Shown: positions 1 through 64,000 of the stretch, piece by piece
How positions within the stretch are numbered: position 1 is the stretch's first letter
Layout of the letters: the number at the start of each line of letters is the position of its first letter
DNA from: Acidobacteriota bacterium
GTDB taxonomy: Bacteria; Acidobacteriota; Vicinamibacteria; Vicinamibacterales; UBA2999
DNA: 64,000 nt
Reading direction: 5' to 3'
Assembly: GCA_030697165.1 (NCBI GenBank)
Contig: JAUYQQ010000019.1
Coordinates: 186,001 to 250,000, forward strand
Translations under genes and position numbers: made by a program
Notes under the pieces: generated by a model
What the model was told of the DNA's origin: nothing
The model's database searches: none
The model's input: the letters and a program-made list of their open reading frames with translations, nothing else

Positions 1-1
1 G

Positions 2-625
2 GAAAAGCTGCTGCTGGCCGCCAAGGTCGAAGCCCTCAAGAGCCAGATCAATCCGCATTTCCTGTTCAACACGCTGGCCTCGGTCTCGTCGCTGATCCGC
101 CTGCAGCCCGAAACCGCGCGCGAGGTGATCCAGAAGCTGTCGGGCCTGCTCCGCAAGCTGATGAGCAACCAGGTGCAGTTCGTCACGCTGCGCGAAGAGC
201 TGGCCGCGCTCGACGAATATCTCGACATCGAGGTGATCCGGTTCGGGCCGCGGCTGGCCGTCCGCAAGTCGATCGCGCCCGACACGCTCGACATCATCAT
301 CCCCAGCCTCCTGCTGCAGCCGCTCGTCGAGAACTGCATCAAGCACGGCTTTGCCCGCAAGGTCGGGCCCGGCACCATCACCATCCGGAGCTGGCGTGAA
401 AGCCGCCAGGTGTTCATCGAGGTCACCGACGATGGCCTGGGCATTTCGGAAGAGCGTCTCGTGGACGCGCTGTCGAGCGGCATCGGCCTGAGCAACGTCA
501 ACGAGCGCCTGCGCGTGTTGTACGGGGCGATGGGCCGCCTCGAGCTGACCGGCTCGCCCGGACGCGGGGCGTGCGCGCGGGTCCAGATCCCACTCGACCT
601 CGCCAGCGAAAGAATCACCGCATGA
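2..625 (+). CDS. LytS/YehU-type sensor histidine kinase, C-terminal part (5' end outside window)
   Basis: The frame is open from the first base of the window, so only the kinase core (207 residues) is seen. It begins with the His_kinase family signature PHFLFN, whose His is the expected phosphorylation site. An N-box (QPLVENCIKHGF) and a G-box (DDGLGISE) follow, then GIGLSNVNERL, typical of the LytS/YehU class and its HATPase_c domain. The sensor and membrane part lies upstream and the signal is unknown. The stop overlaps the ATG of the LytTR response regulator (ATGA at 622-625), so the two are translationally coupled and form a two-component pair. Confidence 0.93.
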   Translation, partial: EKLLLAAKVEALKSQINPHFLFNTLASVSSLIRLQPETAREVIQKLSGLLRKLMSNQVQFVTLREELAALDEYLDIEVIRFGPRLAVRKSIAPDTLDIIIPSLLLQPLVENCIKHGFARKVGPGTITIRSWRESRQVFIEVTDDGLGISEERLVDALSSGIGLSNVNERLRVLYGAMGRLELTGSPGRGACARVQIPLDLASERITA

Positions 626-1401
626 CCCCGGTCGCCCCCCTGACCGCCGTCGTGGCCGACGATGAGCAGCTGGCCCGTGACGAGTTGTGCTTTCTCTTGA
701 ACCAGCTGGGGACGGTCGAGGTCGTCGCTCGCGCCGCCAACGGCCCCGAGGCCCTCGACGAAATCGCGCGCCACGCGCCCGACGTCGCTTTCCTGGACGT
801 GCAAATGCCGGGGCTGACCGGCTTCGAGGTCGCCCGGCAGTTGCTCGACCAGGGAACCGGACCGGGTGTGATCTTCGTCACAGCTTACGACCAGCGGGCC
901 ATCGAGGCGTTCGAGGTCAACGCCGTCGACTACCTGCTGAAGCCAATCGACGTGCGGCGGCTGGAGACCGCCGTGGCCCGGGTGCGGGAGCGCAAGGGAC
1001 GAACCGACCCCCTGGCGGGCCAGTTGGACCGCCTGGTGCGGATGATGGCCGGCCAGAAAGACCGCCGGGACCAGGTGGCGGTTAAGGTCAGCGACCGGTT
1101 CGTGCTGGTCAAGGCCGACGACATCATCCATGCGTCGCTGGTCGAGGATTCGATTAATATTGTGACGAGCCAGGTCGCGGGAACGTCGAACGATCGCACC
1201 CTGGACGAGTTGCACGCGCGGCTCGACCCGGAGGTATTCTGGCGGGTTCACCGCTCGCACCTGGTCAATATCAACAAGGTCAAGGAGATCGTCCCTTGGT
1301 TCAGCCGGAACTACATCCTGAGGATGACAGACGCGAACGCGACCGAGATCCCGGTCAGCCGTTCGCAGACGCGCCGTCTTCGGGATTACCTGAAGCTGTA
1401 G
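622..1401 (+). CDS. LytTR-family DNA-binding response regulator
   Basis: This is the cognate regulator of the upstream kinase. The 259-residue protein has a receiver domain with the acidic pair Asp13/Asp14, phospho-acceptor Asp59 in FLDVQMPG, the VTAYD switch and the KP pair (LLKPID). A LytTR DNA-binding domain occupies about residues 155-259 (VKADDIIHA near its start, FWRVHRSHLVNI near its end). I chose the ATG at 622 because it overlaps the kinase stop; an upstream in-frame start at 571 would lie deep inside the kinase gene. The TAG stop overlaps the GTG of the following signal peptidase gene, suggesting one transcript. Target promoters cannot be told from the sequence. Confidence 0.95.
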   Translation: MTPVAPLTAVVADDEQLARDELCFLLNQLGTVEVVARAANGPEALDEIARHAPDVAFLDVQMPGLTGFEVARQLLDQGTGPGVIFVTAYDQRAIEAFEVNAVDYLLKPIDVRRLETAVARVRERKGRTDPLAGQLDRLVRMMAGQKDRRDQVAVKVSDRFVLVKADDIIHASLVEDSINIVTSQVAGTSNDRTLDELHARLDPEVFWRVHRSHLVNINKVKEIVPWFSRNYILRMTDANATEIPVSRSQTRRLRDYLKL

Positions 1402-2045
1402 TGCTGTTTGCCGATCCCGGCGACGAGACGACGCCGCTGCCGCCCGTGACGGCGGCCGACGCGATCGCGCGCGAGACCCCGTTGACCCTGGCCGTGGAGC
1501 AGGACCCGGCGCAGGTGGTGCGCCGCATGGAAGTGTGGCGCGACGAGTTCTTCGCGTGGGTGCGCACGCTGGCCTCGGCGGCGGTCTACGCCACGCTGAT
1601 CGTCACGTTCGGCTTCCAGGTCGCCCGCGTCGAGGGCCTCAGCATGGCGCCGACCCTGGCCGATCAGGACCGCCTGATCGTCAACAAGCTGCGCTACCGC
1701 CTCACCTCGCCGCAGCGCGGCGACATCGTGATGCTCTACTACCCCGTCAACCCCGACAAGTCGTTCGTCAAGCGCGTGATCGCGGAAGACGGCGACACCG
1801 TGCGGGTGGTCGACGGCCGCGTCTACGTCAACGACGTGCCGATGCGCGACGACTTCGTGCCGGCCGAGTACCGCAGCCACGACGACTGGGGCCCGCAGGT
1901 CATCCCCGAGGGCTACTACTTCGTGATGGGCGACCACCGGAACAACAGCCTCGACAGCCGGCACTGGGGCTTCGTGCCGAAGAAATACATCATCGGCAAG
2001 GTGCAGATCCGCTGGTGGCCCGTGCCGAACGCGCGGGTGTTCTAG
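1401..2045 (+). CDS. lepB: Signal peptidase I (first tandem copy)
   Basis: An inner-membrane serine protease of family S26 that removes signal peptides from Sec/Tat substrates. One N-terminal transmembrane segment (VYATLIVTFGFQVA) precedes box B SMAPT with nucleophile Ser81. The general base is Lys124 in FVKRVIA, and box E reads GDHRNNSLDSRHWGFVP. The Ser-Lys spacing of 43 residues is the compact form. The GTG at 1401 overlaps the TAG of the regulator and gives 214 residues; an ATG at 1527 would give a shorter 172-residue form that still keeps the membrane segment. The next gene is a close paralogue, so this is a local duplication. Confidence 0.93.
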   Translation: MLFADPGDETTPLPPVTAADAIARETPLTLAVEQDPAQVVRRMEVWRDEFFAWVRTLASAAVYATLIVTFGFQVARVEGLSMAPTLADQDRLIVNKLRYRLTSPQRGDIVMLYYPVNPDKSFVKRVIAEDGDTVRVVDGRVYVNDVPMRDDFVPAEYRSHDDWGPQVIPEGYYFVMGDHRNNSLDSRHWGFVPKKYIIGKVQIRWWPVPNARVF

Positions 2046-2068
2046 GCGGCCACGCGCCGCGCCCCACC

Positions 2069-2692
2069 ATGTCACAGGAACTGCCAGACCTCGCCCCACC
2101 GGCGCCACCAGCCCCACCAGCCCTTCCGGCCCCACCGGCCCCATGCGAGCCGATCGCTTCGCCGGGCCAGCGGCTGGCGGCGTGGCGCGCCGGGTTCGTG
2201 GCGTGGGTCAGCACCCTGGCGCAGGCGACGGTCTACGCGACGCTGGTCGTGACGTTCGTGATGCAGGTCGCCCGCGTCGAGGGCCAGAGCATGGCGCCGA
2301 CGCTGGCCGACCAGGATCGGCTGATCGTCAACAAGTTGAGCTATCGCTTGCACGCGCCGCAACGCGGCGACATCGTGATGCTCTACTACCCGCTCGACCC
2401 CGACAAGTCGTACGTCAAGCGCGTGATCGCCGAAGCCGGCGACGCGGTGCGCGTGGTCGACGGCCGCGTCTACGTCAACGACGTGCCGCTGCGCGACGAC
2501 TTCGTGCCGGCCGAGTACCGCAGCCACGACGACTGGGGCCCGCAGGTCATTCCGGCCGGCTACTACTTCGTGATGGGCGACCATCGCAACGGCAGTTCCG
2601 ACAGCCGCCACTGGGGCTTCGTCCCCAAGAAATACATTGTCGGCAAGGTGCAAGTTCGCTGGTGGCCCGTCCCGCACGCCAGGGTGTTTTGA
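2069..2692 (+). CDS. lepB: Signal peptidase I (second tandem copy)
   Basis: A 207-residue paralogue of the preceding gene, near-identical through the catalytic core: Ser74 in SMAPT, Lys117 in YVKRVIA, and GDHRNGSSDSRHWGFVP. It differs mainly at the N-terminus, where residues 9-27 are a Pro/Ala-rich tract (APPAPPAPPALPAPPAPC) encoded by short CCACC-type repeats, ahead of the single transmembrane segment. The ATG at 2069 lies 23 bases after the first copy's stop. Both copies keep every catalytic residue, so both are expected to be active, perhaps with different substrate ranges. Confidence 0.93.
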   Translation: MSQELPDLAPPAPPAPPALPAPPAPCEPIASPGQRLAAWRAGFVAWVSTLAQATVYATLVVTFVMQVARVEGQSMAPTLADQDRLIVNKLSYRLHAPQRGDIVMLYYPLDPDKSYVKRVIAEAGDAVRVVDGRVYVNDVPLRDDFVPAEYRSHDDWGPQVIPAGYYFVMGDHRNGSSDSRHWGFVPKKYIVGKVQVRWWPVPHARVF

Positions 2693-3569
2693 TCTGACAG
2701 CGCGCTACGCCCAGGTCTCGCAGGTCCTCTGGCGAGTCTTGTTCCTCAACCTGATCGTCGCCGCCGCCAAGATCGCGCTTGGCCTGGCGACCGGCGCCGT
2801 CAGCGTCCTGTCCGACGGCTTTCACTCCCTGACCGACACCGCCTCGAACATCGTCGCGCTGGTCGGCGTGCGCATTGCCGGCCAGCCGCCCGACGAAGAC
2901 CATCCGTACGGCCATCGCAAGTTCGAGACCATGGCGTCGGTCGGCATCCTGATCTTCCTGGTGCTGGTCCTGTTCGAGGTGCTGTCGGCGGCGGTGGAGC
3001 GGCTGCAGTCTGGCGGCGAGCCGGTCATCAACCGGTTCACGTTCCTCGTGATGGGGGCGACGTTCCTGGTCAACCTGGGCGTCGTGATCTACGAGCGGGC
3101 GGCGGCGCGGCGCCTCGACAGCGAAGTGCTGCTGGCCGACGCACATCACACCACGAGCGACCTGTTCATTTCTTCCTCGGTGATCGGCGCGCTGATCGGG
3201 GTGCGAATGGGCTACTTGTGGCTCGACCCGGTGGCCGCCCTCGTGATTGCCGGCTTCATCGGCCGGGCCTGCTGGGAGATCTTCCAGTCGACGTCGGGCA
3301 TCCTGGCCGACCGCTTCGTGATTCCGGAAGCGGCCATTCGCGAAGTGGTCAGCAGCGTGCCCGAGGTAATCGGCTGCCACCACATTCGCACGCGCGGCTC
3401 GAACGACTTTGTGTTCCTCGACCTGCACGTCTGGATGGATCGCGACCTGCGCCTGGACGACGCGCACCACTTGTCGCACGTGGTGAAGGACCGGTTGATG
3501 GCGCGCTTCCCGCAGATCAAGGACGCGATCATCCACATCGAGCCGCCGCCGCGAGAAATCGACACTTGA
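2637..3569 (+). CDS. Cation diffusion facilitator family transporter
   Basis: Inner-membrane divalent cation/proton antiporter (CDF/ZitB-FieF family) that exports Zn, Fe, Co or Mn. Two HxxxD-type metal sites are seen, SDGFHSLTD in TM2 and AHHTTSD in TM5, along with about six membrane segments and a C-terminal cytoplasmic domain (residues about 225-310) with the usual HHIRTRG and DLHVWMD elements. The start is uncertain. The only standard in-frame start is TTG at 2637, overlapping the signal peptidase gene by 56 bases. Homology begins near RYAQVSQVLWR (about 2700), so a CTG at 2694 just after the previous stop is an alternative. The specific metal cannot be told. Confidence 0.9.
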   Translation: MSARCKFAGGPSRTPGCFDLTARYAQVSQVLWRVLFLNLIVAAAKIALGLATGAVSVLSDGFHSLTDTASNIVALVGVRIAGQPPDEDHPYGHRKFETMASVGILIFLVLVLFEVLSAAVERLQSGGEPVINRFTFLVMGATFLVNLGVVIYERAAARRLDSEVLLADAHHTTSDLFISSSVIGALIGVRMGYLWLDPVAALVIAGFIGRACWEIFQSTSGILADRFVIPEAAIREVVSSVPEVIGCHHIRTRGSNDFVFLDLHVWMDRDLRLDDAHHLSHVVKDRLMARFPQIKDAIIHIEPPPREIDT

Positions 3570-3570
3570 G

Positions 3571-3696
3571 AGTTGAAAGTTGAGAAGCTGGTAGTTGGTA
3601 GTTTCAGTTGGTAGTTTCAGTGTCAGTTGTCAGTGCCACTGAAACTGTAACTACCAACTGAAACTACCAACTACCAACTCTTCAACTTTCAACTTA
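3571..3696. repeat. AGTTG-type low-complexity repeat forming a long hairpin
   Basis: The whole gap between two convergent genes is made of variants of GTTGGTAGTTTCA. The left half (GTTGAAAGTTGA, then GGTAGTTGGTAGTTTC) is mirrored as the reverse complement in the right half (GAAACTACCAACTACC, then TCAACTTTCAAC), giving imperfect arms of about 50 bases. Sister tracts lie at 4681-4812 and 31620-31745. It could act as a bidirectional terminator here, but the other copies are not placed as terminators. Confidence 0.85.
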
Positions 3697-4680
3697 CTAG
3701 TAGCCCAGTTCCGGCTCCACCCGAAACCGCGGCAACTCTCCTCGTTCGAACCGTTCAAGGTTCTCGGCGAACAGATCGATGACCTCTTCCCAGTGTCCCT
3801 GGCGGAAGCCGGAGGTGTGGGGCGTGAGGATCACGTTGGGACAGGTCCACAGCGGATGCTCCGGCGGCAGCGGCTCCTGCGGATACACGTCGAGCGACGC
3901 CCCGCCGAGATGACCGGAATGGAGCGCGGCGACGAGCGCGCCGGTATCGAGAATCTTCGCCCGGCCCACGTTCACGACCACCGCACCTTTCGGCAGCAGG
4001 GCGATCTGCTCCGCGCCGACCAGGCCCAGCGTCTGCGGCGTCAGGGGCGCCGCGATCACGAGCACGTGGGTCTGGCGAAGGAAGGCCTCGAGCTCACCGG
4101 GGCCGAACAGCTCGTCCACGGCCGGCACCGCCCCGTGTCCGCTCCGCCGCCGCAGCGCCACCACGCGCATGCCGAAGGCCCGCGCGCGCGAAGCGATCGC
4201 CGACCCGATCGTGCCCACGCCAATCAACCCGAGCGTGCGTCCGCCGAGCAGCCACGGCAGGCACTCGCCCATGAAGTCGTTCTGCGCCCAGTGCGCCTGG
4301 CGCTGGTGCTCGAGCACGAGGGGCAACTGCTTCGACAGCGCGAGGACGACGGCGAGGGTGTGTTCGGCGATGGCTACGGCCTGCACGCCCCGGGTGTTGC
4401 TGACCACCACGTTCCTGGCGAACAGTTCAGGCAGGCACAGCGTCTCGACGGCCACGGCCGAGGTGTGAAGCCAGCGCAGCTTCGGCGCGGCCGCGAACTC
4501 GGCAGCTTTCAGAATCCACGTATAGGCCACGTCGCAGCCGGCGAGTCCGCGCGTGCGCTCCTCGTCGGTGGTGGCATGGATGAACTCGATATGGGGGAAT
4601 CGCGCGCGCAGCGTGGCGACGCCGTCGGCAGGAATCTGCCACTGCGTCACCGGCTGCTGGATCGAGATGAGAACCTTCAA
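3697..4680 (-). CDS. D-2-hydroxyacid dehydrogenase family protein
   Basis: A cytoplasmic NAD(P)-dependent reductase of the D-isomer 2-hydroxyacid dehydrogenase family. It carries a Rossmann motif LIGVGTIGSAIASRA and the catalytic Arg (NVGRAKILDT), Glu (YPQEPLPPEHP) and His (LTPHTSGF). The best start is TTG at 4680 (LKVLISIQQPVTQW), giving 327 residues. The open frame continues upstream to 4797, but those 39 codons only translate the AGTTG-type repeat tract (QLQLQLQ...), so I excluded them. The substrate is not determined. It lies downstream of moaC and rex on the same strand; Rex senses NADH, so shared redox control is possible but not shown. Confidence 0.88.
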   Translation of the reverse strand: MKVLISIQQPVTQWQIPADGVATLRARFPHIEFIHATTDEERTRGLAGCDVAYTWILKAAEFAAAPKLRWLHTSAVAVETLCLPELFARNVVVSNTRGVQAVAIAEHTLAVVLALSKQLPLVLEHQRQAHWAQNDFMGECLPWLLGGRTLGLIGVGTIGSAIASRARAFGMRVVALRRRSGHGAVPAVDELFGPGELEAFLRQTHVLVIAAPLTPQTLGLVGAEQIALLPKGAVVVNVGRAKILDTGALVAALHSGHLGGASLDVYPQEPLPPEHPLWTCPNVILTPHTSGFRQGHWEEVIDLFAENLERFERGELPRFRVEPELGY

Positions 4681-4812
4681 TGGAAGTTGAAAGTTGAAGG
4701 TTGAAAATTGAAAGTTGAAGTGGTCAGTTTCAAGTTGCGGATCAAACTGTAACTGTAACTGTAACTGTAACTGGGAACTGAAACTACCAACTGTCAACTT
4801 TTCAACTTTCCA
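4681..4812. repeat. AGTTG-type low-complexity repeat with TGTAAC hexamer run
   Basis: Same family as 3571-3696. It contains GTTGAAAGTTGAAGGTTGAA on one side, four tandem copies of AACTGT near 4745-4770, and the reverse complement AACTTTTCAACTTTCC on the other side. It separates the dehydrogenase start from the moaC end and supplies the last codons of moaC (Gly-Lys-Leu-Lys-Ser). Confidence 0.82.
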
Positions 4813-5282
4813 CTCCTCCTGTAGTGCCCCGACCGGCCGCCCTTCTTCTCGATCAACTCAATGTCGCTGATGGTCATGGTCTGATCGACCGCCTTGACCA
4901 TGTCATACAGCGTCAGCGCCGCCACTGACACGGCGGTCAGCGCCTCCATTTCGACGCCGGTCTGCCCCGACGTGCGCACCCGCGCCTCGATGCCGTAGCC
5001 GCTGGCCGTCGGCGTGAGTTCCACCGAGACGTGCGTCAGCACCAGCGGATGGCAGAGCGGAATCAACTCGGACGTCTTCTTGGCGGCCATGATGCCGGCG
5101 AGGCGGGCGGCCTGCAGCGGGTCGCCCTTCGTCACGGCCCCCGCGCGAATCTGCTTGCGCGCGGCGGCTGACATCGCAATGCGGCCGCGGGCCACCGCCT
5201 CGCGAGCGGTCACCGGCTTGGCGCCGACATCCACCATGCGGATGCGGCCCTTCGCATCGACGTGGCTCAGTTTATTCTTCAA
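4794..5282 (-). CDS. moaC: Cyclic pyranopterin monophosphate synthase MoaC
   Basis: Second step of molybdenum cofactor synthesis: with MoaA it makes cyclic pyranopterin monophosphate from GTP. The 162-residue protein has the family landmarks [15 protein letters not shown] at the N-terminus, [36 protein letters not shown] and a C-terminal KKGGRSGHY. It starts with TTG at 5282, overlapping the 3' end of rex by 11 bases, so translation is probably coupled. The final residues after SGHYRRS come from the adjoining repeat tract. A molybdopterin oxidoreductase that would need this cofactor is encoded at 51661-53685. Confidence 0.95.
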
Positions 5283-5940
5283 CGTCGATTCCCTGCGCCA
5301 GATGGAACGACAGGCTTTCGAGCGACACCGTCAGGTCCACGCCCTTCATCTTCACCCCTGGCGGGACCTTAAGGGAGCCGGGCGAGAAATTCAAGACCGC
5401 CTTGATGCCGGCGGCCACCACCTGATCGAGCACGTGCTGGGCCGATTCGGCCGGCACGGCAATCACGGCAATGTCGATGTGCTCCTTGCGAACCACTTTC
5501 TTGAGGTCTTTCAGGTCGTAGATGGGAACGCCGCTGCGGGATTCGTCGCCGATCTTGGCATCGGCCACATCGAACATCGAGACAATCTCGAAGCCCTCGC
5601 GCTTGAAGCCGGGATAATCGGCCAGCGCCTGGCCGAGATTGCCGGCGCCCATCACCGCCACGCGCAGCTTACGGTCGAGGCCGAGAATCTGGCGGAGGTT
5701 TCGCTTCAGGTCCTTGACGTAGTAGCCCACGCCGCGCACGCCGAACTCGCCGAAGTAGGCGAGGTCCTTGCGGATCTGGGCGGCATTCAGGTGGAACTGC
5801 TCGGCCAGGGCCTGCGACGAAATGGTCTCGTCGCCGGCCGCCTCGAGTTGATTGAGGCAGCGGAGGTAGACCGACAGCCGATTGGTGGTCAACTCGGAAA
5901 CGGGTTCGGCGACCGGTCTCCGCTTGTTCGTAGAATTCAC
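5272..5940 (-). CDS. rex: Redox-sensing transcriptional repressor Rex
   Basis: A dimeric repressor that leaves DNA when NADH/NAD+ rises and controls fermentative and respiratory genes. The 222-residue protein (GTG start) has an N-terminal winged helix (residues about 15-85, with [17 protein letters not shown], the hallmark DNA-recognition segment) and a Rossmann domain ([15 protein letters not shown]). A C-terminal swap helix ([15 protein letters not shown]) completes it. It is first in a minus-strand group rex-moaC-dehydrogenase. No clear Rex operator (TTGTGA-N6-TCACAA type) was recognised in the upstream gap, though the TGATTTGGTGAT repeats there are superficially similar. Confidence 0.95.
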
Positions 5941-5982
5941 AAGCAGTTTTCAGAATACCGCAATCGACCGGGTGGAGGCGAG

Positions 5983-6023
5983 CCTGATGATTTGGTGATT
6001 TGGTGATCTTGTGATTTGGTGAA
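5983..6023. repeat. TGATTTGG-type tandem repeat
   Basis: Four degenerate copies of TGATTTGG (GATGATTTGGTGATTTGG, then TGATCTTGTGATTTGG) fill the divergent gap between rex and the next gene. A second tract of the same family precedes ispG at 40857-40897. Rex-like TTGTGA is contained in one copy, but spacing and symmetry do not make a convincing operator. Confidence 0.75.
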
Positions 6024-6026
6024 TTG

Positions 6027-7139
6027 ATGCGACGGCCCGTTCTCGCGCTCGTTATTGCCGGCAGCCTGCTGACCGCGCACCCAGACGCCCAACCCGCGAC
6101 GCGGCGGGCCACGACCATTGCTGCGCTCCGCAGCTATCCCGGCTTCTACCACCAGCAAACCGTCTCGGTGGTTGGCGCGGTGAAGGGCGAGGACGTCGAG
6201 AACCTGTTGTTGGCCAATGACGAGGCGACCATCCGGGTGATCGCCAGGGAACTGCCCCGCGAGGGCCGGCTCGAGGCCCGCGGCCAGTTTCTCGACATCG
6301 GGCGGGTCTCGCAGGACGACCCGCGGCTGATTCCGTTCAACCTCGGTGATCGCATTCGCGCGCTGTATCCGGAGCGCTGGCCGCGCCCGGGCGAAGAGTT
6401 GTTGCTGCTGCTGTCGGGCACGCTGCCGCCCCCGCCGCCGGCGGATGCGACCACTCCCCCGCTGCGCTCGGTCGCGCTCGAACCGGCGCGTTTTGAGGGC
6501 CAGCGCGTCGCGATTGTCGGCCAGTTCCGCGGCCGCAACCTCTACGGCGACCTGCCCGAGGCCCCGGCGCCCGCGCGGTGGCAGTTCGTGCTCCGGTCCA
6601 CCGACACCGCGCTCTGGGTGATGGACCTTCAGCCGAGGGGTAAGGCGTTCAATTTCGATCCGACCAAGCGCGTCGACGCGGGGCGCTGGGTCAGGGTGCA
6701 GGGCACGGTGCGCACGGCCAAGGGCCTGACCTGGCTCGAAGGCACCACGATCGAACTGGCCCAGGCGCCGGCCGAGCCGGCCACGGAGGTGGCGATCGCC
6801 GCGCCGCCTCCGGCTCCGGTCGAAGTGCTGTTCACCGCGCCGGTCGAGGGCGAGACCGACGTGTCGGTGGGCGAACGCGTGCGCCTGCAGCTGTCGCGGG
6901 ACCTCGATGCCGCGTCGCTCACGGATCGCGTGCGGATCACTTACGCCAAGGACTCGACCGGGCGCGCGATCGGGTTCGCCACCAATTACACGCGCGAGAA
7001 TCGAGCGATCGAGATCAGACCAAACGAGCCGTTCGAGGCATTTCGATTGGTGCGGATCGAGTTCCTCGAAGGGATCAGGGGCACCGACGGCGGCGCGCTC
7101 GCGCCGTTTGCCCTGACGTTTACCACCGGCGGATCGTAA
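6027..7139 (+). CDS. Secreted protein with C-terminal bacterial Ig-like (Big_5) domain
   Basis: A 370-residue exported protein of unknown function. The N-terminal signal peptide (RRPVLALVIAGSLLTAHPDA) is followed by two segments of about 110 residues that look alike: each has a phrase on bringing in or enlarging something (FYHQQTVSVVGAVKG; RFEGQRVAIVGQFRGRNLYG) and may be OB-like beta folds. A C-terminal domain (residues about 270-370) matches the SbsA-type Ig-like fold: TAPVEGETDVSVGERVRLQLSR is its start, and it closes with GGALAPFALTF. The ATG at 6027 is preferred over TTG at 6024. No enzymatic motif was found. Confidence 0.75.
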   Translation: MRRPVLALVIAGSLLTAHPDAQPATRRATTIAALRSYPGFYHQQTVSVVGAVKGEDVENLLLANDEATIRVIARELPREGRLEARGQFLDIGRVSQDDPRLIPFNLGDRIRALYPERWPRPGEELLLLLSGTLPPPPPADATTPPLRSVALEPARFEGQRVAIVGQFRGRNLYGDLPEAPAPARWQFVLRSTDTALWVMDLQPRGKAFNFDPTKRVDAGRWVRVQGTVRTAKGLTWLEGTTIELAQAPAEPATEVAIAAPPPAPVEVLFTAPVEGETDVSVGERVRLQLSRDLDAASLTDRVRITYAKDSTGRAIGFATNYTRENRAIEIRPNEPFEAFRLVRIEFLEGIRGTDGGALAPFALTFTTGGS

Positions 7140-7157
7140 AAAGGACCTGCTCCCCTG

Positions 7158-9242
7158 TTACGGCACGATGCGGAAGCCGTAGCCGACGACCTCGGTCTGA
7201 TCGTTGGTCTTGATCGTGAACTCGAGCACGTATTCACCGGCGGCCAGCGGCGACAGCGTGACATCGGCGACACCCAGCCGCTGTCCGGTCGCTTCATCCA
7301 CGCGGCTCGAGTAGGTCACGACCAACGGCATGGGCTGCCCTTCGCGCGTCAGCATGCGGCCGGTGGCCTCGGTAGCCGGCTCGGCGAGCGGCACCTCGAT
7401 GCGCAGCCGTTCGGTTCGGCGGAACCGCGGGTCCGCCGTCGGGATATACGCCAGGCCGGTGCTGGGCCCTCGGCGCATCGCCAGCGCCCCGGTGCCGATT
7501 ACCGCCGTCTCTGGCGGAACCGTGACAAACGTGCTGACCCGGATGGGCACGCGGCCGGCCCGTGGCGTGAGCTCCGCGCGCACCAGGTAACGGCCGGGCG
7601 TCACCGGCGCGTCCAGGCCGTCGATCGAGATGCTGCGTTGCCCCGGCTCAATGGCTACGACCTTCGTCTGCGATGGCGCGGCCTGGGCCGTGGCGTTGGC
7701 GCGCTCGGGTTCCACGGTGAGTCGCAAGGTGCCGCCCGACAGCCACTCGGGCTGCTTCGCCGTCGCCACATCGAGTTCGATCACCGCCCGGACCAGTCCG
7801 CGGCCGCCAGCGGCCTGGATGCGGACCGGGAGATTGCCACGGCCGGGCGCGATCGCGTCGAGCGCGCGCGTGACGGTTGGCGGGGGTGGCGCCCGCATGC
7901 CCGCAGGGCGCTCGGGCACGACGCCATAGGCGCGCGCCTCGGCCTCGGTCGGCGCGAGGTAGCCCGGACGGGCGCGGATCTCGACGTTCTCCCGCTTCAC
8001 CTCGACCCGGAGGCGGCGGAAGCGGCCATCGAGCTTCGGGTTCGAGGAGTAATAGCTCGCCAGGTAATACGAGCCGACGTCCACGAACAGCTTCTGCATG
8101 GCGCCGGCGAGGTTGTTGGTATCGAGCACGGCGCGGCCGTCGGTCTGCTCCGCCATCATGCGAAGGTCGTCGTGGCGGCGCCGCAGCCAGGCGTTGTCCA
8201 CCGAGAACGGCAGGTCCCAGCGTTCCGGCTGGTCGAGCACGATCAACCCGCGAGCGTCGATTGGGTAGAAGCTGACGTTGGCGCGGTTCGCGCGCTGCAG
8301 GAGCTCGCGAAACTGGACCTGGTGGTCGATGAAGGCCAGCCGGATGCGGTCGCGCTCGCAGGCCTCGAACGACTGCGGCATGCCGCTCTGGGCATCGACG
8401 GCACCCGGCCGCCGAACGCCGCCGGTCAACGGATCGGTGCCCAGTCGATCCTGCTGGGGGGCCTGGCCGCCGAGGGCACCGCCAAGAACCTCGTCGCGCT
8501 GGTAGAGCGCCCAGCCCTCGGTGAAGACCATCACGAACTTGCGATCCGGCCGCAGGCCATCGAGGTGCGCGACGAGACCCTCGAGGGCGTCGAGCGTTCC
8601 CTGCTCCCGTAGCCTTGCGATCATGGCTGCGGCGATGCCGGGATACATGTGCGAGGGGTAGCAGGCCTCGAAGGCCTCCTCGCGCGGCGACCGCTGGTTG
8701 GCCCGGCCCTTGAGGCCCCAGGCCCAGTTGTCGGCAATCATCCGCTCGATGCTCGCGGTCTTGCGGCTGAACGTGATCATGCCGGGCGTCATGTCGGCGG
8801 TCATGGCCCCGATCATGTCGTCGGCGCCGATCACGCGATCCAGGGTCTCGACGATGGGTTGGTTGGCGTGGTAGGCGCCGTCAACGGATACGTGGAAGCG
8901 ATCGAAGAAGACGGTGAACAGGCGCGATGCGTCGACGGCGGCGTCCCGCATGCTGGTGACGGTCGTGGCCTCGGTCCGCGATGGTGACGGCGCCGCCGGG
9001 CCGCCCGCTTCGATCAGCTCGAGGTTCTCGATCTTCTGCGGTGTGTCGTCTTCGAAGATCTGAATCTCGTCGGGCGTCAAGTCGGTGACGGCCACGCCGT
9101 TGAGCGAGATATAGGTATCAACGCGCACCAGGTTGGCGCCGGCGCGAAAGCGCGGCAGTTGGTCCTCGGCCTGCCGCTCCTGGGCCAGGCCCACGGCCAA
9201 CGACACTGCCATGAATCCGAGGACAGCCAGCCGAATCCGCAT
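7158..9242 (-). CDS. VWA-domain secreted protein of acidobacterial type
   Basis: A 694-residue exported protein with signal peptide MRIRLAVLGFMAVSLAVGLA. Residues about 30-75 hold the phrase typical of the acidobacterial VWFA-related family (FRAGANLVRVDTYISLNG, then LTPDEIQIFEDDTPQKIE). The von Willebrand A domain follows (about 100-400); its MIDAS-like segment FTVFFDRFHVS lacks the classic DxSxS, so metal binding is doubtful. The C-terminal third is beta-rich with repeated Pro/Arg segments. Proteins of this family are abundant in Acidobacteriota, with unknown role, probably adhesion or surface assembly. Transcribed divergently from the radical SAM operon at 9319. Confidence 0.85.
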   Translation of the reverse strand: MRIRLAVLGFMAVSLAVGLAQERQAEDQLPRFRAGANLVRVDTYISLNGVAVTDLTPDEIQIFEDDTPQKIENLELIEAGGPAAPSPSRTEATTVTSMRDAAVDASRLFTVFFDRFHVSVDGAYHANQPIVETLDRVIGADDMIGAMTADMTPGMITFSRKTASIERMIADNWAWGLKGRANQRSPREEAFEACYPSHMYPGIAAAMIARLREQGTLDALEGLVAHLDGLRPDRKFVMVFTEGWALYQRDEVLGGALGGQAPQQDRLGTDPLTGGVRRPGAVDAQSGMPQSFEACERDRIRLAFIDHQVQFRELLQRANRANVSFYPIDARGLIVLDQPERWDLPFSVDNAWLRRRHDDLRMMAEQTDGRAVLDTNNLAGAMQKLFVDVGSYYLASYYSSNPKLDGRFRRLRVEVKRENVEIRARPGYLAPTEAEARAYGVVPERPAGMRAPPPPTVTRALDAIAPGRGNLPVRIQAAGGRGLVRAVIELDVATAKQPEWLSGGTLRLTVEPERANATAQAAPSQTKVVAIEPGQRSISIDGLDAPVTPGRYLVRAELTPRAGRVPIRVSTFVTVPPETAVIGTGALAMRRGPSTGLAYIPTADPRFRRTERLRIEVPLAEPATEATGRMLTREGQPMPLVVTYSSRVDEATGQRLGVADVTLSPLAAGEYVLEFTIKTNDQTEVVGYGFRIVP

Positions 9243-9318
9243 CTCGCCACTTTACCCCGAACGTCCCTGGCTTGGTCCCTGTAAACCATTGGCACAATTC
9301 GACGTATATAGAAGAAAC

Positions 9319-10650
9319 ATGTCTGGTGCGCAGGGCGACGCCACCGTTGAACAGACGGACGTCGGCAGTTATTTCATCGCCAATTACCCGCCCTTTTCGA
9401 CCTGGTCGGCGGCAGGAATCAAGGACGCGGGGGCGGCCCTGCGCGACGCTGCGCACGTCGAACGGGCGCTTGGCCTGTACCTCCACATCCCGTTCTGCCG
9501 GAAGCGCTGCCACTTCTGCTACTTCCGCGTCTACACCGACAAGAACGCGCGCGAGGTCGAAGGCTACCTGGACCTGCTGGCGCGCGAGTGGGAGTTGTAT
9601 GCCGCCACCCCGGCCGTGGCCGACCGCAAGTTCAATTTCATCTATTTCGGCGGCGGCACGCCGTCGTTCCTCTCGACGAAGCAACTGCAAGGTCTGGTCG
9701 GCCGCCTGAACGCGACCGGCGCGTGGGCGGGTGCTGACGAGATCACGTTCGAGTGCGAGCCCGGCACGCTGACCGAAGCGAAGCTGGCCGCCATCCGCGA
9801 GCTGGGCGTCACGCGCCTCAGCCTGGGCGTCGAGAACTTCGACGACCGCATTCTGGAACTGAACGGCCGCGCGCACCGCTCGCCCGAGATTGGCCGCGCC
9901 TACGAGTACGCGCGCAGCCTCGGCTTTCCGCAGATCAACATCGACCTGATCGCGGGCATGCTCGGCGAGACCGACGCCAACTGGCAGCGGTGCATCGAGC
10001 GCACGCTCGCGCTCGATCCCGACAGCGTGACCATTTACCAGATGGAACTGCCCCACAACACCACCATCTCCGGCGACCTGATCAAGCAGGGCGGACAGTT
10101 CGACGACCCGGTCGCCGGCTGGCCGGTGAAGCGGCGCTGGGTCGCCGAGGCCTTCGCGGCCCTCGAGCGCGCGGGGTATCACATTGGCAGCGCCTACACG
10201 GCGGTGAAGAACCCGGCGAAGACCAGGTTCGTGTATCGCGATCGCCTCTGGGAAGGCGCCGACCTGCTCGGCCTGGGCGTGGCGTCGTTCGGCCACATCA
10301 ACGGCGTGCACGTGCAGAACCTCGACACCTGGCCGAAGTACCAGGAGGCGATCGAACGCGGCGAGATTCCGCTCGGCCGCGCCTATCGCCCGACCGACGA
10401 AGAGCGCCTGATCCGCGAGTTCGTGCTGCAGTTGAAACGCGGCGCCATTCGCCCGGACTACTTCGCGCAGAAATACGGCGTTGACGTGCTCAGCCGCTTC
10501 CGCACCGGCCTCGACAAGGTCCAGGCCAGCGGGTACCTGGCCGAGCGCACGGCCGACCGTGTCGCCTTGACTCGTGACGGGTTGCTGCGCGTCGACGTGC
10601 TGCTGCCCCACTTCTTTCTCCCGCAGCACGCGGGAATTCGGTACACCTAG
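9319..10650 (+). CDS. HemN/HemW-like radical SAM enzyme
   Basis: A 443-residue radical S-adenosylmethionine protein of the coproporphyrinogen III oxidase-like family. The cluster motif CRKRCHFC (CxxxCxxC) follows YLHIPF, and GGGTPS, the SAM-binding element, comes about 40 residues later. A C-terminal HemN_C-like part (FVLQLKRGAIRPDYF, then LARDG-like end) is present. It lacks the fourth Cys right after the triad that true HemN has (here CHFCYF), so haem synthesis is unlikely. Relatives include haem chaperones, methyltransferases and cyclopropane-forming enzymes. The ATG at 9319 is chosen because the longer frame runs into the divergent gene. It ends one base before the next ATG, so the operon link is certain. 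Confidence 0.88.
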   Translation: MSGAQGDATVEQTDVGSYFIANYPPFSTWSAAGIKDAGAALRDAAHVERALGLYLHIPFCRKRCHFCYFRVYTDKNAREVEGYLDLLAREWELYAATPAVADRKFNFIYFGGGTPSFLSTKQLQGLVGRLNATGAWAGADEITFECEPGTLTEAKLAAIRELGVTRLSLGVENFDDRILELNGRAHRSPEIGRAYEYARSLGFPQINIDLIAGMLGETDANWQRCIERTLALDPDSVTIYQMELPHNTTISGDLIKQGGQFDDPVAGWPVKRRWVAEAFAALERAGYHIGSAYTAVKNPAKTRFVYRDRLWEGADLLGLGVASFGHINGVHVQNLDTWPKYQEAIERGEIPLGRAYRPTDEERLIREFVLQLKRGAIRPDYFAQKYGVDVLSRFRTGLDKVQASGYLAERTADRVALTRDGLLRVDVLLPHFFLPQHAGIRYT

Positions 10651-11952
10651 ATGCTCGACGTTGTCGTGATTGGTGGCGGGCCGGCTGGCTCGACCACCTC
10701 GACCCTTCTCGCGCAGGCCGGACTCAAGGTGGCGCTGTTCGAGCGCGAGCAGTTTCCGCGCTTCCACATCGGCGAATCGCTGATCCCCGAAACGTACTGG
10801 GTGCTCAAGCGGCTCAACATGCTCGAGAAGATGCAGCGGAGCCACTTCGTCAAGAAGCACAGCGTGCAGTTCATCAACGCCAACGGCAAGCTGTCGGCAC
10901 CGTTCTACTTCTGGGACAACAAGCCGCACGAGTGCTCGCAGACGTGGCAGGTGGTGCGCAGCGAGTTCGACCAGATGATGCTGGAGAACGCGCGCGAGCA
11001 CGGCGTCGACGCCCGGGACGGCGTCCACGTGATCGAAGTGCTGTTCGAGGGCGATCGCGCTGTCGGCGTGGCGATTAAGCAGGACGGCGAGCGAAGAGAG
11101 ATCCGCGCCAAGGTCGTCGTCGATGCCAGCGGCCAGGCCGCGCTGCTGATGAACCGCATGAAGCTGCGGCTCTGGGATCCGGTGCTGAACAAGGGCGCGA
11201 TCTGGACCTACTGGGAGGGCGCCTACCGCGACACCGGCCGTGATGAAGGCGCCACCATGGTGATCCAGACCCCGAACCGCGACGGCTGGTTCTGGAACAT
11301 CCCCCTTCACAACCACATCGTCTCGCTCGGCGTCGTCGCGCCATTTGATTACCTGTTCAAGGGCCGCAAGGGCGATCATGAAGCGACCTACCAGGAAGAA
11401 GTCGAGAAGACGCCGGCCATCCAGGAGCGGATCAAGAACGCCAAGCGCGTCACCGGCTACTTCGCCACGCGCGACTACTCGTACCGCTCGACGCAGGTGG
11501 CCGGCAACGGCTGGGTGCTGGTCGGCGACGCGTTCGGCTTTCTCGATCCTCTCTACTCGTCAGGCGTCCTGCTCGCGCTCAAGTCGGGCGAGCTTGCCGC
11601 CGATGCGATCGTCGATGGCCTCAACAAGGGCGACACCAGCGCCGCGCAGCTCGGCCGGTGGGGCGAGAACTTCAATCACGGCGTGGACCGGATGCGCCGG
11701 CTGGTGTGCGAGTATTACGACGGCTTCAGCTTCGGCCAGTTCGTCAAGAACTACCCCGGCCTGCGCAACACCGTGACCGACCTGCTGATTGGCGACCTGT
11801 TCACCGACAAGGTCGACAAGGTGTGGGGACCCATGGAGACGCTGTACGCGCCCGACAAGAAACGGCTGGAAACCTGGCGTGAAGGCATTGCCCCCGAGGC
11901 CGCCGAGCACAAGGTCAACGAGCTGACGCTGCCAGAAGGGCGACGGCCATAG
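10651..11952 (+). CDS. Flavin-dependent halogenase-like FAD oxidoreductase
   Basis: A 433-residue flavoprotein of the tryptophan halogenase superfamily. It has an N-terminal dinucleotide fold GGGPAGSTTSTLLAQ, then FHIGESLIP, the WFWNIP segment matching the WxWxIP halogenase signature, and GDAFGFLDPLYSSG, which contains FxxPxxSxG. These two motifs separate halogenases from ordinary monooxygenases. I could not place the catalytic Lys with confidence. It could also be a geranylgeranyl-reductase-like enzyme, but those usually lack WxWxIP. It starts directly after the stop of the radical SAM gene and is followed by a thioesterase, which suggests an acyl substrate or carrier-bound intermediate. The substrate is unknown. 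Confidence 0.85.
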   Translation: MLDVVVIGGGPAGSTTSTLLAQAGLKVALFEREQFPRFHIGESLIPETYWVLKRLNMLEKMQRSHFVKKHSVQFINANGKLSAPFYFWDNKPHECSQTWQVVRSEFDQMMLENAREHGVDARDGVHVIEVLFEGDRAVGVAIKQDGERREIRAKVVVDASGQAALLMNRMKLRLWDPVLNKGAIWTYWEGAYRDTGRDEGATMVIQTPNRDGWFWNIPLHNHIVSLGVVAPFDYLFKGRKGDHEATYQEEVEKTPAIQERIKNAKRVTGYFATRDYSYRSTQVAGNGWVLVGDAFGFLDPLYSSGVLLALKSGELAADAIVDGLNKGDTSAAQLGRWGENFNHGVDRMRRLVCEYYDGFSFGQFVKNYPGLRNTVTDLLIGDLFTDKVDKVWGPMETLYAPDKKRLETWREGIAPEAAEHKVNELTLPEGRRP

Positions 11953-11975
11953 CCGGCTTCCGCTACGGCCGCCGG

Positions 11976-12392
11976 GTGCAGTTTGCCGAAACCGATTTGG
12001 CCGGCATGGTGCACTTCTCGAACTTCTTTCGCTACATGGAGGAGGCCGAGCACGCACTGTGGCGGGCAGCCGGCATGCGCATCGACTCGCCTTCGCTCGC
12101 GAGCTCCGGCGAAGCAAGCCCGCACGCGCACCTCAAGTGGCCGCGCGTGTCGGCGGCCTTTGACTTCAAGCGGCCGCTCCGTTTCGAAGACGAGTTCGAG
12201 GTCCTGGTCGGCATTGCCGCGGTGACGACGCGGTCCATCCAGTACAACCACACCATCATGCGCGGCGAGATCACGGTCGGCATCGGCACGGTGACCGCGG
12301 CATGCGTGCAGCTCGGAGCGGATCACGTCCTCAGGGCGGTGGAGATTCCGCCGGAGATCCTAAGCCGGCTTCGCGGCGTCGTCGGGACGTAG
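11976..12392 (+). CDS. Acyl-CoA thioesterase, 4-hydroxybenzoyl-CoA/YbgC hotdog family
   Basis: A hotdog-fold thioesterase. The active-site loop FAETDLAGMVHFSNFF carries the conserved Asp nucleophile/base and the HF..FF element of the YbgC group. From GTG at 11976 it has 138 residues. The family's N-terminal strand (FRYGRR) is encoded just upstream in the same frame, with no ATG, GTG or TTG available; an ATA at 11949 overlapping the previous TAG is the only near-start codon. Either the start is non-canonical or the strand is dispensable. It is the third gene of the radical SAM/halogenase operon, probably releasing a product from CoA or a carrier. Its 3' end overlaps the convergent DUF4126 gene by 33 bases. 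Confidence 0.86.
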   Translation: MQFAETDLAGMVHFSNFFRYMEEAEHALWRAAGMRIDSPSLASSGEASPHAHLKWPRVSAAFDFKRPLRFEDEFEVLVGIAAVTTRSIQYNHTIMRGEITVGIGTVTAACVQLGADHVLRAVEIPPEILSRLRGVVGT

Positions 12393-12941
12393 CCACTTCC
12401 ACAACCGCCGCGCCAGCCACACCATCATCACGAGGATCGTCGCGCTGACCGCCAGTGCGAGCAGTGGAAACTTGAGCGTCAGCAGGCTCAGCCCGATGAC
12501 GAACACGTCTTCGGCCAGGCTCGCAATCCAGTTGGTGAACGGCTCGGGGCTGGTGTTGATGGCGACGCGGGTGCCGGCCTTGGTCATGTGGCTCCCGGCC
12601 GCCACGGTGCCGCCGAGCAGCGCAATCATGCCCATCACGGCCGGCGAAGCCTCACCTAGCGCGGCGACCGCGATCAGCGCGCCGCCGACAGGACGAATCA
12701 CCGTGTGGATGGAATCCCAGATCGAATCGACCCAGGGAATCTTGTCGGCGACAAACTCGATCACGTACAACGCGCCGGCAACGCCGATCACCCACGGATT
12801 GTTGAAGACCTGGAACTGTTCGGGAAGCTGCACCCACCCGTAGCGCGCGGCCAGGCCCAACACCGCCACGGTCGCGTACAGGTTCACGCCGGCGGCGAGG
12901 GAAAACCCGAGTGTGCGGCCAAGGGTGGCGAGTATCTCCAT
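12360..12941 (-). CDS. DUF4126 family membrane protein
   Basis: A 193-residue inner-membrane protein with about five hydrophobic segments and the DUF4126 pattern: an early FSLAAGVNLYATVAVLGLAARYG, a central YVIEFVADKIPWVDSIWD and GTVAAGSHMTKAGTR (together its conserved core). The function is unknown. Its ATG overlaps the stop of plsC by one base (TGATG), so it is co-translated with the acyltransferase and may act in membrane lipid biology. The 3' end overlaps the convergent thioesterase. Confidence 0.87.
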   Translation of the reverse strand: MEILATLGRTLGFSLAAGVNLYATVAVLGLAARYGWVQLPEQFQVFNNPWVIGVAGALYVIEFVADKIPWVDSIWDSIHTVIRPVGGALIAVAALGEASPAVMGMIALLGGTVAAGSHMTKAGTRVAINTSPEPFTNWIASLAEDVFVIGLSLLTLKFPLLALAVSATILVMMVWLARRLWKWLRPDDAAKPA

Positions 12942-13666
12942 CAGGTGCGCAGCAGGTCCTCGATTCGAGCCCGGACGACTTCAATCAACCGATCGCGATC
13001 GTCCAGCGACAGGCCCGCGGTCGGCACAGGTTCGCCAATGCGGATGCGGCACAGCACCGGCCGCACGAACCAGCTGCCCTTGCGCATGGCGTCGCGGCCG
13101 CCGGAAATGGCCACCGGCACAATCGGCGCCTGCGCCTTGATGGCCATGATGAAGCCACCCTTCTTGAATGGCAAGAGCTCCGAGGTGCGGCTGCGCGTGC
13201 CTTCTGGGAAGATCAGGAACGAGTTGCCGGCGCGGATCGAGTCGGCGGCGCGCTCGATCGACGCCATCGAGGCCTCTTTGCGCTCGCGTTCGACGGCGAC
13301 AAACCCGCCGGCCAGCATCACCTTGCCGAGAATGGGAAGCTTCTTGAGCTCTGCCTTGAACAGGACGTGCAGCCGGCGATGCAGCGCCTGGAACAGCACC
13401 GGCGGATCGACGTTGCTCTCGTGGTTCGAGCAAAACACCACGGCCTGCCCCGCCGGCACCTTTTCGGCCCCGGTCACCCGGTAGCGGATCCCGGCCATGC
13501 CCAGGGCCAGGCCGACACCGATGTGGCCGAGCTCGTAAAGCACGCCCTTGAGTTTGAAGGGGATGGCGATGCCAAGCCCGATGGGCCCGGCGATCAAGAC
13601 GTAAAGGGAGACGACGACGTAGGTCAGTACAGAACGGACGGCCGCAAGCAAGGACGCCGGGTTCAT
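12941..13666 (-). CDS. plsC: 1-acyl-sn-glycerol-3-phosphate acyltransferase (PlsC family)
   Basis: Makes phosphatidic acid from lysophosphatidate at the inner membrane. The 241-residue protein has an N-terminal hydrophobic segment (SVLTYVVVSLYVLIAGPIGLG), catalytic HX4D motif NHESNVD, the FPEGTRSR glycerophosphate-binding block and VPVAISGG. These are the four ordered acyltransferase blocks. It lies 45 bases downstream of the CarD-type gene and is coupled to the DUF4126 gene. A role in lysophospholipid or ornithine-lipid acylation cannot be excluded. Confidence 0.92.
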   Translation of the reverse strand: MNPASLLAAVRSVLTYVVVSLYVLIAGPIGLGIAIPFKLKGVLYELGHIGVGLALGMAGIRYRVTGAEKVPAGQAVVFCSNHESNVDPPVLFQALHRRLHVLFKAELKKLPILGKVMLAGGFVAVERERKEASMASIERAADSIRAGNSFLIFPEGTRSRTSELLPFKKGGFIMAIKAQAPIVPVAISGGRDAMRKGSWFVRPVLCRIRIGEPVPTAGLSLDDRDRLIEVVRARIEDLLRT

Positions 13667-13711
13667 TTCTTCCCTCGTTTCAAGGAAAAATGAACCCGGC
13701 GTCTTAAAGAG

Positions 13712-14317
13712 TTAGCTGGCGCGAGCTTGGCGCCGCGGCGCCGCCACCGGCGTGACGCGTGCGGCCGCCTTGGCGGGCGCCGCCTTGGTGGCACGGGTCG
13801 CGGCCCGCTGGGCCGAACGCGCCTTCTGGACGAAGCACTTCTCGAGGGCGGTGGTGACCCGCTCTTCGATGTCGGCCACGGTGGTCCGCATCACCTCGGA
13901 GATCTCCGAGACAATGAGGGCCTTGGCGCGGTCGAGCATGCGCTTTTCGCGGAACGACAAGCTCTTCGATTTGGCCAGGAACGTCAGGCTCTTCAACACA
14001 TCGGCCATGTCGTAAATGGAGCCGGTGCGCATCTTGTCCGAGTTGTCCTTGAAGCGGCCTTTCCAGTTCTGGTGGTTGTCGATCTTGCCGTCGCCCAACA
14101 GTTGGAACAATCGTTCAACTTCCTCATCCGTAATCGCCCGGCGCAGGCCAACGTTATCCACGTTGGCGACGGGGACTAGTACGGTCGTTTCGTTCGACAG
14201 AATCCGGAGGTGAAAAAATCCACACGTGGTTCCGAGAATGGTCTTTTCTTCGACCTTCTCGACGACCCCGAGCCCATGATTCGGGTATATGACCTTGTCA
14301 CCGATCTTAAATCCCAC
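13712..14317 (-). CDS. carD: CarD/CdnL-type RNA polymerase-binding regulator
   Basis: Binds the RNA polymerase beta subunit through an N-terminal Tudor-like domain (residues 1-65, starting FKIGDKVIYPNHGLGVVE) and stabilises open complexes through the helical domain (FLAKSKSLSFREKRMLDRA). The conserved NW.GR element is present (NHQNWKGRFKDN). At 201 residues it is longer than the usual 160-170 because of an Ala/Lys/Arg-rich tail from about residue 165 (RATKAAPAKAAARVTP), which may bind DNA or RNA. Such factors are often important for rRNA transcription. First gene of a minus-strand group with plsC and the DUF4126 gene. Confidence 0.93.
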   Translation of the reverse strand: MGFKIGDKVIYPNHGLGVVEKVEEKTILGTTCGFFHLRILSNETTVLVPVANVDNVGLRRAITDEEVERLFQLLGDGKIDNHQNWKGRFKDNSDKMRTGSIYDMADVLKSLTFLAKSKSLSFREKRMLDRAKALIVSEISEVMRTTVADIEERVTTALEKCFVQKARSAQRAATRATKAAPAKAAARVTPVAAPRRQARAS

Positions 14318-14512
14318 GTGCCCCTCGTTTCGAGATGATGTTACTGGCAGGAGTGAGTGCGCTATCAGGTTTAGGCAGTATAGCCGAGAAACGGGTCAAA
14401 ATCAACGAAAATAGGCCGGAAACAGCGCGTTTTCGGGTATTCCACGATACCGAGTAACCCCTGATTCGACACACGGTTAGGGACTTTTCGCCTCCCTTTT
14501 GCGGCCACTTGA

Positions 14513-14518
14513 TATGCT
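14513..14518 (+). promoter_or_regulatory. Extended -10 promoter element, probably leaderless
   Basis: TATGCT preceded by TGA (extended -10) ends 8 bases before the ATG at 14527. Transcription would start at or next to the start codon. Similar TATNCT or TAGAAT boxes sit 6-11 bases before several other starts in this window. Confidence 0.5.
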
Positions 14519-14526
14519 CACGGACT

Positions 14527-15123
14527 ATGTTCAGATTTGCGCTCCAGTTGAGCTTGGCCCTGGCCCTCGGCACTCCCCTTTCCGCCCTTGCCCTGAGTGA
14601 CGTCGCAGGGCAGACGCCGGCCACCAAACGGCCCGATGCGCCACAACTGGCCCCCTACGTCCCCACTCCCCAGGACGTCGTCGAACGCATGCTCGCGCTG
14701 GCCGGGGTGACCAAGAACGATGTGGTCTACGACCTGGGCTGTGGTGACGGTCGCATTCCCATTGCCGCGGCCCGGATGTACGGCGCGCGCGGGGTGGGCG
14801 TGGACATCGACCCGCAGCGCATTGCCGAAGCCAATGCCAACGCAATGGCTGCGGGGGTCGAGCACCTGGTGACGTTCCGCCTGCAGGACGCGATGAAAAC
14901 CGACGTGTCGCCCGCCACCGTGGTCACAACCTACCTGCTGACGGCCTCGAACCTCAAGCTGAGGCCGCTCTTGACCGCCCAACTCAAGCCCGGCTCGCGG
15001 ATCGTGGCGCACTCATTCGGCTTTGGCGACTGGACGCCCGAGAAGGCCGACTCGTTCACCGACGCCGAGGGCCGCGCCCGCATGCTGTATCTCTATCGCG
15101 CCGACGGTAAGGTCCGCCAGTGA
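14527..15123 (+). CDS. Exported SAM-dependent methyltransferase
   Basis: A class I methyltransferase fold (motif I VVYDLGCGDGRIPIAAA; acidic VGVDIDPQRI ending strand 2) behind an N-terminal signal-like segment (FALQLSLALALGTPLSALAL), 198 residues in all. An exported SAM enzyme is odd because SAM is cytoplasmic; the segment may instead be an uncleaved anchor with the domain facing the cytoplasm. It resembles the acidobacterial group described as SAM-dependent methyltransferases with PTPQDVVERML. The substrate is unknown. Its TGA overlaps the GTG of the HerA-like ATPase gene. Confidence 0.8.
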   Translation: MFRFALQLSLALALGTPLSALALSDVAGQTPATKRPDAPQLAPYVPTPQDVVERMLALAGVTKNDVVYDLGCGDGRIPIAAARMYGARGVGVDIDPQRIAEANANAMAAGVEHLVTFRLQDAMKTDVSPATVVTTYLLTASNLKLRPLLTAQLKPGSRIVAHSFGFGDWTPEKADSFTDAEGRARMLYLYRADGKVRQ

Positions 15124-17510
15124 CCAGTTTCGAGAAGCTCGGCCTGTTCTACCTGGGACGCGAGGTGGACGCGGCCACCAGGACGCGTGGCGATGCCCCG
15201 TTGCTGTACGACTCGTCCGACCTGGTCACGCACGGCGTGATCGTCGGCATGACCGGCAGCGGCAAAACGGGCCTCGGCATCGACCTGATTGAAGAGGCGG
15301 CCATCGACGGCGTGCCGGTGATTGCCATCGACCCCAAGGGCGACCTGGGCAACCTGATGCTGACGTTTCCCGGCCTGTCGGCGGCCGAGTTCACCCCGTG
15401 GGTCAATCCGGATGAGGCGCGGCGTGCCGGCCAGTCCCCCGAGGCGTTCGGGACGGCGGAAGCGGCACGCTGGGCGAAGGGGCTCGCCGAGTGGGGCCAG
15501 GATGGGGCGCGCATCGCGCGGCTGCGCGACGCCGCCGAGTTCGCGCTGTATACCCCCGGCAGTTCGAGCGGCCGGCCACTCTCGATCGTGCAGTCGTTCG
15601 CCGCGCCCGAGCCGGCGATCCTGAACGACCCGGAACTGCTGTCGGACCGCGTCACCACGGCCGCCACCAGCGTGCTGACCCTGGCCGGCGTGACCGCCGA
15701 GCCGATGCGCAGCCGCGAACACGTGCTGGTCTCGACCCTGTTCACCGAGGCGTGGCGGGCCGGTATCGACCTGGACCTGCCGGCGCTGATCGCGCAGGTG
15801 CAGACGCCGGCCATCACCAAGGTCGGCGTGCTCGACCTCGAATCGTTCTACCCCGCCAAGGAACGCTTCGCGCTGGCGATGCAACTCAACCAGTTGCTGG
15901 CCGCCCCCGGCTTCAGCGCCTGGCTGCAGGGCGAGCCGCTCAGCATCGACCGCCTGCTGCACGGCGCCAATGGCCATCCGCGCGTCAGCATCATCTCGCT
16001 CGCCCACCTCGACGATCAGGAGCGGATGTTCTTCGTCTCGCTGCTGCTGAACGAACTGGTCGGCTGGATGCGCAGCCAGCGCGGCACGTCGAGCCTGCGC
16101 GCACTGGTGTACTTCGACGAGATCGCCGGGTTCCTCCCGCCGGTCGCCAACCCGCCCTCGAAAGCGCCGCTGCTCACGCTGCTGAAGCAGGCGCGCGCGT
16201 TCGGGCTGGGGCTGACGGTGGCGACGCAGAACCCGGTGGATCTGGACTACAAGGCGCTCGCCAACGCCGGCACCTGGATGCTCGGCCGCCTGCAAACCGA
16301 CCGCGACAAGGCGCGCGTGCTCGATGGTCTCGAGGGCGTGGCCGGCACGGCCGGCACCGGATTCGACCGGGCCGAGATCGATCGGCTGCTGTCGTCACTC
16401 GGCAAGCGCGTGTTCCTGCTGCACAACGTGCATGAGAAGGCGCCGGTGCTGTTTGAAACGCGGTGGGCGATGTCGTACCTGCGAGGGCCTTTGGGGCGCG
16501 ATGAGATTCGAACCTTGACAGGAGCGCGCCCCGCACCGCCCCCGGTTCCGGTGCCTAGGGTGCTTACGGTGCCTAGGGTGCCTAAGGTGCCTGAGGTGCC
16601 AAGGGTGCCAACGGCGCAGGCGCCAGTGCTCGATCCGGGCATCCCGCAATTCTTCGTGCCAGGCGGCGACGCTTACGTGCCCATGGTGCTGGGCGTGGCG
16701 CGGGTGTCGTATTCCGATGCCAAGCTCGGCCTCGATGAAACACGCGAGGTGGCGGTGTTGACGCCCATTGGCGACGGCCCCGTCGCGCTTGATTGGGAGC
16801 ATGCCGAGCCGGCCGACTTCGCGGTGACGGACCTGCTGAAGACCCCCGAGGGTGATGCGGCCACGTTTGCCGCGCTGCCCCCGCCCGCGGCCAAGCCCCG
16901 GAGCTACGCGACCTGGGAGAAGGATTTCTCCCGATGGGCTGCGCAGTCGCAGTCAATCGAACTGTTCAAGAGCCCGCGCGTCAAGCTCCTGTCGGCACCC
17001 GAGGAAACGGAGCGCGACTTCCGCGTCCGCCTGGGCCACGAGGCCCGCGAAGCCAGGGATGCCGCACTGTCCAAGGTGCGCGACAAGTACGCCCCGAAAC
17101 TCACCACACTGCAAGACCGCATCCGCCGCGCCGAGCAGGCCGTGCAGGTGCAGAGCGAGCAGGCCAGCGGCGCCAGGGTGTCGGCCGCCGTCTCGATCGG
17201 CGCGACCATCTTTGGCGCGCTGCTCGGCCGCAAGGCGGTCAGCGCCAGCACGCTTGGCCGCGCCACGACGGCGGCCCGCGGCATGGGCAAGGTGGGCAAG
17301 GAAGCCCAGGACGTGACGCGCGCCGCCGAGACCGTCGCCGCCCTCACCGAGCAACTGAACGACCTGCAAGCCGCGCTCGAAGCCGACCTGCAGGCCGTGT
17401 CGGCCGAATGGGATCCGGCGGGCGACATACTCGAACGCGTGCTGGTGAAACCCAAGCGCGGCGGCGTCTCGGTGCAATTGCTCGCCCTTGTCTGGGTTCC
17501 CCGCGCATGA
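15120..17510 (+). CDS. HerA/VirB4-like P-loop ATPase
   Basis: A 796-residue protein with a HerA/FtsK-superfamily ATPase core: Walker A GMTGSGKT (residues 43-50), a DPKGDLGNL sensor-like motif, Walker B ALVYFDEIAG (about 327-336) and VATQNPVDLDYKALAN. A Val-Pro repeat linker (residues about 478-500) comes next, then a C-terminal half with a long coiled coil (TTLQDRIRRAEQAVQVQSEQ) and a glycine-rich hydrophobic stretch (SIGATIFGALLGRKA). The core resembles ATP-binding proteins described as DUF87/helicase HerA; the role could be DNA or protein translocation. GTG start at 15120 overlaps the methyltransferase stop. No NurA-type nuclease is adjacent. Confidence 0.82.
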   Translation: MTSFEKLGLFYLGREVDAATRTRGDAPLLYDSSDLVTHGVIVGMTGSGKTGLGIDLIEEAAIDGVPVIAIDPKGDLGNLMLTFPGLSAAEFTPWVNPDEARRAGQSPEAFGTAEAARWAKGLAEWGQDGARIARLRDAAEFALYTPGSSSGRPLSIVQSFAAPEPAILNDPELLSDRVTTAATSVLTLAGVTAEPMRSREHVLVSTLFTEAWRAGIDLDLPALIAQVQTPAITKVGVLDLESFYPAKERFALAMQLNQLLAAPGFSAWLQGEPLSIDRLLHGANGHPRVSIISLAHLDDQERMFFVSLLLNELVGWMRSQRGTSSLRALVYFDEIAGFLPPVANPPSKAPLLTLLKQARAFGLGLTVATQNPVDLDYKALANAGTWMLGRLQTDRDKARVLDGLEGVAGTAGTGFDRAEIDRLLSSLGKRVFLLHNVHEKAPVLFETRWAMSYLRGPLGRDEIRTLTGARPAPPPVPVPRVLTVPRVPKVPEVPRVPTAQAPVLDPGIPQFFVPGGDAYVPMVLGVARVSYSDAKLGLDETREVAVLTPIGDGPVALDWEHAEPADFAVTDLLKTPEGDAATFAALPPPAAKPRSYATWEKDFSRWAAQSQSIELFKSPRVKLLSAPEETERDFRVRLGHEAREARDAALSKVRDKYAPKLTTLQDRIRRAEQAVQVQSEQASGARVSAAVSIGATIFGALLGRKAVSASTLGRATTAARGMGKVGKEAQDVTRAAETVAALTEQLNDLQAALEADLQAVSAEWDPAGDILERVLVKPKRGGVSVQLLALVWVPRA
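16551..16613 (+). repeat. Seven-unit 9-bp minisatellite inside the HerA-like gene
   Basis: Seven tandem units of consensus GTGCCTAGG (variants GTGCTTACG, GTGCCTAAG, GTGCCTGAG, GTGCCAAGG, GTGCCAACG). The units are in frame and encode Val-Pro-Xaa repeats in the interdomain linker. The same GTGCCNNRG unit recurs in the radical SAM gene at 57783-57892. Confidence 0.88.
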
Positions 17511-17681
17511 TTGCCGCCCTCCCCATGGCGAAATGCGTACTCGCGATTACATTTCGGACGGCCCGATAGTCCGATCGCCAACTCAACCCGAAGGCGTGGG
17601 CGAAGATCGCCGCGGCATCGAGCTTGCTTCAGCTTGTCTTGGGCGCGAGGCGCTACTACGCTCGACCCAGGGGAAGTGAAC

Positions 17682-18359
17682 GTGCAACGCATCTGCCTTC
17701 TGTCCGCCTTTCTGATTCCGCTCGCACTCCCGGCGTGCTCGGGATCCTCTTCGTCCGCCTCATCGCCGACTTCTCCCACTTCGCCGGCGTGTGTCTATAC
17801 GCTCGGGACGACTTCGTTGAACATGGCAGGCGTCGGCGGAACGGCCACCATCGGCGTCACCACCAACGCCGGTTGCGCGTGGACGGCGGCGTCGAGCAGT
17901 TCGTTTGTGAACGTGACGTCGGCGGCCAGCAGCAGCGGTCCGGGCACCGCCAGCCTCGCCGTCGCCGAGAACACCGGCAATGCGCGCAGCGCGACCCTCA
18001 CGGTGGCCGGGCAGAGCGTGACCGTGAACCAGGCGGCCGGCGATCCGGTGTTTGGCAACTGGGCCGGCACGATTGCGAAGGGGACCGGCTGTCCCGCCAC
18101 CCTGCCGGCATCGGCGGCATGGAGCGGCACCATCCGCCGCAACGCGGCGGGCAATCACGAGTTCCTGATCAACATCCCGTCGGCGCTGGTGTTCAACCAG
18201 GCGGTGAGCCTGCAGATCATCGGCAACGCGATGCAGTTCGCCGTGGCGGTCGACACGCTCTACACCTTCAACGCGACGCTGGCCGAGGACCGCCGTTCGT
18301 TCACGGGCACGTTCAGCGGTGGCTCGTGCAGCGGCACCTGGTCCGGCACCCGCCAGTAA
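17682..18359 (+). CDS. Lipoprotein with BACON-like domain
   Basis: A 225-residue predicted lipoprotein: QRICLLSAFLIPLALPAC has a lipobox LPAC, followed by a Ser/Pro-rich linker (SGSSSSASSPTSPTSP). A BACON-like beta-sandwich follows (NAGCAWTAASSSSFVNV to AGQSVTVNQAAGD), then a beta-rich C-terminal domain ending GGSCSGTWSGTRQ. The GTG at 17682 is chosen because an AGGGG ribosome-binding site lies 8 bases upstream; GTG at 17676 is too close to it. BACON domains are linked to carbohydrate or mucin binding, but no catalytic domain is attached here. The upstream 171 bases hold no other gene. Confidence 0.78.
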   Translation: MQRICLLSAFLIPLALPACSGSSSSASSPTSPTSPACVYTLGTTSLNMAGVGGTATIGVTTNAGCAWTAASSSSFVNVTSAASSSGPGTASLAVAENTGNARSATLTVAGQSVTVNQAAGDPVFGNWAGTIAKGTGCPATLPASAAWSGTIRRNAAGNHEFLINIPSALVFNQAVSLQIIGNAMQFAVAVDTLYTFNATLAEDRRSFTGTFSGGSCSGTWSGTRQ

Positions 18360-18417
18360 GAAGCACCACCGCACCACTTCGTCGCCGCCCCTTTTATGGG
18401 GGCCGACATGGTATTAT

Positions 18418-18438
18418 TCTTACCTGTAAGAGTCTTAC
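18418..18438 (+). promoter_or_regulatory. Palindromic operator of the toxin-antitoxin operon
   Basis: TCTTAC-CT-GTAAGA (18418-18431) is a perfect two-arm palindrome, and a third half-site TCTTAC follows at 18433-18438, ending one base before the antitoxin ATG at 18440. AbrB-type antitoxins usually repress their own operon through such sites. Confidence 0.65.
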
Positions 18439-18439
18439 C

Positions 18440-18694
18440 ATGCGAATTACCAGCAAGGGCCAGGTCACCATCCCACAACACATCCGCGAAGAGCTGGGGC
18501 TGCTTCCAAACACCGAAGTTGAGTTCTCGGTTGAGAACGGACGTGCGGTGCTCAACCCCAAAGCCGATCCGCTGAGCCCCGGCGCGAAGCTGGTGAAGCA
18601 TATTCGCGAGAGTGGGACGGGGAAAATGAACATGAGCAGCAAGGAACTGATGGCGCTACTGCGTGACGAGCCCGATGAACTCGACGCTGATTGA
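18440..18694 (+). CDS. AbrB/MazE/SpoVT-fold antitoxin
   Basis: An 84-residue swapped-hairpin DNA-binding antitoxin. The N-terminus MRITSKGQVTIPQHIREELG is the classic AbrB/SpoVT motif; the C-terminal part (KHIRESGTGKMNMSSKELM) should wrap the toxin. It lies directly under a TCTTAC/GTAAGA palindrome and overlaps the toxin gene by 20 bases, as expected for a VapBC-type pair under autoregulation. Confidence 0.92.
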   Translation: MRITSKGQVTIPQHIREELGLLPNTEVEFSVENGRAVLNPKADPLSPGAKLVKHIRESGTGKMNMSSKELMALLRDEPDELDAD

Positions 18695-19079
18695 TTCGAA
18701 TGTCCTGATCGATCTCGTCGATGATGAGTCGGAGTGGCGATCGTGGTCGGACGCCATGCTCCAACTGTGCCGGGATCGTGGTCCCGTCGTCATCAACCCC
18801 ATCATTTTCGCGGAAGTGTCATCGGGCTTCACATCGGCTGACCTGGTCGAAGAGATATTCCCGGCCACTATGCTGCATCGCGAGTCGCTGCCATGGGGGG
18901 CCGCCTTTCTGGCCGGGCAGGCGTTTCGCGTGTATCGAAGACGAGGCGGCGAGCGCCGATCGCCGCTCCCGGACTTCTACATCGGGGCTCACGCGGCGGT
19001 GGCCGGTCACACATTGCTCACCCGCGATGCGCGGCGTTATCGGCACTACTTTCCGACACTGCGGATCATCTCGCCGTAG
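18675..19079 (+). CDS. VapC-like PIN-domain ribonuclease toxin
   Basis: A 134-residue PIN-domain toxin. The acidic residues that bind Mg are present: Asp in LIDSNVLID, Glu in IIFAEVSSG, Asp in LPDFYIGAHA and Asp in LLTRDARRY. VapC toxins cleave tRNA or rRNA and are neutralised by the cognate antitoxin. The ATG at 18675 was chosen; the longer GTG at 18663 would overlap the antitoxin further. A tRNA-Leu gene starts 34 bases after its stop. Confidence 0.92.
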   Translation: MNSTLIDSNVLIDLVDDESEWRSWSDAMLQLCRDRGPVVINPIIFAEVSSGFTSADLVEEIFPATMLHRESLPWGAAFLAGQAFRVYRRRGGERRSPLPDFYIGAHAAVAGHTLLTRDARRYRHYFPTLRIISP

Positions 19080-19096
19080 CCGGGCGGCGGTCAGGC

Positions 19097-19102
19097 TATA
19101 AT
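19097..19102 (+). promoter_or_regulatory. -10 box of the tRNA-Leu gene
   Basis: A perfect TATAAT, 11 bases before the 5' end of the tRNA. No good -35 box is seen 17 bases upstream, where the toxin gene ends. Confidence 0.6.
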
Positions 19103-19113
19103 TCCAAGTTCGG

Positions 19114-19200
19114 GCCGGAGTGGCGGAACTGGCAGACGCGCGGGACTCAAAATCCCGTACAGGCAACTGTGTGTGGGTTCGACCCCCTCCTCCGGCACCA
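19114..19200 (+). tRNA. tRNA-Leu (anticodon CAA)
   Basis: The acceptor stem GCCGGAG pairs with CTCCGGC, followed by discriminator A and an encoded CCA. The anticodon stem CGGGA/TCCCG encloses the loop CTCAAAA with anticodon CAA, reading UUG. A long variable arm (class II) fits leucine, and the T-loop TTCGACC is present. The gene is 87 bases including CCA. Confidence 0.95.
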
Positions 19201-19427
19201 GCCTTCGCTCGCGCATGTGTCTGGCGAGCTTCGGCTAGGCAGGCCAGCGTTCACTGGATGATCACGCGAAGGCTGCCCACCATAGCGGCTCATTTATGAT
19301 GCGCCGCGACGGTGGGCATCACGACGCGACTGAGAGCTACGGCCGGGCAGGCCGCCTCTCCTCCACGGGATTACCAAACCCACCACCCTCAGCCTGTCCA
19401 TCGAACATCGCAGCGACGCGGTCTGCG
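19201..19427. other. Non-coding gap after tRNA-Leu with a 10-bp inverted repeat
   Basis: No credible gene is seen. CAGCCTTCGC (19199-19208, overlapping the tRNA end) is mirrored by GCGAAGGCTG at 19266-19275. It could be a weak terminator or processing structure. A tRNA 3' end can serve as an integration site, but no integrase or repeated tRNA end was found nearby. Confidence 0.5.
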
Positions 19428-20762
19428 TCAGGCGCCGGACAGCACCACTTGACGCCGCTCGGCAAACTCCGCGCAGAGCGACGCGCGCACGTCTGGATGC
19501 GCGATGCCGATGAGCGCCTCGGCGCGCTGGCGCAGCGACCTGCCGAACAGATTGACAGCGCCGTGTTCGGTCACCACCCAGTGCACGTGACCGCGCGTGG
19601 TCACGACCCCGGCGCCGGGCCTGATCGCCATCACGATCCGCGAGGCTTTGCCACCGGCCGCCATTGACGGCAGCGCGATGATGGGCTTGCCCCCGTGCGA
19701 GAGCGCGGCGCCGCGGACGAAGTCCATTTGTCCGCCGATCCCCGAGTAGATGCGGAAGCCGATCGAATCGGCCACCACCTGACCCGACAGGTCCACCTCG
19801 ATCGCCGAGTTGATGGCCACGACCTTGTCGTTCTTGCGGATGAGCGAGGTGTCGTTCGTGCGATCGCACGGGTGGAACTCGACGAGCGGGTTGTCGTCGA
19901 CGAACCGGTACAGCCGCTCACTGCCGATCACGAACGACGTGACGATCCGGCCCTGGTGCACCTTCTTCTTGCGGTTCGTGATGACGCCGCCTTCGACCAG
20001 ATCGATGATCCCATCCGAGAACATCTCGGTGTGGATGCCGAGGTCGTGTTTGTTGCCGAGCCGGCGCAGCGCGGCGTCGGGAATGGCGCCGATGCCCATC
20101 TGCAGCGTGGCGCCGTCTTCCACCAGCGCGGCGACCTGCGCGCCGATGGCGTCGTCAATCGGGGTGGGCGGCGCCGCGAGGTGCTGGTGCAGCGGCCGGT
20201 TCGTGTGGATGCAGGCATCGAGGCGCGCGAACGGCACCAGCGTATTGCCGAGCGTGCGCGGCATCTGCTCGTTCACCTCGGCGATGAGGATCCTGGCCGA
20301 GAGCGCTGCTGCGAGGGCCGCGTCCACCGACGTGCCGAGCGAGCAGAAGCCGTGCCGGTCGGGCGGCGAGACCTGCAACAGCGCGGCATCGAGCGCGATC
20401 GTCCTCGTGCGGAAAAGCGATGGAATATCCGAGAGGAAGATCGGCATGAAGTCGGCCGCGCCGTCTTCGATCGCCGCGCGCAGTGGCGGGCCCGTGAACA
20501 GCGAGACCGACAGGAAACGGTCGCGGTGTTCAGGGTCCACGAACGGCGCCGGCCCCATCGTGTGCAGGTGGTACAGCGTCACGTCCTGCAGCGACGCCCG
20601 CCGCACCATCGCCTCGACGAGCGGCGTGGGCGTGGCGGCGGCGCCGTGCACGAAGACGCGCATGCCGCTCGTGAGGCGAGACACGGCATCATCGGCCGAG
20701 ACCGCACGGGTCGAGATCTCGATTCGCGGCGCGCTGCTCCCGACTCCCATGGGCGGGATCAC
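19428..20762 (-). CDS. Acetyl-CoA hydrolase/transferase family protein
   Basis: A 444-residue class I CoA-transferase of the 4-hydroxybutyrate/succinyl-CoA:acetate group. The catalytic Glu lies in INSAIEVDLSGQV, glycine-rich CoA-binding segments (LQMGIGAIPDAAL; GIGGQMDFVRGA) follow the family order, and the C-terminus holds the THGHVHWVVTEHG-type block (here TTRGHVHWVVTEHGAVN). GTG at 20762 overlaps the creatininase stop as GTGA, so I kept that start over the ATG at 20750. The acyl substrate is unknown. It is coupled to the upstream creatininase-family gene. Confidence 0.88.
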   Translation of the reverse strand: MIPPMGVGSSAPRIEISTRAVSADDAVSRLTSGMRVFVHGAAATPTPLVEAMVRRASLQDVTLYHLHTMGPAPFVDPEHRDRFLSVSLFTGPPLRAAIEDGAADFMPIFLSDIPSLFRTRTIALDAALLQVSPPDRHGFCSLGTSVDAALAAALSARILIAEVNEQMPRTLGNTLVPFARLDACIHTNRPLHQHLAAPPTPIDDAIGAQVAALVEDGATLQMGIGAIPDAALRRLGNKHDLGIHTEMFSDGIIDLVEGGVITNRKKKVHQGRIVTSFVIGSERLYRFVDDNPLVEFHPCDRTNDTSLIRKNDKVVAINSAIEVDLSGQVVADSIGFRIYSGIGGQMDFVRGAALSHGGKPIIALPSMAAGGKASRIVMAIRPGAGVVTTRGHVHWVVTEHGAVNLFGRSLRQRAEALIGIAHPDVRASLCAEFAERRQVVLSGA

Positions 20763-21691
20763 CGGGTCCCGAGTGGCCGCAGTTGCTTCCAGCGTTCGAT
20801 GAACGCTACGGCCGCATTCACCGACGCCTCGGTCTCCTCGCGGCCGCGCTCGGCGGTCGCGGTCTTCACGTCAAGCGCACTCCACACGCCGGTCTCGGTC
20901 ATGTCCTTCGCCGAGGTGCCCTTCCCGGTGGCGGCGGCCTTAAGCGCCTCGGCCAGGAACACCCGCGTCGCCGTGGGGTCGCCGGCCACTACCTCCGGAA
21001 GGATCTTCTCGAGATGCGGGCGCAAGGTGAGCGGGGCGGTGCGGGCTACGCCCATGTTCACGAGGTTGGGCGTCAGGTAGAGCGACCTGGAGGTCTCGCT
21101 CACGCCGCCATGCCGGTCGAAGGCCGGCGCGCCCGGCCGGGTCGCGCGCTTCACAAACGGCTGGGCGGCCGCGTCCAGTTCCACGGCAATGCCCGCCGTC
21201 TCCTGGTTGATGCGGTCGACGACATACTGCACGATGCTGGCGTTGCCGCCATGGCTGTTCATGATCAGGAAGCGCTTGAAGCCGTGGGCCAGCAGGCTCT
21301 GCGCTGCCTGGAAGTACACCAGCTGAATCGTTTCGGCCGGCAGCGTAATGGTGCCGGGAAACGCCATGTGATACGGCGAGTTGCCGGGAAACAGAATCGG
21401 CGCCACCAGCACGTCGGTCTTCTGTGCGATCAGCTTGGCACGCTCGAGTCCGTTCAGGAAGTCGGTGCCGAGCGGGCCGTGCAATCCGTGCTGCTCGAGC
21501 GACGCGACCGGCAGAATCACCATGTCGGTGCGCGTCAGCAAGTCGGCGACTTCGGGCGAGGTCATGTGCGGCAGGTAATTCCTGACCTTCTGCTCGTGCC
21601 ACAGCGGATTGGCCGGCGCCGGCGCCTGCGCAAACACCGTCGAGGCTGACAACACGCACACCATCACAACGGCCACATGGACTCGCTTCAT
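20759..21691 (-). CDS. Exported creatininase-family amidohydrolase
   Basis: A 310-residue protein with a signal peptide (MKRVHVAVVMVCVLSASTVFA). The mature part has creatininase metal ligands: Glu and His in LPVASLEQHG, Asp in LGTDF, and His in MNSHGGN. Relatives include creatinine amidohydrolase and MftE-type peptidases. The signal peptide puts it in the periplasm, unlike classical creatininase. It lies 36 bases downstream of the beta-lactamase/RidA fusion gene and overlaps the CoA-transferase gene, so the three probably form one operon. Confidence 0.87.
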   Translation of the reverse strand: MKRVHVAVVMVCVLSASTVFAQAPAPANPLWHEQKVRNYLPHMTSPEVADLLTRTDMVILPVASLEQHGLHGPLGTDFLNGLERAKLIAQKTDVLVAPILFPGNSPYHMAFPGTITLPAETIQLVYFQAAQSLLAHGFKRFLIMNSHGGNASIVQYVVDRINQETAGIAVELDAAAQPFVKRATRPGAPAFDRHGGVSETSRSLYLTPNLVNMGVARTAPLTLRPHLEKILPEVVAGDPTATRVFLAEALKAAATGKGTSAKDMTETGVWSALDVKTATAERGREETEASVNAAVAFIERWKQLRPLGTR

Positions 21692-21727
21692 GACGAACTC
21701 CTGTCTCTCGGGTGGGTGAGCCGACGC

Positions 21728-24277
21728 CTACTTGCTGCGTACAGCCGTCATCGTGATTTCAAGCCGCGCCCCACGCGCCAGCGCTGACACAGCTACGGTG
21801 GAACGCGTGGGATAGGCGCCGTTCGGGAAATACGACTTGTAGAGCTCGTTGTACCTGGCGAAGTCGCTCATGTCAGCCAGATACGTCGTGACAGCGACGA
21901 CGTCGTCGAGCGACATGTCGGCCGCGGCCAGCACGGTCTGGACGTTGGTCATGATCTGCTTCAGCTCAGGCTCGAGCCCGCCGGGCACCAGCTGGCCCGA
22001 CACCGGGTCACCACCCGTGCTGCCGGATAGGTACAGCGTGTCGCCCACCAGGATGGCCGGCACCAGCGGCGACGGCGTGGGCTTGTAGCCGGCGGGCTGA
22101 ATCACGCGTCTGGCCGGCGCCGGACCGCGGGGCTGCTGGCCCGCGACGCCGCCGAAATACAAGACGTTCGGAGCCTCGGATCGCGCCACTGCAATGTCGA
22201 GCCGGCCGTCCTTGTCGACGTCGCCGATCGCCAGGCCGTACGCCGTGCCCTGATCGTCGCCGAACGGCACGGCCGTGAACTGGCGGCCGGAGCCGTCATT
22301 GAAGAACACGGCCGGCCGCGCCTGGATGTAGCCGACGACGATGTCCGTCTTGCCATCGCCATCCAGATCGCCAAGCGCCAGCGCGTACGGCGACTTGTCT
22401 CCCAGGCCGATCGGCACGGGCGCCGACAGGCGGCTCCCGGCCTCGCCGAAGTAGACCGCCACGCCCGTCTTCTCGTCGATGGTGACCAGATCCTGCCGGC
22501 CATCGCCATTCAGATCGGCCGCGGCCGACATGCGGATGCTCGCGTTCGCGGGTCCGAACGGCACGCGGGCCGCGCCGGCGAACGTTCCCGTGCCGCCGTT
22601 GACATAAACATGGCTCTGGCCCCCGTCGCGGTGCGGCACGACCAGGTCGACCAGACCGTCGCCGGTGACATCCGCCGCGGTGATCGTCGTCGCCGACTCG
22701 GTGGCGAATTTCTCACACGCGCCGTCGAACTGGCCGCGCCCCTTGTTGAAGCAGATGTAGCTGGCGCCGGGCCGGTCGCCGGTACGATTGGCCACCACGA
22801 TGTCGGGCAGGCGATCGCCGTTGAGATCCACAACGGTGGCGTTGCGCGTGGGCCAGTCGGGCTGGCCGAAGTGGGAGGCGAGGCGGAAGTGGCCCGTGCC
22901 GTCGTTCAGGTACACGAGCTTCGGATCGCGGTCGTTGCTGATGGCCACATCCAGGTCGCCGTCGCCGTCGAGGTCGACGAGGTGGCCGGAGTACGAACGG
23001 TCGGAGGCGGTGCCGAGATCGTGGGCCGCCGGAAACCCGCCGCGGCCATCGCCGAGCAGCACGCGGTCGACCAGCGGCCAGTGGCGGCCCTTGGCGAGCA
23101 CGAGGTCGGGGTTGCCGTCGCCGTTGACGTCGCCGATGCTGACGTTGGCCGAGGTCTCGGCGGTTGACTCGAGCAGCACCATCCGCTCGTAGTGCGGCAG
23201 CGCGGCCGGCCGTGGCGGCGCCGCGCCGTCGAAGTACTTGACGATCTCGCGAGCCGCATGGCCCATGCGATCCTCCGCCTCGCCGTACGACCCGGTCACG
23301 CCGTTCACGAAGAACGAGATGATCACCGTGCCGGAGCGCGCCGACACCAGCGCCACGTCGTTGGCGATCACGCCGCTGTCGCCGGTCTTGTGGGCCACCG
23401 GCACGTTGAGGAAGTGTGGAATCCGACGGCTGCCGGCCAGCTGGCGGCCCAGGATCGTCTTCATCTCGGCGGCACTGGCCTTCGACGTGAGCGTGCCGCG
23501 CTCGATCGCCTCGAGCAGTCGGCCGGTTTCACGCGGCGTCATGTCGCCCAGCCAGTAAGCGCGATCCTGCACGGTGAGACGGCTTCGCTGCTGAGCCAAG
23601 GTGCGGCGGTTCGCGGGGTCGCGGACCATCTCGACCCACTTCGCCCGGTTGCCCGTGAAGAGGTCTGTGTAGAGGCCAAACAGCGCGCTGTCCTGCAACG
23701 CATACTGCAGCCCCGTGGTCTCTTCGGGCGTCAGGTTCGCGAACTCGGGGTTGATGAGCATCAGCAGCTTCTTGCGGTACTCGTGGCCGCGGCCCACCAT
23801 CTGCGTGTGCGTGAAGCCGGATGCCACGAGCCACCTGTTCAACGCCTCGACGCCGCCAATTCTGCGGACCATCAGGTCGGTGGCGGTGTTGTCGCTGGTG
23901 ATGATCATCTCGGTGATCAGGTCGCGGTAGGTCGGCGTCAGTCCGAGGTCGTGATACTGCAGCACGCCGCTGCCGTCGCGCAGGTCGGCGCGGCGAATGG
24001 TCACGCGCTCGTTCAGGTCGAGCGACTTCTCGTCGGCCAACTGGAAGGCGCGGACCATGATCGCAAGCTTGATGACGCTGGCGCTGCTGAACGATTCGTC
24101 GCCGCGCACGGCGGCTTCCTCGCCGGTACCCAGGTGCTTGACGTAAAGCCCGGTGCGGGCCGGAAAGCCCGCCAGTTGCGATTCGAGCAGCCGCGTGAGG
24201 CCACCGGGGGGCGCCTGCGCGGACACGGAGGCGGCCAACGGCAAAAGCAGGACGAGGGCAACGGTTCGTGGATGCAT
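21728..24277 (-). CDS. Exported fusion: class A beta-lactamase-like, seven FG-GAP/VCBS repeats, RidA
   Basis: One uninterrupted 849-residue frame with a signal peptide (HPRTVALVLLLPLAASVSA). Residues about 20-345 are a serine beta-lactamase-like domain: SxxK in SASVIK, SDN in ITSDNTATDLM and KTG in VAHKTGDSG. Residues about 360-720 hold seven FG-GAP/VCBS repeats, e.g. GDVNGDGNPDLVLAKG and VDLDGDGDLDVAISND, enough for a seven-bladed propeller. Residues about 730-849 are a RidA domain with Arg in YPTRSTVAV and Glu in RLEITMTAV. RidA normally deaminates reactive enamines in the cytoplasm, so an exported copy fused to a penicillin-recognising fold is odd. An omega-loop catalytic Glu could not be placed. 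ATG at 24277 is preferred to 24319. Confidence 0.88.
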   Translation of the reverse strand: MHPRTVALVLLLPLAASVSAQAPPGGLTRLLESQLAGFPARTGLYVKHLGTGEEAAVRGDESFSSASVIKLAIMVRAFQLADEKSLDLNERVTIRRADLRDGSGVLQYHDLGLTPTYRDLITEMIITSDNTATDLMVRRIGGVEALNRWLVASGFTHTQMVGRGHEYRKKLLMLINPEFANLTPEETTGLQYALQDSALFGLYTDLFTGNRAKWVEMVRDPANRRTLAQQRSRLTVQDRAYWLGDMTPRETGRLLEAIERGTLTSKASAAEMKTILGRQLAGSRRIPHFLNVPVAHKTGDSGVIANDVALVSARSGTVIISFFVNGVTGSYGEAEDRMGHAAREIVKYFDGAAPPRPAALPHYERMVLLESTAETSANVSIGDVNGDGNPDLVLAKGRHWPLVDRVLLGDGRGGFPAAHDLGTASDRSYSGHLVDLDGDGDLDVAISNDRDPKLVYLNDGTGHFRLASHFGQPDWPTRNATVVDLNGDRLPDIVVANRTGDRPGASYICFNKGRGQFDGACEKFATESATTITAADVTGDGLVDLVVPHRDGGQSHVYVNGGTGTFAGAARVPFGPANASIRMSAAADLNGDGRQDLVTIDEKTGVAVYFGEAGSRLSAPVPIGLGDKSPYALALGDLDGDGKTDIVVGYIQARPAVFFNDGSGRQFTAVPFGDDQGTAYGLAIGDVDKDGRLDIAVARSEAPNVLYFGGVAGQQPRGPAPARRVIQPAGYKPTPSPLVPAILVGDTLYLSGSTGGDPVSGQLVPGGLEPELKQIMTNVQTVLAAADMSLDDVVAVTTYLADMSDFARYNELYKSYFPNGAYPTRSTVAVSALARGARLEITMTAVRSK

Positions 24278-24356
24278 GATGATCACCCGATTAAGGTCGA
24301 CGCGATATGGTAGCGCCAAACACGCCGAGACGGCGCCGCCGCCCGGATACTTCCAA

Positions 24357-24656
24357 CTACGGGCAGTTAGGGCACCGCCGCCACTCGCCGTCCGAGCCCC
24401 GCATTAGCGACTTGCCACACTCCGGGCATTGGGCGATGCGGCCCACCGCCGGACCGGCGCGCTCCTTCGGCTTGCTCGCTTCGAGCTCGGCCGCGCTCAC
24501 CGCCTCCAGGAACTCCTCCGCGAACGAAATCTTGATCGTCTTGAGCTGGTCGCCGAACCGGACGAAGACGCTCTCGCCGTTGGTGCCCTCGACCTTGCCA
24601 ATGCCCCACTCCGCCCGCGTCTTGTGCCGAACGTGTGTTCCCGCTGCCATTGCCAT
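24357..24656 (-). CDS. Small DUF3553-like protein with C-terminal zinc ribbon
   Basis: A 99-residue protein. The N-terminal half (GTHVRHKTRAEWGIGKV, then VFVRFGDQLKTIK) resembles the DUF3553/CarD-like SH3 fold. The C-terminal half ends in a zinc ribbon, CPECGKSLMRG to RRCPNCP. ATG at 24656 follows a TATGCT box 6 bases upstream; ATG at 24650 is an alternative. The function is unknown; a nucleic-acid or RNA polymerase partner is plausible from the fold. Confidence 0.75.
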   Translation of the reverse strand: MAMAAGTHVRHKTRAEWGIGKVEGTNGESVFVRFGDQLKTIKISFAEEFLEAVSAAELEASKPKERAGPAVGRIAQCPECGKSLMRGSDGEWRRCPNCP

Positions 24657-24662
24657 CCTGCC

Positions 24663-24668
24663 AGCATA
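24663..24668 (-). promoter_or_regulatory. -10 promoter element, probably leaderless
   Basis: On the minus strand TATGCT lies 6 bases upstream of the ATG at 24656. It has the same sequence and spacing class as the boxes before 14527 and 34335. Confidence 0.45.
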
Positions 24669-24717
24669 GCCGTTCGGTGATGACAGGATCCTGCGTTGCG
24701 GGCAGAATCTTCCTGAC

Positions 24718-25491
24718 ATGCCCACCCTGCCCTCCCTGTTCGACCTCACCGGCCGCGTCGCCATCGTCACCGGCGGCTCCCGCGGGCTCGGTCTCGAAAT
24801 GGCCGACGGCCTCGCCGAGGCCGGCGCCCGGTTGATGATTTGCGCGCGGCGCGACGAGTGGCTCACGCCCGCGCTCGCCGACCTGCGGGGGCGCGGCCAC
24901 ACCGTCGAGGGCATGCCCTGCGACGTGTCGCGGCCCGACGACGTGCAGGCCGTGGTCGACAAGACCCTGGAGGCCTACGGGCGGCTCGACATCCTGATCA
25001 ACAACGCCGGCATCACCTGGGCGGCGCCGCCGGCCGAGATGCCGCTCGAGAAGTGGCGCAAGGTGATCGACGTCAACCTCACCGGCGCGTTCCTGTTCTC
25101 GCAGGCGGCCGGCCGCGAGATGCTGACGGCGGGTTACGGCCGCATCATCAACGTCGCGTCGATCGCGGGCCTGATTGCGTCGGTGCACGGGCCGCACTAC
25201 GCGGCCTATGCGGCCAGCAAGGCCGGCCTGATGGGCCTGACGCGGGAACTCGCGGCGTCGTGGGGACGCCAGGGCATTCGCGTGAACGCGATCGCGCCCG
25301 GCTATTTCCACTCGCGGCTGGCCGACGGCGCCATCGAAATGGTCGAACCCGAGCTGCAGGCGACGAGCCCACTCGGACGGGTCGGCGCCGACGGCGAATT
25401 GAAGGGGGTCGTGGTGTTCCTCGCGGCCGACGCGTCAAACTACGTCACCGGCCAGGTGGTGGTCGTTGACGGCGGCTGGTCCGTGACCTAG
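24718..25491 (+). CDS. SDR-family NAD(P)-dependent oxidoreductase
   Basis: A 257-residue short-chain dehydrogenase/reductase of the classical type. Cofactor motif TGGSRGLG (residues 19-26), NNAG, catalytic Ser in INVASIAG, and the Tyr/Lys pair in YAAYAASKAG. The C-terminus ends VTGQVVVVDGGWSVT, as in FabG and gluconate 5-dehydrogenase relatives. The substrate is unknown. It converges on the phosphotransferase gene with a 4-base overlap; such phosphotransferases often sit with acyl-CoA and SDR genes of fatty-acid breakdown. Confidence 0.93.
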   Translation: MPTLPSLFDLTGRVAIVTGGSRGLGLEMADGLAEAGARLMICARRDEWLTPALADLRGRGHTVEGMPCDVSRPDDVQAVVDKTLEAYGRLDILINNAGITWAAPPAEMPLEKWRKVIDVNLTGAFLFSQAAGREMLTAGYGRIINVASIAGLIASVHGPHYAAYAASKAGLMGLTRELAASWGRQGIRVNAIAPGYFHSRLADGAIEMVEPELQATSPLGRVGADGELKGVVVFLAADASNYVTGQVVVVDGGWSVT

Positions 25492-26555
25492 CGAATCGAC
25501 GCCGCGCCTTGGCTCGCGAGGTGGCGGACCCGCACATCGAACTTCGCGAAACGCTCGTCGCTCGTCTGCCCGCGCTGGTAGCGGAAATAGATCTGCTGAA
25601 TGACGACGGCGATCTTGAAGAACGCGAAGGCTTCGTAGAAGTGGATTCGCGACAGGTCGCGGCCGCTGTTGGCGCCGTAGCACTCGAGCACCTCGTCGCG
25701 ACTGAACCAGCCGGGCCGATTCGTGACCGAGCCGAGGGCGTCGTTGGGTTCCAGACGGCGGCCCTGTGCCCAATAGGCCAGGAAGATCCCAACGTCGACC
25801 AGCGGGTCGCCAAGCGCGGTCATCTCCCAATCGAAGACGGCCACCAGCCGCCCTGGGTCCGACGGATCGAGCATCACGTTGTCGAGCTTGAAGTCGCCGT
25901 GGACAATGGCCGGCGGGTCGGCATTGGGCGGCAGTTGCTGCGGCAACCAGGCGGCCAGCGTCTCCATCTCGGGAATCTCGTCGGTCTTCGCACGCTGCCA
26001 GCGCTCGGTCCAGCCGCGCACCTGCCGTTCCACGAAGCCGGCCGGCTTGCCCAGGTGCGCCAGGCCATGCGCCGCCACGTCCACGGCATGCAGCGCCGCC
26101 AGCGTTTCGACCATCGCGCGGCTGGCGCGGCGGCGCGACTCGGGCCGATCGGCCAGTGGCGGCGGCTCTTCGGCGCGAATGACCAATCCGTGGCGGCGTT
26201 CCATCACGTAGAACGGCGCGCCGGCGATCTCGGGGTCTTCGCACAACAAGTAAGTGCGCGGCGCGAGGGGAAAATGCGGATGAATCGCGTCGAGCCAGCG
26301 GTGCTCGCGGGCCATGTCGTGCGCGGTCGGCGGCAACGGACCAAGCGGCGGCCGCCGCAAAACCAGCTCCACGCCGCCGTAGCGCAGCAAGTAGGTCAGG
26401 TTGGAGTGGCCGCCGTGAAACTGTTCAACCAGCGGATCGCCAGACAGGTCGAGGCCGGGAATGCCGCAGGCGGGCAGACGCTCGCGCAGAAACGCCGCAA
26501 CGCGTGCCCAGTTGAGCTCCTCCCCCGCCCGAACCGGCCGCACGTCGCCAGACAT
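25488..26555 (-). CDS. Phosphotransferase family protein (ACAD10/11 N-terminal type)
   Basis: A 355-residue kinase-like fold of the aminoglycoside phosphotransferase family. ATP-binding LTYLLRYGGVELVLRRPP is followed by catalytic HGDFKLDNVMLD and metal-binding FDWEMTALGDP. The order and the long C-terminal helices fit the group found next to acyl-CoA dehydrogenases (ACAD10/11-like), which phosphorylates hydroxyacyl substrates. No acyl-CoA dehydrogenase is nearby. Transcribed convergently with the SDR gene. Confidence 0.88.
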   Translation of the reverse strand: MSGDVRPVRAGEELNWARVAAFLRERLPACGIPGLDLSGDPLVEQFHGGHSNLTYLLRYGGVELVLRRPPLGPLPPTAHDMAREHRWLDAIHPHFPLAPRTYLLCEDPEIAGAPFYVMERRHGLVIRAEEPPPLADRPESRRRASRAMVETLAALHAVDVAAHGLAHLGKPAGFVERQVRGWTERWQRAKTDEIPEMETLAAWLPQQLPPNADPPAIVHGDFKLDNVMLDPSDPGRLVAVFDWEMTALGDPLVDVGIFLAYWAQGRRLEPNDALGSVTNRPGWFSRDEVLECYGANSGRDLSRIHFYEAFAFFKIAVVIQQIYFRYQRGQTSDERFAKFDVRVRHLASQGAASIR

Positions 26556-26618
26556 GTAAGGATTCCGTCTGTGCCTATCTGTGTGAATCTGTGGCCTAGT
26601 CGGTGTAAATCTGTGGCC
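26556..26618. repeat. AATCTGTGGCC-type intergenic repeat
   Basis: Degenerate repeats of ATCTGTG(G): CTATCTGTGTGAATCTGTGG then GGTGTAAATCTGTGGCC. They fill the gap between the phosphotransferase start and the response regulator end. Same style as the other gap-filling simple repeats here, but a different motif. Confidence 0.7.
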
Positions 26619-27218
26619 CTAGGCAAACCGGAGGCGCTTGAGGAGGCGCACGAACTTGGCGCGCAGGCGGTCGTCGGCGAACTCGCCTGCCGAGTCGCGC
26701 TTGTCGGACGGCGTGACGCCGTCGGAGATGTGCCCGAACATGAGCAGCCGCGCCGCTTCGAGCAGGCCCTCGGCGCCGAAGGGTTTCTCGATGAACGATT
26801 CGCCGTCACCCAGCTCGTTCACGCCCTTGAAGAGCGTGTCGGCAAAACCGGTCACGTACAAGACGCGCACCGACGGGTAACGCTGGCGCACCACCGCCGC
26901 CAGTTCGCGCCCGTTCATGTTCGGCATCATCAGGTCGGTGACCAGCAGGTCGACGCCGCGGAAACCCGGCATGTCGAGCAGCCGGGCCGCCTCGACGCCG
27001 GAATCGGTGGACTGGATCTCGTAGTTGTCAACCGCGAGGATGCGCACCAGCAACTTCAGCACCGGTTGCTCATCGTCCACGACCAGCACGCGCTTGCGGA
27101 CCGGGAGCGGCGGACGCGCGAGGGTCGCCGGTGCCTCGGACGTGCCAGGCCGGTGAATAAGAGGGACGTTCGGAATCGGCACTTCTGCCGTTGGCGGCGT
27201 GGGACCGGCGGCGACCAT
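26619..27218 (-). CDS. Single-domain response regulator with extensions
   Basis: A 199-residue protein with one CheY-like receiver domain (RVLVVDDEQPVLKLL with the acidic pair, LLVTDLMMPNMNG with the phospho-acceptor Asp, VTGFAD, FIEKPF with the conserved Lys). A Pro-rich N-terminal 40 residues and a basic C-terminal tail (RLRAKFVRLLKRLRFA) flank it. No output domain is present, so it probably acts through protein partners. ATG at 27218 is preferred to GTG at 27227. No kinase is adjacent. Confidence 0.88.
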   Translation of the reverse strand: MVAAGPTPPTAEVPIPNVPLIHRPGTSEAPATLARPPLPVRKRVLVVDDEQPVLKLLVRILAVDNYEIQSTDSGVEAARLLDMPGFRGVDLLVTDLMMPNMNGRELAAVVRQRYPSVRVLYVTGFADTLFKGVNELGDGESFIEKPFGAEGLLEAARLLMFGHISDGVTPSDKRDSAGEFADDRLRAKFVRLLKRLRFA

Positions 27219-27298
27219 CGATCTCACATCTTACTGCCTTCGGGCCGGCGCCAGCGGTCGACGGGGGGGGCGTGCAAGCGACCGCAACGGACTGCAGA

Positions 27299-27327
27299 TG
27301 ACGCAGGGGACATACGGCCCTGCGTCA
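27299..27327 (-). terminator. Hairpin terminator after the glycine-zipper gene
   Basis: TGACGCAGGG (27299-27308) and CCCTGCGTCA (27318-27327) form a perfect 10-bp stem with a 9-base loop. It lies 22 bases beyond the stop of the minus-strand gene at 27349. There is no T-run, as is usual for hairpins in this window. Confidence 0.6.
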
Positions 27328-27348
27328 CCTGGACGAAATCGGCCTCGG

Positions 27349-27867
27349 CTAACGCTTGGTCGATTCGTAGATCGTCGCGGCGCCACCGCCGATGGCGGCG
27401 CCAATGAGCGCGCCCTTCTTGCCGCCAATGAGGCCGCCAATGCCCGCACCGCCGCCGGCTCCGCCGCCGATGATCATCGCGGTCTTGCCCCACGAGCGAT
27501 CGTCGCGCCGATCCTCCTCGCGAGACACCACCCGCTCACGGGTCGCCACCGGGCGTGCCGCCGGTCGCGCCACGGCGCGCGGGCGCGGCGCCGGCATCGT
27601 CACGATCTCCGCCGGCGCATACGCCGGCAGTGGTGCGTAGTACGCCGGCTGCGGTGCGTACGACGCCTGCGGGTAATAGCCTGGCTGCGCCAGCATCGGC
27701 GCCCCCTGGCCCGGGGCCCCGGGGTAGGCCACGGTCGTCGCGTACGGGTGGTTCGGATCCACGCCCATGAACGGTGCGGCAGCAGGACGCGCGTATGCCG
27801 CGACACCCAGTGCGACCGCGCCCGCCGTGAGACCGCCGATTGCCGATCCGAGGATTGTTCTCAACAT
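27349..27867 (-). CDS. Glycine-zipper membrane-associated protein
   Basis: A 172-residue protein. The N-terminal hydrophobic segment (LRTILGSAIGGLTAGAVALG) is a signal or anchor, followed by a Pro/Tyr/Ala-rich middle (PGYYPQASYAPQPAYYAP) and an Arg/Glu-rich stretch. The C-terminal glycine zipper (IIGGGAGGGAGIGGLIGG, then GALIGAAIGGGAA) resembles the YMGG/Rick_17kDa families. The function is unknown, probably an envelope protein. ATG at 27867 is preferred because the longer frame only adds codons from the noncoding gap. The 232 bases between this gene and 28100 hold nothing I recognise. Confidence 0.72.
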   Translation of the reverse strand: MLRTILGSAIGGLTAGAVALGVAAYARPAAAPFMGVDPNHPYATTVAYPGAPGQGAPMLAQPGYYPQASYAPQPAYYAPLPAYAPAEIVTMPAPRPRAVARPAARPVATRERVVSREEDRRDDRSWGKTAMIIGGGAGGGAGIGGLIGGKKGALIGAAIGGGAATIYESTKR

Positions 27868-28099
27868 GATGTATCTCCCCCATGGCCACCGGCGCATCTT
27901 CGCGACGGGTGGCTGTCTCCCACTACTTCAAGGCATGTGCCATCGGTTACGCCGCCAGAACGACTTGAACTGAGGACGAATGGAGGTGTTTGCGGGGCGC
28001 GCCTGCGGCCGGATGTGCCGCGAACAGGACAGCTCGACCGTCGTTCAGGGGCGCCGCGTCCGGACGGTCACCGCGCGTGTATGACCCGGATCGCGCAGG

Positions 28100-28666
28100 C
28101 TACGGCAGGACGGTCCACTGGAACGTCACCCCGACCGACAGCCGGACGAACCCGAAGCCATCAGGGCGCTGCAAGTCGGGATGGTCGGCAAACGACTTGA
28201 AGTACCGCAGGTCGCCGCGAACGGCGACCGCGTCGTTCATGGCGTAGAGCACGCCGCCGCCGCCGTTCACACCCAGGTCGTAGGTCTTCGCGGGCCGGTT
28301 GCACGGCGTGTTGCAGCCGTCGATCTGCATGATGCCGACACCGGCCGACACGAACGGGCGCCACCGGCCGCGCGGCTGGATGTAGCTGCCGTTGAACATG
28401 TAGGTGGCCAGGTCCAGATCCTGTAATCCAGCGTCGGCGTCGGCGGCGTAGCCGAAGTCGAACTCGGCGCCCCAGCCGTTGTACTCCTGCACCGACACGG
28501 TGAGTCCGGGCATGAACACCGGGCTGGTCACGTCTCCGCCCGACGCCCACCCCGCCTGGGCGGTGAAGTAGCCATGGAAGGCGTCCATGCTCGACTGCGC
28601 GTGCGCGCCGGTCGCCCCCGCCAGCACCGCCGCCACGACTCCGACTGAGACCACGATCCGCTTCAT
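28100..28666 (-). CDS. Outer-membrane beta-barrel protein
   Basis: A 188-residue exported protein with signal peptide MKRIVVSVGVVAAVLAGATG ending AHA. The mature part is a small barrel with alternating strands (FHGYFTAQAGWASGG; WGAEFDFGYAADADA; WRPFVSAGVGIMQID) and a C-terminal strand LSVGVTFQWTVLP. It is of the OmpW/OmpA-like beta-barrel class used for opacity-type proteins. A Cys pair (CNTPC) may form a disulfide. The ATG overlaps the stop of the upstream metallopeptidase gene by one base (TGATG). Confidence 0.82.
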   Translation of the reverse strand: MKRIVVSVGVVAAVLAGATGAHAQSSMDAFHGYFTAQAGWASGGDVTSPVFMPGLTVSVQEYNGWGAEFDFGYAADADAGLQDLDLATYMFNGSYIQPRGRWRPFVSAGVGIMQIDGCNTPCNRPAKTYDLGVNGGGGVLYAMNDAVAVRGDLRYFKSFADHPDLQRPDGFGFVRLSVGVTFQWTVLP

Positions 28667-29250
28667 CACATCTCCTCGCACCCGCCGCTGACGGGCGCGC
28701 CCGTGAACAGCCGCTGCCCCTCGGTCAACAACCACTGGCGCGCCTCCTGGTGCCTGGGGCACACCGCGCGCACGTGCCGCCAGAAACGGGGCGAGTGGTT
28801 CAGCTCGCGCCGGTGCATCAACTCGTGCAGCATCACGTACTCGCACACGAACGCCGGCACCAGGATCAACCGCCAGTTCAGGGTTATGGCGCCGGCGGCC
28901 GAGCAGGCGCCCCACCGCGATCGCTGGTTGCGGATGGAGATGCGCGTGACGGTGAGGCCGTGCGCCTCGGCTAGCCGCCGCAACGCCGGCGGCAATTCAC
29001 GCAGCGCGCGCCGGCGCAAGGCCGGTTCGTCGGGGTGCACCACGGCCGGCCGGGCCGCGCGCGTGGCGCGCTGCCGCTCGATCCAGGGCTGGCTCGTCTC
29101 GACAAACGCCAGGGCCTCGCGTTTCGATCCCCAACGCGGCAGCGTCACCCGCAACGTCCCATCGTCCAGGACGCGGAGAATGTAACGACGTGCCCACTGG
29201 TGACGGACGAAAACCGTCGGGGCGACGCGGAGGGGCAAATCGAGCTGCAT
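28666..29250 (-). CDS. YgjP-like metallopeptidase (DUF45/M48-like)
   Basis: A 194-residue zinc peptidase of the YgjP family. Active-site HELMH (HExxH) and the third ligand region ELNHSPRFWRHV are present. The preceding RISIRNQRSRWGACSAAG block is diagnostic of the family. It has no signal peptide, so it is cytoplasmic. The role is unknown; some relatives sit near restriction genes. Its stop overlaps the outer-membrane barrel gene. Confidence 0.92.
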   Translation of the reverse strand: MQLDLPLRVAPTVFVRHQWARRYILRVLDDGTLRVTLPRWGSKREALAFVETSQPWIERQRATRAARPAVVHPDEPALRRRALRELPPALRRLAEAHGLTVTRISIRNQRSRWGACSAAGAITLNWRLILVPAFVCEYVMLHELMHRRELNHSPRFWRHVRAVCPRHQEARQWLLTEGQRLFTGAPVSGGCEEM

Positions 29251-29274
29251 TGAACGCCACTTAGAGTAACAGGT

Positions 29275-29330
29275 TCCGCCTTCGCTAAAGCTACGGCGCG
29301 ACCGGCCGCCTTCGCCAAAGCCACGGCGAG
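29275..29330. repeat. Two copies of a CGCCTTCGCTAAAGCTACGGCG-like element
   Basis: CCTTCGCTAAAGCTACGGCG and CCTTCGCCAAAGCCACGGCG lie 29 bases apart in the divergent gap between the metallopeptidase and the IMPDH-like gene. The CTAAAG core links them to the TCCGGCTTTAGCCGGA elements at 30851-30968 and 53701-53718. Confidence 0.7.
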
Positions 29331-29346
29331 ACGGTAAAGTAGCCGC

Positions 29347-30849
29347 ATGGCTTCAGGCTTCGACGCCCTCGCTGACCTGGTGCGCGGCGCCACCTTCGAC
29401 GACTTCCTGCTGCGACCGCAGTACAGCGTGATCGAGCGCCGCGACCCCTCGGCGATTGACCTGTCGTGCCGCTTCTCGACGCACATCACGCTCAAGCGGC
29501 CGCTGGTGTCGGCCAACATGGATACCGTCACCCGCGCGCCGATGGCGATCGTGCAGGCCGAGGAAGGCGGCCTCGGCATCATCGACCGCGGCTTCAGGAG
29601 CGGCGACATCGAGCCGCAGGTGCGCGAGGTCGAGAAGGTCAAGCGGATGCAGCACATCATCATCCGCGATCCCTATGCCGTGACCCCAGAGACGCCGCTG
29701 GCCGCCGCAGCGACGCTGATGCGGCGCGCACGGGCCGGCACGCTGGTGGTGATCGACGCCGAACGCCGGCTCAAGGGACTGCTGACCGAGCGGGACGTGC
29801 GTTTCGTCGATACGAAGCAGGGCGTGGTGGCCTCGCGCATGACCCCGGTCGCAGCCCTGGTCACCGGCCGCGGCGAGTTGACGCTGGCCGCCGCCGAACG
29901 GGTGATGGTCGAGCGCAAGGTGAAGAAGCTGCCGCTGGTCGATGACGCCGGTGTCCTGATCGGCCTCATCACCGCCAAGGACATCGACCGCCAGGAACGG
30001 CTGCCCTTTGCCACCCGCGACGCCCAGGGCCGCTTGCGCGTCGGCGCCGCCATTGGCGCCACCGGCGACTACCTGGAGCGCGCCGCCGAGCTGGTGAAGG
30101 CGCAGGTCGACGTCATTGTCATCGACATCGCCCACGGCCACTCCACGGTCATGGGCAAGGCCATCGAGGCATTTCGCAAGGGGTTCCCCAATGCGGAGCT
30201 GGTCGCAGGCAACGTCGCCACGGCCGAGGGCGTGCGGTTTCTCGCCGAGCGCGGCGTCAACGCCGTCAAGGTGGGCATCGGGCCCGGCGGTGGCTGCACG
30301 ACGCGGCTCACCACCAGCTTCGGCGTGCCGCAGCTGCAGGCGCTCGTCGAGTGCCGGCAGGGCGCCGGCGAGAACGGCGTGCCGCTCATCGCCGACGGCG
30401 GCATCAAGCGCCACGGCGCGATCCTCGAGGCGCTGCTCTTTGGCGGCGATACCGTCATGCTCGGCAGCATGTTTGCCGGCACCGAAGAGACCCCCGGCGA
30501 CGTGGTGCAAAAGCCCGTCGTGCTGCCCGATCAACAACGCTCGGTGAAGGTGCCGTTCAAGGTGTTGCGCGGCATGGCGTCGATCCAGGCGATTCGCGAT
30601 CGGCTCGACGTTGAAGACGACGAGGTGGTGGACCTGGAGGCGCTCGGCGCCGAAGGGACCGAGATCAGCGTGCCGGCGCGCGGGTCGGTGCGGCCGATCA
30701 TCCAGGACATCCTGAAACACCTGTGTTCGTCGATCAGCTACGGCGGCGCCCGGAGCCTCGATGAACTGCGGCAGTTGTTTCGCGATGACCCGATGCGCTA
30801 CCTGGTGAAGCTCTCCGCTTCGTCGAAGCGAGAGAGCTATGAGCGGTAA
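29347..30849 (+). CDS. IMP dehydrogenase/GMP reductase family protein with CBS pair
   Basis: A 500-residue TIM-barrel enzyme with two CBS domains inserted at about residues 100-220. The barrel has TFDDFLLRPQYS, LVSANMDTVT, the phosphate loop GIGPGGGCTTR with catalytic Cys, and ADGGIK. These fit IMP dehydrogenase, the first step of GMP synthesis. Deviations: the Cys loop is GGGC where GSIC is usual, the barrel after it reads LRGMAS (usual YRGMGS), and the flap has Arg-Leu where catalytic Arg-Tyr is expected. It could therefore be a GuaB1-type paralogue with GMP reductase activity. I leave the gene symbol blank for that reason. TAAAGT lies 6 bases before the ATG. Confidence 0.85.
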   Translation: MASGFDALADLVRGATFDDFLLRPQYSVIERRDPSAIDLSCRFSTHITLKRPLVSANMDTVTRAPMAIVQAEEGGLGIIDRGFRSGDIEPQVREVEKVKRMQHIIIRDPYAVTPETPLAAAATLMRRARAGTLVVIDAERRLKGLLTERDVRFVDTKQGVVASRMTPVAALVTGRGELTLAAAERVMVERKVKKLPLVDDAGVLIGLITAKDIDRQERLPFATRDAQGRLRVGAAIGATGDYLERAAELVKAQVDVIVIDIAHGHSTVMGKAIEAFRKGFPNAELVAGNVATAEGVRFLAERGVNAVKVGIGPGGGCTTRLTTSFGVPQLQALVECRQGAGENGVPLIADGGIKRHGAILEALLFGGDTVMLGSMFAGTEETPGDVVQKPVVLPDQQRSVKVPFKVLRGMASIQAIRDRLDVEDDEVVDLEALGAEGTEISVPARGSVRPIIQDILKHLCSSISYGGARSLDELRQLFRDDPMRYLVKLSASSKRESYER

Positions 30850-30850
30850 G

Positions 30851-30968
30851 GTCCGCCTAAAGGCGGACGCCACACCTAACCATGTAGTGTCCGGCTTTAG
30901 CTGGACCAGTCGAGGTAGCGTCCGGCTTTAGCCGGACCAGTCAATGTGGTGTCCGGCTTTAGCCGGAC
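30851..30968. repeat. Palindromic TCCGGCTTTAGCCGGA array with 31-bp period
   Basis: Four hairpins: GTCCGCCTAAAGGCGGAC at 30851-30868, then GTCCGGCTTTAGCTGGAC at 30889, GTCCGGCTTTAGCCGGAC at 30920 and 30951. The last three are spaced exactly 31 bases. The spacers are CCAGTCGAGGTAG-like and also similar to each other, so these are 31-bp tandem repeats. A single further copy is at 53701-53718. They follow the stop of the IMPDH-like gene and could act as a terminator. Confidence 0.9.
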
Positions 30969-30986
30969 CTTCACTGCGCCGGACCT

Positions 30987-31574
30987 TCACTGCGACGATC
31001 GGCGCGACCAGCCGGCCAGCACCACGTGGCTGTTGACGCCGGGATTTGACGACAACTGGTTGCCGTTCGAGAAATGCTGGAACCGGTAGGAGACGACGAC
31101 GCTGTCGCGCGGCGAGGTGTGCCACCGGACGCCGCCACCCCAGTGCGCGGTGAAGTTCACCGACTGGGTGTCCTCCGGCACGGGCTCGGTGGTCCACAAC
31201 CCACCCATCGCGAGCTCGGCGAACACCGACCACGTGCGCAGCGGCAGAAAGTTCCAGCGCCACACCACGGGCGCGAAGCCCGCGCCGTAGACGCCCGCCG
31301 GCTCGAACTGGACATAGAGCGGCGTGGCCTCGGCCGCCCACGCAAAGCAGCCACGCAGCCAGCCGGGGCCATGGGGCCGGGTCAACGACCGTCCCCACGA
31401 CACCGTTTGCACACCGTACGAACGTTGCCCCGCGGACTGAAACAGCGCGACGCTGCGCGCAGCTCCGGCCGACACTATCCATTCGGATCGCGTCTCTCCG
31501 CTCCGGCCCGGCTGCAGGCACGTGGCCACCGGCGCCGCCGCCAACTGCAGGACCAGCAGCGCCGCCAGCCCCAT
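30987..31574 (-). CDS. PagL-like lipid A 3-O-deacylase (acyloxyacyl hydrolase)
   Basis: A 195-residue predicted outer-membrane barrel with signal peptide GLAALLVLQLAAAPVATC. The C-terminal YRFQHFSNGNQLSSNPGVN matches the PagL active-site block, with His and Ser in HFSNG. PagL removes an acyl chain from lipid A. ATG at 31574 is preferred; the frame upstream to 31670 translates the AGTTG-type repeat tract. Transcribed convergently with the IMPDH-like gene, with the palindromic array between them. Confidence 0.85.
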   Translation of the reverse strand: MGLAALLVLQLAAAPVATCLQPGRSGETRSEWIVSAGAARSVALFQSAGQRSYGVQTVSWGRSLTRPHGPGWLRGCFAWAAEATPLYVQFEPAGVYGAGFAPVVWRWNFLPLRTWSVFAELAMGGLWTTEPVPEDTQSVNFTAHWGGGVRWHTSPRDSVVVSYRFQHFSNGNQLSSNPGVNSHVVLAGWSRRSSQ

Positions 31575-31619
31575 CAGCCGCCGGCCTTGGTGACAATAAT
31601 CATCGGCACTCGGAAAAAG

Positions 31620-31745
31620 CAGTTGAAAGTTGAAATGTGTCCAGTTGGTAGTTGAAGTTGACAGTTTCAATTACAGTTTTCACGCACTGAAACTGAAACT
31701 CCAAACTTCAACTGCCAACTATCAACTCGTCAACTTGCAACTCTA
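31620..31745. repeat. AGTTG-type low-complexity repeat forming a long hairpin
   Basis: Third member of the family at 3571 and 4681. GTTGAAAGTTGAA and GTTGGTAGTTGAAG on the left are mirrored by CTTCAACTGCCAACTATC and TCAACTTGCAAC on the right. It lies between the ADOP gene end and the PagL-like gene start, both on the minus strand. Confidence 0.83.
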
Positions 31746-31751
31746 CTTCAA

Positions 31752-34199
31752 TCAGTCCACCCGCAGCGCCTCCAGCGGATCGACGCGGGTCGCGCGCATG
31801 GCCGGCAGCAGGCCGGCGATGAATGCCACCACGGCCAATAGCAGCGGCAACGAGATGAAAGTCATCGGATCGGTCGTGCTGATGCCGTAGACCAGGCGCT
31901 CGAGCGTGCGCGTCAACGCCAGCGACGCCACCACGCCCACGACCAACCCGGCCGCCACCGGCTTCAGCGCGCTGAACAGCACCAGGTTGAGGATCTCGCG
32001 GCTGGTCGCGCCAAGCGCGACGCGAATGCCGATCTCCTGCGTGCGCTGTGCCACCGAATACGCCACCGTCCCGTAGATGCCGGCAAGGGCCAGCACGAGC
32101 GCGATCCCGGCAAACACGATCAGCAACGTCATGTTGAACTTGCGCTGCGTCAGCGACGCACCCACCACCGCATCGAGCGTCCGCGGCGGCGAGACCGGCA
32201 GCGACGGGTCGAGCGCCTGCAGCGCCGTACGCACGGCGCCGGCCGCGGCCAGCGGGTCTCCCTTCGTGCGGATCATCAGGTTCTGGGCCCGGCCCGGCGC
32301 GGCGGTGTACGGCGCGTAGGTCATCGGCACCGGATCCTGATCGGCTCGGTACTGCCGCACGTTGCCGACCACGCCGACAATCTCCACCCACTGGGGCGTG
32401 CCGTCTTCGCCCGGCCCGAACGAAAACCGGCGGCCGAGAGGGTCGCTGTCAGGAAACTCGCGCCGCGCCATCGCCTCGTTGATCAGGATGGTGCGCGGAT
32501 TCTCGGTGGCATCCTGCTCGGTGAACTCGCGGCCGCGCAGCACCGGAATGCCCATGGTGCCGAAATACCCGGGACTGGTGTCGACGTAGTACGAGAGCGG
32601 CTGCTGGTTCGGCGGCACCTCGGGCTTGCCTTCGGCCTGGTACGTCAACACGTTGATGCCGCCGCCAAGCGGCAGCATGCTGCTGAGCGCCACCTGCTCG
32701 ACGCCCGGCACCGCGCGCACGCGCTCGAGGACCTGCTGCCAGTAGCCGAGGAACTGCCCCGGCGACCGATAGTTCTCGCCGGTGGGCGCCACCGCCATGG
32801 TCAGCATGCGCGACGTGGTGAACCCGAGCGGCGTATCCATCAGCGTCATCAGGCTGCGGAACAGCAGGCCGGCGCCGACCAGCAGCACCAGCGAGATCGA
32901 CACCTCGGCCAGCACCAGCCCGGCGCGCGCCAGGTGCTGGTGACCGTCGCCAGTGGCCCCGCGCGTGTTGTCCTTGAGCGTGCTCTGCAACTGCGGCTTC
33001 GAGGCCTGCCACGCCGGCACCACCCCGAACAGGACTCCCGTGACCAGCGAGAGCGCGAACGCGAACGTCAGCGCGCGGCCATCGACGCCGATCGGCGCGA
33101 CCCGCGGCACCTCACCAGGGTCGAGCGCCAGGATCAGGTCCACGCTCCAGAACGCCAGCAGCACGCCAAGCACGCCGCCGACCAGGGCAATGACCACGCT
33201 TTCAGTCAGCAGTTGCCGGATCAGGGCCGACCGGTTGGCGCCGAGCGCGGCACGGATGGCGAACTCGCGCGCGCGCACCGTCGCGCGCGCCATCAACAGG
33301 TTCGCCACGTTGGCTACGACAATCAGCAGCACGCACGCCACGGCGCCGAGCAGCACCAGCAGCGGCGTGCGCGCCGAGCCGACCAGCTGATCCTGCAGGG
33401 GCGTGGCCACCCCAATGAAGTTGGAGGCGTCCTCGGGATACTGCTTGGCCAACTGATCCGAGATCGTCTTCAACTCGGCGTTGGCCTGCTGCAGCGACGT
33501 GCCGGCCTTGATGCGCGCGATGCCGCGCAGGCAGTGCATGCCGCGCTGGCCGCGCGGGTCGCCCGACGGGCCGCCGCACCCCGGCACGTCGTACGACGCC
33601 GGAATCCAGAACTGCGCGTTCTGCGGAAAGTTGAGCGTGGCTGGCATGACGCCGATCACCGTGAAGGGTTGGCCGTTCAGCCGCACCGGCTGGTTGATCA
33701 CGTCTGGCGATGCTGAAAAGTAGCGCTGCCACAACCCGTAGCTCAGCACCACGTTTTGCCCCTGGCCGGGTTCGGCGTCGTTGCGCGTGAACTGACGCCC
33801 GAGCAGCGGCGACACGCCGAGCACGTCGAAGAAGGCCGTCGAGGTCACCGCGCCACGCATCCGTTCCGGCTCCCCCGCCGCCGGCGCGACGTTGAAGGTG
33901 CGGGGCGCATACGCGCTCATGGCCTCGAGCGTCGTCGACATTTCTTGCCAATCCAGGAAGGTAGCCGGGGCAATCGCCCCGCCGCCCGCCGGGTCGCGGC
34001 GCTCCACTTCGTTGATGTCGACAATGCGGTCGGCGTCGCGAAACGGCAACCCCTGCAGCAGGACGCCATTGACGATGCTGAACATGGCCGTGTTGGCGCC
34101 GATGCCGACGGCCAGCGTGAAAATGACGACGGTGGTGAAGACCGGGGTCTTCAACAGCATTCGGAGGGCGTGACGAAGATCTTGTGTGAAACGATCCAT
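31752..34199 (-). CDS. ADOP-type MacB/FtsX-family ABC permease
   Basis: An 815-residue acidobacterial duplicated orphan permease: two MacB_PCD/FtsX units in tandem, each with a periplasmic core and transmembrane segments, without an adjacent ATPase gene. N-terminal MDRFTQDLRHALRMLLKTP is the family start. TM1 is FTTVVIFTLAVGIGANTAMFS, and NLLMARATVRAREFAIRAAL begins the cytoplasmic loop of the first FtsX unit. The second unit has AYSVAQRTQEIGIRVALG and ends LLPAMRATRVDPLEALRVD. Presumed role is substrate extrusion or envelope work. ATG at 34199 is taken; 29 extra codons upstream lack the family pattern. Confidence 0.92.
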   Translation of the reverse strand: MDRFTQDLRHALRMLLKTPVFTTVVIFTLAVGIGANTAMFSIVNGVLLQGLPFRDADRIVDINEVERRDPAGGGAIAPATFLDWQEMSTTLEAMSAYAPRTFNVAPAAGEPERMRGAVTSTAFFDVLGVSPLLGRQFTRNDAEPGQGQNVVLSYGLWQRYFSASPDVINQPVRLNGQPFTVIGVMPATLNFPQNAQFWIPASYDVPGCGGPSGDPRGQRGMHCLRGIARIKAGTSLQQANAELKTISDQLAKQYPEDASNFIGVATPLQDQLVGSARTPLLVLLGAVACVLLIVVANVANLLMARATVRAREFAIRAALGANRSALIRQLLTESVVIALVGGVLGVLLAFWSVDLILALDPGEVPRVAPIGVDGRALTFAFALSLVTGVLFGVVPAWQASKPQLQSTLKDNTRGATGDGHQHLARAGLVLAEVSISLVLLVGAGLLFRSLMTLMDTPLGFTTSRMLTMAVAPTGENYRSPGQFLGYWQQVLERVRAVPGVEQVALSSMLPLGGGINVLTYQAEGKPEVPPNQQPLSYYVDTSPGYFGTMGIPVLRGREFTEQDATENPRTILINEAMARREFPDSDPLGRRFSFGPGEDGTPQWVEIVGVVGNVRQYRADQDPVPMTYAPYTAAPGRAQNLMIRTKGDPLAAAGAVRTALQALDPSLPVSPPRTLDAVVGASLTQRKFNMTLLIVFAGIALVLALAGIYGTVAYSVAQRTQEIGIRVALGATSREILNLVLFSALKPVAAGLVVGVVASLALTRTLERLVYGISTTDPMTFISLPLLLAVVAFIAGLLPAMRATRVDPLEALRVD

Positions 34200-34322
34200 G
34201 CGCGCCGGATATTGCAGCTTGCTTGCCAATGCAGTGGCAGCCCGTAACCGTATGTATTTAGGCCACTTGCACGGAAACACTCGCATTCGTCACGTGGTCG
34301 ATCTGTCCGATTGCGGAACTGC

Positions 34323-34328
34323 TATGCT
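34323..34328 (+). promoter_or_regulatory. Extended -10 promoter element before the 78-residue gene
   Basis: TATGCT preceded by TGC (extended -10) lies 6 bases before the ATG at 34335. Same box and spacing class as at 14513. Confidence 0.45.
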
Positions 34329-34334
34329 CCGGGG

Positions 34335-34571
34335 ATGGCGCGCGGGTGGGAGAGTAAGTCGGTCGAGTCACAGCAGGACGAAGCGGGCCGCAAGCCCAGC
34401 GTCAAGCCGGCGCTGACACCTGAGGAGCGCGACCGAGTGCAACAGAAGGCCGGGCTGCAGCTGGCCCTGGCCGAAACCCAGTCGCAAATGGGCGCCGCCT
34501 GCCGCCCGGCGCACCGGGAAATGCTGAAGTTACGCCTTGACGCCATCCAGGCTCAACTGGGGGACTTGTGA
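34335..34571 (+). CDS. Conserved small acidobacterial-type protein of unknown function
   Basis: A 78-residue soluble protein, MARGWESKSVESQQDEAG at the start, then a predicted helical region (TPEERDRVQQKAGLQLALAE; KLRLDAIQAQLGDL). I recognise the MARGWESKSVE start from similar hypothetical proteins in Acidobacteriota but cannot assign a role. ATG at 34335 is preferred to the ATG at 34311 because the protein family begins there. It precedes the RRM gene by 121 bases. Confidence 0.72.
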   Translation: MARGWESKSVESQQDEAGRKPSVKPALTPEERDRVQQKAGLQLALAETQSQMGAACRPAHREMLKLRLDAIQAQLGDL

Positions 34572-34692
34572 CCTCAGGGCATATTTGCTAAGCTACCCGC
34601 CCAAGCAAAGACCCACCCAACATTCCACATCCACGTTGGATTTGACCACGAACACCCCATTGCCTTCAGCCGTTACCCGTTAGAGTTCACCA

Positions 34693-35412
34693 GTGCCACC
34701 AGTCCGATTGTTCGTGGGCAATTTGCCCTATCAGGCGACCGAAGACGATCTGCGTACGCATTTCGCGCAGGTCGCCCCACCGACCCAAATCGTGCGTCCG
34801 CTCGACCGGGAAACCGGCCGCGCCCGCGGGTTCGCATTTATCGAGTACGCGGAACGCGCCCCCGCGGAAGAAGCCATCAAGAAGTTCGACGGCCAGTTGT
34901 TCATGGGCCGTCCGCTGGCGGTCAGTGAAGCCCGCGCGCGCGAGGCCGGCGGCCCGCCGCGTCCAAGCGGCGGCTTCGGTGGTCCCCCCCGGCCGGGTGG
35001 ATTCAGTGGCGGCGGCGGTGGTGGCTTCAGTGGCGGCGGCGGGTTTAGTGGCCCGCGGCCCGGCGGCGGCTTCGGCGGCCCGCCGCGGTCGGGCGGTTAC
35101 GGCGGCGGCGACGCCACCGGCGGCGCCAAGAACTTCGGTCCCCCGGCTCCGCCGAAGGACAAGAAGAAGCCCTTCACCAAGAAGGAAGACAAGCCGCGCG
35201 GTCCGATTCCGACCAAGTTCACCGGTCGCATGTATGACCTGGACGATTCGGAAGAGGACAACATCGACGCCCTGCCCGACTTCATGAAGCACGACGACCC
35301 GGATCCCGACGCGCCGGACACGGCGGCCGACGCGACCCCGGACACCGGCAGCGGGCCTGAAGGCGGCGGCGACCCCGACGGCGGGGACAACGGCGGGGAC
35401 GACAAGGAGTAG
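34693..35412 (+). CDS. RRM-domain RNA-binding protein with Gly-rich and acidic tails
   Basis: A 239-residue protein with one RNA recognition motif (residues 3-80): RNP2 LFVGNL and RNP1 RGFAFIEY. The middle (about 85-145) is a Gly/Arg/Phe-rich low-complexity region (GGGGGGFSGGGGFSGPRPGG), followed by a Lys-rich block (KDKKKPFTKKEDKPRG) and a C-terminal acidic tail of Asp/Gly/Pro. Bacterial RRM proteins are often cold-induced RNA chaperones. The 121-base gap upstream may hold a long 5' leader, but no cold-shock motif was identified. GTG start; followed 6 bases later by the SLOG-like gene. Confidence 0.9.
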   Translation: MPPVRLFVGNLPYQATEDDLRTHFAQVAPPTQIVRPLDRETGRARGFAFIEYAERAPAEEAIKKFDGQLFMGRPLAVSEARAREAGGPPRPSGGFGGPPRPGGFSGGGGGGFSGGGGFSGPRPGGGFGGPPRSGGYGGGDATGGAKNFGPPAPPKDKKKPFTKKEDKPRGPIPTKFTGRMYDLDDSEEDNIDALPDFMKHDDPDPDAPDTAADATPDTGSGPEGGGDPDGGDNGGDDKE

Positions 35413-35418
35413 CGAGTC

Positions 35419-35982
35419 ATGCCGAAGCGCGAGGACGTTATCCTCTTCAGCGGCGGCGCCCAGGGCGCCGAAGCGGAGTTTGGAGCCTGTGCGGAGCGCT
35501 TCGGGATCGAGGAGGTCAACTTCTCGTTCGACGGCCACAAGCCGCTACGGACGCGCGGCCTGCGCGTGCTCAATCATGAGGAGCTCTACGCCGGCGAGGT
35601 CAGCCTCGCCTACGTCTCGCGGCTGATGAACCGCCGCTACCCGGACACTCCGACCTTCCGCAAGATCCTGCAGAGCATTTGGTACCAGGTCAATCATGGC
35701 CAGGAGATCTACGTGATCGGCGAGATCCAGCCGGACCAGACCGTGCGCGGCGGCACCGGTTGGGGCGCCGAGTTCGCGAAGCTCTGCAACAAGCCGCTGT
35801 TCGTCTTCGACCAGGAACGGTCTGGGTGGTTCGAATGGGACGGCGACCACGCGAAGTGGGTCGAGCGCAGCGGTAGCCAGGAACCGGTGATTACGCACGT
35901 GCACTTCAGCGGCACGGGCACACGCACCGTGAACGCCGCGGCACAGAAGGCCATCGAAGGCCTGTTCGCCCGCTCGTTCTAG
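35419..35982 (+). CDS. SLOG/YpsA-like protein of unknown function
   Basis: A 187-residue protein with a nucleotide-binding-type start SGGAQGAEAEFGACAERFG that resembles the SLOG/YpsA or DprA-like Rossmann folds. A conserved region NRRYPDTPTFRKILQS and GGTGWGAEFAKL follows. The function is unknown; SLOG domains bind nucleotides or act in stress systems. ATG at 35419 lies 6 bases after the RRM gene, so the two are likely cotranscribed. Confidence in the gene is high and in the fold moderate. Confidence 0.72.
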   Translation: MPKREDVILFSGGAQGAEAEFGACAERFGIEEVNFSFDGHKPLRTRGLRVLNHEELYAGEVSLAYVSRLMNRRYPDTPTFRKILQSIWYQVNHGQEIYVIGEIQPDQTVRGGTGWGAEFAKLCNKPLFVFDQERSGWFEWDGDHAKWVERSGSQEPVITHVHFSGTGTRTVNAAAQKAIEGLFARSF

Positions 35983-35989
35983 ATCAGCA

Positions 35990-36014
35990 AGGCAACCCCA
36001 AGAAGGGGTTGCCT
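35990..36014. terminator. Bidirectional hairpin terminator
   Basis: AGGCAACCCC and GGGGTTGCCT form a perfect 10-bp stem with loop AAGAA. It lies between the convergent SLOG-like gene and the TonB-dependent receptor gene, where a shared terminator is expected. There is no T-run. Confidence 0.75.
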
Positions 36015-36031
36015 CCACCGACCACAATCAA

Positions 36032-38956
36032 TCAGAAGCGCAGGCCGAACGCGCCGAGGAACGTGCGCCCGCCGGTCATGCCCGGCCGCGGCCGCGGGTA
36101 GTGCGCCGTGGACGTGCCCTGGCCGAACCGCGCGCCAGGGCGATAGCCGGTGGGCAGGCCGTCGGCGTCAAGCGCGCTCGACGCGTCGGCCGTGACCGTG
36201 GTGTCCCAACCGATCAGCTTGTCGTTGTTGAGGGCGTTGAGCACCTCGAGCTTCAGCCACGGGCGCAGCGTCTTCCACACCGGCACCTGGTAAGTCACAC
36301 CGAGGTCGACCAGGCCGAAGCCGGCAAAATCCTGGCTGCCGCGGCCACCGAAGAAGAGCGTCTGCGAGCCGTTGGCGCCCGATCCCGGCAGGCGGGCGTA
36401 GCCGGGGTTGCGCGAGCGTTGAATGGCGCTGAGCGGCACGCTGGCAGCCGCCAGGCTGTAGGTCAGGGCCGAGTTGTAGCGCCACAGCGGCGTGATGTCG
36501 ACGCTGCCGAAGCGGCCCAGGCCAAGCTGGTAGTTCGACCACACACGCACTTTGTGCCCCTGGTAGTCATCGAGGCGGCCCGTCGGGAAGTTGCGGCCTT
36601 CCACGAGAATCTGGGGATAGTCGCCGAGCACCGACGCCGCGCCGGGCTGGTTGGCGGCTTCGCCCTCGAAGTTCCCCTCGTTCTTCAGCTGCCGCGTCCA
36701 ATGACCGGCCACCGTCCAGTTCGCGCGCAGGCGGTAGTTGCCCTGCAGTTCGAGCGCCTGGTACTCGCGGATCGCCGCGTCGGAGTTGCGGTAGTAGACG
36801 TTGTCGAACGTGCCGAAGGTCACGCCGTTCTGGACGACGGTGGTCTTGCCGGCGGCCGTCGGGTCGTCGATGAATGTTTCGACCAGACTGTTGGCCTTGC
36901 GCCAGACGTAGGTGGCGCGAATCGCGCCCGCGCCAATCTCCTGCGCGCCCGTCACGGTGAACTCGCGGGTCAGCGGCGAGTGCAGACCGTCTTCCAGGAA
37001 GACGTTGGCGGTCGGGAACGAGCCCGACACGACCGAGTAGTTGGTCAGGTCGTAAGCAGGCGCGAAGTCATAACCCTGGCCCGCGGGGCCGTTGTAGACG
37101 CTGGTGACGCGGCCGGCATTGCCGACCGGCGTGTTCCGGCCGAAGATGCTCGAGGTGTAGCGGCCCGAGTAGTGGGCGTACGACCCGCTCACCACGGTGC
37201 GGCCGCTGTCGTTCAGGGCGTAGGCGGCGGAGAGCCGCGGCACGAACGACTGCGCGTCGATGGCCGGCGAGTCGCCGGTGGCCACGCTCGAGACCCGCTC
37301 GTAGCGCAGGCCCAGGTCGACGGTCAGGCGCGACGTCGGCGTCCAGCGATCCTGCACGTAGAACGCCGTCGTCGTGATGTCGAGCTCGGCGCCGCGCGTC
37401 GGCGTCGTGTTGGCGACGGTGGTGGCGCCGGGAATCCAGACCGGCACCACCCGGCCGCTGGCCTCGGTGACCGGACGGCCGGCGACGCTGGCGTAGTCGG
37501 TGTTGAACAGGTAGCCGGTGGACGACTGCGAGTTGCCGCCGCGCAGCACCAGCGAGAACAGCTCGAACCCGCCCTTGAGATCGTGCGTGCCCCAACCCGG
37601 GCGCGAGCCGAAGTACGACACGCTGCCGGTCAGCTGGTCGTTGTCGCGATCTTCGGGATCGGTGCGATCGAAGTAAACCGGGCCGAAGTGCTGGCCGCCC
37701 GGCGAGACCCGGCCGATGGTCAGGAACGGCGAATCCTGCAACCGCGTGCTGGTGTTGCCGAACCGCGGGTGGTTGGTTTTCTGCGAGTACTGCGCGGTGG
37801 CGTAGAACCGGCCCGACATCACGCCGTTCCAGTTGGCCACCAGCAGGTGACCCGGGGTGTCCTGCGTATCAATGGCAGTGGGGTCGATGGTAATCGGCAG
37901 CGACGGCCGCACGCTGGTCTGGCGGCGGTCGAGATACTGCACCTGCACGGTCTGGTTGGTCATCGGCGTCGCGGTGATCTTCAACTCCCAGCGAGTCTGG
38001 TCGTCGACCTGCTGGACCGGCGCGGCGGTCTGCGCCAGTGTCAGGCTGGTCTCGCTCGACTGCGAGCGGCCCGCGAAGAAGAACCAGGCCCGGTCCTGGC
38101 GCAGCGGGCCGCCGAACGTGCCCTCGTAGTAACGATCCATCTTGCTCTTGCGTTCCTGGGAATTGGTCTTCTCGAAGGGCGTCTCGTCGGTCCACGCGGC
38201 ATTCGACAGGTTGCTGCGGATGGTGCCCGAGAAGACATTGCCGCCGCGCTTGGTCACGGCGTTGACGACGCCGCCAGAGAAGCGGCCGTACTCGGCCGAG
38301 ATGGCCGAGGTCAGGACCTGCGTCTGGTCAATCGCATCCTCGATGAAAAGGTCGTCGGGCCGGGCGAACAGGTTGTCGCCGATGTCGACACCGTCCATCA
38401 GGAAGACGTTGTCGTACGCGACCGCGCCCGAGATCGTGACCTGGTTGACGTTGGGGGTGTTGTTGGTGAGGCCGGGTGCCAGCTCGGCCACGAGTGACGG
38501 CGTGCGTCCCGTCGGCAAGGCATCAACCTCGGCGAGGCGAAGGCGCGTGCCACCGCTGGTCGCCGACACGAGCGACGGCGTGACGCCGCCGACCGTGACG
38601 GTCTCGGTGACGCCCGCGGCCTTCAACGAGGCATCGACCTGCTCGATCGCGCCGACGCCAACGAGGACCGCGCTCGCAGACGGCTCGAGGCCGGCGAACT
38701 CAAAGGTCACCGTATACCTGCCAGGCGCCAAGCCGGCCAGCCGGTAGGCGCCGGCCTGGTCGGTGGTCGTAACCCGCGCGCCCTGCTGAGAGGGGGACTC
38801 GGCCCGGACGGTGGCGCTCGACAGCACCAGCCCGGTCGCGTCGCGCACGACGCCGGTGACCGAACCGGTCTGAACCCCCTGTGCTGACAACGAATCGACA
38901 AGGATGACTGCGAATAAGAACGGCGTAGCGAGCACAAACGTTACAAAACGAGACAT
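36032..38956 (-). CDS. TonB-dependent receptor with carboxypeptidase-like N-terminal domain
   Basis: A 974-residue outer-membrane receptor of the Oar/acidobacterial type. Signal peptide MSRFVTFVLATPFLFAVILV is followed by a carboxypeptidase regulatory-like domain (residues about 28-110; GVVRDATGLVLSSATVRAES, then GLAPGRYTVTFEFAG). A plug domain (about 115-240; DGVDIGDNLFARPDD) and a 22-strand-type barrel ending in Phe (FLGAFGLRF) complete it. These receptors import polysaccharide breakdown products or siderophores; the substrate is unknown. The TonB-box was not identified. The 155-base gap upstream shows only a short direct repeat, GCGCACTT. Confidence 0.94.
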   Translation of the reverse strand: MSRFVTFVLATPFLFAVILVDSLSAQGVQTGSVTGVVRDATGLVLSSATVRAESPSQQGARVTTTDQAGAYRLAGLAPGRYTVTFEFAGLEPSASAVLVGVGAIEQVDASLKAAGVTETVTVGGVTPSLVSATSGGTRLRLAEVDALPTGRTPSLVAELAPGLTNNTPNVNQVTISGAVAYDNVFLMDGVDIGDNLFARPDDLFIEDAIDQTQVLTSAISAEYGRFSGGVVNAVTKRGGNVFSGTIRSNLSNAAWTDETPFEKTNSQERKSKMDRYYEGTFGGPLRQDRAWFFFAGRSQSSETSLTLAQTAAPVQQVDDQTRWELKITATPMTNQTVQVQYLDRRQTSVRPSLPITIDPTAIDTQDTPGHLLVANWNGVMSGRFYATAQYSQKTNHPRFGNTSTRLQDSPFLTIGRVSPGGQHFGPVYFDRTDPEDRDNDQLTGSVSYFGSRPGWGTHDLKGGFELFSLVLRGGNSQSSTGYLFNTDYASVAGRPVTEASGRVVPVWIPGATTVANTTPTRGAELDITTTAFYVQDRWTPTSRLTVDLGLRYERVSSVATGDSPAIDAQSFVPRLSAAYALNDSGRTVVSGSYAHYSGRYTSSIFGRNTPVGNAGRVTSVYNGPAGQGYDFAPAYDLTNYSVVSGSFPTANVFLEDGLHSPLTREFTVTGAQEIGAGAIRATYVWRKANSLVETFIDDPTAAGKTTVVQNGVTFGTFDNVYYRNSDAAIREYQALELQGNYRLRANWTVAGHWTRQLKNEGNFEGEAANQPGAASVLGDYPQILVEGRNFPTGRLDDYQGHKVRVWSNYQLGLGRFGSVDITPLWRYNSALTYSLAAASVPLSAIQRSRNPGYARLPGSGANGSQTLFFGGRGSQDFAGFGLVDLGVTYQVPVWKTLRPWLKLEVLNALNNDKLIGWDTTVTADASSALDADGLPTGYRPGARFGQGTSTAHYPRPRPGMTGGRTFLGAFGLRF

Positions 38957-39111
38957 AACTAACTCCTAGACCTTATTACGGTAACTCAGGCGTATAGTTC
39001 ATCACGCTAGCGCACTTTAAGGGACTTTGGCGCACTTAATTGTGCCCGGCTGAATTCTCCGGGGCCGAACGGTGGGCCAAGTATGATTTCGCCCAGAATG
39101 GCACGCAAAAT

Positions 39112-39654
39112 ATGCCCACAGACTCACCCATCCTGACCGCGGTCCTCGACGAGTTCCAGAAGATCAAGAAGCTGGCCGACAAGACCATCGCGCAGCTGTC
39201 GGACGAGCAGCTGCACCAGACCATCGACCAGGAATCAAACAGCGTCGCCGTGATCATGCGGCACATGGCCGGCAACATGCGGTCGCGCTGGGTCGACTTC
39301 CTGACCACCGACGGCGAGAAGCCGGACCGGATGCGCGATCGGGAGTTCGAGGTGCCGACGCAAACTCGCGCCGAGCTCCTGGCCGAATGGGAACACGGCT
39401 GGCAGTGCGTCTTCAACGCGCTGACGCCGCTGACCGATGCCGACCTGCAACGCACCGTGATCATTCGCGGCGAGCCGCATTCGGTATACAAAGCCACGAG
39501 CCGGCAGGTCGCGCACTACGCAGGGCACACCTACCAGATCCTGTTCCTGGCCAAGCACCTGTTGGGCACGGCGTGGAAGACCATGTCGATTCCGCGCGGC
39601 CAGTCGGAGGAGTTCAACCGCCGCATGCTCGCTCAACTCCGTTCAGAACAGTGA
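39112..39654 (+). CDS. DUF1572/DinB-like family protein
   Basis: A 180-residue four-helix-bundle protein of the DinB-like superfamily. The DUF1572 phrase NSVAVIMRHMAGNMRSRWVD is present, with DFLTTDGEKPDRMRDREF after it, and the metal-type His residues (MRHMAG; VAHYAGHTYQ). These proteins are probably small metal-dependent enzymes or thiol transferases; the reaction is unknown. ATG at 39112 is preferred to 39040. The stop overlaps the start of the next gene (TGATG). Confidence 0.88.
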   Translation: MPTDSPILTAVLDEFQKIKKLADKTIAQLSDEQLHQTIDQESNSVAVIMRHMAGNMRSRWVDFLTTDGEKPDRMRDREFEVPTQTRAELLAEWEHGWQCVFNALTPLTDADLQRTVIIRGEPHSVYKATSRQVAHYAGHTYQILFLAKHLLGTAWKTMSIPRGQSEEFNRRMLAQLRSEQ

Positions 39655-40637
39655 TGGGGATGCTGCGCTGGGGCATTCTCGGCACGGCCCGGATCAACCG
39701 GCGGGTGATCCCGGCCATCCGGCTGGCCCCGCGCAGCGAGCTCGTCGCCATCGCGAGCCGCACCCGGCCGCGCGCCGAGGCGTACGCGGCCGAGTGGCAG
39801 ATCCCCAGGGCCTGTGCCGGCTACCAGGCGCTCGTCGACGATCCGGCGATCGACGCCGTCTACATTCCGCTGCCCAACACCGAGCATGTGCCGTGGACGC
39901 TGGCGGCCGTGGCCGCCGGCAAGCACGTGTTGTGCGAAAAGCCGATGGCCCTCGACCCGGACGATGTCGACCATATCCACGCCGCGGCAGCGACCGCGAA
40001 GGTCGTCGTCGAAGAGGGCTACATGTACCGGCACGAGCCGCTCACGGCGAAGGTGCAGGACCTCGTGCACAGCGGCGCCCTCGGCACCGTCCGCGCCATT
40101 GTCTCGGGCTTTACGTTCGCCTTGACGAACGCGACCGACCCGCGGCTCGATCCCGCCCTGGGCGGCGGCTCGCTCTGGGACGTGGGCTGCTACCCCGTGA
40201 CCTACGCCAGCCTGCTGGCCGGCCGCGACCCCAAGATGGTGTTTGGCTCGGCGCATTGGCACGCGACGGGCGTGGACGAAGAGTTCATGGGCATGCTGCG
40301 CTTTCCGGGAGGCACCACCGCCACCATCTATTCGGGCTTCCGCGCGGCGCTGCGCACCTGGCTCGAGGTGATCGGCAGCGAGGGTTCGCTGACCGTGCCC
40401 AATCCCTTCAAGCCGGGCATCCGCGAGACGCTGGAACTGGAGCGCCACGGGCGGATTGAAGCGATCGAGGTGGCCGGCTCGCCCGAGTTGTTCGTGCGCC
40501 AGATCGAGCATTTCGAGCACTCGGCGCTGGACGGCGCGCCGTCGGTGGTGACGCTGGCCGACAGCCGCGCCGCGGCGGCGACCCTGTCAGCCCTGCTCGA
40601 CTCGGCACGCGACAGCACGGCGTTGTATCCTGCATAG
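39654..40637 (+). CDS. Gfo/Idh/MocA family NAD(P)-dependent oxidoreductase
   Basis: A 327-residue sugar-dehydrogenase-like enzyme. The Rossmann start MLRWGILGTARINRRVIPAI is followed by AGKHVLCEKPMA, the catalytic EKP motif with Lys. The C-terminal alpha/beta domain includes GGGSLWDVGCYP. Substrates in this family are sugars, inositols or dihydrodiols. ATG at 39654 overlaps the DUF1572 stop by one base; a GTG directly before it (39651) is also possible. Followed without gap by a small gene. Confidence 0.93.
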   Translation: MGMLRWGILGTARINRRVIPAIRLAPRSELVAIASRTRPRAEAYAAEWQIPRACAGYQALVDDPAIDAVYIPLPNTEHVPWTLAAVAAGKHVLCEKPMALDPDDVDHIHAAAATAKVVVEEGYMYRHEPLTAKVQDLVHSGALGTVRAIVSGFTFALTNATDPRLDPALGGGSLWDVGCYPVTYASLLAGRDPKMVFGSAHWHATGVDEEFMGMLRFPGGTTATIYSGFRAALRTWLEVIGSEGSLTVPNPFKPGIRETLELERHGRIEAIEVAGSPELFVRQIEHFEHSALDGAPSVVTLADSRAAAATLSALLDSARDSTALYPA

Positions 40638-40859
40638 GTGGAGACGGCCACGCCGACGGTGTTGTGGCGCCTGTTCAAGGTTCCTGGCGCGCATGCGCGC
40701 GCGGTGATCCTCCCCGGAGGTCCGCCGTATACGCTGGCCTTTTTCTCCAACGACCAGATGGACCGCGTCGAGAATTTCGACGCGCTGGAGATTGCGCTGT
40801 TTCGCGCGGATGAGATCCGGCGGTCCCTGATGGATGACGGGTTTGTGGAAGATCAGTGA
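40638..40859 (+). CDS. Small conserved-looking hypothetical protein
   Basis: A 73-residue protein with GTG start directly after the TAG of the Gfo/Idh/MocA gene. The sequence VLWRLFKVPGAHARAVILPG, then TLAFFSNDQMDRVENFDALE and a C-terminal helix ALFRADEIRRSLMDDGF suggest a small mixed alpha/beta domain. No family is recognised. The function is unknown; its position suggests cotranscription with the oxidoreductase. It ends just before the repeat tract preceding ispG. Confidence 0.6.
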   Translation: METATPTVLWRLFKVPGAHARAVILPGGPPYTLAFFSNDQMDRVENFDALEIALFRADEIRRSLMDDGFVEDQ

Positions 40860-40897
40860 TCTCGTGACGTGGTGATTTGGCGACGTGGTGATTTCAG
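40857..40897 (+). repeat. GTGATTTGG-type tandem repeat before ispG
   Basis: GTGATCTCGTGACGTGGTGA, then TTTGGCGACGTGGTGATTTC: four degenerate copies of a GTGAYNTNG unit. It belongs to the family at 5983-6023 and lies directly before the ispG ATG at 40899, so it is part of the leader. Confidence 0.65.
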
Positions 40898-40898
40898 A

Positions 40899-42137
40899 AT
40901 GTTGAGTATCGACAAGCGGCATCGCACGGTCGGCGTGAAAGTCGGCCACGTCATGGTGGGTGGCGGCGCCCCCGTGGTCGTGCAGTCGATGACCATGACC
41001 GACACCGCCGATGCCAGGGGCACGGCGCAGCAGTGCATTGAGTTGTGGCAGGCCGGGTCGGAGATGGTCCGGGTCACCGTAAATGTGAACGAGGCCGCGG
41101 CCGCGGTGCCCGAGATCAAGCAGCGCATGCTCGATGCGGGTTGCACCGCGCCGCTGATCGGCGATTTCCACTATAACGGCCACCTGCTGCTCACCCGCTA
41201 CCCGGAGGCGGCGCGCGCGCTCGACAAGTACCGCATCAACCCCGGCAACGTCGGCACCGGCAAGCGCCGCGACGAGCAGTTCGCGACCATCTGCCAGGTC
41301 GCGATCGACCACGGCAAGCCGGTCCGCATTGGCGTCAACGGCGGCTCCCTCAACCAGGAGCTGGTCATGGCGAAAATGCAGGAGAACACCGACCGCAACC
41401 TGGGCAAGGAATCCGACGACATCATCAGCGAGTGCATGGTGCTGTCGGCGGTACAGTCGACCGAGCTCGCGCTCGAGACCGGCCTGCGCGCGGATCAGAT
41501 CATCATCTCCTGCAAGCTGTCGCGGCCCCGCCACCTGATCGAGGTGTATCGCGCGCTCGCGAAGCAGACGACGCAGCCGCTGCACCTGGGACTGACCGAA
41601 GCCGGCATGGGCACCAAGGGCCTGGTGTGGTCGTCGGCGGCCATGGGCGTGCTGCTGGCCGAAGGCATTGGCGACACGATCCGCGTGTCGTTGACGCCGA
41701 AGCCCGGCGGCGACCGGCGCGAAGAAGTGTATGCGGCCTGCGAGCTGCTGCAGTCGCTCGGCATCAGGACGTTTGCGCCAAGCGTCACCGCCTGTCCCGG
41801 CTGCGGCCGGACTACCAGCTCGACGTTCCAGGAATTGGCGGAAGCCGTTCAGGGCTACATCCGCGAGCAGATGCCGGCGTGGAAACAAACGTATGAGGGC
41901 GTGGAGTCGTTGACGCTGGCCGTGATGGGCTGCGTCGTGAACGGCCCCGGCGAATCGAAGGCCGCCAACATCGGCATTTCGCTGCCGGGCACCGGCGAAG
42001 CGCCGCACTGCCCCGTGTTCATCGACGGCGTGCACGCCACCACCCTCAAGGGCACTTACGAGGAACTCGCGCTCGCCTTTCAGCACTTGCTGGACGACTA
42101 CGTCGAGCGCAAGTACCCGAAGAGAAGAGCAAATTGA
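40899..42137 (+). CDS. ispG: 4-hydroxy-3-methylbut-2-enyl diphosphate synthase IspG (GcpE)
   Basis: Seventh step of the MEP isoprenoid pathway: reduces MEcPP to HMBPP with a 4Fe-4S cluster. The 412-residue protein has VMVGGGAPVVVQSMTMTDT at the start, NPGNVG, the Cys ligands in TACPGCGRTTS and MGCVVNGPGESK, and a C-terminal Glu in that block. The length fits the bacterial two-domain enzyme. ATG at 40899 is preferred because upstream codons translate the TGATTTGG repeat tract. Its stop overlaps the GNAT start as TTGA. Confidence 0.97.
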   Translation: MLSIDKRHRTVGVKVGHVMVGGGAPVVVQSMTMTDTADARGTAQQCIELWQAGSEMVRVTVNVNEAAAAVPEIKQRMLDAGCTAPLIGDFHYNGHLLLTRYPEAARALDKYRINPGNVGTGKRRDEQFATICQVAIDHGKPVRIGVNGGSLNQELVMAKMQENTDRNLGKESDDIISECMVLSAVQSTELALETGLRADQIIISCKLSRPRHLIEVYRALAKQTTQPLHLGLTEAGMGTKGLVWSSAAMGVLLAEGIGDTIRVSLTPKPGGDRREEVYAACELLQSLGIRTFAPSVTACPGCGRTTSSTFQELAEAVQGYIREQMPAWKQTYEGVESLTLAVMGCVVNGPGESKAANIGISLPGTGEAPHCPVFIDGVHATTLKGTYEELALAFQHLLDDYVERKYPKRRAN

Positions 42138-42652
42138 GAATCACGAATAGCGAAGGGATCGCGATCCGGGCCGCGTCGGCCGCCGATCGCGACTTCGTGC
42201 TGGCGCTGGCCGACCGGCTGGTGTCGTTCGAGGTGCCGGCGTTCCGCTCGAAAGCGGAATTCGCCGACGGCGATCGCCGCGCTCTCGCCGCGTGGTTTGA
42301 GCGCCTGCCGGACGATAGTCCCGCCGAAGCGCAAAGCGCGGAGGCGGATGAAGCCCTGTTCATCGCCGAACTGAATGGGCATTCGGCAGGTTGCGCCTAC
42401 CTGGTCACCCTCGTCGACTTCTTCACCGAGCGACCGCACGCGCACGTGTCGGTACTCGCGGTGACGGCCGAGGCTGAAGGCCGCGGCGTGGGTTCGGCCC
42501 TACTCGACCATTGCCAGGCCTGGGCGCGCCAGCGTGGCTCCGACCATTTGACGCTGAACGCCCTGGTCACCAACGCCCGCGCCCGCGGCCTCTACGAACG
42601 CCGCGGCTTTAGCGGCGAATACATTCGGTATGTCTTGCCACTGAGGTACTAA
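42134..42652 (+). CDS. GNAT-family N-acetyltransferase
   Basis: A 172-residue acetyltransferase. The acetyl-CoA binding motif A is VSVLAVTAEAEGRGVGSALL with the R/QxxGxG/A pattern (EGRGVG), and the C-terminal ALVTNARARGLYERRGFSGE is motif B. TTG at 42134 overlaps the ispG stop. The acceptor is unknown. The N-terminal half has an acidic insert (SPAEAQSAEADEALFIAEL). Confidence 0.9.
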   Translation: MRITNSEGIAIRAASAADRDFVLALADRLVSFEVPAFRSKAEFADGDRRALAAWFERLPDDSPAEAQSAEADEALFIAELNGHSAGCAYLVTLVDFFTERPHAHVSVLAVTAEAEGRGVGSALLDHCQAWARQRGSDHLTLNALVTNARARGLYERRGFSGEYIRYVLPLRY

Positions 42653-42679
42653 CAGGAGTTCAAGAGATCAGGACTAACT

Positions 42680-42725
42680 CCTGATCTTCTGGTCTCCTGT
42701 GAATCCTGATCTTCTGGTCTCCTGT
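42680..42725. repeat. 21-bp direct repeat (two copies) before the D-aminoacylase gene
   Basis: Copies at 42680-42700 and 42705-42725 both read CCTGATCTTCTGGTCTCCTG plus T. Upstream, AGGAGTTCAAGAGATCAGGA (42654-42673) is their approximate reverse complement, giving a potential hairpin. A TAGAAT box follows at 42735-42740, 9 bases before the ATG at 42750. Confidence 0.85.
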
Positions 42726-42749
42726 AAAACAGCCTAGAATGCCGCCACC

Positions 42750-44321
42750 ATGTCTTTTCGCATTGCCCTGGTGGCCCTCCTTGTTCTCGCGCCACTCGCT
42801 GCCCAGTCGCCCCCGCAATTCGACATCCTGATCAAGAACGGGCGGGTGCTCGACGGAACGGGCAATCCCTGGTATCGCGCCGACATCGGCATTGCCGGCG
42901 ATCGGATCCGCGCGATGGGAACACTGACCGGCGCCACGGCCAGGACCGTGATCGACGCCGCCGACCGGTTCGTGACCCCCGGATTCATCGACGTCCACTC
43001 GCACGCGGGTGGCGGGCTCGGGACCGAGGAACTGAAGCACGGCCAGCCGCTGCTCGCGCAGGGCCTGACCACCGTCTTCGTCAATCCCGACGGCGGCGGT
43101 CCCGTCGACCTGGCCGCGCAACGCACCACTTACGAGAAGCAGCGCATTGGCACCAACGTCGGGCTGTTCGTCCCGCATGGCTCGATTCGCCGCGCCGTGA
43201 TGGACATGTCGGACCTCGACCCCACGCCCGCCGAACTCGCGAAGATGGTCGAACTCACCCGCCAGGGCATGCTGGCTGGTGCGGTCGGGCTCTCGAGCGG
43301 CTTGTACTACGCGCCGGGCAGCTATTCGAAGACGGCTGAAGTAGTCGCGATGGCGAAGGCCACCGCGCCCTTCGGCGGCGTGTACTCCAGCCATATCCGT
43401 GATGAATCGGACTACACCATCGGCGTGGTCGCGGCGGTGCAGGAGGTGATCGACATCGCGGAACAAGGCGGCGTCACCGGCGTGGTGTCGCACATGAAGG
43501 CGCTCGGACCAGCGAGCTGGGGCCTGTCGAAGGTGTTGATCGAGCGCATTGAAGGCGCGCGGGCGCGCGGCGTACAGGTGTTTGCCGACCAGTATCCCTA
43601 CGAGGCCAGTGGCACCGGCATTGTCGGCGCGCTGATGCCGCGCTCGGCGCAGGTCGGCGGCCGCGACGCGATGATGAAGCGCATTCTGGGCGAGCTGCGG
43701 CCCGAGATCCTGGCGGACGTGAAGACGAACATCGCCAGGCGCGGTGGGGCCGAGACGCTGATGATCAGCCGCTACTTGGCCGATCCGTCGTTCGAGGGCC
43801 AGCGCCTCTCAACCCTCGCCGCCAAGGCCGGCGTATCACCCGAGGAGTACGCGCTCAAGATGCTCGAGAAGGGCGACGCCAGCCTGGTGTCGTTCAACAT
43901 GTCGGAGGGCGACATCGAGGGCATCATGCGCCAGCCGTGGACCATGACCTGCACCGACGGCGACCTGGTGCCCATGGGCCAGGGAGTTCCCCACCCGCGC
44001 GCGTACGGCGCCTTCCCGCGCAAGCTGAAGCGCTACGTGCGCGAGCGAAGCGCCGTGGAGCTGGCCGCCGCCATTCGCTCAATGACGACGCTGCCGGCGA
44101 CGGTGTTCGGGTTGAAGGATCGCGGCCAGCTGCGGGCCGGCGCGTTTGCGGATGTGCTGATTTTCGACCTGGCGAAGGTGAACGACGCGGCGACGTACGA
44201 GAAACCGCACCAGCTGGCCGAGGGGATGAACGACATCATCATCAACGGCGCACTGGTGCGGCGTGAGGGGAAGTTCACGTCGGCACTGGCCGGACGCGTG
44301 CTGCGTCCTGAGCGGCAGTAA
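42750..44321 (+). CDS. Exported N-acyl-D-amino-acid deacylase family amidohydrolase
   Basis: A 523-residue metal hydrolase of the D-aminoacylase group. Signal peptide SFRIALVALLVLAPLAAQSP; the mature part has ILIKNGRVLDGTGNPWYRAD, the HxH metal site DVHSHAGG, GAVGLSSGLYYAPGSY, and the C-terminal AMTTLPATVFGLKDRGQL-type block (here RSMTTLPATVFGLKDRG). Likely hydrolyses N-acyl-D-amino acids or similar in the periplasm. A TAGAAT -10 box 9 bases before the ATG suggests a leaderless transcript. The stop abuts the convergent lipoprotein gene with no gap. Confidence 0.92.
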   Translation: MSFRIALVALLVLAPLAAQSPPQFDILIKNGRVLDGTGNPWYRADIGIAGDRIRAMGTLTGATARTVIDAADRFVTPGFIDVHSHAGGGLGTEELKHGQPLLAQGLTTVFVNPDGGGPVDLAAQRTTYEKQRIGTNVGLFVPHGSIRRAVMDMSDLDPTPAELAKMVELTRQGMLAGAVGLSSGLYYAPGSYSKTAEVVAMAKATAPFGGVYSSHIRDESDYTIGVVAAVQEVIDIAEQGGVTGVVSHMKALGPASWGLSKVLIERIEGARARGVQVFADQYPYEASGTGIVGALMPRSAQVGGRDAMMKRILGELRPEILADVKTNIARRGGAETLMISRYLADPSFEGQRLSTLAAKAGVSPEEYALKMLEKGDASLVSFNMSEGDIEGIMRQPWTMTCTDGDLVPMGQGVPHPRAYGAFPRKLKRYVRERSAVELAAAIRSMTTLPATVFGLKDRGQLRAGAFADVLIFDLAKVNDAATYEKPHQLAEGMNDIIINGALVRREGKFTSALAGRVLRPERQ

Positions 44322-44768
44322 TCAGAACTCGACGATCTCCACGTCGGGATCTTCGATCTCCGTATCCACACCACCGGCGCGAAGGAACACCGCGTACTCG
44401 TAGCGGGTGTTCAGCGTGTAGGTGGAAAGATCGCAGCGGATTCTGGATTTGTTGCCATTGGCAGTCGTCGACACCTCTGCACATGTGGTTGGATTTCTTG
44501 CCGCGTCTTTCCATTTCAAGACCAGCTCGGCGCTCGCCAGGCATCCGTCCTTCACCTTGATATCCCACACAACCTCGTCCTCTTCGTCCTTGAGGAGCAT
44601 GTGGTTCCTGGGAATCGTCTTTGACTTGCAGTCGCCATTGCCATCCTTCTTGACCATGATTCGCGCCGCGGCATGAGATTTCTTTTGCTGTCGCTGCTGA
44701 ACCACTCCGCACCCGGCCGCGAGTGTCACGACGACGGCGAATGCCGATACGGTTAACGCACTTCTCAT
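44322..44768 (-). CDS. Small lipoprotein coupled to Ser/Thr kinase (copy 1)
   Basis: A 148-residue predicted lipoprotein (lipobox LAAGC at residues 16-20). The mature part is beta-rich with a KTIPRNHMLLKDEEDEVVWD segment and ends EDPDVEIVEF. Four Cys residues after the lipobox Cys (DCKSK, DGCLAS, TTCAEV, RCDLS) could form two disulfides. The ATG overlaps the kinase stop (ATGA), so it is cotranslated with the upstream kinase. The other kinase has the same arrangement with a protein ending EDPEVEIPDGN. Function unknown; a sensor or partner of the kinase is the obvious inference. Confidence 0.8.
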   Translation of the reverse strand: MRSALTVSAFAVVVTLAAGCGVVQQRQQKKSHAAARIMVKKDGNGDCKSKTIPRNHMLLKDEEDEVVWDIKVKDGCLASAELVLKWKDAARNPTTCAEVSTTANGNKSRIRCDLSTYTLNTRYEYAVFLRAGGVDTEIEDPDVEIVEF

Positions 44769-47329
44769 TGCTTTTCTCCTTGAATCAGCGACCGGAACGA
44801 GTTCAATTTCCGAAGGGGCTCAAAGTCTTCTTCATCACGGATGCGGGCCACGCTCATGCCGTGGGATACGGCCGTTGTCAGGGCCGACATGGCGTCGTCG
44901 ACTCGTCCGGCCAGCACGTACACTTCGGCGCCGCGGAAGTGCACCACCGCGTCCGACGGGGCCGCCGCCAGCGCCCCGTTGAGACGCAGGCGGGCCGCCT
45001 CATGCCGACCGGCCTTGGCGAGATAGACGGCCAGCAGGGACAAAGTTCCCGCGTCGGTTCCGTTAATCTTCAGTTCCGATTCGGCCTGCTCGATGGCGCG
45101 TTGGTAGGCGCTGTCCGCGTCGCGCGGTCGGCTCATCCGGCGGTAGGAATCGCCCAGGTTACGCCAGGTGATGTGCGAGTTCGGGCGAAGCTCGAGAGCA
45201 CGCTGATAAGCCACAACCGCGGCGGCGTACTCGCCCCGCAGGTGATGAATCACGCCCACGTTGGAGTAGGCCTGCGGATTCGGCCGAATCTCCAACGCGC
45301 GCTGATAGTTCTGCAGCGCCAGCGGGTAGTCGCCCAGGTTCTGGTAGGCGGCACCAAGCTGCTGGAAGCCGAAGAAGTTGTCGGGCTGCAACTGCGTGAC
45401 GCGTATGAACGCGTCAGCGGCCTCGCGGTAGCGCGCCGCCTGGAACAGACTGACGCCCATGGCACTCCAAGTGCCCCACGCGGTTGGGCGCAGGGCAATC
45501 GCTCGCTCGAACTCCACGACCGCCTCATCCACCTTGCCCTGGCGCGCCAGAACCTGCCCCAATTGACGGCGCGCATCGTCAAAGTTGGGCTGAAGGGCCA
45601 AGGCCCTGAGAAGTTCGTCCACAGCCGCGTCCAGCTTGCCCGTGCCGGCCAGGGTGACGGCAAGCGTGTAGCGAACCTGCGGGAGATCGGGGGCGAGGCG
45701 CAGCGCATCCAGTCCGGCCTCGGTCGCCTTGTGAGCCCACTCTTGATCACGCGACTGCACGTATTCCTGCCAGTAGGACTCCCCGATTGCCGCATGCGCC
45801 AGCGCAAACTCCGGATCGAGTGTGATCGCCTCCGTGAATGCCTGTGTTGCCGCCGCAATGCTGCCCTTGAGGTCTCTTCGTTCCATCAAGGCGCGGCCGC
45901 GCCAGTATGCAGACAACGCCTGCGTATTTGAGGTCGGTTGAGCGTTCATCCTGGCCCGCTGGTCGGGCGAAGCCTGCACCGACAACGCGCTGCTCAAGGC
46001 GATGGCGAGCCTCGACTGCAGCTCGAAGATCGCCTCGAATGGCCCTTCAACGCTGTCGCCCCACGCCACCGTCCGATCAAGGCGGACCAGATTTAGCGAG
46101 ATTCGGATCCGGCCGGCCGACTCCTGCACACTGCCTTCAACAAGGTAAGTAGCGCCCAGGTCACGTGCAAGGGCCGACGACTCGGGAATTCGATTGCGCG
46201 CCTCGGTAACCGACGCGCGTGACAGCACCGTGACCGATGGCAGCGCGGCCAGGCTGGAGATGAGGCTCTCGGCGATGCCGGCGGCGACGAAGTCTCTCGT
46301 GACGTCCCCACTCATGTTGGCGAGCGGCAGCACGGCAACCACCGGCGCCGTGGCGCTAGCGGGCGCGGCGGCGCCGGCCATCCGGCTGATCTCCCACGCG
46401 CCGAAGCCGGCAACGGCCGCCAACAATACGGCGGCAGCCACGGTCGTGGCCGTCCGGCGCGGGGAGCTCGGCAGCGCCAGCGTGCCGGTTCCCGACGTGC
46501 CATAAATCGTCCGGAGCTGCGCCAGGGCGTCGCCAGCCGACGCCGGCCGATGCTCGCGATCGCGCGCCAGGAGCGATGCCACCAGGCGTTCGAGGTCACG
46601 TGGAATCGGCGTGTCGGCGGACTTCAGCGCGGGGGCGTCATGGCCCAGCTTGGATGACGCCAGCGCGACGGGATCGCTGCCCGTGAACGGGCGGCGGCCG
46701 CTGATCATCTCGAACAGCATCACGCCGAGCGCGTAGAGATCGGCGCGCTCATCCACGGCGGGCGACACCATCTGCTCCGGCGCGGCATAGGCCGGCGTCC
46801 CAATCAGGCCAAGCGCACTGCCGGTGTGCCCGGCCTTGGTTTGCGTCGTGCCGGTCGCCAGCATCCGGGCGATGCCGAAGTCCAGGACCTTCAGCTGCCC
46901 CCCGGCGGTCACGATCACGTTGGCGGGCTTCAGGTCGCGGTGCACGATGCCGTGCGCATGCGCGACCACCAGCGCCTTGGCAATCTGGCAGCCAAACTCC
47001 ACCGCCTCGGGCGCCGGCAGCGGACCGCGGGCGAGACGCGCCGACAGCGTCTCCCCCTCCACGTACTCGAACACGATCACCACCTGGCCGTCGTTTTCGA
47101 GCACGTCGTAGACGGTTGCGATATGGGGGTGATTCAGGGCCGCGGCGGCGCGAGCCTCGCGCATCAACCGCGCCCGGGCCGGCGCATCGTCATCGTCCAC
47201 CGCCCGCAGGGTCTTGAGCGCGACCTGGCGGTGCAGGCGGGTGTCCTCGGCCAGCCAGACCGATCCCATACCACCGGAGCCCAGGTGGTAAAGAATCCGG
47301 TACGGGCCAATGGCACTGCCGATCTGCAC
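44765..47329 (-). CDS. Transmembrane Ser/Thr protein kinase with TPR repeats (copy 1)
   Basis: An 854-residue PknB-type kinase. Kinase domain (residues about 8-275): glycine loop GSGGMGSVW, Lys in VALKTL, catalytic HRDLKPANV, DFGIARM. A transmembrane segment (about 305-325; TVAAAVLLAAVAGFGAWEIS) links to an exterior part with a TolB-N/FlgO-like domain (VAVLPLANMSGDVTRDFVAA) and about eight TPR units (e.g. GAAYQNLGDYPLALQNYQRA). All catalytic residues are present. It is coupled to the small lipoprotein downstream. Its start lies 94 bases downstream of the second module, separated by a perfect palindromic hairpin. Confidence 0.93.
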   Translation of the reverse strand: MQIGSAIGPYRILYHLGSGGMGSVWLAEDTRLHRQVALKTLRAVDDDDAPARARLMREARAAAALNHPHIATVYDVLENDGQVVIVFEYVEGETLSARLARGPLPAPEAVEFGCQIAKALVVAHAHGIVHRDLKPANVIVTAGGQLKVLDFGIARMLATGTTQTKAGHTGSALGLIGTPAYAAPEQMVSPAVDERADLYALGVMLFEMISGRRPFTGSDPVALASSKLGHDAPALKSADTPIPRDLERLVASLLARDREHRPASAGDALAQLRTIYGTSGTGTLALPSSPRRTATTVAAAVLLAAVAGFGAWEISRMAGAAAPASATAPVVAVLPLANMSGDVTRDFVAAGIAESLISSLAALPSVTVLSRASVTEARNRIPESSALARDLGATYLVEGSVQESAGRIRISLNLVRLDRTVAWGDSVEGPFEAIFELQSRLAIALSSALSVQASPDQRARMNAQPTSNTQALSAYWRGRALMERRDLKGSIAAATQAFTEAITLDPEFALAHAAIGESYWQEYVQSRDQEWAHKATEAGLDALRLAPDLPQVRYTLAVTLAGTGKLDAAVDELLRALALQPNFDDARRQLGQVLARQGKVDEAVVEFERAIALRPTAWGTWSAMGVSLFQAARYREAADAFIRVTQLQPDNFFGFQQLGAAYQNLGDYPLALQNYQRALEIRPNPQAYSNVGVIHHLRGEYAAAVVAYQRALELRPNSHITWRNLGDSYRRMSRPRDADSAYQRAIEQAESELKINGTDAGTLSLLAVYLAKAGRHEAARLRLNGALAAAPSDAVVHFRGAEVYVLAGRVDDAMSALTTAVSHGMSVARIRDEEDFEPLRKLNSFRSLIQGEKQ

Positions 47330-47387
47330 AAATTTTCCCGGGGGCGGAAACAGCGAGAGGATAGCACCGAAACCGGAACGGGGGGTG

Positions 47388-47411
47388 CCCCGGCCGCGAT
47401 CGCGGCCGGGG
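47388..47411 (-). terminator. 24-base perfect palindrome between the two kinase modules
   Basis: The arm CCCCGGCCGCGA is followed directly by its own reverse complement TCGCGGCCGGGG. It lies 12 bases beyond the stop of the minus-strand gene at 47424 and upstream of the next kinase, so it probably ends the first transcript. No T-run is present. Confidence 0.6.
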
Positions 47412-47423
47412 CGGCGTCAGGCG

Positions 47424-47759
47424 CTAGTTCCCGTCCGGGATCTCGACCTCGGGATCTTCCTCGGCACCAAGGGCGGTGATGGTGTACTTGAAGCGCCCCG
47501 GCGGTGCCGCCCCGGTGGGCTTGCGTTCCCAGTTACGAATTTCAAACGGCTCCTTACCCCAGGGGCCGCCGCCGGGAAACACGATTTTGACCGGCACGTT
47601 GGAGTCGTCGTCGATCAGGTTGACGACATTGAACTCGATGTGATCGCCCGGGTTGGCGTAGAGGCGCTGCGGCGAGGTGCGAATCCGGACGCCGCTGGCG
47701 GTCTTGAAGATAAAGATGGTTGCGGTCTTGGTGCGCGGGGTTCTCTCGGGGCTGCTCAT
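47424..47759 (-). CDS. Small protein coupled to Ser/Thr kinase (copy 2)
   Basis: A 111-residue protein, no signal peptide seen, predicted beta-sandwich: KTATIFIFKTASGVRIRTSP, LYANPGDHIEFNVVNL, VPVKIVFPGGGPWG, then GRFKYTITALGAEEDPEVEI. It ends in the same EDP(D/E)VEI motif as the lipoprotein of the other module, after a Y-x-Y/F-x-Y strand. The ATG overlaps the kinase stop (ATGA). Function unknown; most likely a binding partner or substrate of the kinase. Confidence 0.78.
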   Translation of the reverse strand: MSSPERTPRTKTATIFIFKTASGVRIRTSPQRLYANPGDHIEFNVVNLIDDDSNVPVKIVFPGGGPWGKEPFEIRNWERKPTGAAPPGRFKYTITALGAEEDPEVEIPDGN

Positions 47760-50326
47760 CGTTTCACCTCAGCTGGGGTTGAGACCAATGCCGCGAAGCG
47801 CGGCAGGGATCGAAGCACTGCCAGGTCTTCCTCTTCGGCAATCAGACGTTTCGAATAGCCACTCGCGATCGCCTTTTCGATCGCATCGAGCGCCGGTCCG
47901 GTGCGGGCCGCCAGGGCGTGGACGACCGCCGCCCGCTGGAGCACCTGCTGATCGTCCGGCGCCAGCGCCGAGGCGCGCCGGAGGCTGGCCAGCGCCGCCG
48001 TCGCGTTGCCGGCCTTAGCTTGGTAGACGGCCAGCCGGGCAATCGCTCTCGCATTCGACGGGCCAAGCGAGACTTCGACTTCGGCCTGCTCCACCGCCTT
48101 CACATATGCCCGCCGCGCCGCGTCCTGGCGTCCGAGGCGCGCATACGCGTCGCCGAGATTGCGATGCGTCAACGCGCTCTGCGGGCGAATCAGAAGCGAG
48201 CCTTCGTACGCGGCCGCCGCCTTGGTGTAGTCGCCGAGGCGGTATTGAATGGTGCCGATGTTCGAAAACGTGTCGCCGCGCGGCTGAATCGCATTGGCCT
48301 CCTCGTAGTACGCGAGCGCGCGCTCGGTGTCGCCAAGCTGTTGGGCCGCCGCGCCCGCCTGGCTCAACGCGATCGCCGACCCTGGTGAGAGCGCAATTGC
48401 CTTGTCGAACGCGTCGAGCGCTTCCTGGAAGCGAGAGGCGTCGATCAGCGCCAGCCCCATGTCGCTGTAAATCGCCACCGCGTTTGGCCGAATCGCCATG
48501 ACTTTCCGGAATTCGGCAAGGCCGGCGTCGATGTCGCCTTGGCGCACCAGGACCCTGCCGTGCAGGCGGATCGCATCCTCGTAGGTCGGTTGCAACTGGA
48601 GCGCGCGTTGGAGCTGTGTCTTCGCGGAGGCGTTGTCGCCAAGGCGAAAGGCGGTGAGTGCGGCGATGTAGCGCACGCTGGGACGGTCGGGCTCCAATTC
48701 GATCGCGATCCGTGTTGATGCCATCGCGCGATCGGCCCACGTCTTGTCGTTGGTCTGTTGATACATCGCCCACTGGGCTTCGGCCAGGCCGCCGTGGGCG
48801 GTGGCGAACTTCGGGTCGGCGGCGATGGCGCGCTCGAACTCGGCCAGCGCCGCGCTCCGGTTGCCGGTCAGGTCCCGGCGATCGAGCAGCGCGCGCCCCT
48901 TCCAATAGGCAATCTGCGCCGGCTCACTTGCGGTGACGAGCGCGGCCGGCGGGACCCGCTGCGCCGACGGGGTCTGGTCCGCAATGGCATTGCTCAACAG
49001 GGTCGCCAGCCGCGTTTGCAATTCGAACAAGTCGATGGCCGGCCCTTCAACCGTCTCGCCCCAGGCCACTGAGGCGTCCGGGCGTTCAAGGTTGAGCGTG
49101 ACGCGCAGGCGATCGGCCACCGCCTGCACCGAACCGGTCACAAGGTAGTTGGCGTCGAGCGCGCGCACGAAGCTCGCTCGATCGGGATTCTGCTGGCGGC
49201 TCTCCTCCACCGCCGAGCGCGACAGCACCGTGACGCGCGGGACCGACGCGAGGCTGGTGATCAGGCTTTCGGCCAGGCCGGCGCCGAGGTAGTCGTTCGA
49301 GGCATCGCCGCTCGAGTTGGTCAGCGGTAACACCGCCACCACCGGCGCCTCGGGACCGAGCGGACGCGCATTCCACTGCAGCCACACCACCAGGGCCGCG
49401 CCGGCGACCAGCGTGAGCGTGGCCACCAGCAGCGTGCTGGTCGGCACGCGCTGGCGCAGCAAGATCGTGCGGCGCGCCAGGGGCGACGACTCGGTGTCAC
49501 GAATGGGGCTCAGCTCGACCAGCACTTCTTCGCCCGAGGCCGGGCGGCGCGACGGTTCGCGCTCGAGCAGGCGTTCGACCAGCCGCTCGAGCTGCGGCGG
49601 CACCCACAAGCCGGCGGCCGCCAGCGTGGGCGCCTCGTCGCGCAAGACCGAGGTCACCAGCTGGACGGCGTCGCTGCCGGGGAACGGGCGACGGCCGGCG
49701 ATCATCTCGAACAGCATCACGCCCAGGGCGTAGAGGTCGGCGCGGCCATCGACGTTGCGCGACAGGTACTGCTCGGGCGAGGCGTAGCCGGGCGTGCCGA
49801 CCAGGCCGCCCCCGATGGTGCCCGGCACGCTGGCCGACATGTCGGCGCCGGCCGGGACCATGCGGGCAATGCCGAAGTCCAGCACCTTGGCGCGGCCGTC
49901 GGAACTGAGCACGACGTTCGAGGGCTTGAGGTCGCGATGAATGATGCCCTGCGCGTGCGCGGCCGCCAGCGCGTCGGCCAGCTGCCAGGTCACTTCCACC
50001 GCCTCCGACACGCTCATGGGTCCGCGCTGCAGACGCGCGGCCAGCGTGTCGCCCTCGACGTACTCGAAGACGACCACGACCTGGCCCTCGATGTCGAGCA
50101 CGTCGTGGACGGTGGCGATGTTCGGGTGGTTCAGGGTGGCGGCGGCGCGGGCCTCGCGCATCAGGCGCTGACGGCCCTCGGTGGTGTCGGCGTCAGCCCC
50201 CTTGACGGTCTTGAGCGCGACCTTGCGCTGCAGCCGCGTGTCTTCAGCCAGCCACACCACACCCATGCCGCCAGCCCCAAGCTGGCGGACGATCAGGTAG
50301 GGTCCGACGGCTGCTCCGGCGTGCAA
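47756..50326 (-). CDS. Transmembrane Ser/Thr protein kinase with TPR repeats (copy 2)
   Basis: An 856-residue paralogue of the kinase at 44765 with the same order: kinase domain ([35 protein letters not shown]), membrane segment ([19 protein letters not shown]), TolB-N/FlgO-like domain ([20 protein letters not shown]) and about eight TPRs. The start is TTG at 50326, with the kinase homology beginning a few residues later. Both copies are complete, so this is a duplicated module and not a decayed one. The ligand and substrates are unknown. Confidence 0.93.
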
Positions 50327-50388
50327 CGGCTCTCCTCGTGGGAATCGATCAGACTCCGACGGGAGGAGAATACCTTAAGACCGATCCG

Positions 50389-51642
50389 CTACGACCCTTC
50401 GTTGCGCGTGATCAGTCGGACGCTGCGCTGGTAAGTCAGATAGGCCGCCCCCCACTGCAGGAGGACCGACAGCCGGTTGCGGAATCCGATCAGGAACAGG
50501 ATGTGCACGAACAGCCACAGCAGCCATCCGGCGAAGCCCGACACCTGCAGCCACCCAAAATCGGCCAGCGCGTTGGCGCGGCCGATCGTCGCCATGTTCC
50601 CCGGATCGAGGTACCGGAAGGGACGGGTCGCGTCGCCGCGGAGGAGGCGGGCGATGTTCCTGGCGGCATGCGTGCCCTGCTGCTTGGCCACCTGCGCCAC
50701 ACCCGGCAGCGGCTTGCCGGTTTGATGCGGAAAGTTGGCCAGGTCGCCGGCCACGAACACGCCGGCATGCTCCGGCACCGTCAGATCGGGTGCCACGTTC
50801 ACGCGGCCGGCGCGATCGAGACCGGGCCCCAGGTCGCGCCCAACCGGCGCGGCGGCGACGCCGGCGGCCCACAGGATGGTGTGCGCCTCGACACGCTCGT
50901 CACCGATCACCACCGCGCCATGCTCGACGTGGGTCACCGCGGCGCCCTCGCGCACGTCCACCCCCAGCCGCCGGAGCGCGCGCCGGGCCGAGGCGCGCAG
51001 ATTCGCCGGGAACGCCGGCAAGATTGACGGTCCCGCCTCAATCAGCAGGATGCGGGCCGACGCCGGATCGATCGCATCGAACTCAGAGCGCAGCGCCTGT
51101 CTCGCAATCTCCGCCAGCGCGCCGGCCATCTCGACCCCGGTCGGGCCGCCGCCGATGATCACGAACGTCAGCAGCCGACGCTGCCGCACGGCGTTGTGCT
51201 CACGCTCGGCCTGTTCAAAGGCCAGCAGCAACCGCCGCCGGATCGCCAGCGCATCGTCAAGCGTCTTCAGGCCGGGCGCCGCGTCGCGCCACTCGTCGTG
51301 GCCAAAGTACGAGTGGGTGGCGCCGGCGGCCACGATCAGGTAGTCGTAGCTCACGACGTCACGGCCGTCCATCCAGACCTGGCGCGCGGTGCTATCGATG
51401 CGATCGACCGTGCCCAGGAGCACCCGAAGCCGCGGTTGCTTGCGCAGAATCCAGCGGATCGGCGAGGCGATGTCGCCCGGCGACAGGCCCGCGGTCGCCA
51501 CCTGGTAGAGCAGCGGCTGGAACACGTGGTGGTTGTGACGGTCGATGATCGTCACCTCGCACTCGACGTTCCGGAGTTCCCGGGCGGCCGCAAGCCCGGC
51601 GAAGCCACCGCCGACGATCACCACTTGGGGTAGGCGCGCCAT
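50389..51642 (-). CDS. ndh: Type II NADH dehydrogenase (NDH-2)
   Basis: A 417-residue single-subunit quinone reductase. FAD motif VIVGGGFAGLAAARELRN, NADH motif TFVIIGGGPTGVEMAGALAE and ILWAAGV are present. The C-terminal amphipathic/hydrophobic stretch (GWLLWLFVHILFLIGFRNRL) binds the membrane. It feeds electrons from NADH to quinone without pumping protons. ATG at 51642 is used; GTG at 51645 directly precedes it. Divergent from the molybdopterin oxidoreductase with 18 bases between the two start codons. Confidence 0.93.
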   Translation of the reverse strand: MARLPQVVIVGGGFAGLAAARELRNVECEVTIIDRHNHHVFQPLLYQVATAGLSPGDIASPIRWILRKQPRLRVLLGTVDRIDSTARQVWMDGRDVVSYDYLIVAAGATHSYFGHDEWRDAAPGLKTLDDALAIRRRLLLAFEQAEREHNAVRQRRLLTFVIIGGGPTGVEMAGALAEIARQALRSEFDAIDPASARILLIEAGPSILPAFPANLRASARRALRRLGVDVREGAAVTHVEHGAVVIGDERVEAHTILWAAGVAAAPVGRDLGPGLDRAGRVNVAPDLTVPEHAGVFVAGDLANFPHQTGKPLPGVAQVAKQQGTHAARNIARLLRGDATRPFRYLDPGNMATIGRANALADFGWLQVSGFAGWLLWLFVHILFLIGFRNRLSVLLQWGAAYLTYQRSVRLITRNEGS

Positions 51643-51646
51643 CACC

Positions 51647-51656
51647 TATATTCTAG
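51647..51656. promoter_or_regulatory. Overlapping divergent -10 elements, probably leaderless both ways
   Basis: On the plus strand TATTCT (51649-51654) lies 6 bases before the ATG at 51661. On the minus strand TAGAAT (51655-51650) lies 7 bases before the ATG at 51642. The gap of 18 bases leaves no room for normal leaders, so both transcripts could begin near their start codons, if these boxes are used. Confidence 0.5.
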
Positions 51657-51660
51657 GGGT

Positions 51661-53685
51661 ATGGCGAAGCCGGCTGCCGCACCCACCGAATCAAACGTCC
51701 AGACCGCGTGTCCGCTCGACTGCCCGGACGCCTGCACCCTCGACGTCACGCTGCGCTCCGGCCGCATCACCAAGATCGATGGGTCCCGGGACAACCACAT
51801 CACCAACGGCTACATCTGCGCCAAGGTGCGGACGTTCCACGAGCGGGTCTACGGCGACGACCGGCTGCTGTATCCAGCGGTGCGGCGTGGCCCGAAGGGC
51901 TCGGGCCAGTTCAAGCGCGTGACCTGGGACGATGCGCTCGAGCTCGTCGCGGGGAAGATGCGCGAGGCGCGCGAGGCGGGCGGCGCCGAGACGATTCTGC
52001 CCTTGTGCTACGGCGGCTCCAACGGCTTCATGACGCAGGACTACGCGGATGCGATCCTGTTCCGCCGCCTGGGCACGTCGCGGCTGCTGCGCACCGTGTG
52101 CGCGGCGCCGACCGGCGCGGCCAACCTGGGCCTCTACGGCAAGATGGCGTCGGTCAGCTACGAAGACTACCCGGCGGCCAAGTTGATCATCGTCTGGGGC
52201 GTGAATCCCGGGGTGTCGGGCATTCACCTGATGCCGTTCCTGAAAGAAGCGCGCGACCACGGCGCTTATGTGGTGGTGCTCGACCCGCGCGCGACCACCG
52301 TGGCCCGCCAGGCCGACCTGCACCTCGCGGTGCGGCCCGGCACCGACCTGCCGGTGGCCCTGGCGATTCATCGCTACCTGTTCGAGGAGGGGCTGGCCGA
52401 CCAGGCGTTCCTCGACCAGCACACTACCGGCGCGGCCGATCTGCGCCGGAAGGCCGAACCGTGGACGTTCGAGCGGGCGGCGGAGGTCAGCGGCGTCGAT
52501 GCCGGACAGCTGCGCGGGTTCGCCGAACGTTACGCCAGGACGTCGCCGGCGCTCGTCAAGTGCGGCTGGGGCCTCGAACGCAATCGCAACGGCGGCAGCG
52601 CCGCGGCCGCCGTGCTGGCCCTGCCGGCGGTAGCCGGCAAGTTCGGCGTGCGCGGCGGCGGCTTCTCGATGAGCAACTCGGCCTCGTGGGACATTGACCG
52701 CACGTGGCTGAAGGACCAAGAGCCGCCGACCCGCGCCATCAACATGAATAAGGTCGGCCGCCTGCTCACGGAACCGGAGGGCGCCCCGATCAACATGCTG
52801 TTCGTCTACAACTGCAACCCGGTGGCGATCCTGCCCGACCAGCGGCGCGTGATTCGCGGCTTCGAACGCGAAGACCTGTTCACGGTGGTGTTCGACCAGG
52901 TGATGACCGACTCGGCGCTGTACGCCGACGTGGTGCTGCCGGCCACGACGTTTCTCGAGCACTACGACTTCGCGCGCGGCTACGGACCGATCACGCTGCA
53001 GCTGGGTAAGCCGGTGATCGATGCGGTGGGCGAATCGCGGCCCAACAGCGACGTGTTCCTCGACCTGTCGCGGCGCATGGAGGTGTCGTTCGAGGGCGAT
53101 CCCGAAGACGACCTCGAGTCGATGCTCGCCGTGCTCGGCCAGCTGCCCGAGGCGGTCGGTAACGGGCTGCGCGACAACTGGAAGGCGGCGCCACCGTACG
53201 GGGGGCGGCCCGTGCAGTTTGTAGACGTCTTTCCCAAGACGCCCGACCGCAAGGTGGCACTCTTTCCACCGGCCCTCGATCAACAGGCGCCACAGGGCCT
53301 GTACGGCTACCAGCCGGATCCGGGTAGCGTGGACTATCCGCTGGCGTTGATCTCGCCGGCGAGCGATCGCACGATCAGCTCCACCCTGGGCGAGTTGCCA
53401 CGCCCCGAGGTGCGGCTTGAAATGAATCCGGCTGATGCCGCGGCGCGCGGCCTGGACGAGGGCGACGAACTACGGATGTGGAACGCGCTCGGCGAAGTGC
53501 GGATCAAGGCGCATCTCACGCACTTGGTGCGGCCAGGGACCGTGGCCATGCCGAAAGGCGTGTGGCGGCGTCACACGGCGAACGGCTATACGTCGAACGC
53601 CCTCTCGCCCGATACGTTGTCGGACCTCGGCGGCGGCGCCTGCTTCAATGATGCTCGGGTGCAGGTTGCGAAGTGTGAGCAGTGA
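51661..53685 (+). CDS. Molybdopterin-dependent oxidoreductase with 4Fe-4S site
   Basis: A 674-residue molybdo-bis-MGD enzyme of the formate dehydrogenase/DMSO reductase family. N-terminal iron-sulfur ligands are Cys17, Cys21, Cys25 (CPLDCPDAC) and Cys53 in YICAK. The Mo-bis-MGD domains include YGGSNGFMTQDY and WGVNPGVSGIH, plus a C-terminal molybdopterin dinucleotide-binding region (ARGLDEGDELRMW). No signal peptide is seen, so it is cytoplasmic. The physiological substrate is unknown; adjacency to NDH-2 suggests electron transfer to the quinone pool. It depends on the cofactor whose synthesis includes MoaC (4794). Confidence 0.93.
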   Translation: MAKPAAAPTESNVQTACPLDCPDACTLDVTLRSGRITKIDGSRDNHITNGYICAKVRTFHERVYGDDRLLYPAVRRGPKGSGQFKRVTWDDALELVAGKMREAREAGGAETILPLCYGGSNGFMTQDYADAILFRRLGTSRLLRTVCAAPTGAANLGLYGKMASVSYEDYPAAKLIIVWGVNPGVSGIHLMPFLKEARDHGAYVVVLDPRATTVARQADLHLAVRPGTDLPVALAIHRYLFEEGLADQAFLDQHTTGAADLRRKAEPWTFERAAEVSGVDAGQLRGFAERYARTSPALVKCGWGLERNRNGGSAAAAVLALPAVAGKFGVRGGGFSMSNSASWDIDRTWLKDQEPPTRAINMNKVGRLLTEPEGAPINMLFVYNCNPVAILPDQRRVIRGFEREDLFTVVFDQVMTDSALYADVVLPATTFLEHYDFARGYGPITLQLGKPVIDAVGESRPNSDVFLDLSRRMEVSFEGDPEDDLESMLAVLGQLPEAVGNGLRDNWKAAPPYGGRPVQFVDVFPKTPDRKVALFPPALDQQAPQGLYGYQPDPGSVDYPLALISPASDRTISSTLGELPRPEVRLEMNPADAAARGLDEGDELRMWNALGEVRIKAHLTHLVRPGTVAMPKGVWRRHTANGYTSNALSPDTLSDLGGGACFNDARVQVAKCEQ

Positions 53686-53700
53686 CGAGAGCCGAGTAGC

Positions 53701-53752
53701 CTCCGGCTTTAGCCGGAGTTCGGTGAGAAGTGAGAAGTGAGAAGTGAGAAGT
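53701..53752. repeat. TCCGGCTTTAGCCGGA palindrome plus four GTGAGAA heptamers
   Basis: CTCCGGCTTTAGCCGGAG at 53701-53718 is an isolated copy of the palindrome in the array at 30851-30968. It is followed by four tandem GTGAGAA heptamers (53723-53750). Both lie in the gap after the molybdopterin gene. Confidence 0.85.
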
Positions 53753-53821
53753 ACCGACCGGGGGTAGTTGGCGCGGCACTTCTCTCTTCCCGAGTGCGAA
53801 ACTTACAAACGCATCGACGAA

Positions 53822-54022
53822 CTATTCGACAGACGGGAGCTTGCCCCGTCCACCCCGGCTGGCCTGGCCGCCCTTGCGCCCCGCGCGGCGGGCTTCGTCG
53901 GCTGACCACTCGTGCGCGGTGCCCTTGGCGTGTGCGGCCCGGCCGCCCTTGCTGGCAATTTCGCGCTGCTTCTCTGCTGACATCGAGGCAAAACCCCGGC
54001 GTGCCTTTCGGATCTCAAACAT
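53822..54022 (-). CDS. KGG-motif stress protein (GsiB/Con-10 type)
   Basis: A 66-residue hydrophilic protein: FEIRKARRGFASMSAEKQRE, then IASKGGRAAH and AGRKGGQASRGG, two KGG repeats of the stress-induced family. Such proteins are intrinsically disordered and made under general stress or desiccation. A 205-base gap lies upstream on its 5' side, divergent from the FkbM gene, with no other gene visible. Confidence 0.88.
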   Translation of the reverse strand: MFEIRKARRGFASMSAEKQREIASKGGRAAHAKGTAHEWSADEARRAGRKGGQASRGGRGKLPSVE

Positions 54023-54227
54023 AGTGACCTCCCATCGGTCGGTTAGACGAATACCTGCCGTCCTATTAGCGAATCGCGTGCCAGCTCAGCTTCCTGGGCA
54101 AGTCGCTAAGATGCTATTCTTCAGTGAGTTACACAGTTACAACGCATTACAAAGTAGACCTAAGCCCATCCATGTGCATTGAATCGCTACAGATGGGCTA
54201 CATACTGCCGAGGATCAATACAATCCG

Positions 54228-55004
54228 ATGATGGCCAAATCGAAGCTGGCACTGGTCTTCGGCGTGACCCTGCCACTGGTCGCGGTCGCCGCGTTTCTGA
54301 GCCCGCGGGGCCAGGACTTTGCCGAGCGCCTCGCTGAAAATCGCCGTTGCTGCCAGCTTCCGTTCACGCGGGCTTTCGCCATCGCGCTCAAGGAGACGCA
54401 GGGCAACCCGCCCTACCCGTCGGAGATCGGCCAGGACAAGTGGGTGGCAGAAGCGATGTTCCCGGACGTAACCGACGGCGTGTTCCTGGATGTCGGCTCC
54501 GGACATGGCCAGATCGGCTCGAACACGCGCGCGCTCGAAGATCGCGGGTGGACCGGCTTCTGCGTTGACCCCTTCCCGGTCGCCATGAACGGCCGTACCT
54601 GCCGGATGATCACGGAGGTCGTGTCGAACGAAGCCGGCAAGAAGGTGCAGTTCCATACCCACGACGGACTGGGCGGCATTGCCGACACGCTCGGCAAGTG
54701 GAAGGCCGAGGCGGTGAAGGCCCCCGCCGTGGAAATGACCACGGTCACGCTGGCCGAGGTGCTCAAGGGCGCCGGCGCGCCGGGCTTCATTCACTTCCTG
54801 AGCCTCGACATCGAGGGCGCGGAGCTCGACGCGCTGCGCGGCATCCCCTTCGACACGTACCGATTCGGCGCCATGGCGATCGAGCACAACGAGGAAGAAC
54901 CGAAGCGCGCCGACATCATCACGTTCCTCGCGACGCACGGCTACCAGCGCGTCCATACCTACAAGCAGGACGACTATTTCGCGCCGGTTACGCAGCGCGA
55001 CTAG
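54228..55004 (+). CDS. Membrane-anchored FkbM-family methyltransferase
   Basis: A 258-residue SAM-dependent O-methyltransferase. An N-terminal hydrophobic anchor (LALVFGVTLPLVAVAAFLS) is followed by motif I VFLDVGSGHGQIGSNT, FCVDPFP, and the FkbM-type IHFLSLDIEGAELDALRG. These enzymes methylate sugars and polyketides. The start is one of two adjacent ATGs (54228 or 54231). It converges on the small gene at 55020. Confidence 0.88.
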   Translation: MMAKSKLALVFGVTLPLVAVAAFLSPRGQDFAERLAENRRCCQLPFTRAFAIALKETQGNPPYPSEIGQDKWVAEAMFPDVTDGVFLDVGSGHGQIGSNTRALEDRGWTGFCVDPFPVAMNGRTCRMITEVVSNEAGKKVQFHTHDGLGGIADTLGKWKAEAVKAPAVEMTTVTLAEVLKGAGAPGFIHFLSLDIEGAELDALRGIPFDTYRFGAMAIEHNEEEPKRADIITFLATHGYQRVHTYKQDDYFAPVTQRD

Positions 55005-55019
55005 CCAGGTGGAGCCTCG

Positions 55020-55247
55020 CTAGGATTCGGGAGGACGCTCGCTGCGGCGCGCCTTGTAGACGTCGCAGTCTTCGCAATTGCGGAGGTCGAACTCGTAGCG
55101 AACGACCGGCCAATACATGGGGTGGGCGCAGTAGACCAGTTCGCCGTCAACGATGGTGTGCGAGCCGAGGTCCTCGGGCAGGTCACCGGTGCGCCGGCCG
55201 TACCAGCAGGTGCGGTGGCGTTGCTCAGGCTCCACAGGGGCGATCAT
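55020..55247 (-). CDS. Small cysteine-containing hypothetical protein
   Basis: A 75-residue protein with Cys residues at 14, 40, 58 and 61 (TCWYGRR; YCAHPMYW; NCEDCDVYK). It may bind a metal. No family is recognised. ATG at 55247; an upstream extension of the frame to 55622 is antisense to yggX and unlikely. Moderate confidence that this is a real gene. Confidence 0.55.
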   Translation of the reverse strand: MIAPVEPEQRHRTCWYGRRTGDLPEDLGSHTIVDGELVYCAHPMYWPVVRYEFDLRNCEDCDVYKARRSERPPES

Positions 55248-55301
55248 AGCCGGGATCACTCCCGGTCGCGACGGAGTAAGATTGGAGCGGAGGCGCCAGC
55301 A

Positions 55302-55631
55302 ATGAGTATGTGTGGAGGACCGACCGGTCCACCTGACCAGCCGGTCACCAACAAGTCGGGACGGACGGTGTTTTGCGTGAAGTTCCAGAAGGATCTTCCC
55401 GGACTCGATGCGGCCCCCTGGCCCGGCGAGATTGGCCAGCGCGTCTACGAGAACGTGTCGGCCCAGGCCTGGAAGCTCTGGGAGGAACGCCAGAAGATGA
55501 TTCTCAACGAGTACCGTTTGATGCCCTGGCAGAAAGAAGGCCAGGAAATGATTCGGACCCACATGGAGGACTTCTTCTTCGGCGCCGGCTCTGCGCTGCC
55601 GCCCGACTTCGTACCCCAGCAATCGAAATAA
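55302..55631 (+). CDS. yggX: Fe(II)-trafficking protein YggX family
   Basis: A 109-residue small cytoplasmic protein that protects iron-sulfur clusters from oxidants. RTVFCVKFQKDLPGLDA, then WPGEIGQRVYENVSAQAWKL and RLMPWQKEGQEMIRTHMEDF are the family blocks. The conserved Cys (VFC) is present. It has about 20 extra N-terminal residues (MSMCGGPTGPPDQPVTNKSG), including a further Cys. ATG at 55302; ATG at 55308 is an alternative. It converges with the ATP-grasp gene without a gap. Confidence 0.93.
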   Translation: MSMCGGPTGPPDQPVTNKSGRTVFCVKFQKDLPGLDAAPWPGEIGQRVYENVSAQAWKLWEERQKMILNEYRLMPWQKEGQEMIRTHMEDFFFGAGSALPPDFVPQQSK

Positions 55632-56903
55632 CTACTGCGGCAAGACCTCGAGCCACGGCTCGATCGAGACCACCAGCCGGCCGTGTGCCTCGCGCACCGA
55701 CTGCTCCGCCGCTTCCGGCGTCGGCCCGTGCGCGAAGATGAACCCAAGGTAGCTGGCCCCTTCCGGCAGTGCGACCAGGTGCTGATCGGGCTTGGCCGTC
55801 ACCAGCACATCATCAACGCCGGCCACGGCCTTCGCCGCGTCCACGCCGGCCACCCCGCGGAATACGCCGCTGCGCGCAATCGGCATCATCATCACCGCCG
55901 AGGCCTCGGGCTCGCGCTGCCACTCGCCCCGCGGCTCGCCGAGCGCCAGCCGCAGCAACAGGTGTTCGAGACCGACCGGCGGCTCGCCCGGCTTCACGAA
56001 TCGCAACGCCTTCGCGCACAGCCCGCCGATTGGCCGGGCCGCCACTTCCATGACATACACGCCACTGCTGTTGACGCGGCACTCGGCGTGCACCGGGCCA
56101 TGGTGCAGGCCGATGGCCTGCGCCGCGCGCCCGACCACTTCTTGAATCTGCCGCTGCACTGCGGCGTCGGCACGGGAAGGGGTCACGTAGATCGTCTCTT
56201 CGAAGAACGGGCCGTCCAGCGGATCCGGCTTGTCGAACACCGCCAAGGTGTGCAGCCGGCCGTGTTCCATCACGCCTTCGAGCGCGTACTCGGCGCCGGG
56301 AATGTACGACTCGATCTGGATGACGTCGGCCTCGGCGTCACGAAGGTCCCGCACGTCACTCGACCCCAGCAGCCGCCGCACCCGCGCAAACGCCGTCACG
56401 AAACTCATCGCATCATCGGCGCGGATCACTCCGCGGCTGGCCGACAGCACGGTCGGCTTGATGACCACGGGAAACGACACCCGCGCGAGCAGGGTCGCTG
56501 GATCGGTGGCGGCCGGCACGGTGAAGAACGCGGGCACCGGCAACCCTGCCGCGCGAAGCCGCTCGCGCGACAACCGCTTGTCGCAAGCGATGGCCGCGGC
56601 GGCTGGCGGGTGGCCCGGCAGGCCCAGCAGCCGGGCGAGGTGCGCAGCCATCACGCTGGGGCGGTCACCCACGACCAGCACCCCCGACACGGGCCGGGCC
56701 TCGAGCGCCTTCAGGACGACATCCACCGATCGCCACTCCTCGTGAAAGCGAACCGGAATCGCGCCGTCGCGCCACGGGTCGTCGAGGTGATCGCAACGGT
56801 CGGTGGCATAGACCAGCTCGATGTCCAATGCCGCAGCCGCCTCGGCGAACATGCGGGTCTGGTAGCCGGTCGTCGTCGCCAGCAACAGAATCCTTGAACT
56901 CAT
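55632..56903 (-). CDS. ATP-grasp domain enzyme coupled to the radical SAM selenoprotein
   Basis: A 423-residue ATP-grasp ligase of the carbamoyl-phosphate-synthase-like type. N-terminal Rossmann part (SSRILLLATTTGYQTRMFAE), ATP-binding Lys in FPVVIKPTVLSASRGV, metal-binding VHAECRVNSSGVYVMEVAAR, and a C-terminal lid domain. ATP-grasp enzymes form amide bonds via acyl phosphates. ATG at 56903 overlaps the extended stop of the radical SAM gene as ATGA. The alternative TTG at 56939 would overlap the TGA now read as Sec. The substrate is unknown; it probably acts in the same pathway as the radical SAM protein. Confidence 0.9.
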   Translation of the reverse strand: MSSRILLLATTTGYQTRMFAEAAAALDIELVYATDRCDHLDDPWRDGAIPVRFHEEWRSVDVVLKALEARPVSGVLVVGDRPSVMAAHLARLLGLPGHPPAAAAIACDKRLSRERLRAAGLPVPAFFTVPAATDPATLLARVSFPVVIKPTVLSASRGVIRADDAMSFVTAFARVRRLLGSSDVRDLRDAEADVIQIESYIPGAEYALEGVMEHGRLHTLAVFDKPDPLDGPFFEETIYVTPSRADAAVQRQIQEVVGRAAQAIGLHHGPVHAECRVNSSGVYVMEVAARPIGGLCAKALRFVKPGEPPVGLEHLLLRLALGEPRGEWQREPEASAVMMMPIARSGVFRGVAGVDAAKAVAGVDDVLVTAKPDQHLVALPEGASYLGFIFAHGPTPEAAEQSVREAHGRLVVSIEPWLEVLPQ

Positions 56904-58237
56904 AGCAGAGCCACCTGCTCTGCGGTGGGCTCCGCTCAACAGTACCAGGGTTCGTTCAGGTAAGGAACGTCGGTGCGAAGGCGCGGGGCCGAGGCCAGCG
57001 CCATCATCTGCTGCTGAAGTTCATCGACGCGCGGATCGGGGTGGCGCCACGGGAAGGTCAAGGTCTTCTGGTCGAAGGGACCAATGACCTGCTGGATGTC
57101 TTCCAGTTCCAGCAGCCGCGATTGCCATGTCACCAGGAGGCGAATGCCCCATTGGATCGGCGAGACGTGCGACGTGAGGCCGGCTGCCTCGACCACCTCC
57201 TGCAAGTCGCGATAGCCCTCGAGCGTGGTCCACGGCGTGAACGCCACGAACGTGGGAACCAGCGTCAGCCCTTCGTCCCGGCACAAGGCGGCGGCCGCCA
57301 GAAAGCCGGCGCGCGTATGTCCCTTCTCGAGTTTCGCCAGCACCTCATCATCGACCGACTCCACCGCGCTCGTCACGAACAGGCAGCCGGTCCGCGACAG
57401 TACCGGTAGCAGCTCGCGGTGCTGCAGCAGGTGCTCCACCTTGATGATCACATCGTAGGTGACGGCCGGGAACGCCGCGTGCAGCGCCTCGACCAGCCTG
57501 CGCGCGTGCGTCGGGCCGTTGAAGAAATCGGGATCGCCAAACGTGATGTGCGTTGCGCCGCCGGCCACCAGGGCCGCCACGTCGGCCATCACGACCTCGA
57601 TCGGCACGACCCGGAACTGACCGTCGTAGACCGGCACGATCGGACAATGACGGCAGCGATGCTTGCACCCGCGCGTGGCATCGGTGGCGCCGACGACCTT
57701 GCGGCTGCCGTCCGGCATCTGCAAGCTGGCATAACGGTCGAGCGCCGGCAGGCCGGAACGGTCAGGCTGAATGAACGCCAAGCGTGCCAGGGGTGCCAGA
57801 GGTGCCAGGGGTGCCAAAGGTGCCAGGGTGCCGGGTGCCAGGGTGCCGAGTGCCGGCGTGCGTAGTGCCGGCGTGCGTAGTGCCACAGCGGCAGCTACCA
57901 GTTCCTCTTCGCTTTCGGGCCCGAGCACGATCGACACCCCGTGTTCGCGCAACAGGGCTTCGTTCAGCGGCGCATACAAGCCGTATGCGGCGATCGTCAG
58001 TGATGGATCGATGGCGCGCAGGCGGGCGATCACCGGCAGGGCCAGTCGCGTCGCCGTGTGCATGGGCAGGTATAACGCCGCGAGGCCGGCACCGGTCATG
58101 ACGTCCGGCGAGAGCTTGTCGCGCGACAGGTCGATGCACCTCACCTCGAACCCGGCCCGCTTCAACCACGCCGCCGGCGACGCCAGGCCGAACGGCTGGC
58201 GGCCGAGGTCGAAGGTGCTCAGCAGGACGACGCGCAC
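56900..58237 (-). CDS. CUAEP-tail radical SAM selenoprotein with B12-type N-terminal domain
   Basis: Radical SAM enzyme, 445 residues when the TGA at 56936-56938 is read as selenocysteine; conventional reading stops after 433 residues at NEPWYC. The extension reads Cys-Sec-Ala-Glu-Pro then TAEQVALL. This matches the tail of the family called CUAEP/CCAEP-tail radical SAM (seleno)protein. The extended stop overlaps the ATP-grasp ATG as ATGA, which supports read-through. N-terminal residues about 1-110 resemble a cobalamin-binding-type domain (LLSTFDLGRQPFG); the cluster motif is TRGCKHRCRHCP (CxxxCxxC). Between them is an Ala-Pro-Leu repeat linker from a minisatellite. GTG start at 58237. The reaction is unknown. 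Confidence 0.88.
56905..56923 (-). promoter_or_regulatory. Putative bacterial SECIS hairpin
   Basis: On the minus strand GCAGAGC and GCTCTGC form a perfect 7-bp stem around the loop AGGTG. It starts 12 bases after the TGA at 56936-56938. The E. coli fdhF element has its apical stem about 11 bases after the TGA and a GGU in the loop; here the loop holds GGU too. Confidence 0.75.
57783..57892 (+). repeat. GTGCC-based minisatellite in the radical SAM gene
   Basis: Plus-strand units of GTGCCAGGG, GTGCCAGAG, GTGCCAAAG and the like, then longer GTGCCGGCGTGCGTA units. On the coding (minus) strand they give LAPLAPLAPLAPLA and LRTPALRTPALGT. The same GTGCCNNRG unit is found in the HerA-like gene at 16551-16613. 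Confidence 0.85.
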
Positions 58238-58264
58238 GCGAGCGATCTTACCTTGATGCGGCCG

Positions 58265-59764
<1,500 letters not shown>

Positions 59765-59811
59765 ATGCGAAGCGTATTCTATCCCTGAGCTCACCCACTG
59801 GGCGATGACCG

Positions 59812-62800
59812 GTGAGGCGGCGATTACTGTATCCTGTGCCCCTCCGGACAGGCCGATTGCCCCAGCCAGCCTCGCTCGCCAGCTTCGTGCCCCGCGAAAT
59901 CGGCTACGCCCTGGCCGAGGGGACAACACTGAGTCCGCGGACCACCGGCGCCGCGCTCGTCGCCGACATTTCCGGCTTCACGCCATTGACGGCCACGCTC
60001 GCCGCGCAGCTCGGCCCGACCCGGGCGGCCGAAGAGCTCGTTTATCACCTTGACGGGGTCTTCGAGCTGCTCGTCAACGAGATCCACCGCTATCGAGGCA
60101 GCGTCATCGGGTTTGCCGGGGATGCTGTCACCTGCTGGTTCGACGGCGGCGCCGAGCCCGAGGAACGAGCCGCCGCGCGGGCGGTCGCCGCGGCAACCGG
60201 CATTCGTGACGCCCTGCGTGATCGTCACATTACTTCGCCGAGCGGCCAGGTGTTCCCGATCAGGGTCAAGGCCGCGATCGCGACCGGGCCGGCCAGCCGC
60301 TTCCTGGTGGGCGACCCGGCGCATCAGAAGTTCGAAGTCATCGCCGGCGCCATCATGGATCGCACGGCGCGCGTCGAACGGACGATCACCAGCGGCGAAG
60401 TTGGCGTATCCGCCGAGGTCGCCGAACTGCTACAGGCGCAACTGCAGATCAGCGAGTGGCGCACCGGCCCGCACGACGCGCCGGTGGCCATCATCAGCCG
60501 GCTGGCCAGGCCCGTGACGCCAGACCCCTGGCCCGCCGAACCGCGCCTCGATGAGGCCGGCGTCCGTCCGTGGATGGTCAAGGACGTGCTCGAACGCCTC
60601 ACCCGCGGGGAAGAAGCGCTGATGGGCGGCTTCCGGCGCGTGGCCGCCCTCTTCGTCACACTCGGCGGCATCGACTACGACCACGACCCAGATGCCGGCC
60701 GCAAACTCGACGCCTTCGTGCGATTCGTTCAAGAGGTTCTTGCCGCCTACGACGGACACCTTGTTGACCTGACGATGGGTGACAAAGGCAGCTATCTGTT
60801 TGCGGCCTTTGGCGCGCTCAGGACGCACGAGGATGATGCGCGGCGCGCGGTGACGGCGGCACTGGCGCTGCGAGGCTCTGGAGGAGATGCCGACAGACCC
60901 GATGCTGTTCGCATGGGTATTGCTCACGCCCAGGTCTATGTTGGCGCCTATGGCTGTGCGGCACGCCGAACCTTTGGCATCGTGGGACGCGAGGTCATCG
61001 TCGCGGCCCGGTTGATGGGCAAAGCCGAGGCCGGGCAGACACTGGTCACTGCCGACATCGCGAAGGCCTCGGAACGCTCGCACCGGTTCGATCAGCTGGG
61101 GCCGATGCTCCTTAGTGGCCTGCAAGGTCCCCGAGAGGTTCACCTGCTGCAGGGCGAATCCGACGCGCCGTACCATGCCACCACCAGCTCGACCCCCATG
61201 GTCGGCCGACACCGCGAGGTGGCGCTGATTCGTGATGCCCTGGCTCGCCCCTCCGCCACTCCCGGCGCGCGCGCCGCACGCCTCGTCATCGAGGCCAACG
61301 CCGGCATGGGCAAGTCCACCCTGCTGCAGGCGACCCGGCTCGTCGCCGAGGCCAGTGGCGTCCGCCTGCTCTCCGGCGGCGCCGACGCCATCCGCCGATC
61401 AACGGCGTATCACGCGTGGCGACAGGTGTTCCGCTCGGTGTTCGGCCTTTCCGATCGTCGCATGGGGAGACCGGAAGAGCCCGGCCTGGCCGAGCGGCAC
61501 TGCCGCGAGCGGCTGGGCGCCATGGGCGCCGAGTGGGAGCGCCTGGCGCCGCTGCTCAATCCCGTTCTCGGGTTGTCGATTCCCGATAATCGAACGACCC
61601 GCGCGATGGCGGGCCAGGTTCGGGCCGACAATGCTCACGACCTGTTGATCCGGGTACTGCAGGCCGAGAGCGACCAAGGGGCCGTCGTCCTGTTCGTCGA
61701 GGATCTGCATTGGTTCGACTCGGCGTCGGCGGCGCTGCTGCGTCTCGCCGCTCGCGACCTGTCTCGCATTCCCATCATCGCGACCCGCCGCCTCAGCACC
61801 GAGATCTCGCACGGGTGGCAGGTGGCACCGGATGCGCAGATCATTGTTGTCGGTCCGCTCAGTGATACCGAAACCGACGAACTGCTGCGCGGCGTGCTCG
61901 CGGTAGACTCCATTCCGGCCGACCTGACGCGCTGGATTCTGGAACGCGCCGAAGGGTCGCCGTTCTTCACTCGAGAATTGGCGTTGGCCCTTCGCGACGC
62001 AGGCGCCGTGACCATCGAGGGTCGCGCCTGCCGGCTGGCGCGCACGGTCACGGAGCTCACGAAACAGGACTTTCCCGACACCGTTCAGGGAGTCATCGGC
62101 AGCCGCCTGGACCGGCTGCCGTCACAGCAGCAAACGGCGGTGAGGGTGGCGAGCGTAATCGGGCGCCTGTTCGCCATCAGGTTGCTCGGCGACGTCTACC
62201 CCGTTACCGAAGATCGACCGGGCCTGCCTGAGTCCCTCGCCGGCCTGAAGACCGCGGAGATTGCGCAGCCAGTTGGCGCCGCCGTCGAGCCGTCGTATCT
62301 GTTCAGTCATGCGCTGATCCAGGAAGTGGCCTACGCCGGTCTGCTGCACCAGCAACGGGCGTCACTGCATCTCGCGATTGGAGAATGGATCGAGCGGCAC
62401 CCCTCCGGCGATGCCGGCACCGACGTGCCCTTGCTGGCTCACCACTTCGCCCACGCCGCTCGGGAGGAACGGACCTCGAGCACCGTTCGCAGCAAGGCGC
62501 TGAAGTACCTTGGCGACGCTGGGGCACAGGCGTTGAAGGCGTATATCAACACCGAGGCGGTCCGGTTCTTCCACGAAGCCCTCGACCTGGCCGGTAGCGA
62601 GGCCGCGCCCGACGCGCTGCGGTGGCATGCGGGCCTCGCCCACGCGCACATGGCGCTGGGCGAATTCGGCGCGTGCCGGCAGCACGCCCGCACGGCCCTC
62701 GACCTGCTGAACATGCCCTTTCCCGCTGGCAAGGCTGGCGTCGCCCGACAGACCATCGGCGAGCTGGCGCGGCTCCTCTGGCGGATGACCCGCCGGCGGT

Positions 62801-63885
62801 CGGTCTTTCCGGTGAACGGCCAAGCCCAACCGGCAGGTAGCGACCAGGGGAATCCCGAGAACCCCATGCAACTGCTGCGGGTGTTCTCCAAGTCGCTGTT
62901 CCACCAGAACGACGCCCTCGGCATGCTGTGCTGCAATCTCCGCAGCCTCAACCTCGCGGACGAGGCCGGCACGGTTCCGGAGGTCGCGATCTGCTATGGC
63001 CACGCGATGATGTCCCTGGCGGTGTTCAGAATGCCCGTCCAGGCCAAGCGGTTCGGCGAACGCGCCATGCGCATTGCCCGGGACTGCCAAAGTCCGGCGA
63101 CCCTGGTCTCCCTCTACATTGCCCAGGCCCTGGTCGAACTGGGCTACGCCAACTGGAACGCCGCGTGTACCCACCTGGAAGACGCCGTGAAACACGCAAC
63201 CGAACTGGGTGACGACTGGCAGCTCGGTGAGGCCCAGGCGGTGCTGGCCGATATCGCGCTCTTTCGCGGCGACTTCCCGGAAGCGGCGCTCCGTTACGGT
63301 GAGGTCGAGGTGAATGCCGAGCGGCGTGGCCTGGACGTTCAGAAAGCCTGGTGCGCGCGACCCGCCGTCGCCGAAGCCCTGCAGACGGGACACTGGGACG
63401 AAGCACTGGTGCACCTGGCGCGCCAGCGCACGCTCATCGACGAGATGTCGGATCCGCTGATTCGTATTGATGCGCTCGGCTTCGAGGCACTGGCTCACGT
63501 GGGTAAGGGCGATGACCAGGCGGCACTGGACTGTATTGCGGCGGCCCACGCCTTGATCCCCACCGTGTCGCCGCCAGTCGCATATCCGCGCTACCTTGGT
63601 TATCGCAGTCTCGGCGAGGCCTGCCTCACGCTGCTCGACCGCGACCCGGCCTCCGCGGCACGGCGGAAGCTGGCGCGCGAGGCGGTCGGGTATGTCTCTT
63701 CTTATGCCAGCGGCTTTGCCTTTGCCCGGCCTCGCGCTCATTTGCTGAGCGGCTGGTACCACGGCCTGCTGGGACACCACCGCCGCGCCAGGAAAGACCT
63801 CGCGACCGGCGCGCAGCTCGCCACGGCGCTCGGCATGCAGCCCGAGATCGCCCTGGCCCACGCGCTGATGCCCCGATTTCAGTGA
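59812..63885 (+). CDS. Soluble adenylyl-cyclase-like protein: two cyclase domains, AAA-type ATPase, TPRs
   Basis: A 1357-residue protein with the layout of mammalian soluble adenylyl cyclase. Domain 1 (about 40-235) has metal-binding Asp52 in VADISGFTPLT and Asp104 in GFAGDAV. Domain 2 (about 265-440) has MGDKGSYLFAAFG and IVGREVIVAARLM. The usual Lys before FAGD in domain 1 is Gly here (VIGFAGDA), so cyclase activity is plausible but unproven. A P-loop ATPase follows: Walker A ANAGMGKS (about 496-503), Walker B VVLFVEDLHWFD (about 626). The rest (about 850-1357) is helical with TPR-like repeats. GTG at 59812 is the longest start; a TATCCT box at 59830-59835 makes a later start possible. The output is unknown. 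Confidence 0.9.
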   Translation: MRRRLLYPVPLRTGRLPQPASLASFVPREIGYALAEGTTLSPRTTGAALVADISGFTPLTATLAAQLGPTRAAEELVYHLDGVFELLVNEIHRYRGSVIGFAGDAVTCWFDGGAEPEERAAARAVAAATGIRDALRDRHITSPSGQVFPIRVKAAIATGPASRFLVGDPAHQKFEVIAGAIMDRTARVERTITSGEVGVSAEVAELLQAQLQISEWRTGPHDAPVAIISRLARPVTPDPWPAEPRLDEAGVRPWMVKDVLERLTRGEEALMGGFRRVAALFVTLGGIDYDHDPDAGRKLDAFVRFVQEVLAAYDGHLVDLTMGDKGSYLFAAFGALRTHEDDARRAVTAALALRGSGGDADRPDAVRMGIAHAQVYVGAYGCAARRTFGIVGREVIVAARLMGKAEAGQTLVTADIAKASERSHRFDQLGPMLLSGLQGPREVHLLQGESDAPYHATTSSTPMVGRHREVALIRDALARPSATPGARAARLVIEANAGMGKSTLLQATRLVAEASGVRLLSGGADAIRRSTAYHAWRQVFRSVFGLSDRRMGRPEEPGLAERHCRERLGAMGAEWERLAPLLNPVLGLSIPDNRTTRAMAGQVRADNAHDLLIRVLQAESDQGAVVLFVEDLHWFDSASAALLRLAARDLSRIPIIATRRLSTEISHGWQVAPDAQIIVVGPLSDTETDELLRGVLAVDSIPADLTRWILERAEGSPFFTRELALALRDAGAVTIEGRACRLARTVTELTKQDFPDTVQGVIGSRLDRLPSQQQTAVRVASVIGRLFAIRLLGDVYPVTEDRPGLPESLAGLKTAEIAQPVGAAVEPSYLFSHALIQEVAYAGLLHQQRASLHLAIGEWIERHPSGDAGTDVPLLAHHFAHAAREERTSSTVRSKALKYLGDAGAQALKAYINTEAVRFFHEALDLAGSEAAPDALRWHAGLAHAHMALGEFGACRQHARTALDLLNMPFPAGKAGVARQTIGELARLLWRMTRRRSVFPVNGQAQPAGSDQGNPENPMQLLRVFSKSLFHQNDALGMLCCNLRSLNLADEAGTVPEVAICYGHAMMSLAVFRMPVQAKRFGERAMRIARDCQSPATLVSLYIAQALVELGYANWNAACTHLEDAVKHATELGDDWQLGEAQAVLADIALFRGDFPEAALRYGEVEVNAERRGLDVQKAWCARPAVAEALQTGHWDEALVHLARQRTLIDEMSDPLIRIDALGFEALAHVGKGDDQAALDCIAAAHALIPTVSPPVAYPRYLGYRSLGEACLTLLDRDPASAARRKLAREAVGYVSSYASGFAFARPRAHLLSGWYHGLLGHHRRARKDLATGAQLATALGMQPEIALAHALMPRFQ

Positions 63886-63901
63886 AGCTTCCCGACTCGC
63901 C

Positions 63902-64000
63902 TCAACGCGTGTGGCACACGCCGCAGGCGATCTCAGACTGAAAGTTCATGGCCGGCTCGGTGACGTCAAGCCGGCCACTGTCAGCGATGAACTTCTGGCT
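63902..64000 (-). CDS. C-terminal end of a c-type cytochrome (5' end outside window)
   Basis: Only the last 32 codons are in the window, read on the minus strand from position 64000. They end SEIACGVCHTR then TGA. CGVCH is a CxxCH haem c attachment site placed almost at the C-terminus, as in multihaem cytochromes. The rest lies beyond the window, so the class cannot be named. Confidence 0.7.
   Translation of the reverse strand, partial: SQKFIADSGRLDVTEPAMNFQSEIACGVCHTR

What the first reader, a model, noticed from the sequence alone, without database searches (positions are those of the whole stretch)
56900..58237. Radical SAM gene is a selenoprotein hidden behind an in-frame TGA
The frame appears to end at NEPWYC with TGA at 56936-56938. 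Translated through as Sec it continues Cys-Sec-Ala-Glu-Pro-Thr-Ala-Glu-Gln-Val-Ala-Leu-Leu and stops at 56900-56902. The CUAEP tail is the signature of a known but uncharacterised radical SAM (seleno)protein family. Three independent signs agree: the tail motif, a 7-bp hairpin with a GGU loop starting 12 bases after the TGA, and the extended stop forming an exact ATGA overlap with the ATP-grasp gene. Standard gene callers would truncate this protein by 12 residues.
Basis: partly seen in the sequence, partly recalled or inferred. Interest (0 to 1): 0.93.

Follow-up and report, generated by a model that had tools for sequence, protein, structure and literature searches.

The report
Selenium-containing radical enzyme, relative of ArsL
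A bacterium carries a radical enzyme whose last stretch contains selenocysteine, written as a stop codon; the family is already catalogued, but its tail and gene neighbours suggest that it makes an unusual amino acid that is then built into a small peptide.

Summary
The minus-strand radical SAM gene (58237-56900) has an in-frame TGA at 56936-56938; read as selenocysteine it ends YC-U-AEPTAEQVALL. The genome has selA, selB, selD and tRNA-Sec. Of 78 relatives with a readable tail, 52 have TGA and 26 a Cys codon there. A hairpin 12 nt after the TGA is kept in Sec forms (325 of 371 pair cells) and mostly lost in Cys forms (76 of 182). In a phylum sample all 37 TGA forms lie in genomes with a SelA match. 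It is a member of NCBIfam NF040546, so the kind is known; no paper naming it was found. New here: the next family is ArsL (arsinothricin synthesis), whose tail Cys-Cys aligns with Cys-Sec, and a dipeptide-type ligase follows directly in 54 of 79 loci. Proposed: Cys-Sec holds an acceptor onto which a SAM fragment is transferred, and the ligase makes a peptide of the product. Arsenic genes are not nearby, bar one ArsC-like frame, so the acceptor is unknown. The mechanism is inferred; a redox role of Cys-Sec is the main rival.

The parts
56900..58237 (-). CUAEP-tail radical SAM selenoprotein gene, GTG start, 445 aa with Sec at residue 434
   Evidence: NF040546 570.2 bits, Radical_SAM PF04055
56936..56938 (-). 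in-frame TGA = Sec434
   Evidence: aligned with TGC/TGT in 26 and TGA in 52 of 78 readable relatives
56939..56941 (-). Cys433 codon, vicinal to Sec434; C433 invariant in 51 aligned proteins
56905..56923 (-). bacterial SECIS-type hairpin, 7 bp with loop AGGTG (56912-56916)
56900..56902 (-). true stop TGA, overlapping the ATP-grasp start (ATGA)
57644..57667 (-). CX3CX2C motif (C191, C195, C198) for the radical SAM [4Fe-4S] cluster
   Evidence: invariant in A1
55632..56903 (-). ATP-grasp L-amino-acid-ligase-type gene (ATP-grasp_4 + LAL_C2), likely on the same transcript
   Evidence: directly downstream in 54 of 79 loci
58265..59929 (-). POT/PTR2 family peptide transporter directly upstream, start codon uncertain
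   Evidence: relative found in 31 of 80 loci
55122..55631 (+). YggX-like Fe(2+)-trafficking frame (family match from residue 81; the true start is probably later)
   Evidence: relative found in 51 of 80 loci

Best explanation
Shown by sequence: the gene is a selenoprotein gene of the CUAEP/CCAEP-tail radical SAM family, with a SECIS hairpin just downstream of the UGA and SelA/SelB/SelD/tRNA-Sec in the same genome. Inferred: the enzyme works like its nearest relative family, ArsL. A B12-binding-type Rossmann domain and a radical SAM barrel cleave SAM, and the C-terminal Cys433-Sec434 pair, which takes the place of the Cys-Cys of ArsL's RCCLKC tail, holds the acceptor (a soft, chalcogen-loving element or a small molecule that bears one) while a SAM-derived fragment such as 3-amino-3-carboxypropyl is transferred. 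The amino-acid-like product is then joined to another amino acid by the overlapping ATP-grasp ligase and moved by the POT transporter. YggX would help to keep the Fe-S cluster supplied or repaired. My belief in the selenoprotein part is about 0.97; the confidence given here, 0.3, is for the mechanism as a whole.
For: Selenoprotein: machinery; TGA/Cys exchange in 52/26 of 78, at least 10 switches on the tree; third codon positions vary while AEP is kept. Hairpin: standard pairs in 325 of 371 cells in Sec forms against 76 of 182 in Cys forms, covariation score 0.367 against shuffled 0.171 and slid at most 0.168, core stem in the best fold of 45 of 53 Sec and 2 of 26 Cys forms with the first 9 nt left out. 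SelA match with 37 of 37 TGA forms and 5 of 8 non-TGA forms that reach the tail (Fisher p 0.004). Mechanism: ArsL is the second-best NCBIfam match, 265.7 bits; C433 and C/U434 are invariant across 7 CUAEP and 3 RCCLKC proteins; an ATP-grasp ligase also lies in 2 of the 3 RCCLKC clusters read (Priestia, Alicyclobacillus), 26% identical to the window's in the one compared; ligase directly downstream in 54 of 79 loci. ArsL's reaction as proposed in PMC8552651 (passages seen). A 2026 review lists adjacent Cys-Sec ('CU') in several families tied by name to mercury or metals (HgcA, SaoL, SaoC, MbdU) and says that Sec may be a metal ligand in SaoB, SaoC and UXX-star proteins (PMC13188914, passages seen).
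Against: No arsenic genes lie near CUAEP genes apart from one ArsC-like frame in L046: 13 query proteins from ArsL clusters searched in 80 loci plus the window. The tail differs outside the Cys pair (AEP... against LKC at the very end). The ligase match is of the level of the wide ligase family, so it does not show orthology; in 20 of 80 loci no ligase was found (some of those loci are short); the third RCCLKC cluster read, with arsQ and arsM, shows no ligase in the stretch seen. The window protein lacks about 30 residues of the linker before the tail that most aligned relatives have, as do L020 and L022. No atomic coordinates were available, so the distance from Cys433-Sec434 to the cluster was not measured. 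One Sec-form genome (L087, a 1.3-Mb assembly) gave no SelA match. Two of the five covariation measures do not exceed shuffles.
Confidence: 0.3

Rival explanations
1. Selenoprotein as above, but Cys-Sec is a redox relay, not a substrate clamp: it forms a selenylsulfide that feeds electrons to, or protects and repairs, the oxygen-sensitive cluster, while the chemistry is an ordinary 5'-deoxyadenosyl radical reaction (for example a dehydration or epimerisation, as in its closest solved fold AprD4).
For: YggX-like gene in 51 of 80 loci, an NfuA-type Fe-S carrier (NifU + Fe-S_biosyn domains) directly upstream in L048; closest solved fold is AprD4, Z 27.6; most described CxxU/UxxC selenoproteins are redox proteins (general knowledge).
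Against: The pair is vicinal (CU), not CxxU; the Cys pair is also in ArsL, whose proposed reaction names no such redox step (passages); AprD4 family score 35 against a cut-off of 500, and the aligned range with AprD4 ends before the tail.
Confidence: 0.3
2. Selenoprotein in which the N-terminal Rossmann domain binds cobalamin and the enzyme is a B12-dependent methyl- or alkyl-transferring radical SAM enzyme; the Cys-Sec pair binds the acceptor.
For: The model aligns over most of its length with MgmA (Z 26.8), TsrM (26.4) and OxsB (26.3), of which TsrM and OxsB are titled as cobalamin-bound or cobalamin-dependent; a B12-binding hit below the Pfam cut-off exists in an RCCLKC protein (25.1 against 32.1 bits).
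Against: Pfam B12-binding does not match the window protein at E 0.001; AprD4, which scores as well, is not described in the hit title as cobalamin-bound.
Confidence: 0.2
3. The TGA is a real stop or an error; the downstream similarity is chance.
For: A standard frame ends there, and the annotated Thermomicrobium roseum relative stops at the same place too.
Against: 52 of 78 readable relatives share the TGA and 26 read through it with Cys; conserved AEP beyond it; SECIS covariation; SelA association.
Confidence: 0.02
4. TGA codes for another amino acid (for example Trp) throughout this genome.
For: None beyond the open frame.
Against: The aligned residue is Cys in the 26 relatives without TGA; a tRNA-Sec with anticodon TCA is present; the extended gene itself ends at a TGA at a place that fits the relatives' ends. 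TGA use across the genome was not surveyed.
Confidence: 0.005

Closest known systems
NCBIfam NF040546, CUAEP/CCAEP-tail radical SAM (seleno)protein
   Same: Score 570 over cut-off 500, CX3CX2C, CUAEP tail: it is a member.
   Different: Shorter linker before the tail than most aligned relatives, and a long low-complexity linker at about residues 120-150.
ArsL (NCBIfam NF040542, RCCLKC-tail; arsinothricin biosynthesis)
   Same: Next-best family, same length and layout, 31-33% identity in alignment A2 and vicinal Cys pair at the C-terminus, ATP-grasp ligase in 2 of the 3 clusters read.
   Different: 265.7 bits against a cut-off of 450; AEP tail instead of LKC and Sec in place of the second Cys; one ArsC-like frame but no other ars-cluster relative nearby in 80 loci plus the window.
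AprD4 (PDB 6fd2), radical SAM diol dehydratase
   Same: Closest solved structure, Z 27.6, rmsd 3.3 over 381 residues.
   Different: 21% identity; its aligned range ends at model residue 417, before the tail; family score 35 against 500.
Families with adjacent Cys-Sec (HgcA, SaoL, SaoC, MbdU) listed in PMC13188914 (passages seen)
   Same: A Cys-Sec pair; the review says Sec may be a metal ligand in SaoC.
   Different: Not radical SAM proteins by the names in that table; no homology was tested here.

Membership tests
NF040546 CUAEP/CCAEP-tail radical SAM (seleno)protein | whole-protein score above the curated cut-off of 500 | tested here: met
   570.2 bits; 547.5 in the genome frame
NF040546 CUAEP/CCAEP-tail radical SAM (seleno)protein | C-terminal C[U/C]AEP tail | tested here: met
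   read-through tail CUAEP; in 78 of 80 relatives the tail could be read and is C[U/C]AEP in 77 and CUSEP in L093; the best local profile match stops before the tail (profile position 405 of 468)
NF040546 CUAEP/CCAEP-tail radical SAM (seleno)protein | CX3CX2C radical SAM motif | tested here: met
   C191, C195, C198 invariant in 51 aligned proteins
bacterial selenoprotein | in-frame TGA aligned with Cys in homologues | tested here: met
   52 TGA, 26 Cys of 78
bacterial selenoprotein | SECIS hairpin directly downstream of the TGA | tested here: met
   in the window a competing fold has lower energy over the full 45 nt
bacterial selenoprotein | selA, selB, selD, tRNA-Sec in the genome | tested here: met
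bacterial selenoprotein | selenocysteine present in the protein | not testable with these tools
   needs 75Se labelling or mass spectrometry
ArsL (NF040542) | score above the curated cut-off of 450 | tested here: not met
   265.7 bits; 0 of 297 genomes of the phylum sample over the cut-off
ArsL (NF040542) | RCCLKC tail | tested here: not met
   tail is WYCUAEP...; only the Cys pair aligns
ArsL (NF040542) | beside arsM, arsQ, arsN or other ars genes | tested here: not met
   13 query proteins, no hit in the window and one ArsC-like hit (L046) in 80 loci at E 1e-8
ArsL (NF040542) | transfers 3-amino-3-carboxypropyl from SAM to As(III) | not testable with these tools
   needs enzyme assays
AprD4 family (NF033070) | score above the curated cut-off of 500 | tested here: not met
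   35.2 bits
cobalamin-dependent radical SAM enzyme | binds cobalamin in the Rossmann domain | tested here: inconclusive
   fold matches, but no Pfam B12-binding match for the window protein

The most novel reading that the evidence does not exclude
A widespread, unstudied pathway of Acidobacteriota and some other phyla: a selenocysteine-armed relative of ArsL forms a bond between a SAM-derived amino-acid fragment and a soft element or other acceptor held by Cys-Sec, and a partner ligase makes a dipeptide of the product. This would be a second, arsenic-independent branch of arsinothricin-type chemistry in which selenium is the tool. In the window the loop of the SECIS hairpin with the next base (AGGTGG, 7 nt before the ATG; read) might also serve as ribosome-binding site of the ligase, tying its translation to selenium supply.
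Probability: 0.25. Interest if true: 0.85.

Novelty: new member of a known kind. Interest (0 to 1): 0.48.

Why it matters
If the mechanism is right, it makes a large orphan family testable: 51 of 297 sampled genomes of the phylum carry it, and natural Cys forms (26 of 78) should be expressible without selenium machinery. It would extend ArsL-type chemistry beyond arsenic and give a clear reason for selenocysteine in a radical enzyme. Even if not, the tail is cut off when TGA is taken as a stop, as in a Thermomicrobium roseum entry, and the part lost is conserved.

Tried and rejected
Arsenic as the acceptor, argued from neighbours: searched and not found, so I claim only an ArsL-like mode. A genuine stop, a sequencing error or a general TGA reassignment: rejected on the relatives and the machinery. 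The ATGA overlap as a family-wide sign: rejected, 11 of 38 Sec loci. Direct placing of Cys-Sec in the model: not possible, as no coordinates are given; the secondary structure only shows short strands at 426-427 and 435-436 on either side of the pair, with mean pLDDT 69 for residues 431-440. A first clustering of neighbour frames merged most frames into one cluster and, through a wrong slice of mine, held no window frames; replaced by anchored searches. The second tRNA-Sec match over the gathering score (L003) is a tRNA-Ser(TGA) by ARAGORN and is not counted. Papers: 'CUAEP' 0, 'RCCLKC' 0, 'NF040546' 0, ATP-grasp with radical SAM and arsinothricin 0, and no 'AEP' or 'NF0405' in a 2026 inventory (PMC13188914, word search and passages). 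Two papers cited there (Haft and others) were looked for and are not held, so absence from print is not shown.

Rows dropped before counts: L037 (cut off) and L059 (masked) from the 80. Alignment A1 used 50 of the 80 loci plus the window. In the SelA test five non-TGA genomes whose match ends before the tail (G188, G128, G001, G213, G099; all with a SelA match) and the window's own genome were left out. 'No TGA' in that test is the tool's stop count, not a read Cys codon. For G080 the SelA evidence is two weak partial matches, one at a contig edge. Three of the 16 RCCLKC or ArsL plasmid records were opened.

Full report
What is there. On the minus strand a GTG frame runs from 58237 to a TGA at 56938-56936; read on, it gives ...LNEPWYC-U-AEPTAEQVALL and ends at TGA 56902-56900, which overlaps the ATG 56903-56901 of an ATP-grasp frame that ends at 55632. 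The protein matches NCBIfam NF040546 with 570 bits (cut-off 500) and, next, ArsL with 266 bits (cut-off 450).

Is the TGA selenocysteine? The genome (5.39 Mb, 23 contigs, 100% complete by the tool's figure) has selA, selB (309 bits, cut-off 242), selD with an in-frame TGA (CAGUASK; that this is the usual Sec site of SelD is recalled), and a tRNA-Sec with anticodon TCA. Of these, 78 have a readable tail: 52 with TGA and 26 with a Cys codon at the site, followed by AEP in 77 and SEP in one. On a tree with ArsL-type proteins as outgroup the two states need at least 10 changes; well-supported branches alone force 8.

In a sample of 297 genomes of the phylum, 51 hold the family (48 over the cut-off). 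SelA was found in 47 of the 50 other than the window's: in 37 of 37 with a TGA in the match, in 5 of 8 without TGA whose match reaches the tail, and in 5 of 5 whose match ends before the tail. The three genomes without SelA are non-TGA. Fisher p for 37/0 against 5/3 is 0.004; the genomes are related, so this is a guide, not a strict probability. In 16 further genomes behind loci, SelA was found in 7 of 8 Sec forms (missing for L087, a 1.3-Mb assembly) and 4 of 8 Cys forms.

The hairpin. Columns 13-19 pair with 25-31 after the TGA. In 53 Sec forms (52 plus the window) 325 of 371 cells are standard pairs; in 26 Cys forms 76 of 182. The covariation score is 0.367, against 0.171 for shuffles (0 of 500 as high) and at most 0.168 for slid versions. 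Two of the five measures, the counts of pairs with a change on both sides and of further pair types, do not exceed shuffles (133 and 280 of 500 as high), so part of the signal may be relatedness. Loop G21 is invariant and T23 is in 52 of 53. With the first 9 nt left out, the core stem is in the best fold of 45 of 53 Sec and 2 of 26 Cys forms. In the window itself the full 45 nt prefer another hairpin.

Neighbours. Within the DNA held for each locus (up to 9 kb a side, often less), a relative of the window's ATP-grasp ligase was found in 60 of 80 loci, of the YggX-like gene in 51, of the POT transporter in 31, of the molybdopterin oxidoreductase in 19 and of the FkbM-type gene in 5. The ligase lies directly downstream on the same strand in 54 of 79 (38 Sec including the window, 16 Cys). 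In three of four Methylomirabilota (NC10) loci (L048, L068, L087) it lies upstream instead, and in L063, L084 and L093 a YggX-like frame lies directly upstream of the radical SAM gene (L084), so the partners recur in different orders. Much of the Acidobacteriota count is shared ancestry. In 20 hand-picked neighbour proteins I saw two amino-acid permeases, an NfuA-type protein, two further ligases, a YggX and a range of unrelated families.

Link to ArsL. [quoted passage not shown] In an alignment of seven CUAEP and three RCCLKC-type proteins, the two terminal Cys positions are invariant; the gap before them is long, so the placement rests on the motif as well as on the aligner. Two of the three plasmid clusters opened hold an ATP-grasp gene; the Pseudomonas one, with arsQ and arsM, does not within the stretch read. 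A review says that Sec may be a metal ligand in some selenoproteins (PMC13188914, passages seen). That RCCLKC binds arsenic is my inference; a search for the word found no paper.

Structure. The model has mean pLDDT 91.4 and pTM 0.90: an N-terminal B12-binding-type Rossmann domain and a radical SAM barrel, judged by its matches. The best solved matches are AprD4 (Z 27.6), MgmA (26.8) and TsrM (26.4); these are nearly tied and do not decide for or against cobalamin.

Verdict. The likely function, an ArsL-like transfer with Cys-Sec as acceptor clamp followed by ligation to a peptide, is a proposal from sequence, with a redox role of the pair as the main rival.

Noticed in passing
window about 57780-57875 (-) and L001 about 2870-2950: A minirepeat around TGGCACC expands a linker of the radical SAM protein, and a repeat that reads GTLGTLGTL... 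lies beside selA in the same genome; perhaps a genome-wide variable repeat.
   Followed up: no
window 55122-55631 (+): A YggX-like Fe(2+)-trafficking gene keeps company with the CUAEP gene in 51 of 80 loci, in several arrangements.
   Followed up: partly
L120 8935-10371: Thermomicrobium roseum plasmid protein WP_012643191.1 is annotated as CUAEP/CCAEP-tail yet ends at ESWFC before TGA GCG GAG CCG, so the record seems truncated at a Sec codon. Whether that genome has selA was not tested.
   Followed up: partly
L054 and L094 tails: Two Cys forms still fold as near-SECIS hairpins, as if Sec was replaced by Cys recently; one search counts two Cys forms with the core stem but did not print their names.
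   Followed up: no
L017: selD of the window's genome itself has an in-frame TGA (CAGUASK).
   Followed up: yes
L121 3178-4706, L123 2659-4209: Plasmid RCCLKC-type clusters of Priestia and Alicyclobacillus hold an ATP-grasp ligase and a carboxymuconolactone-decarboxylase-like gene, which suggests peptide forms of their product.
   Followed up: partly
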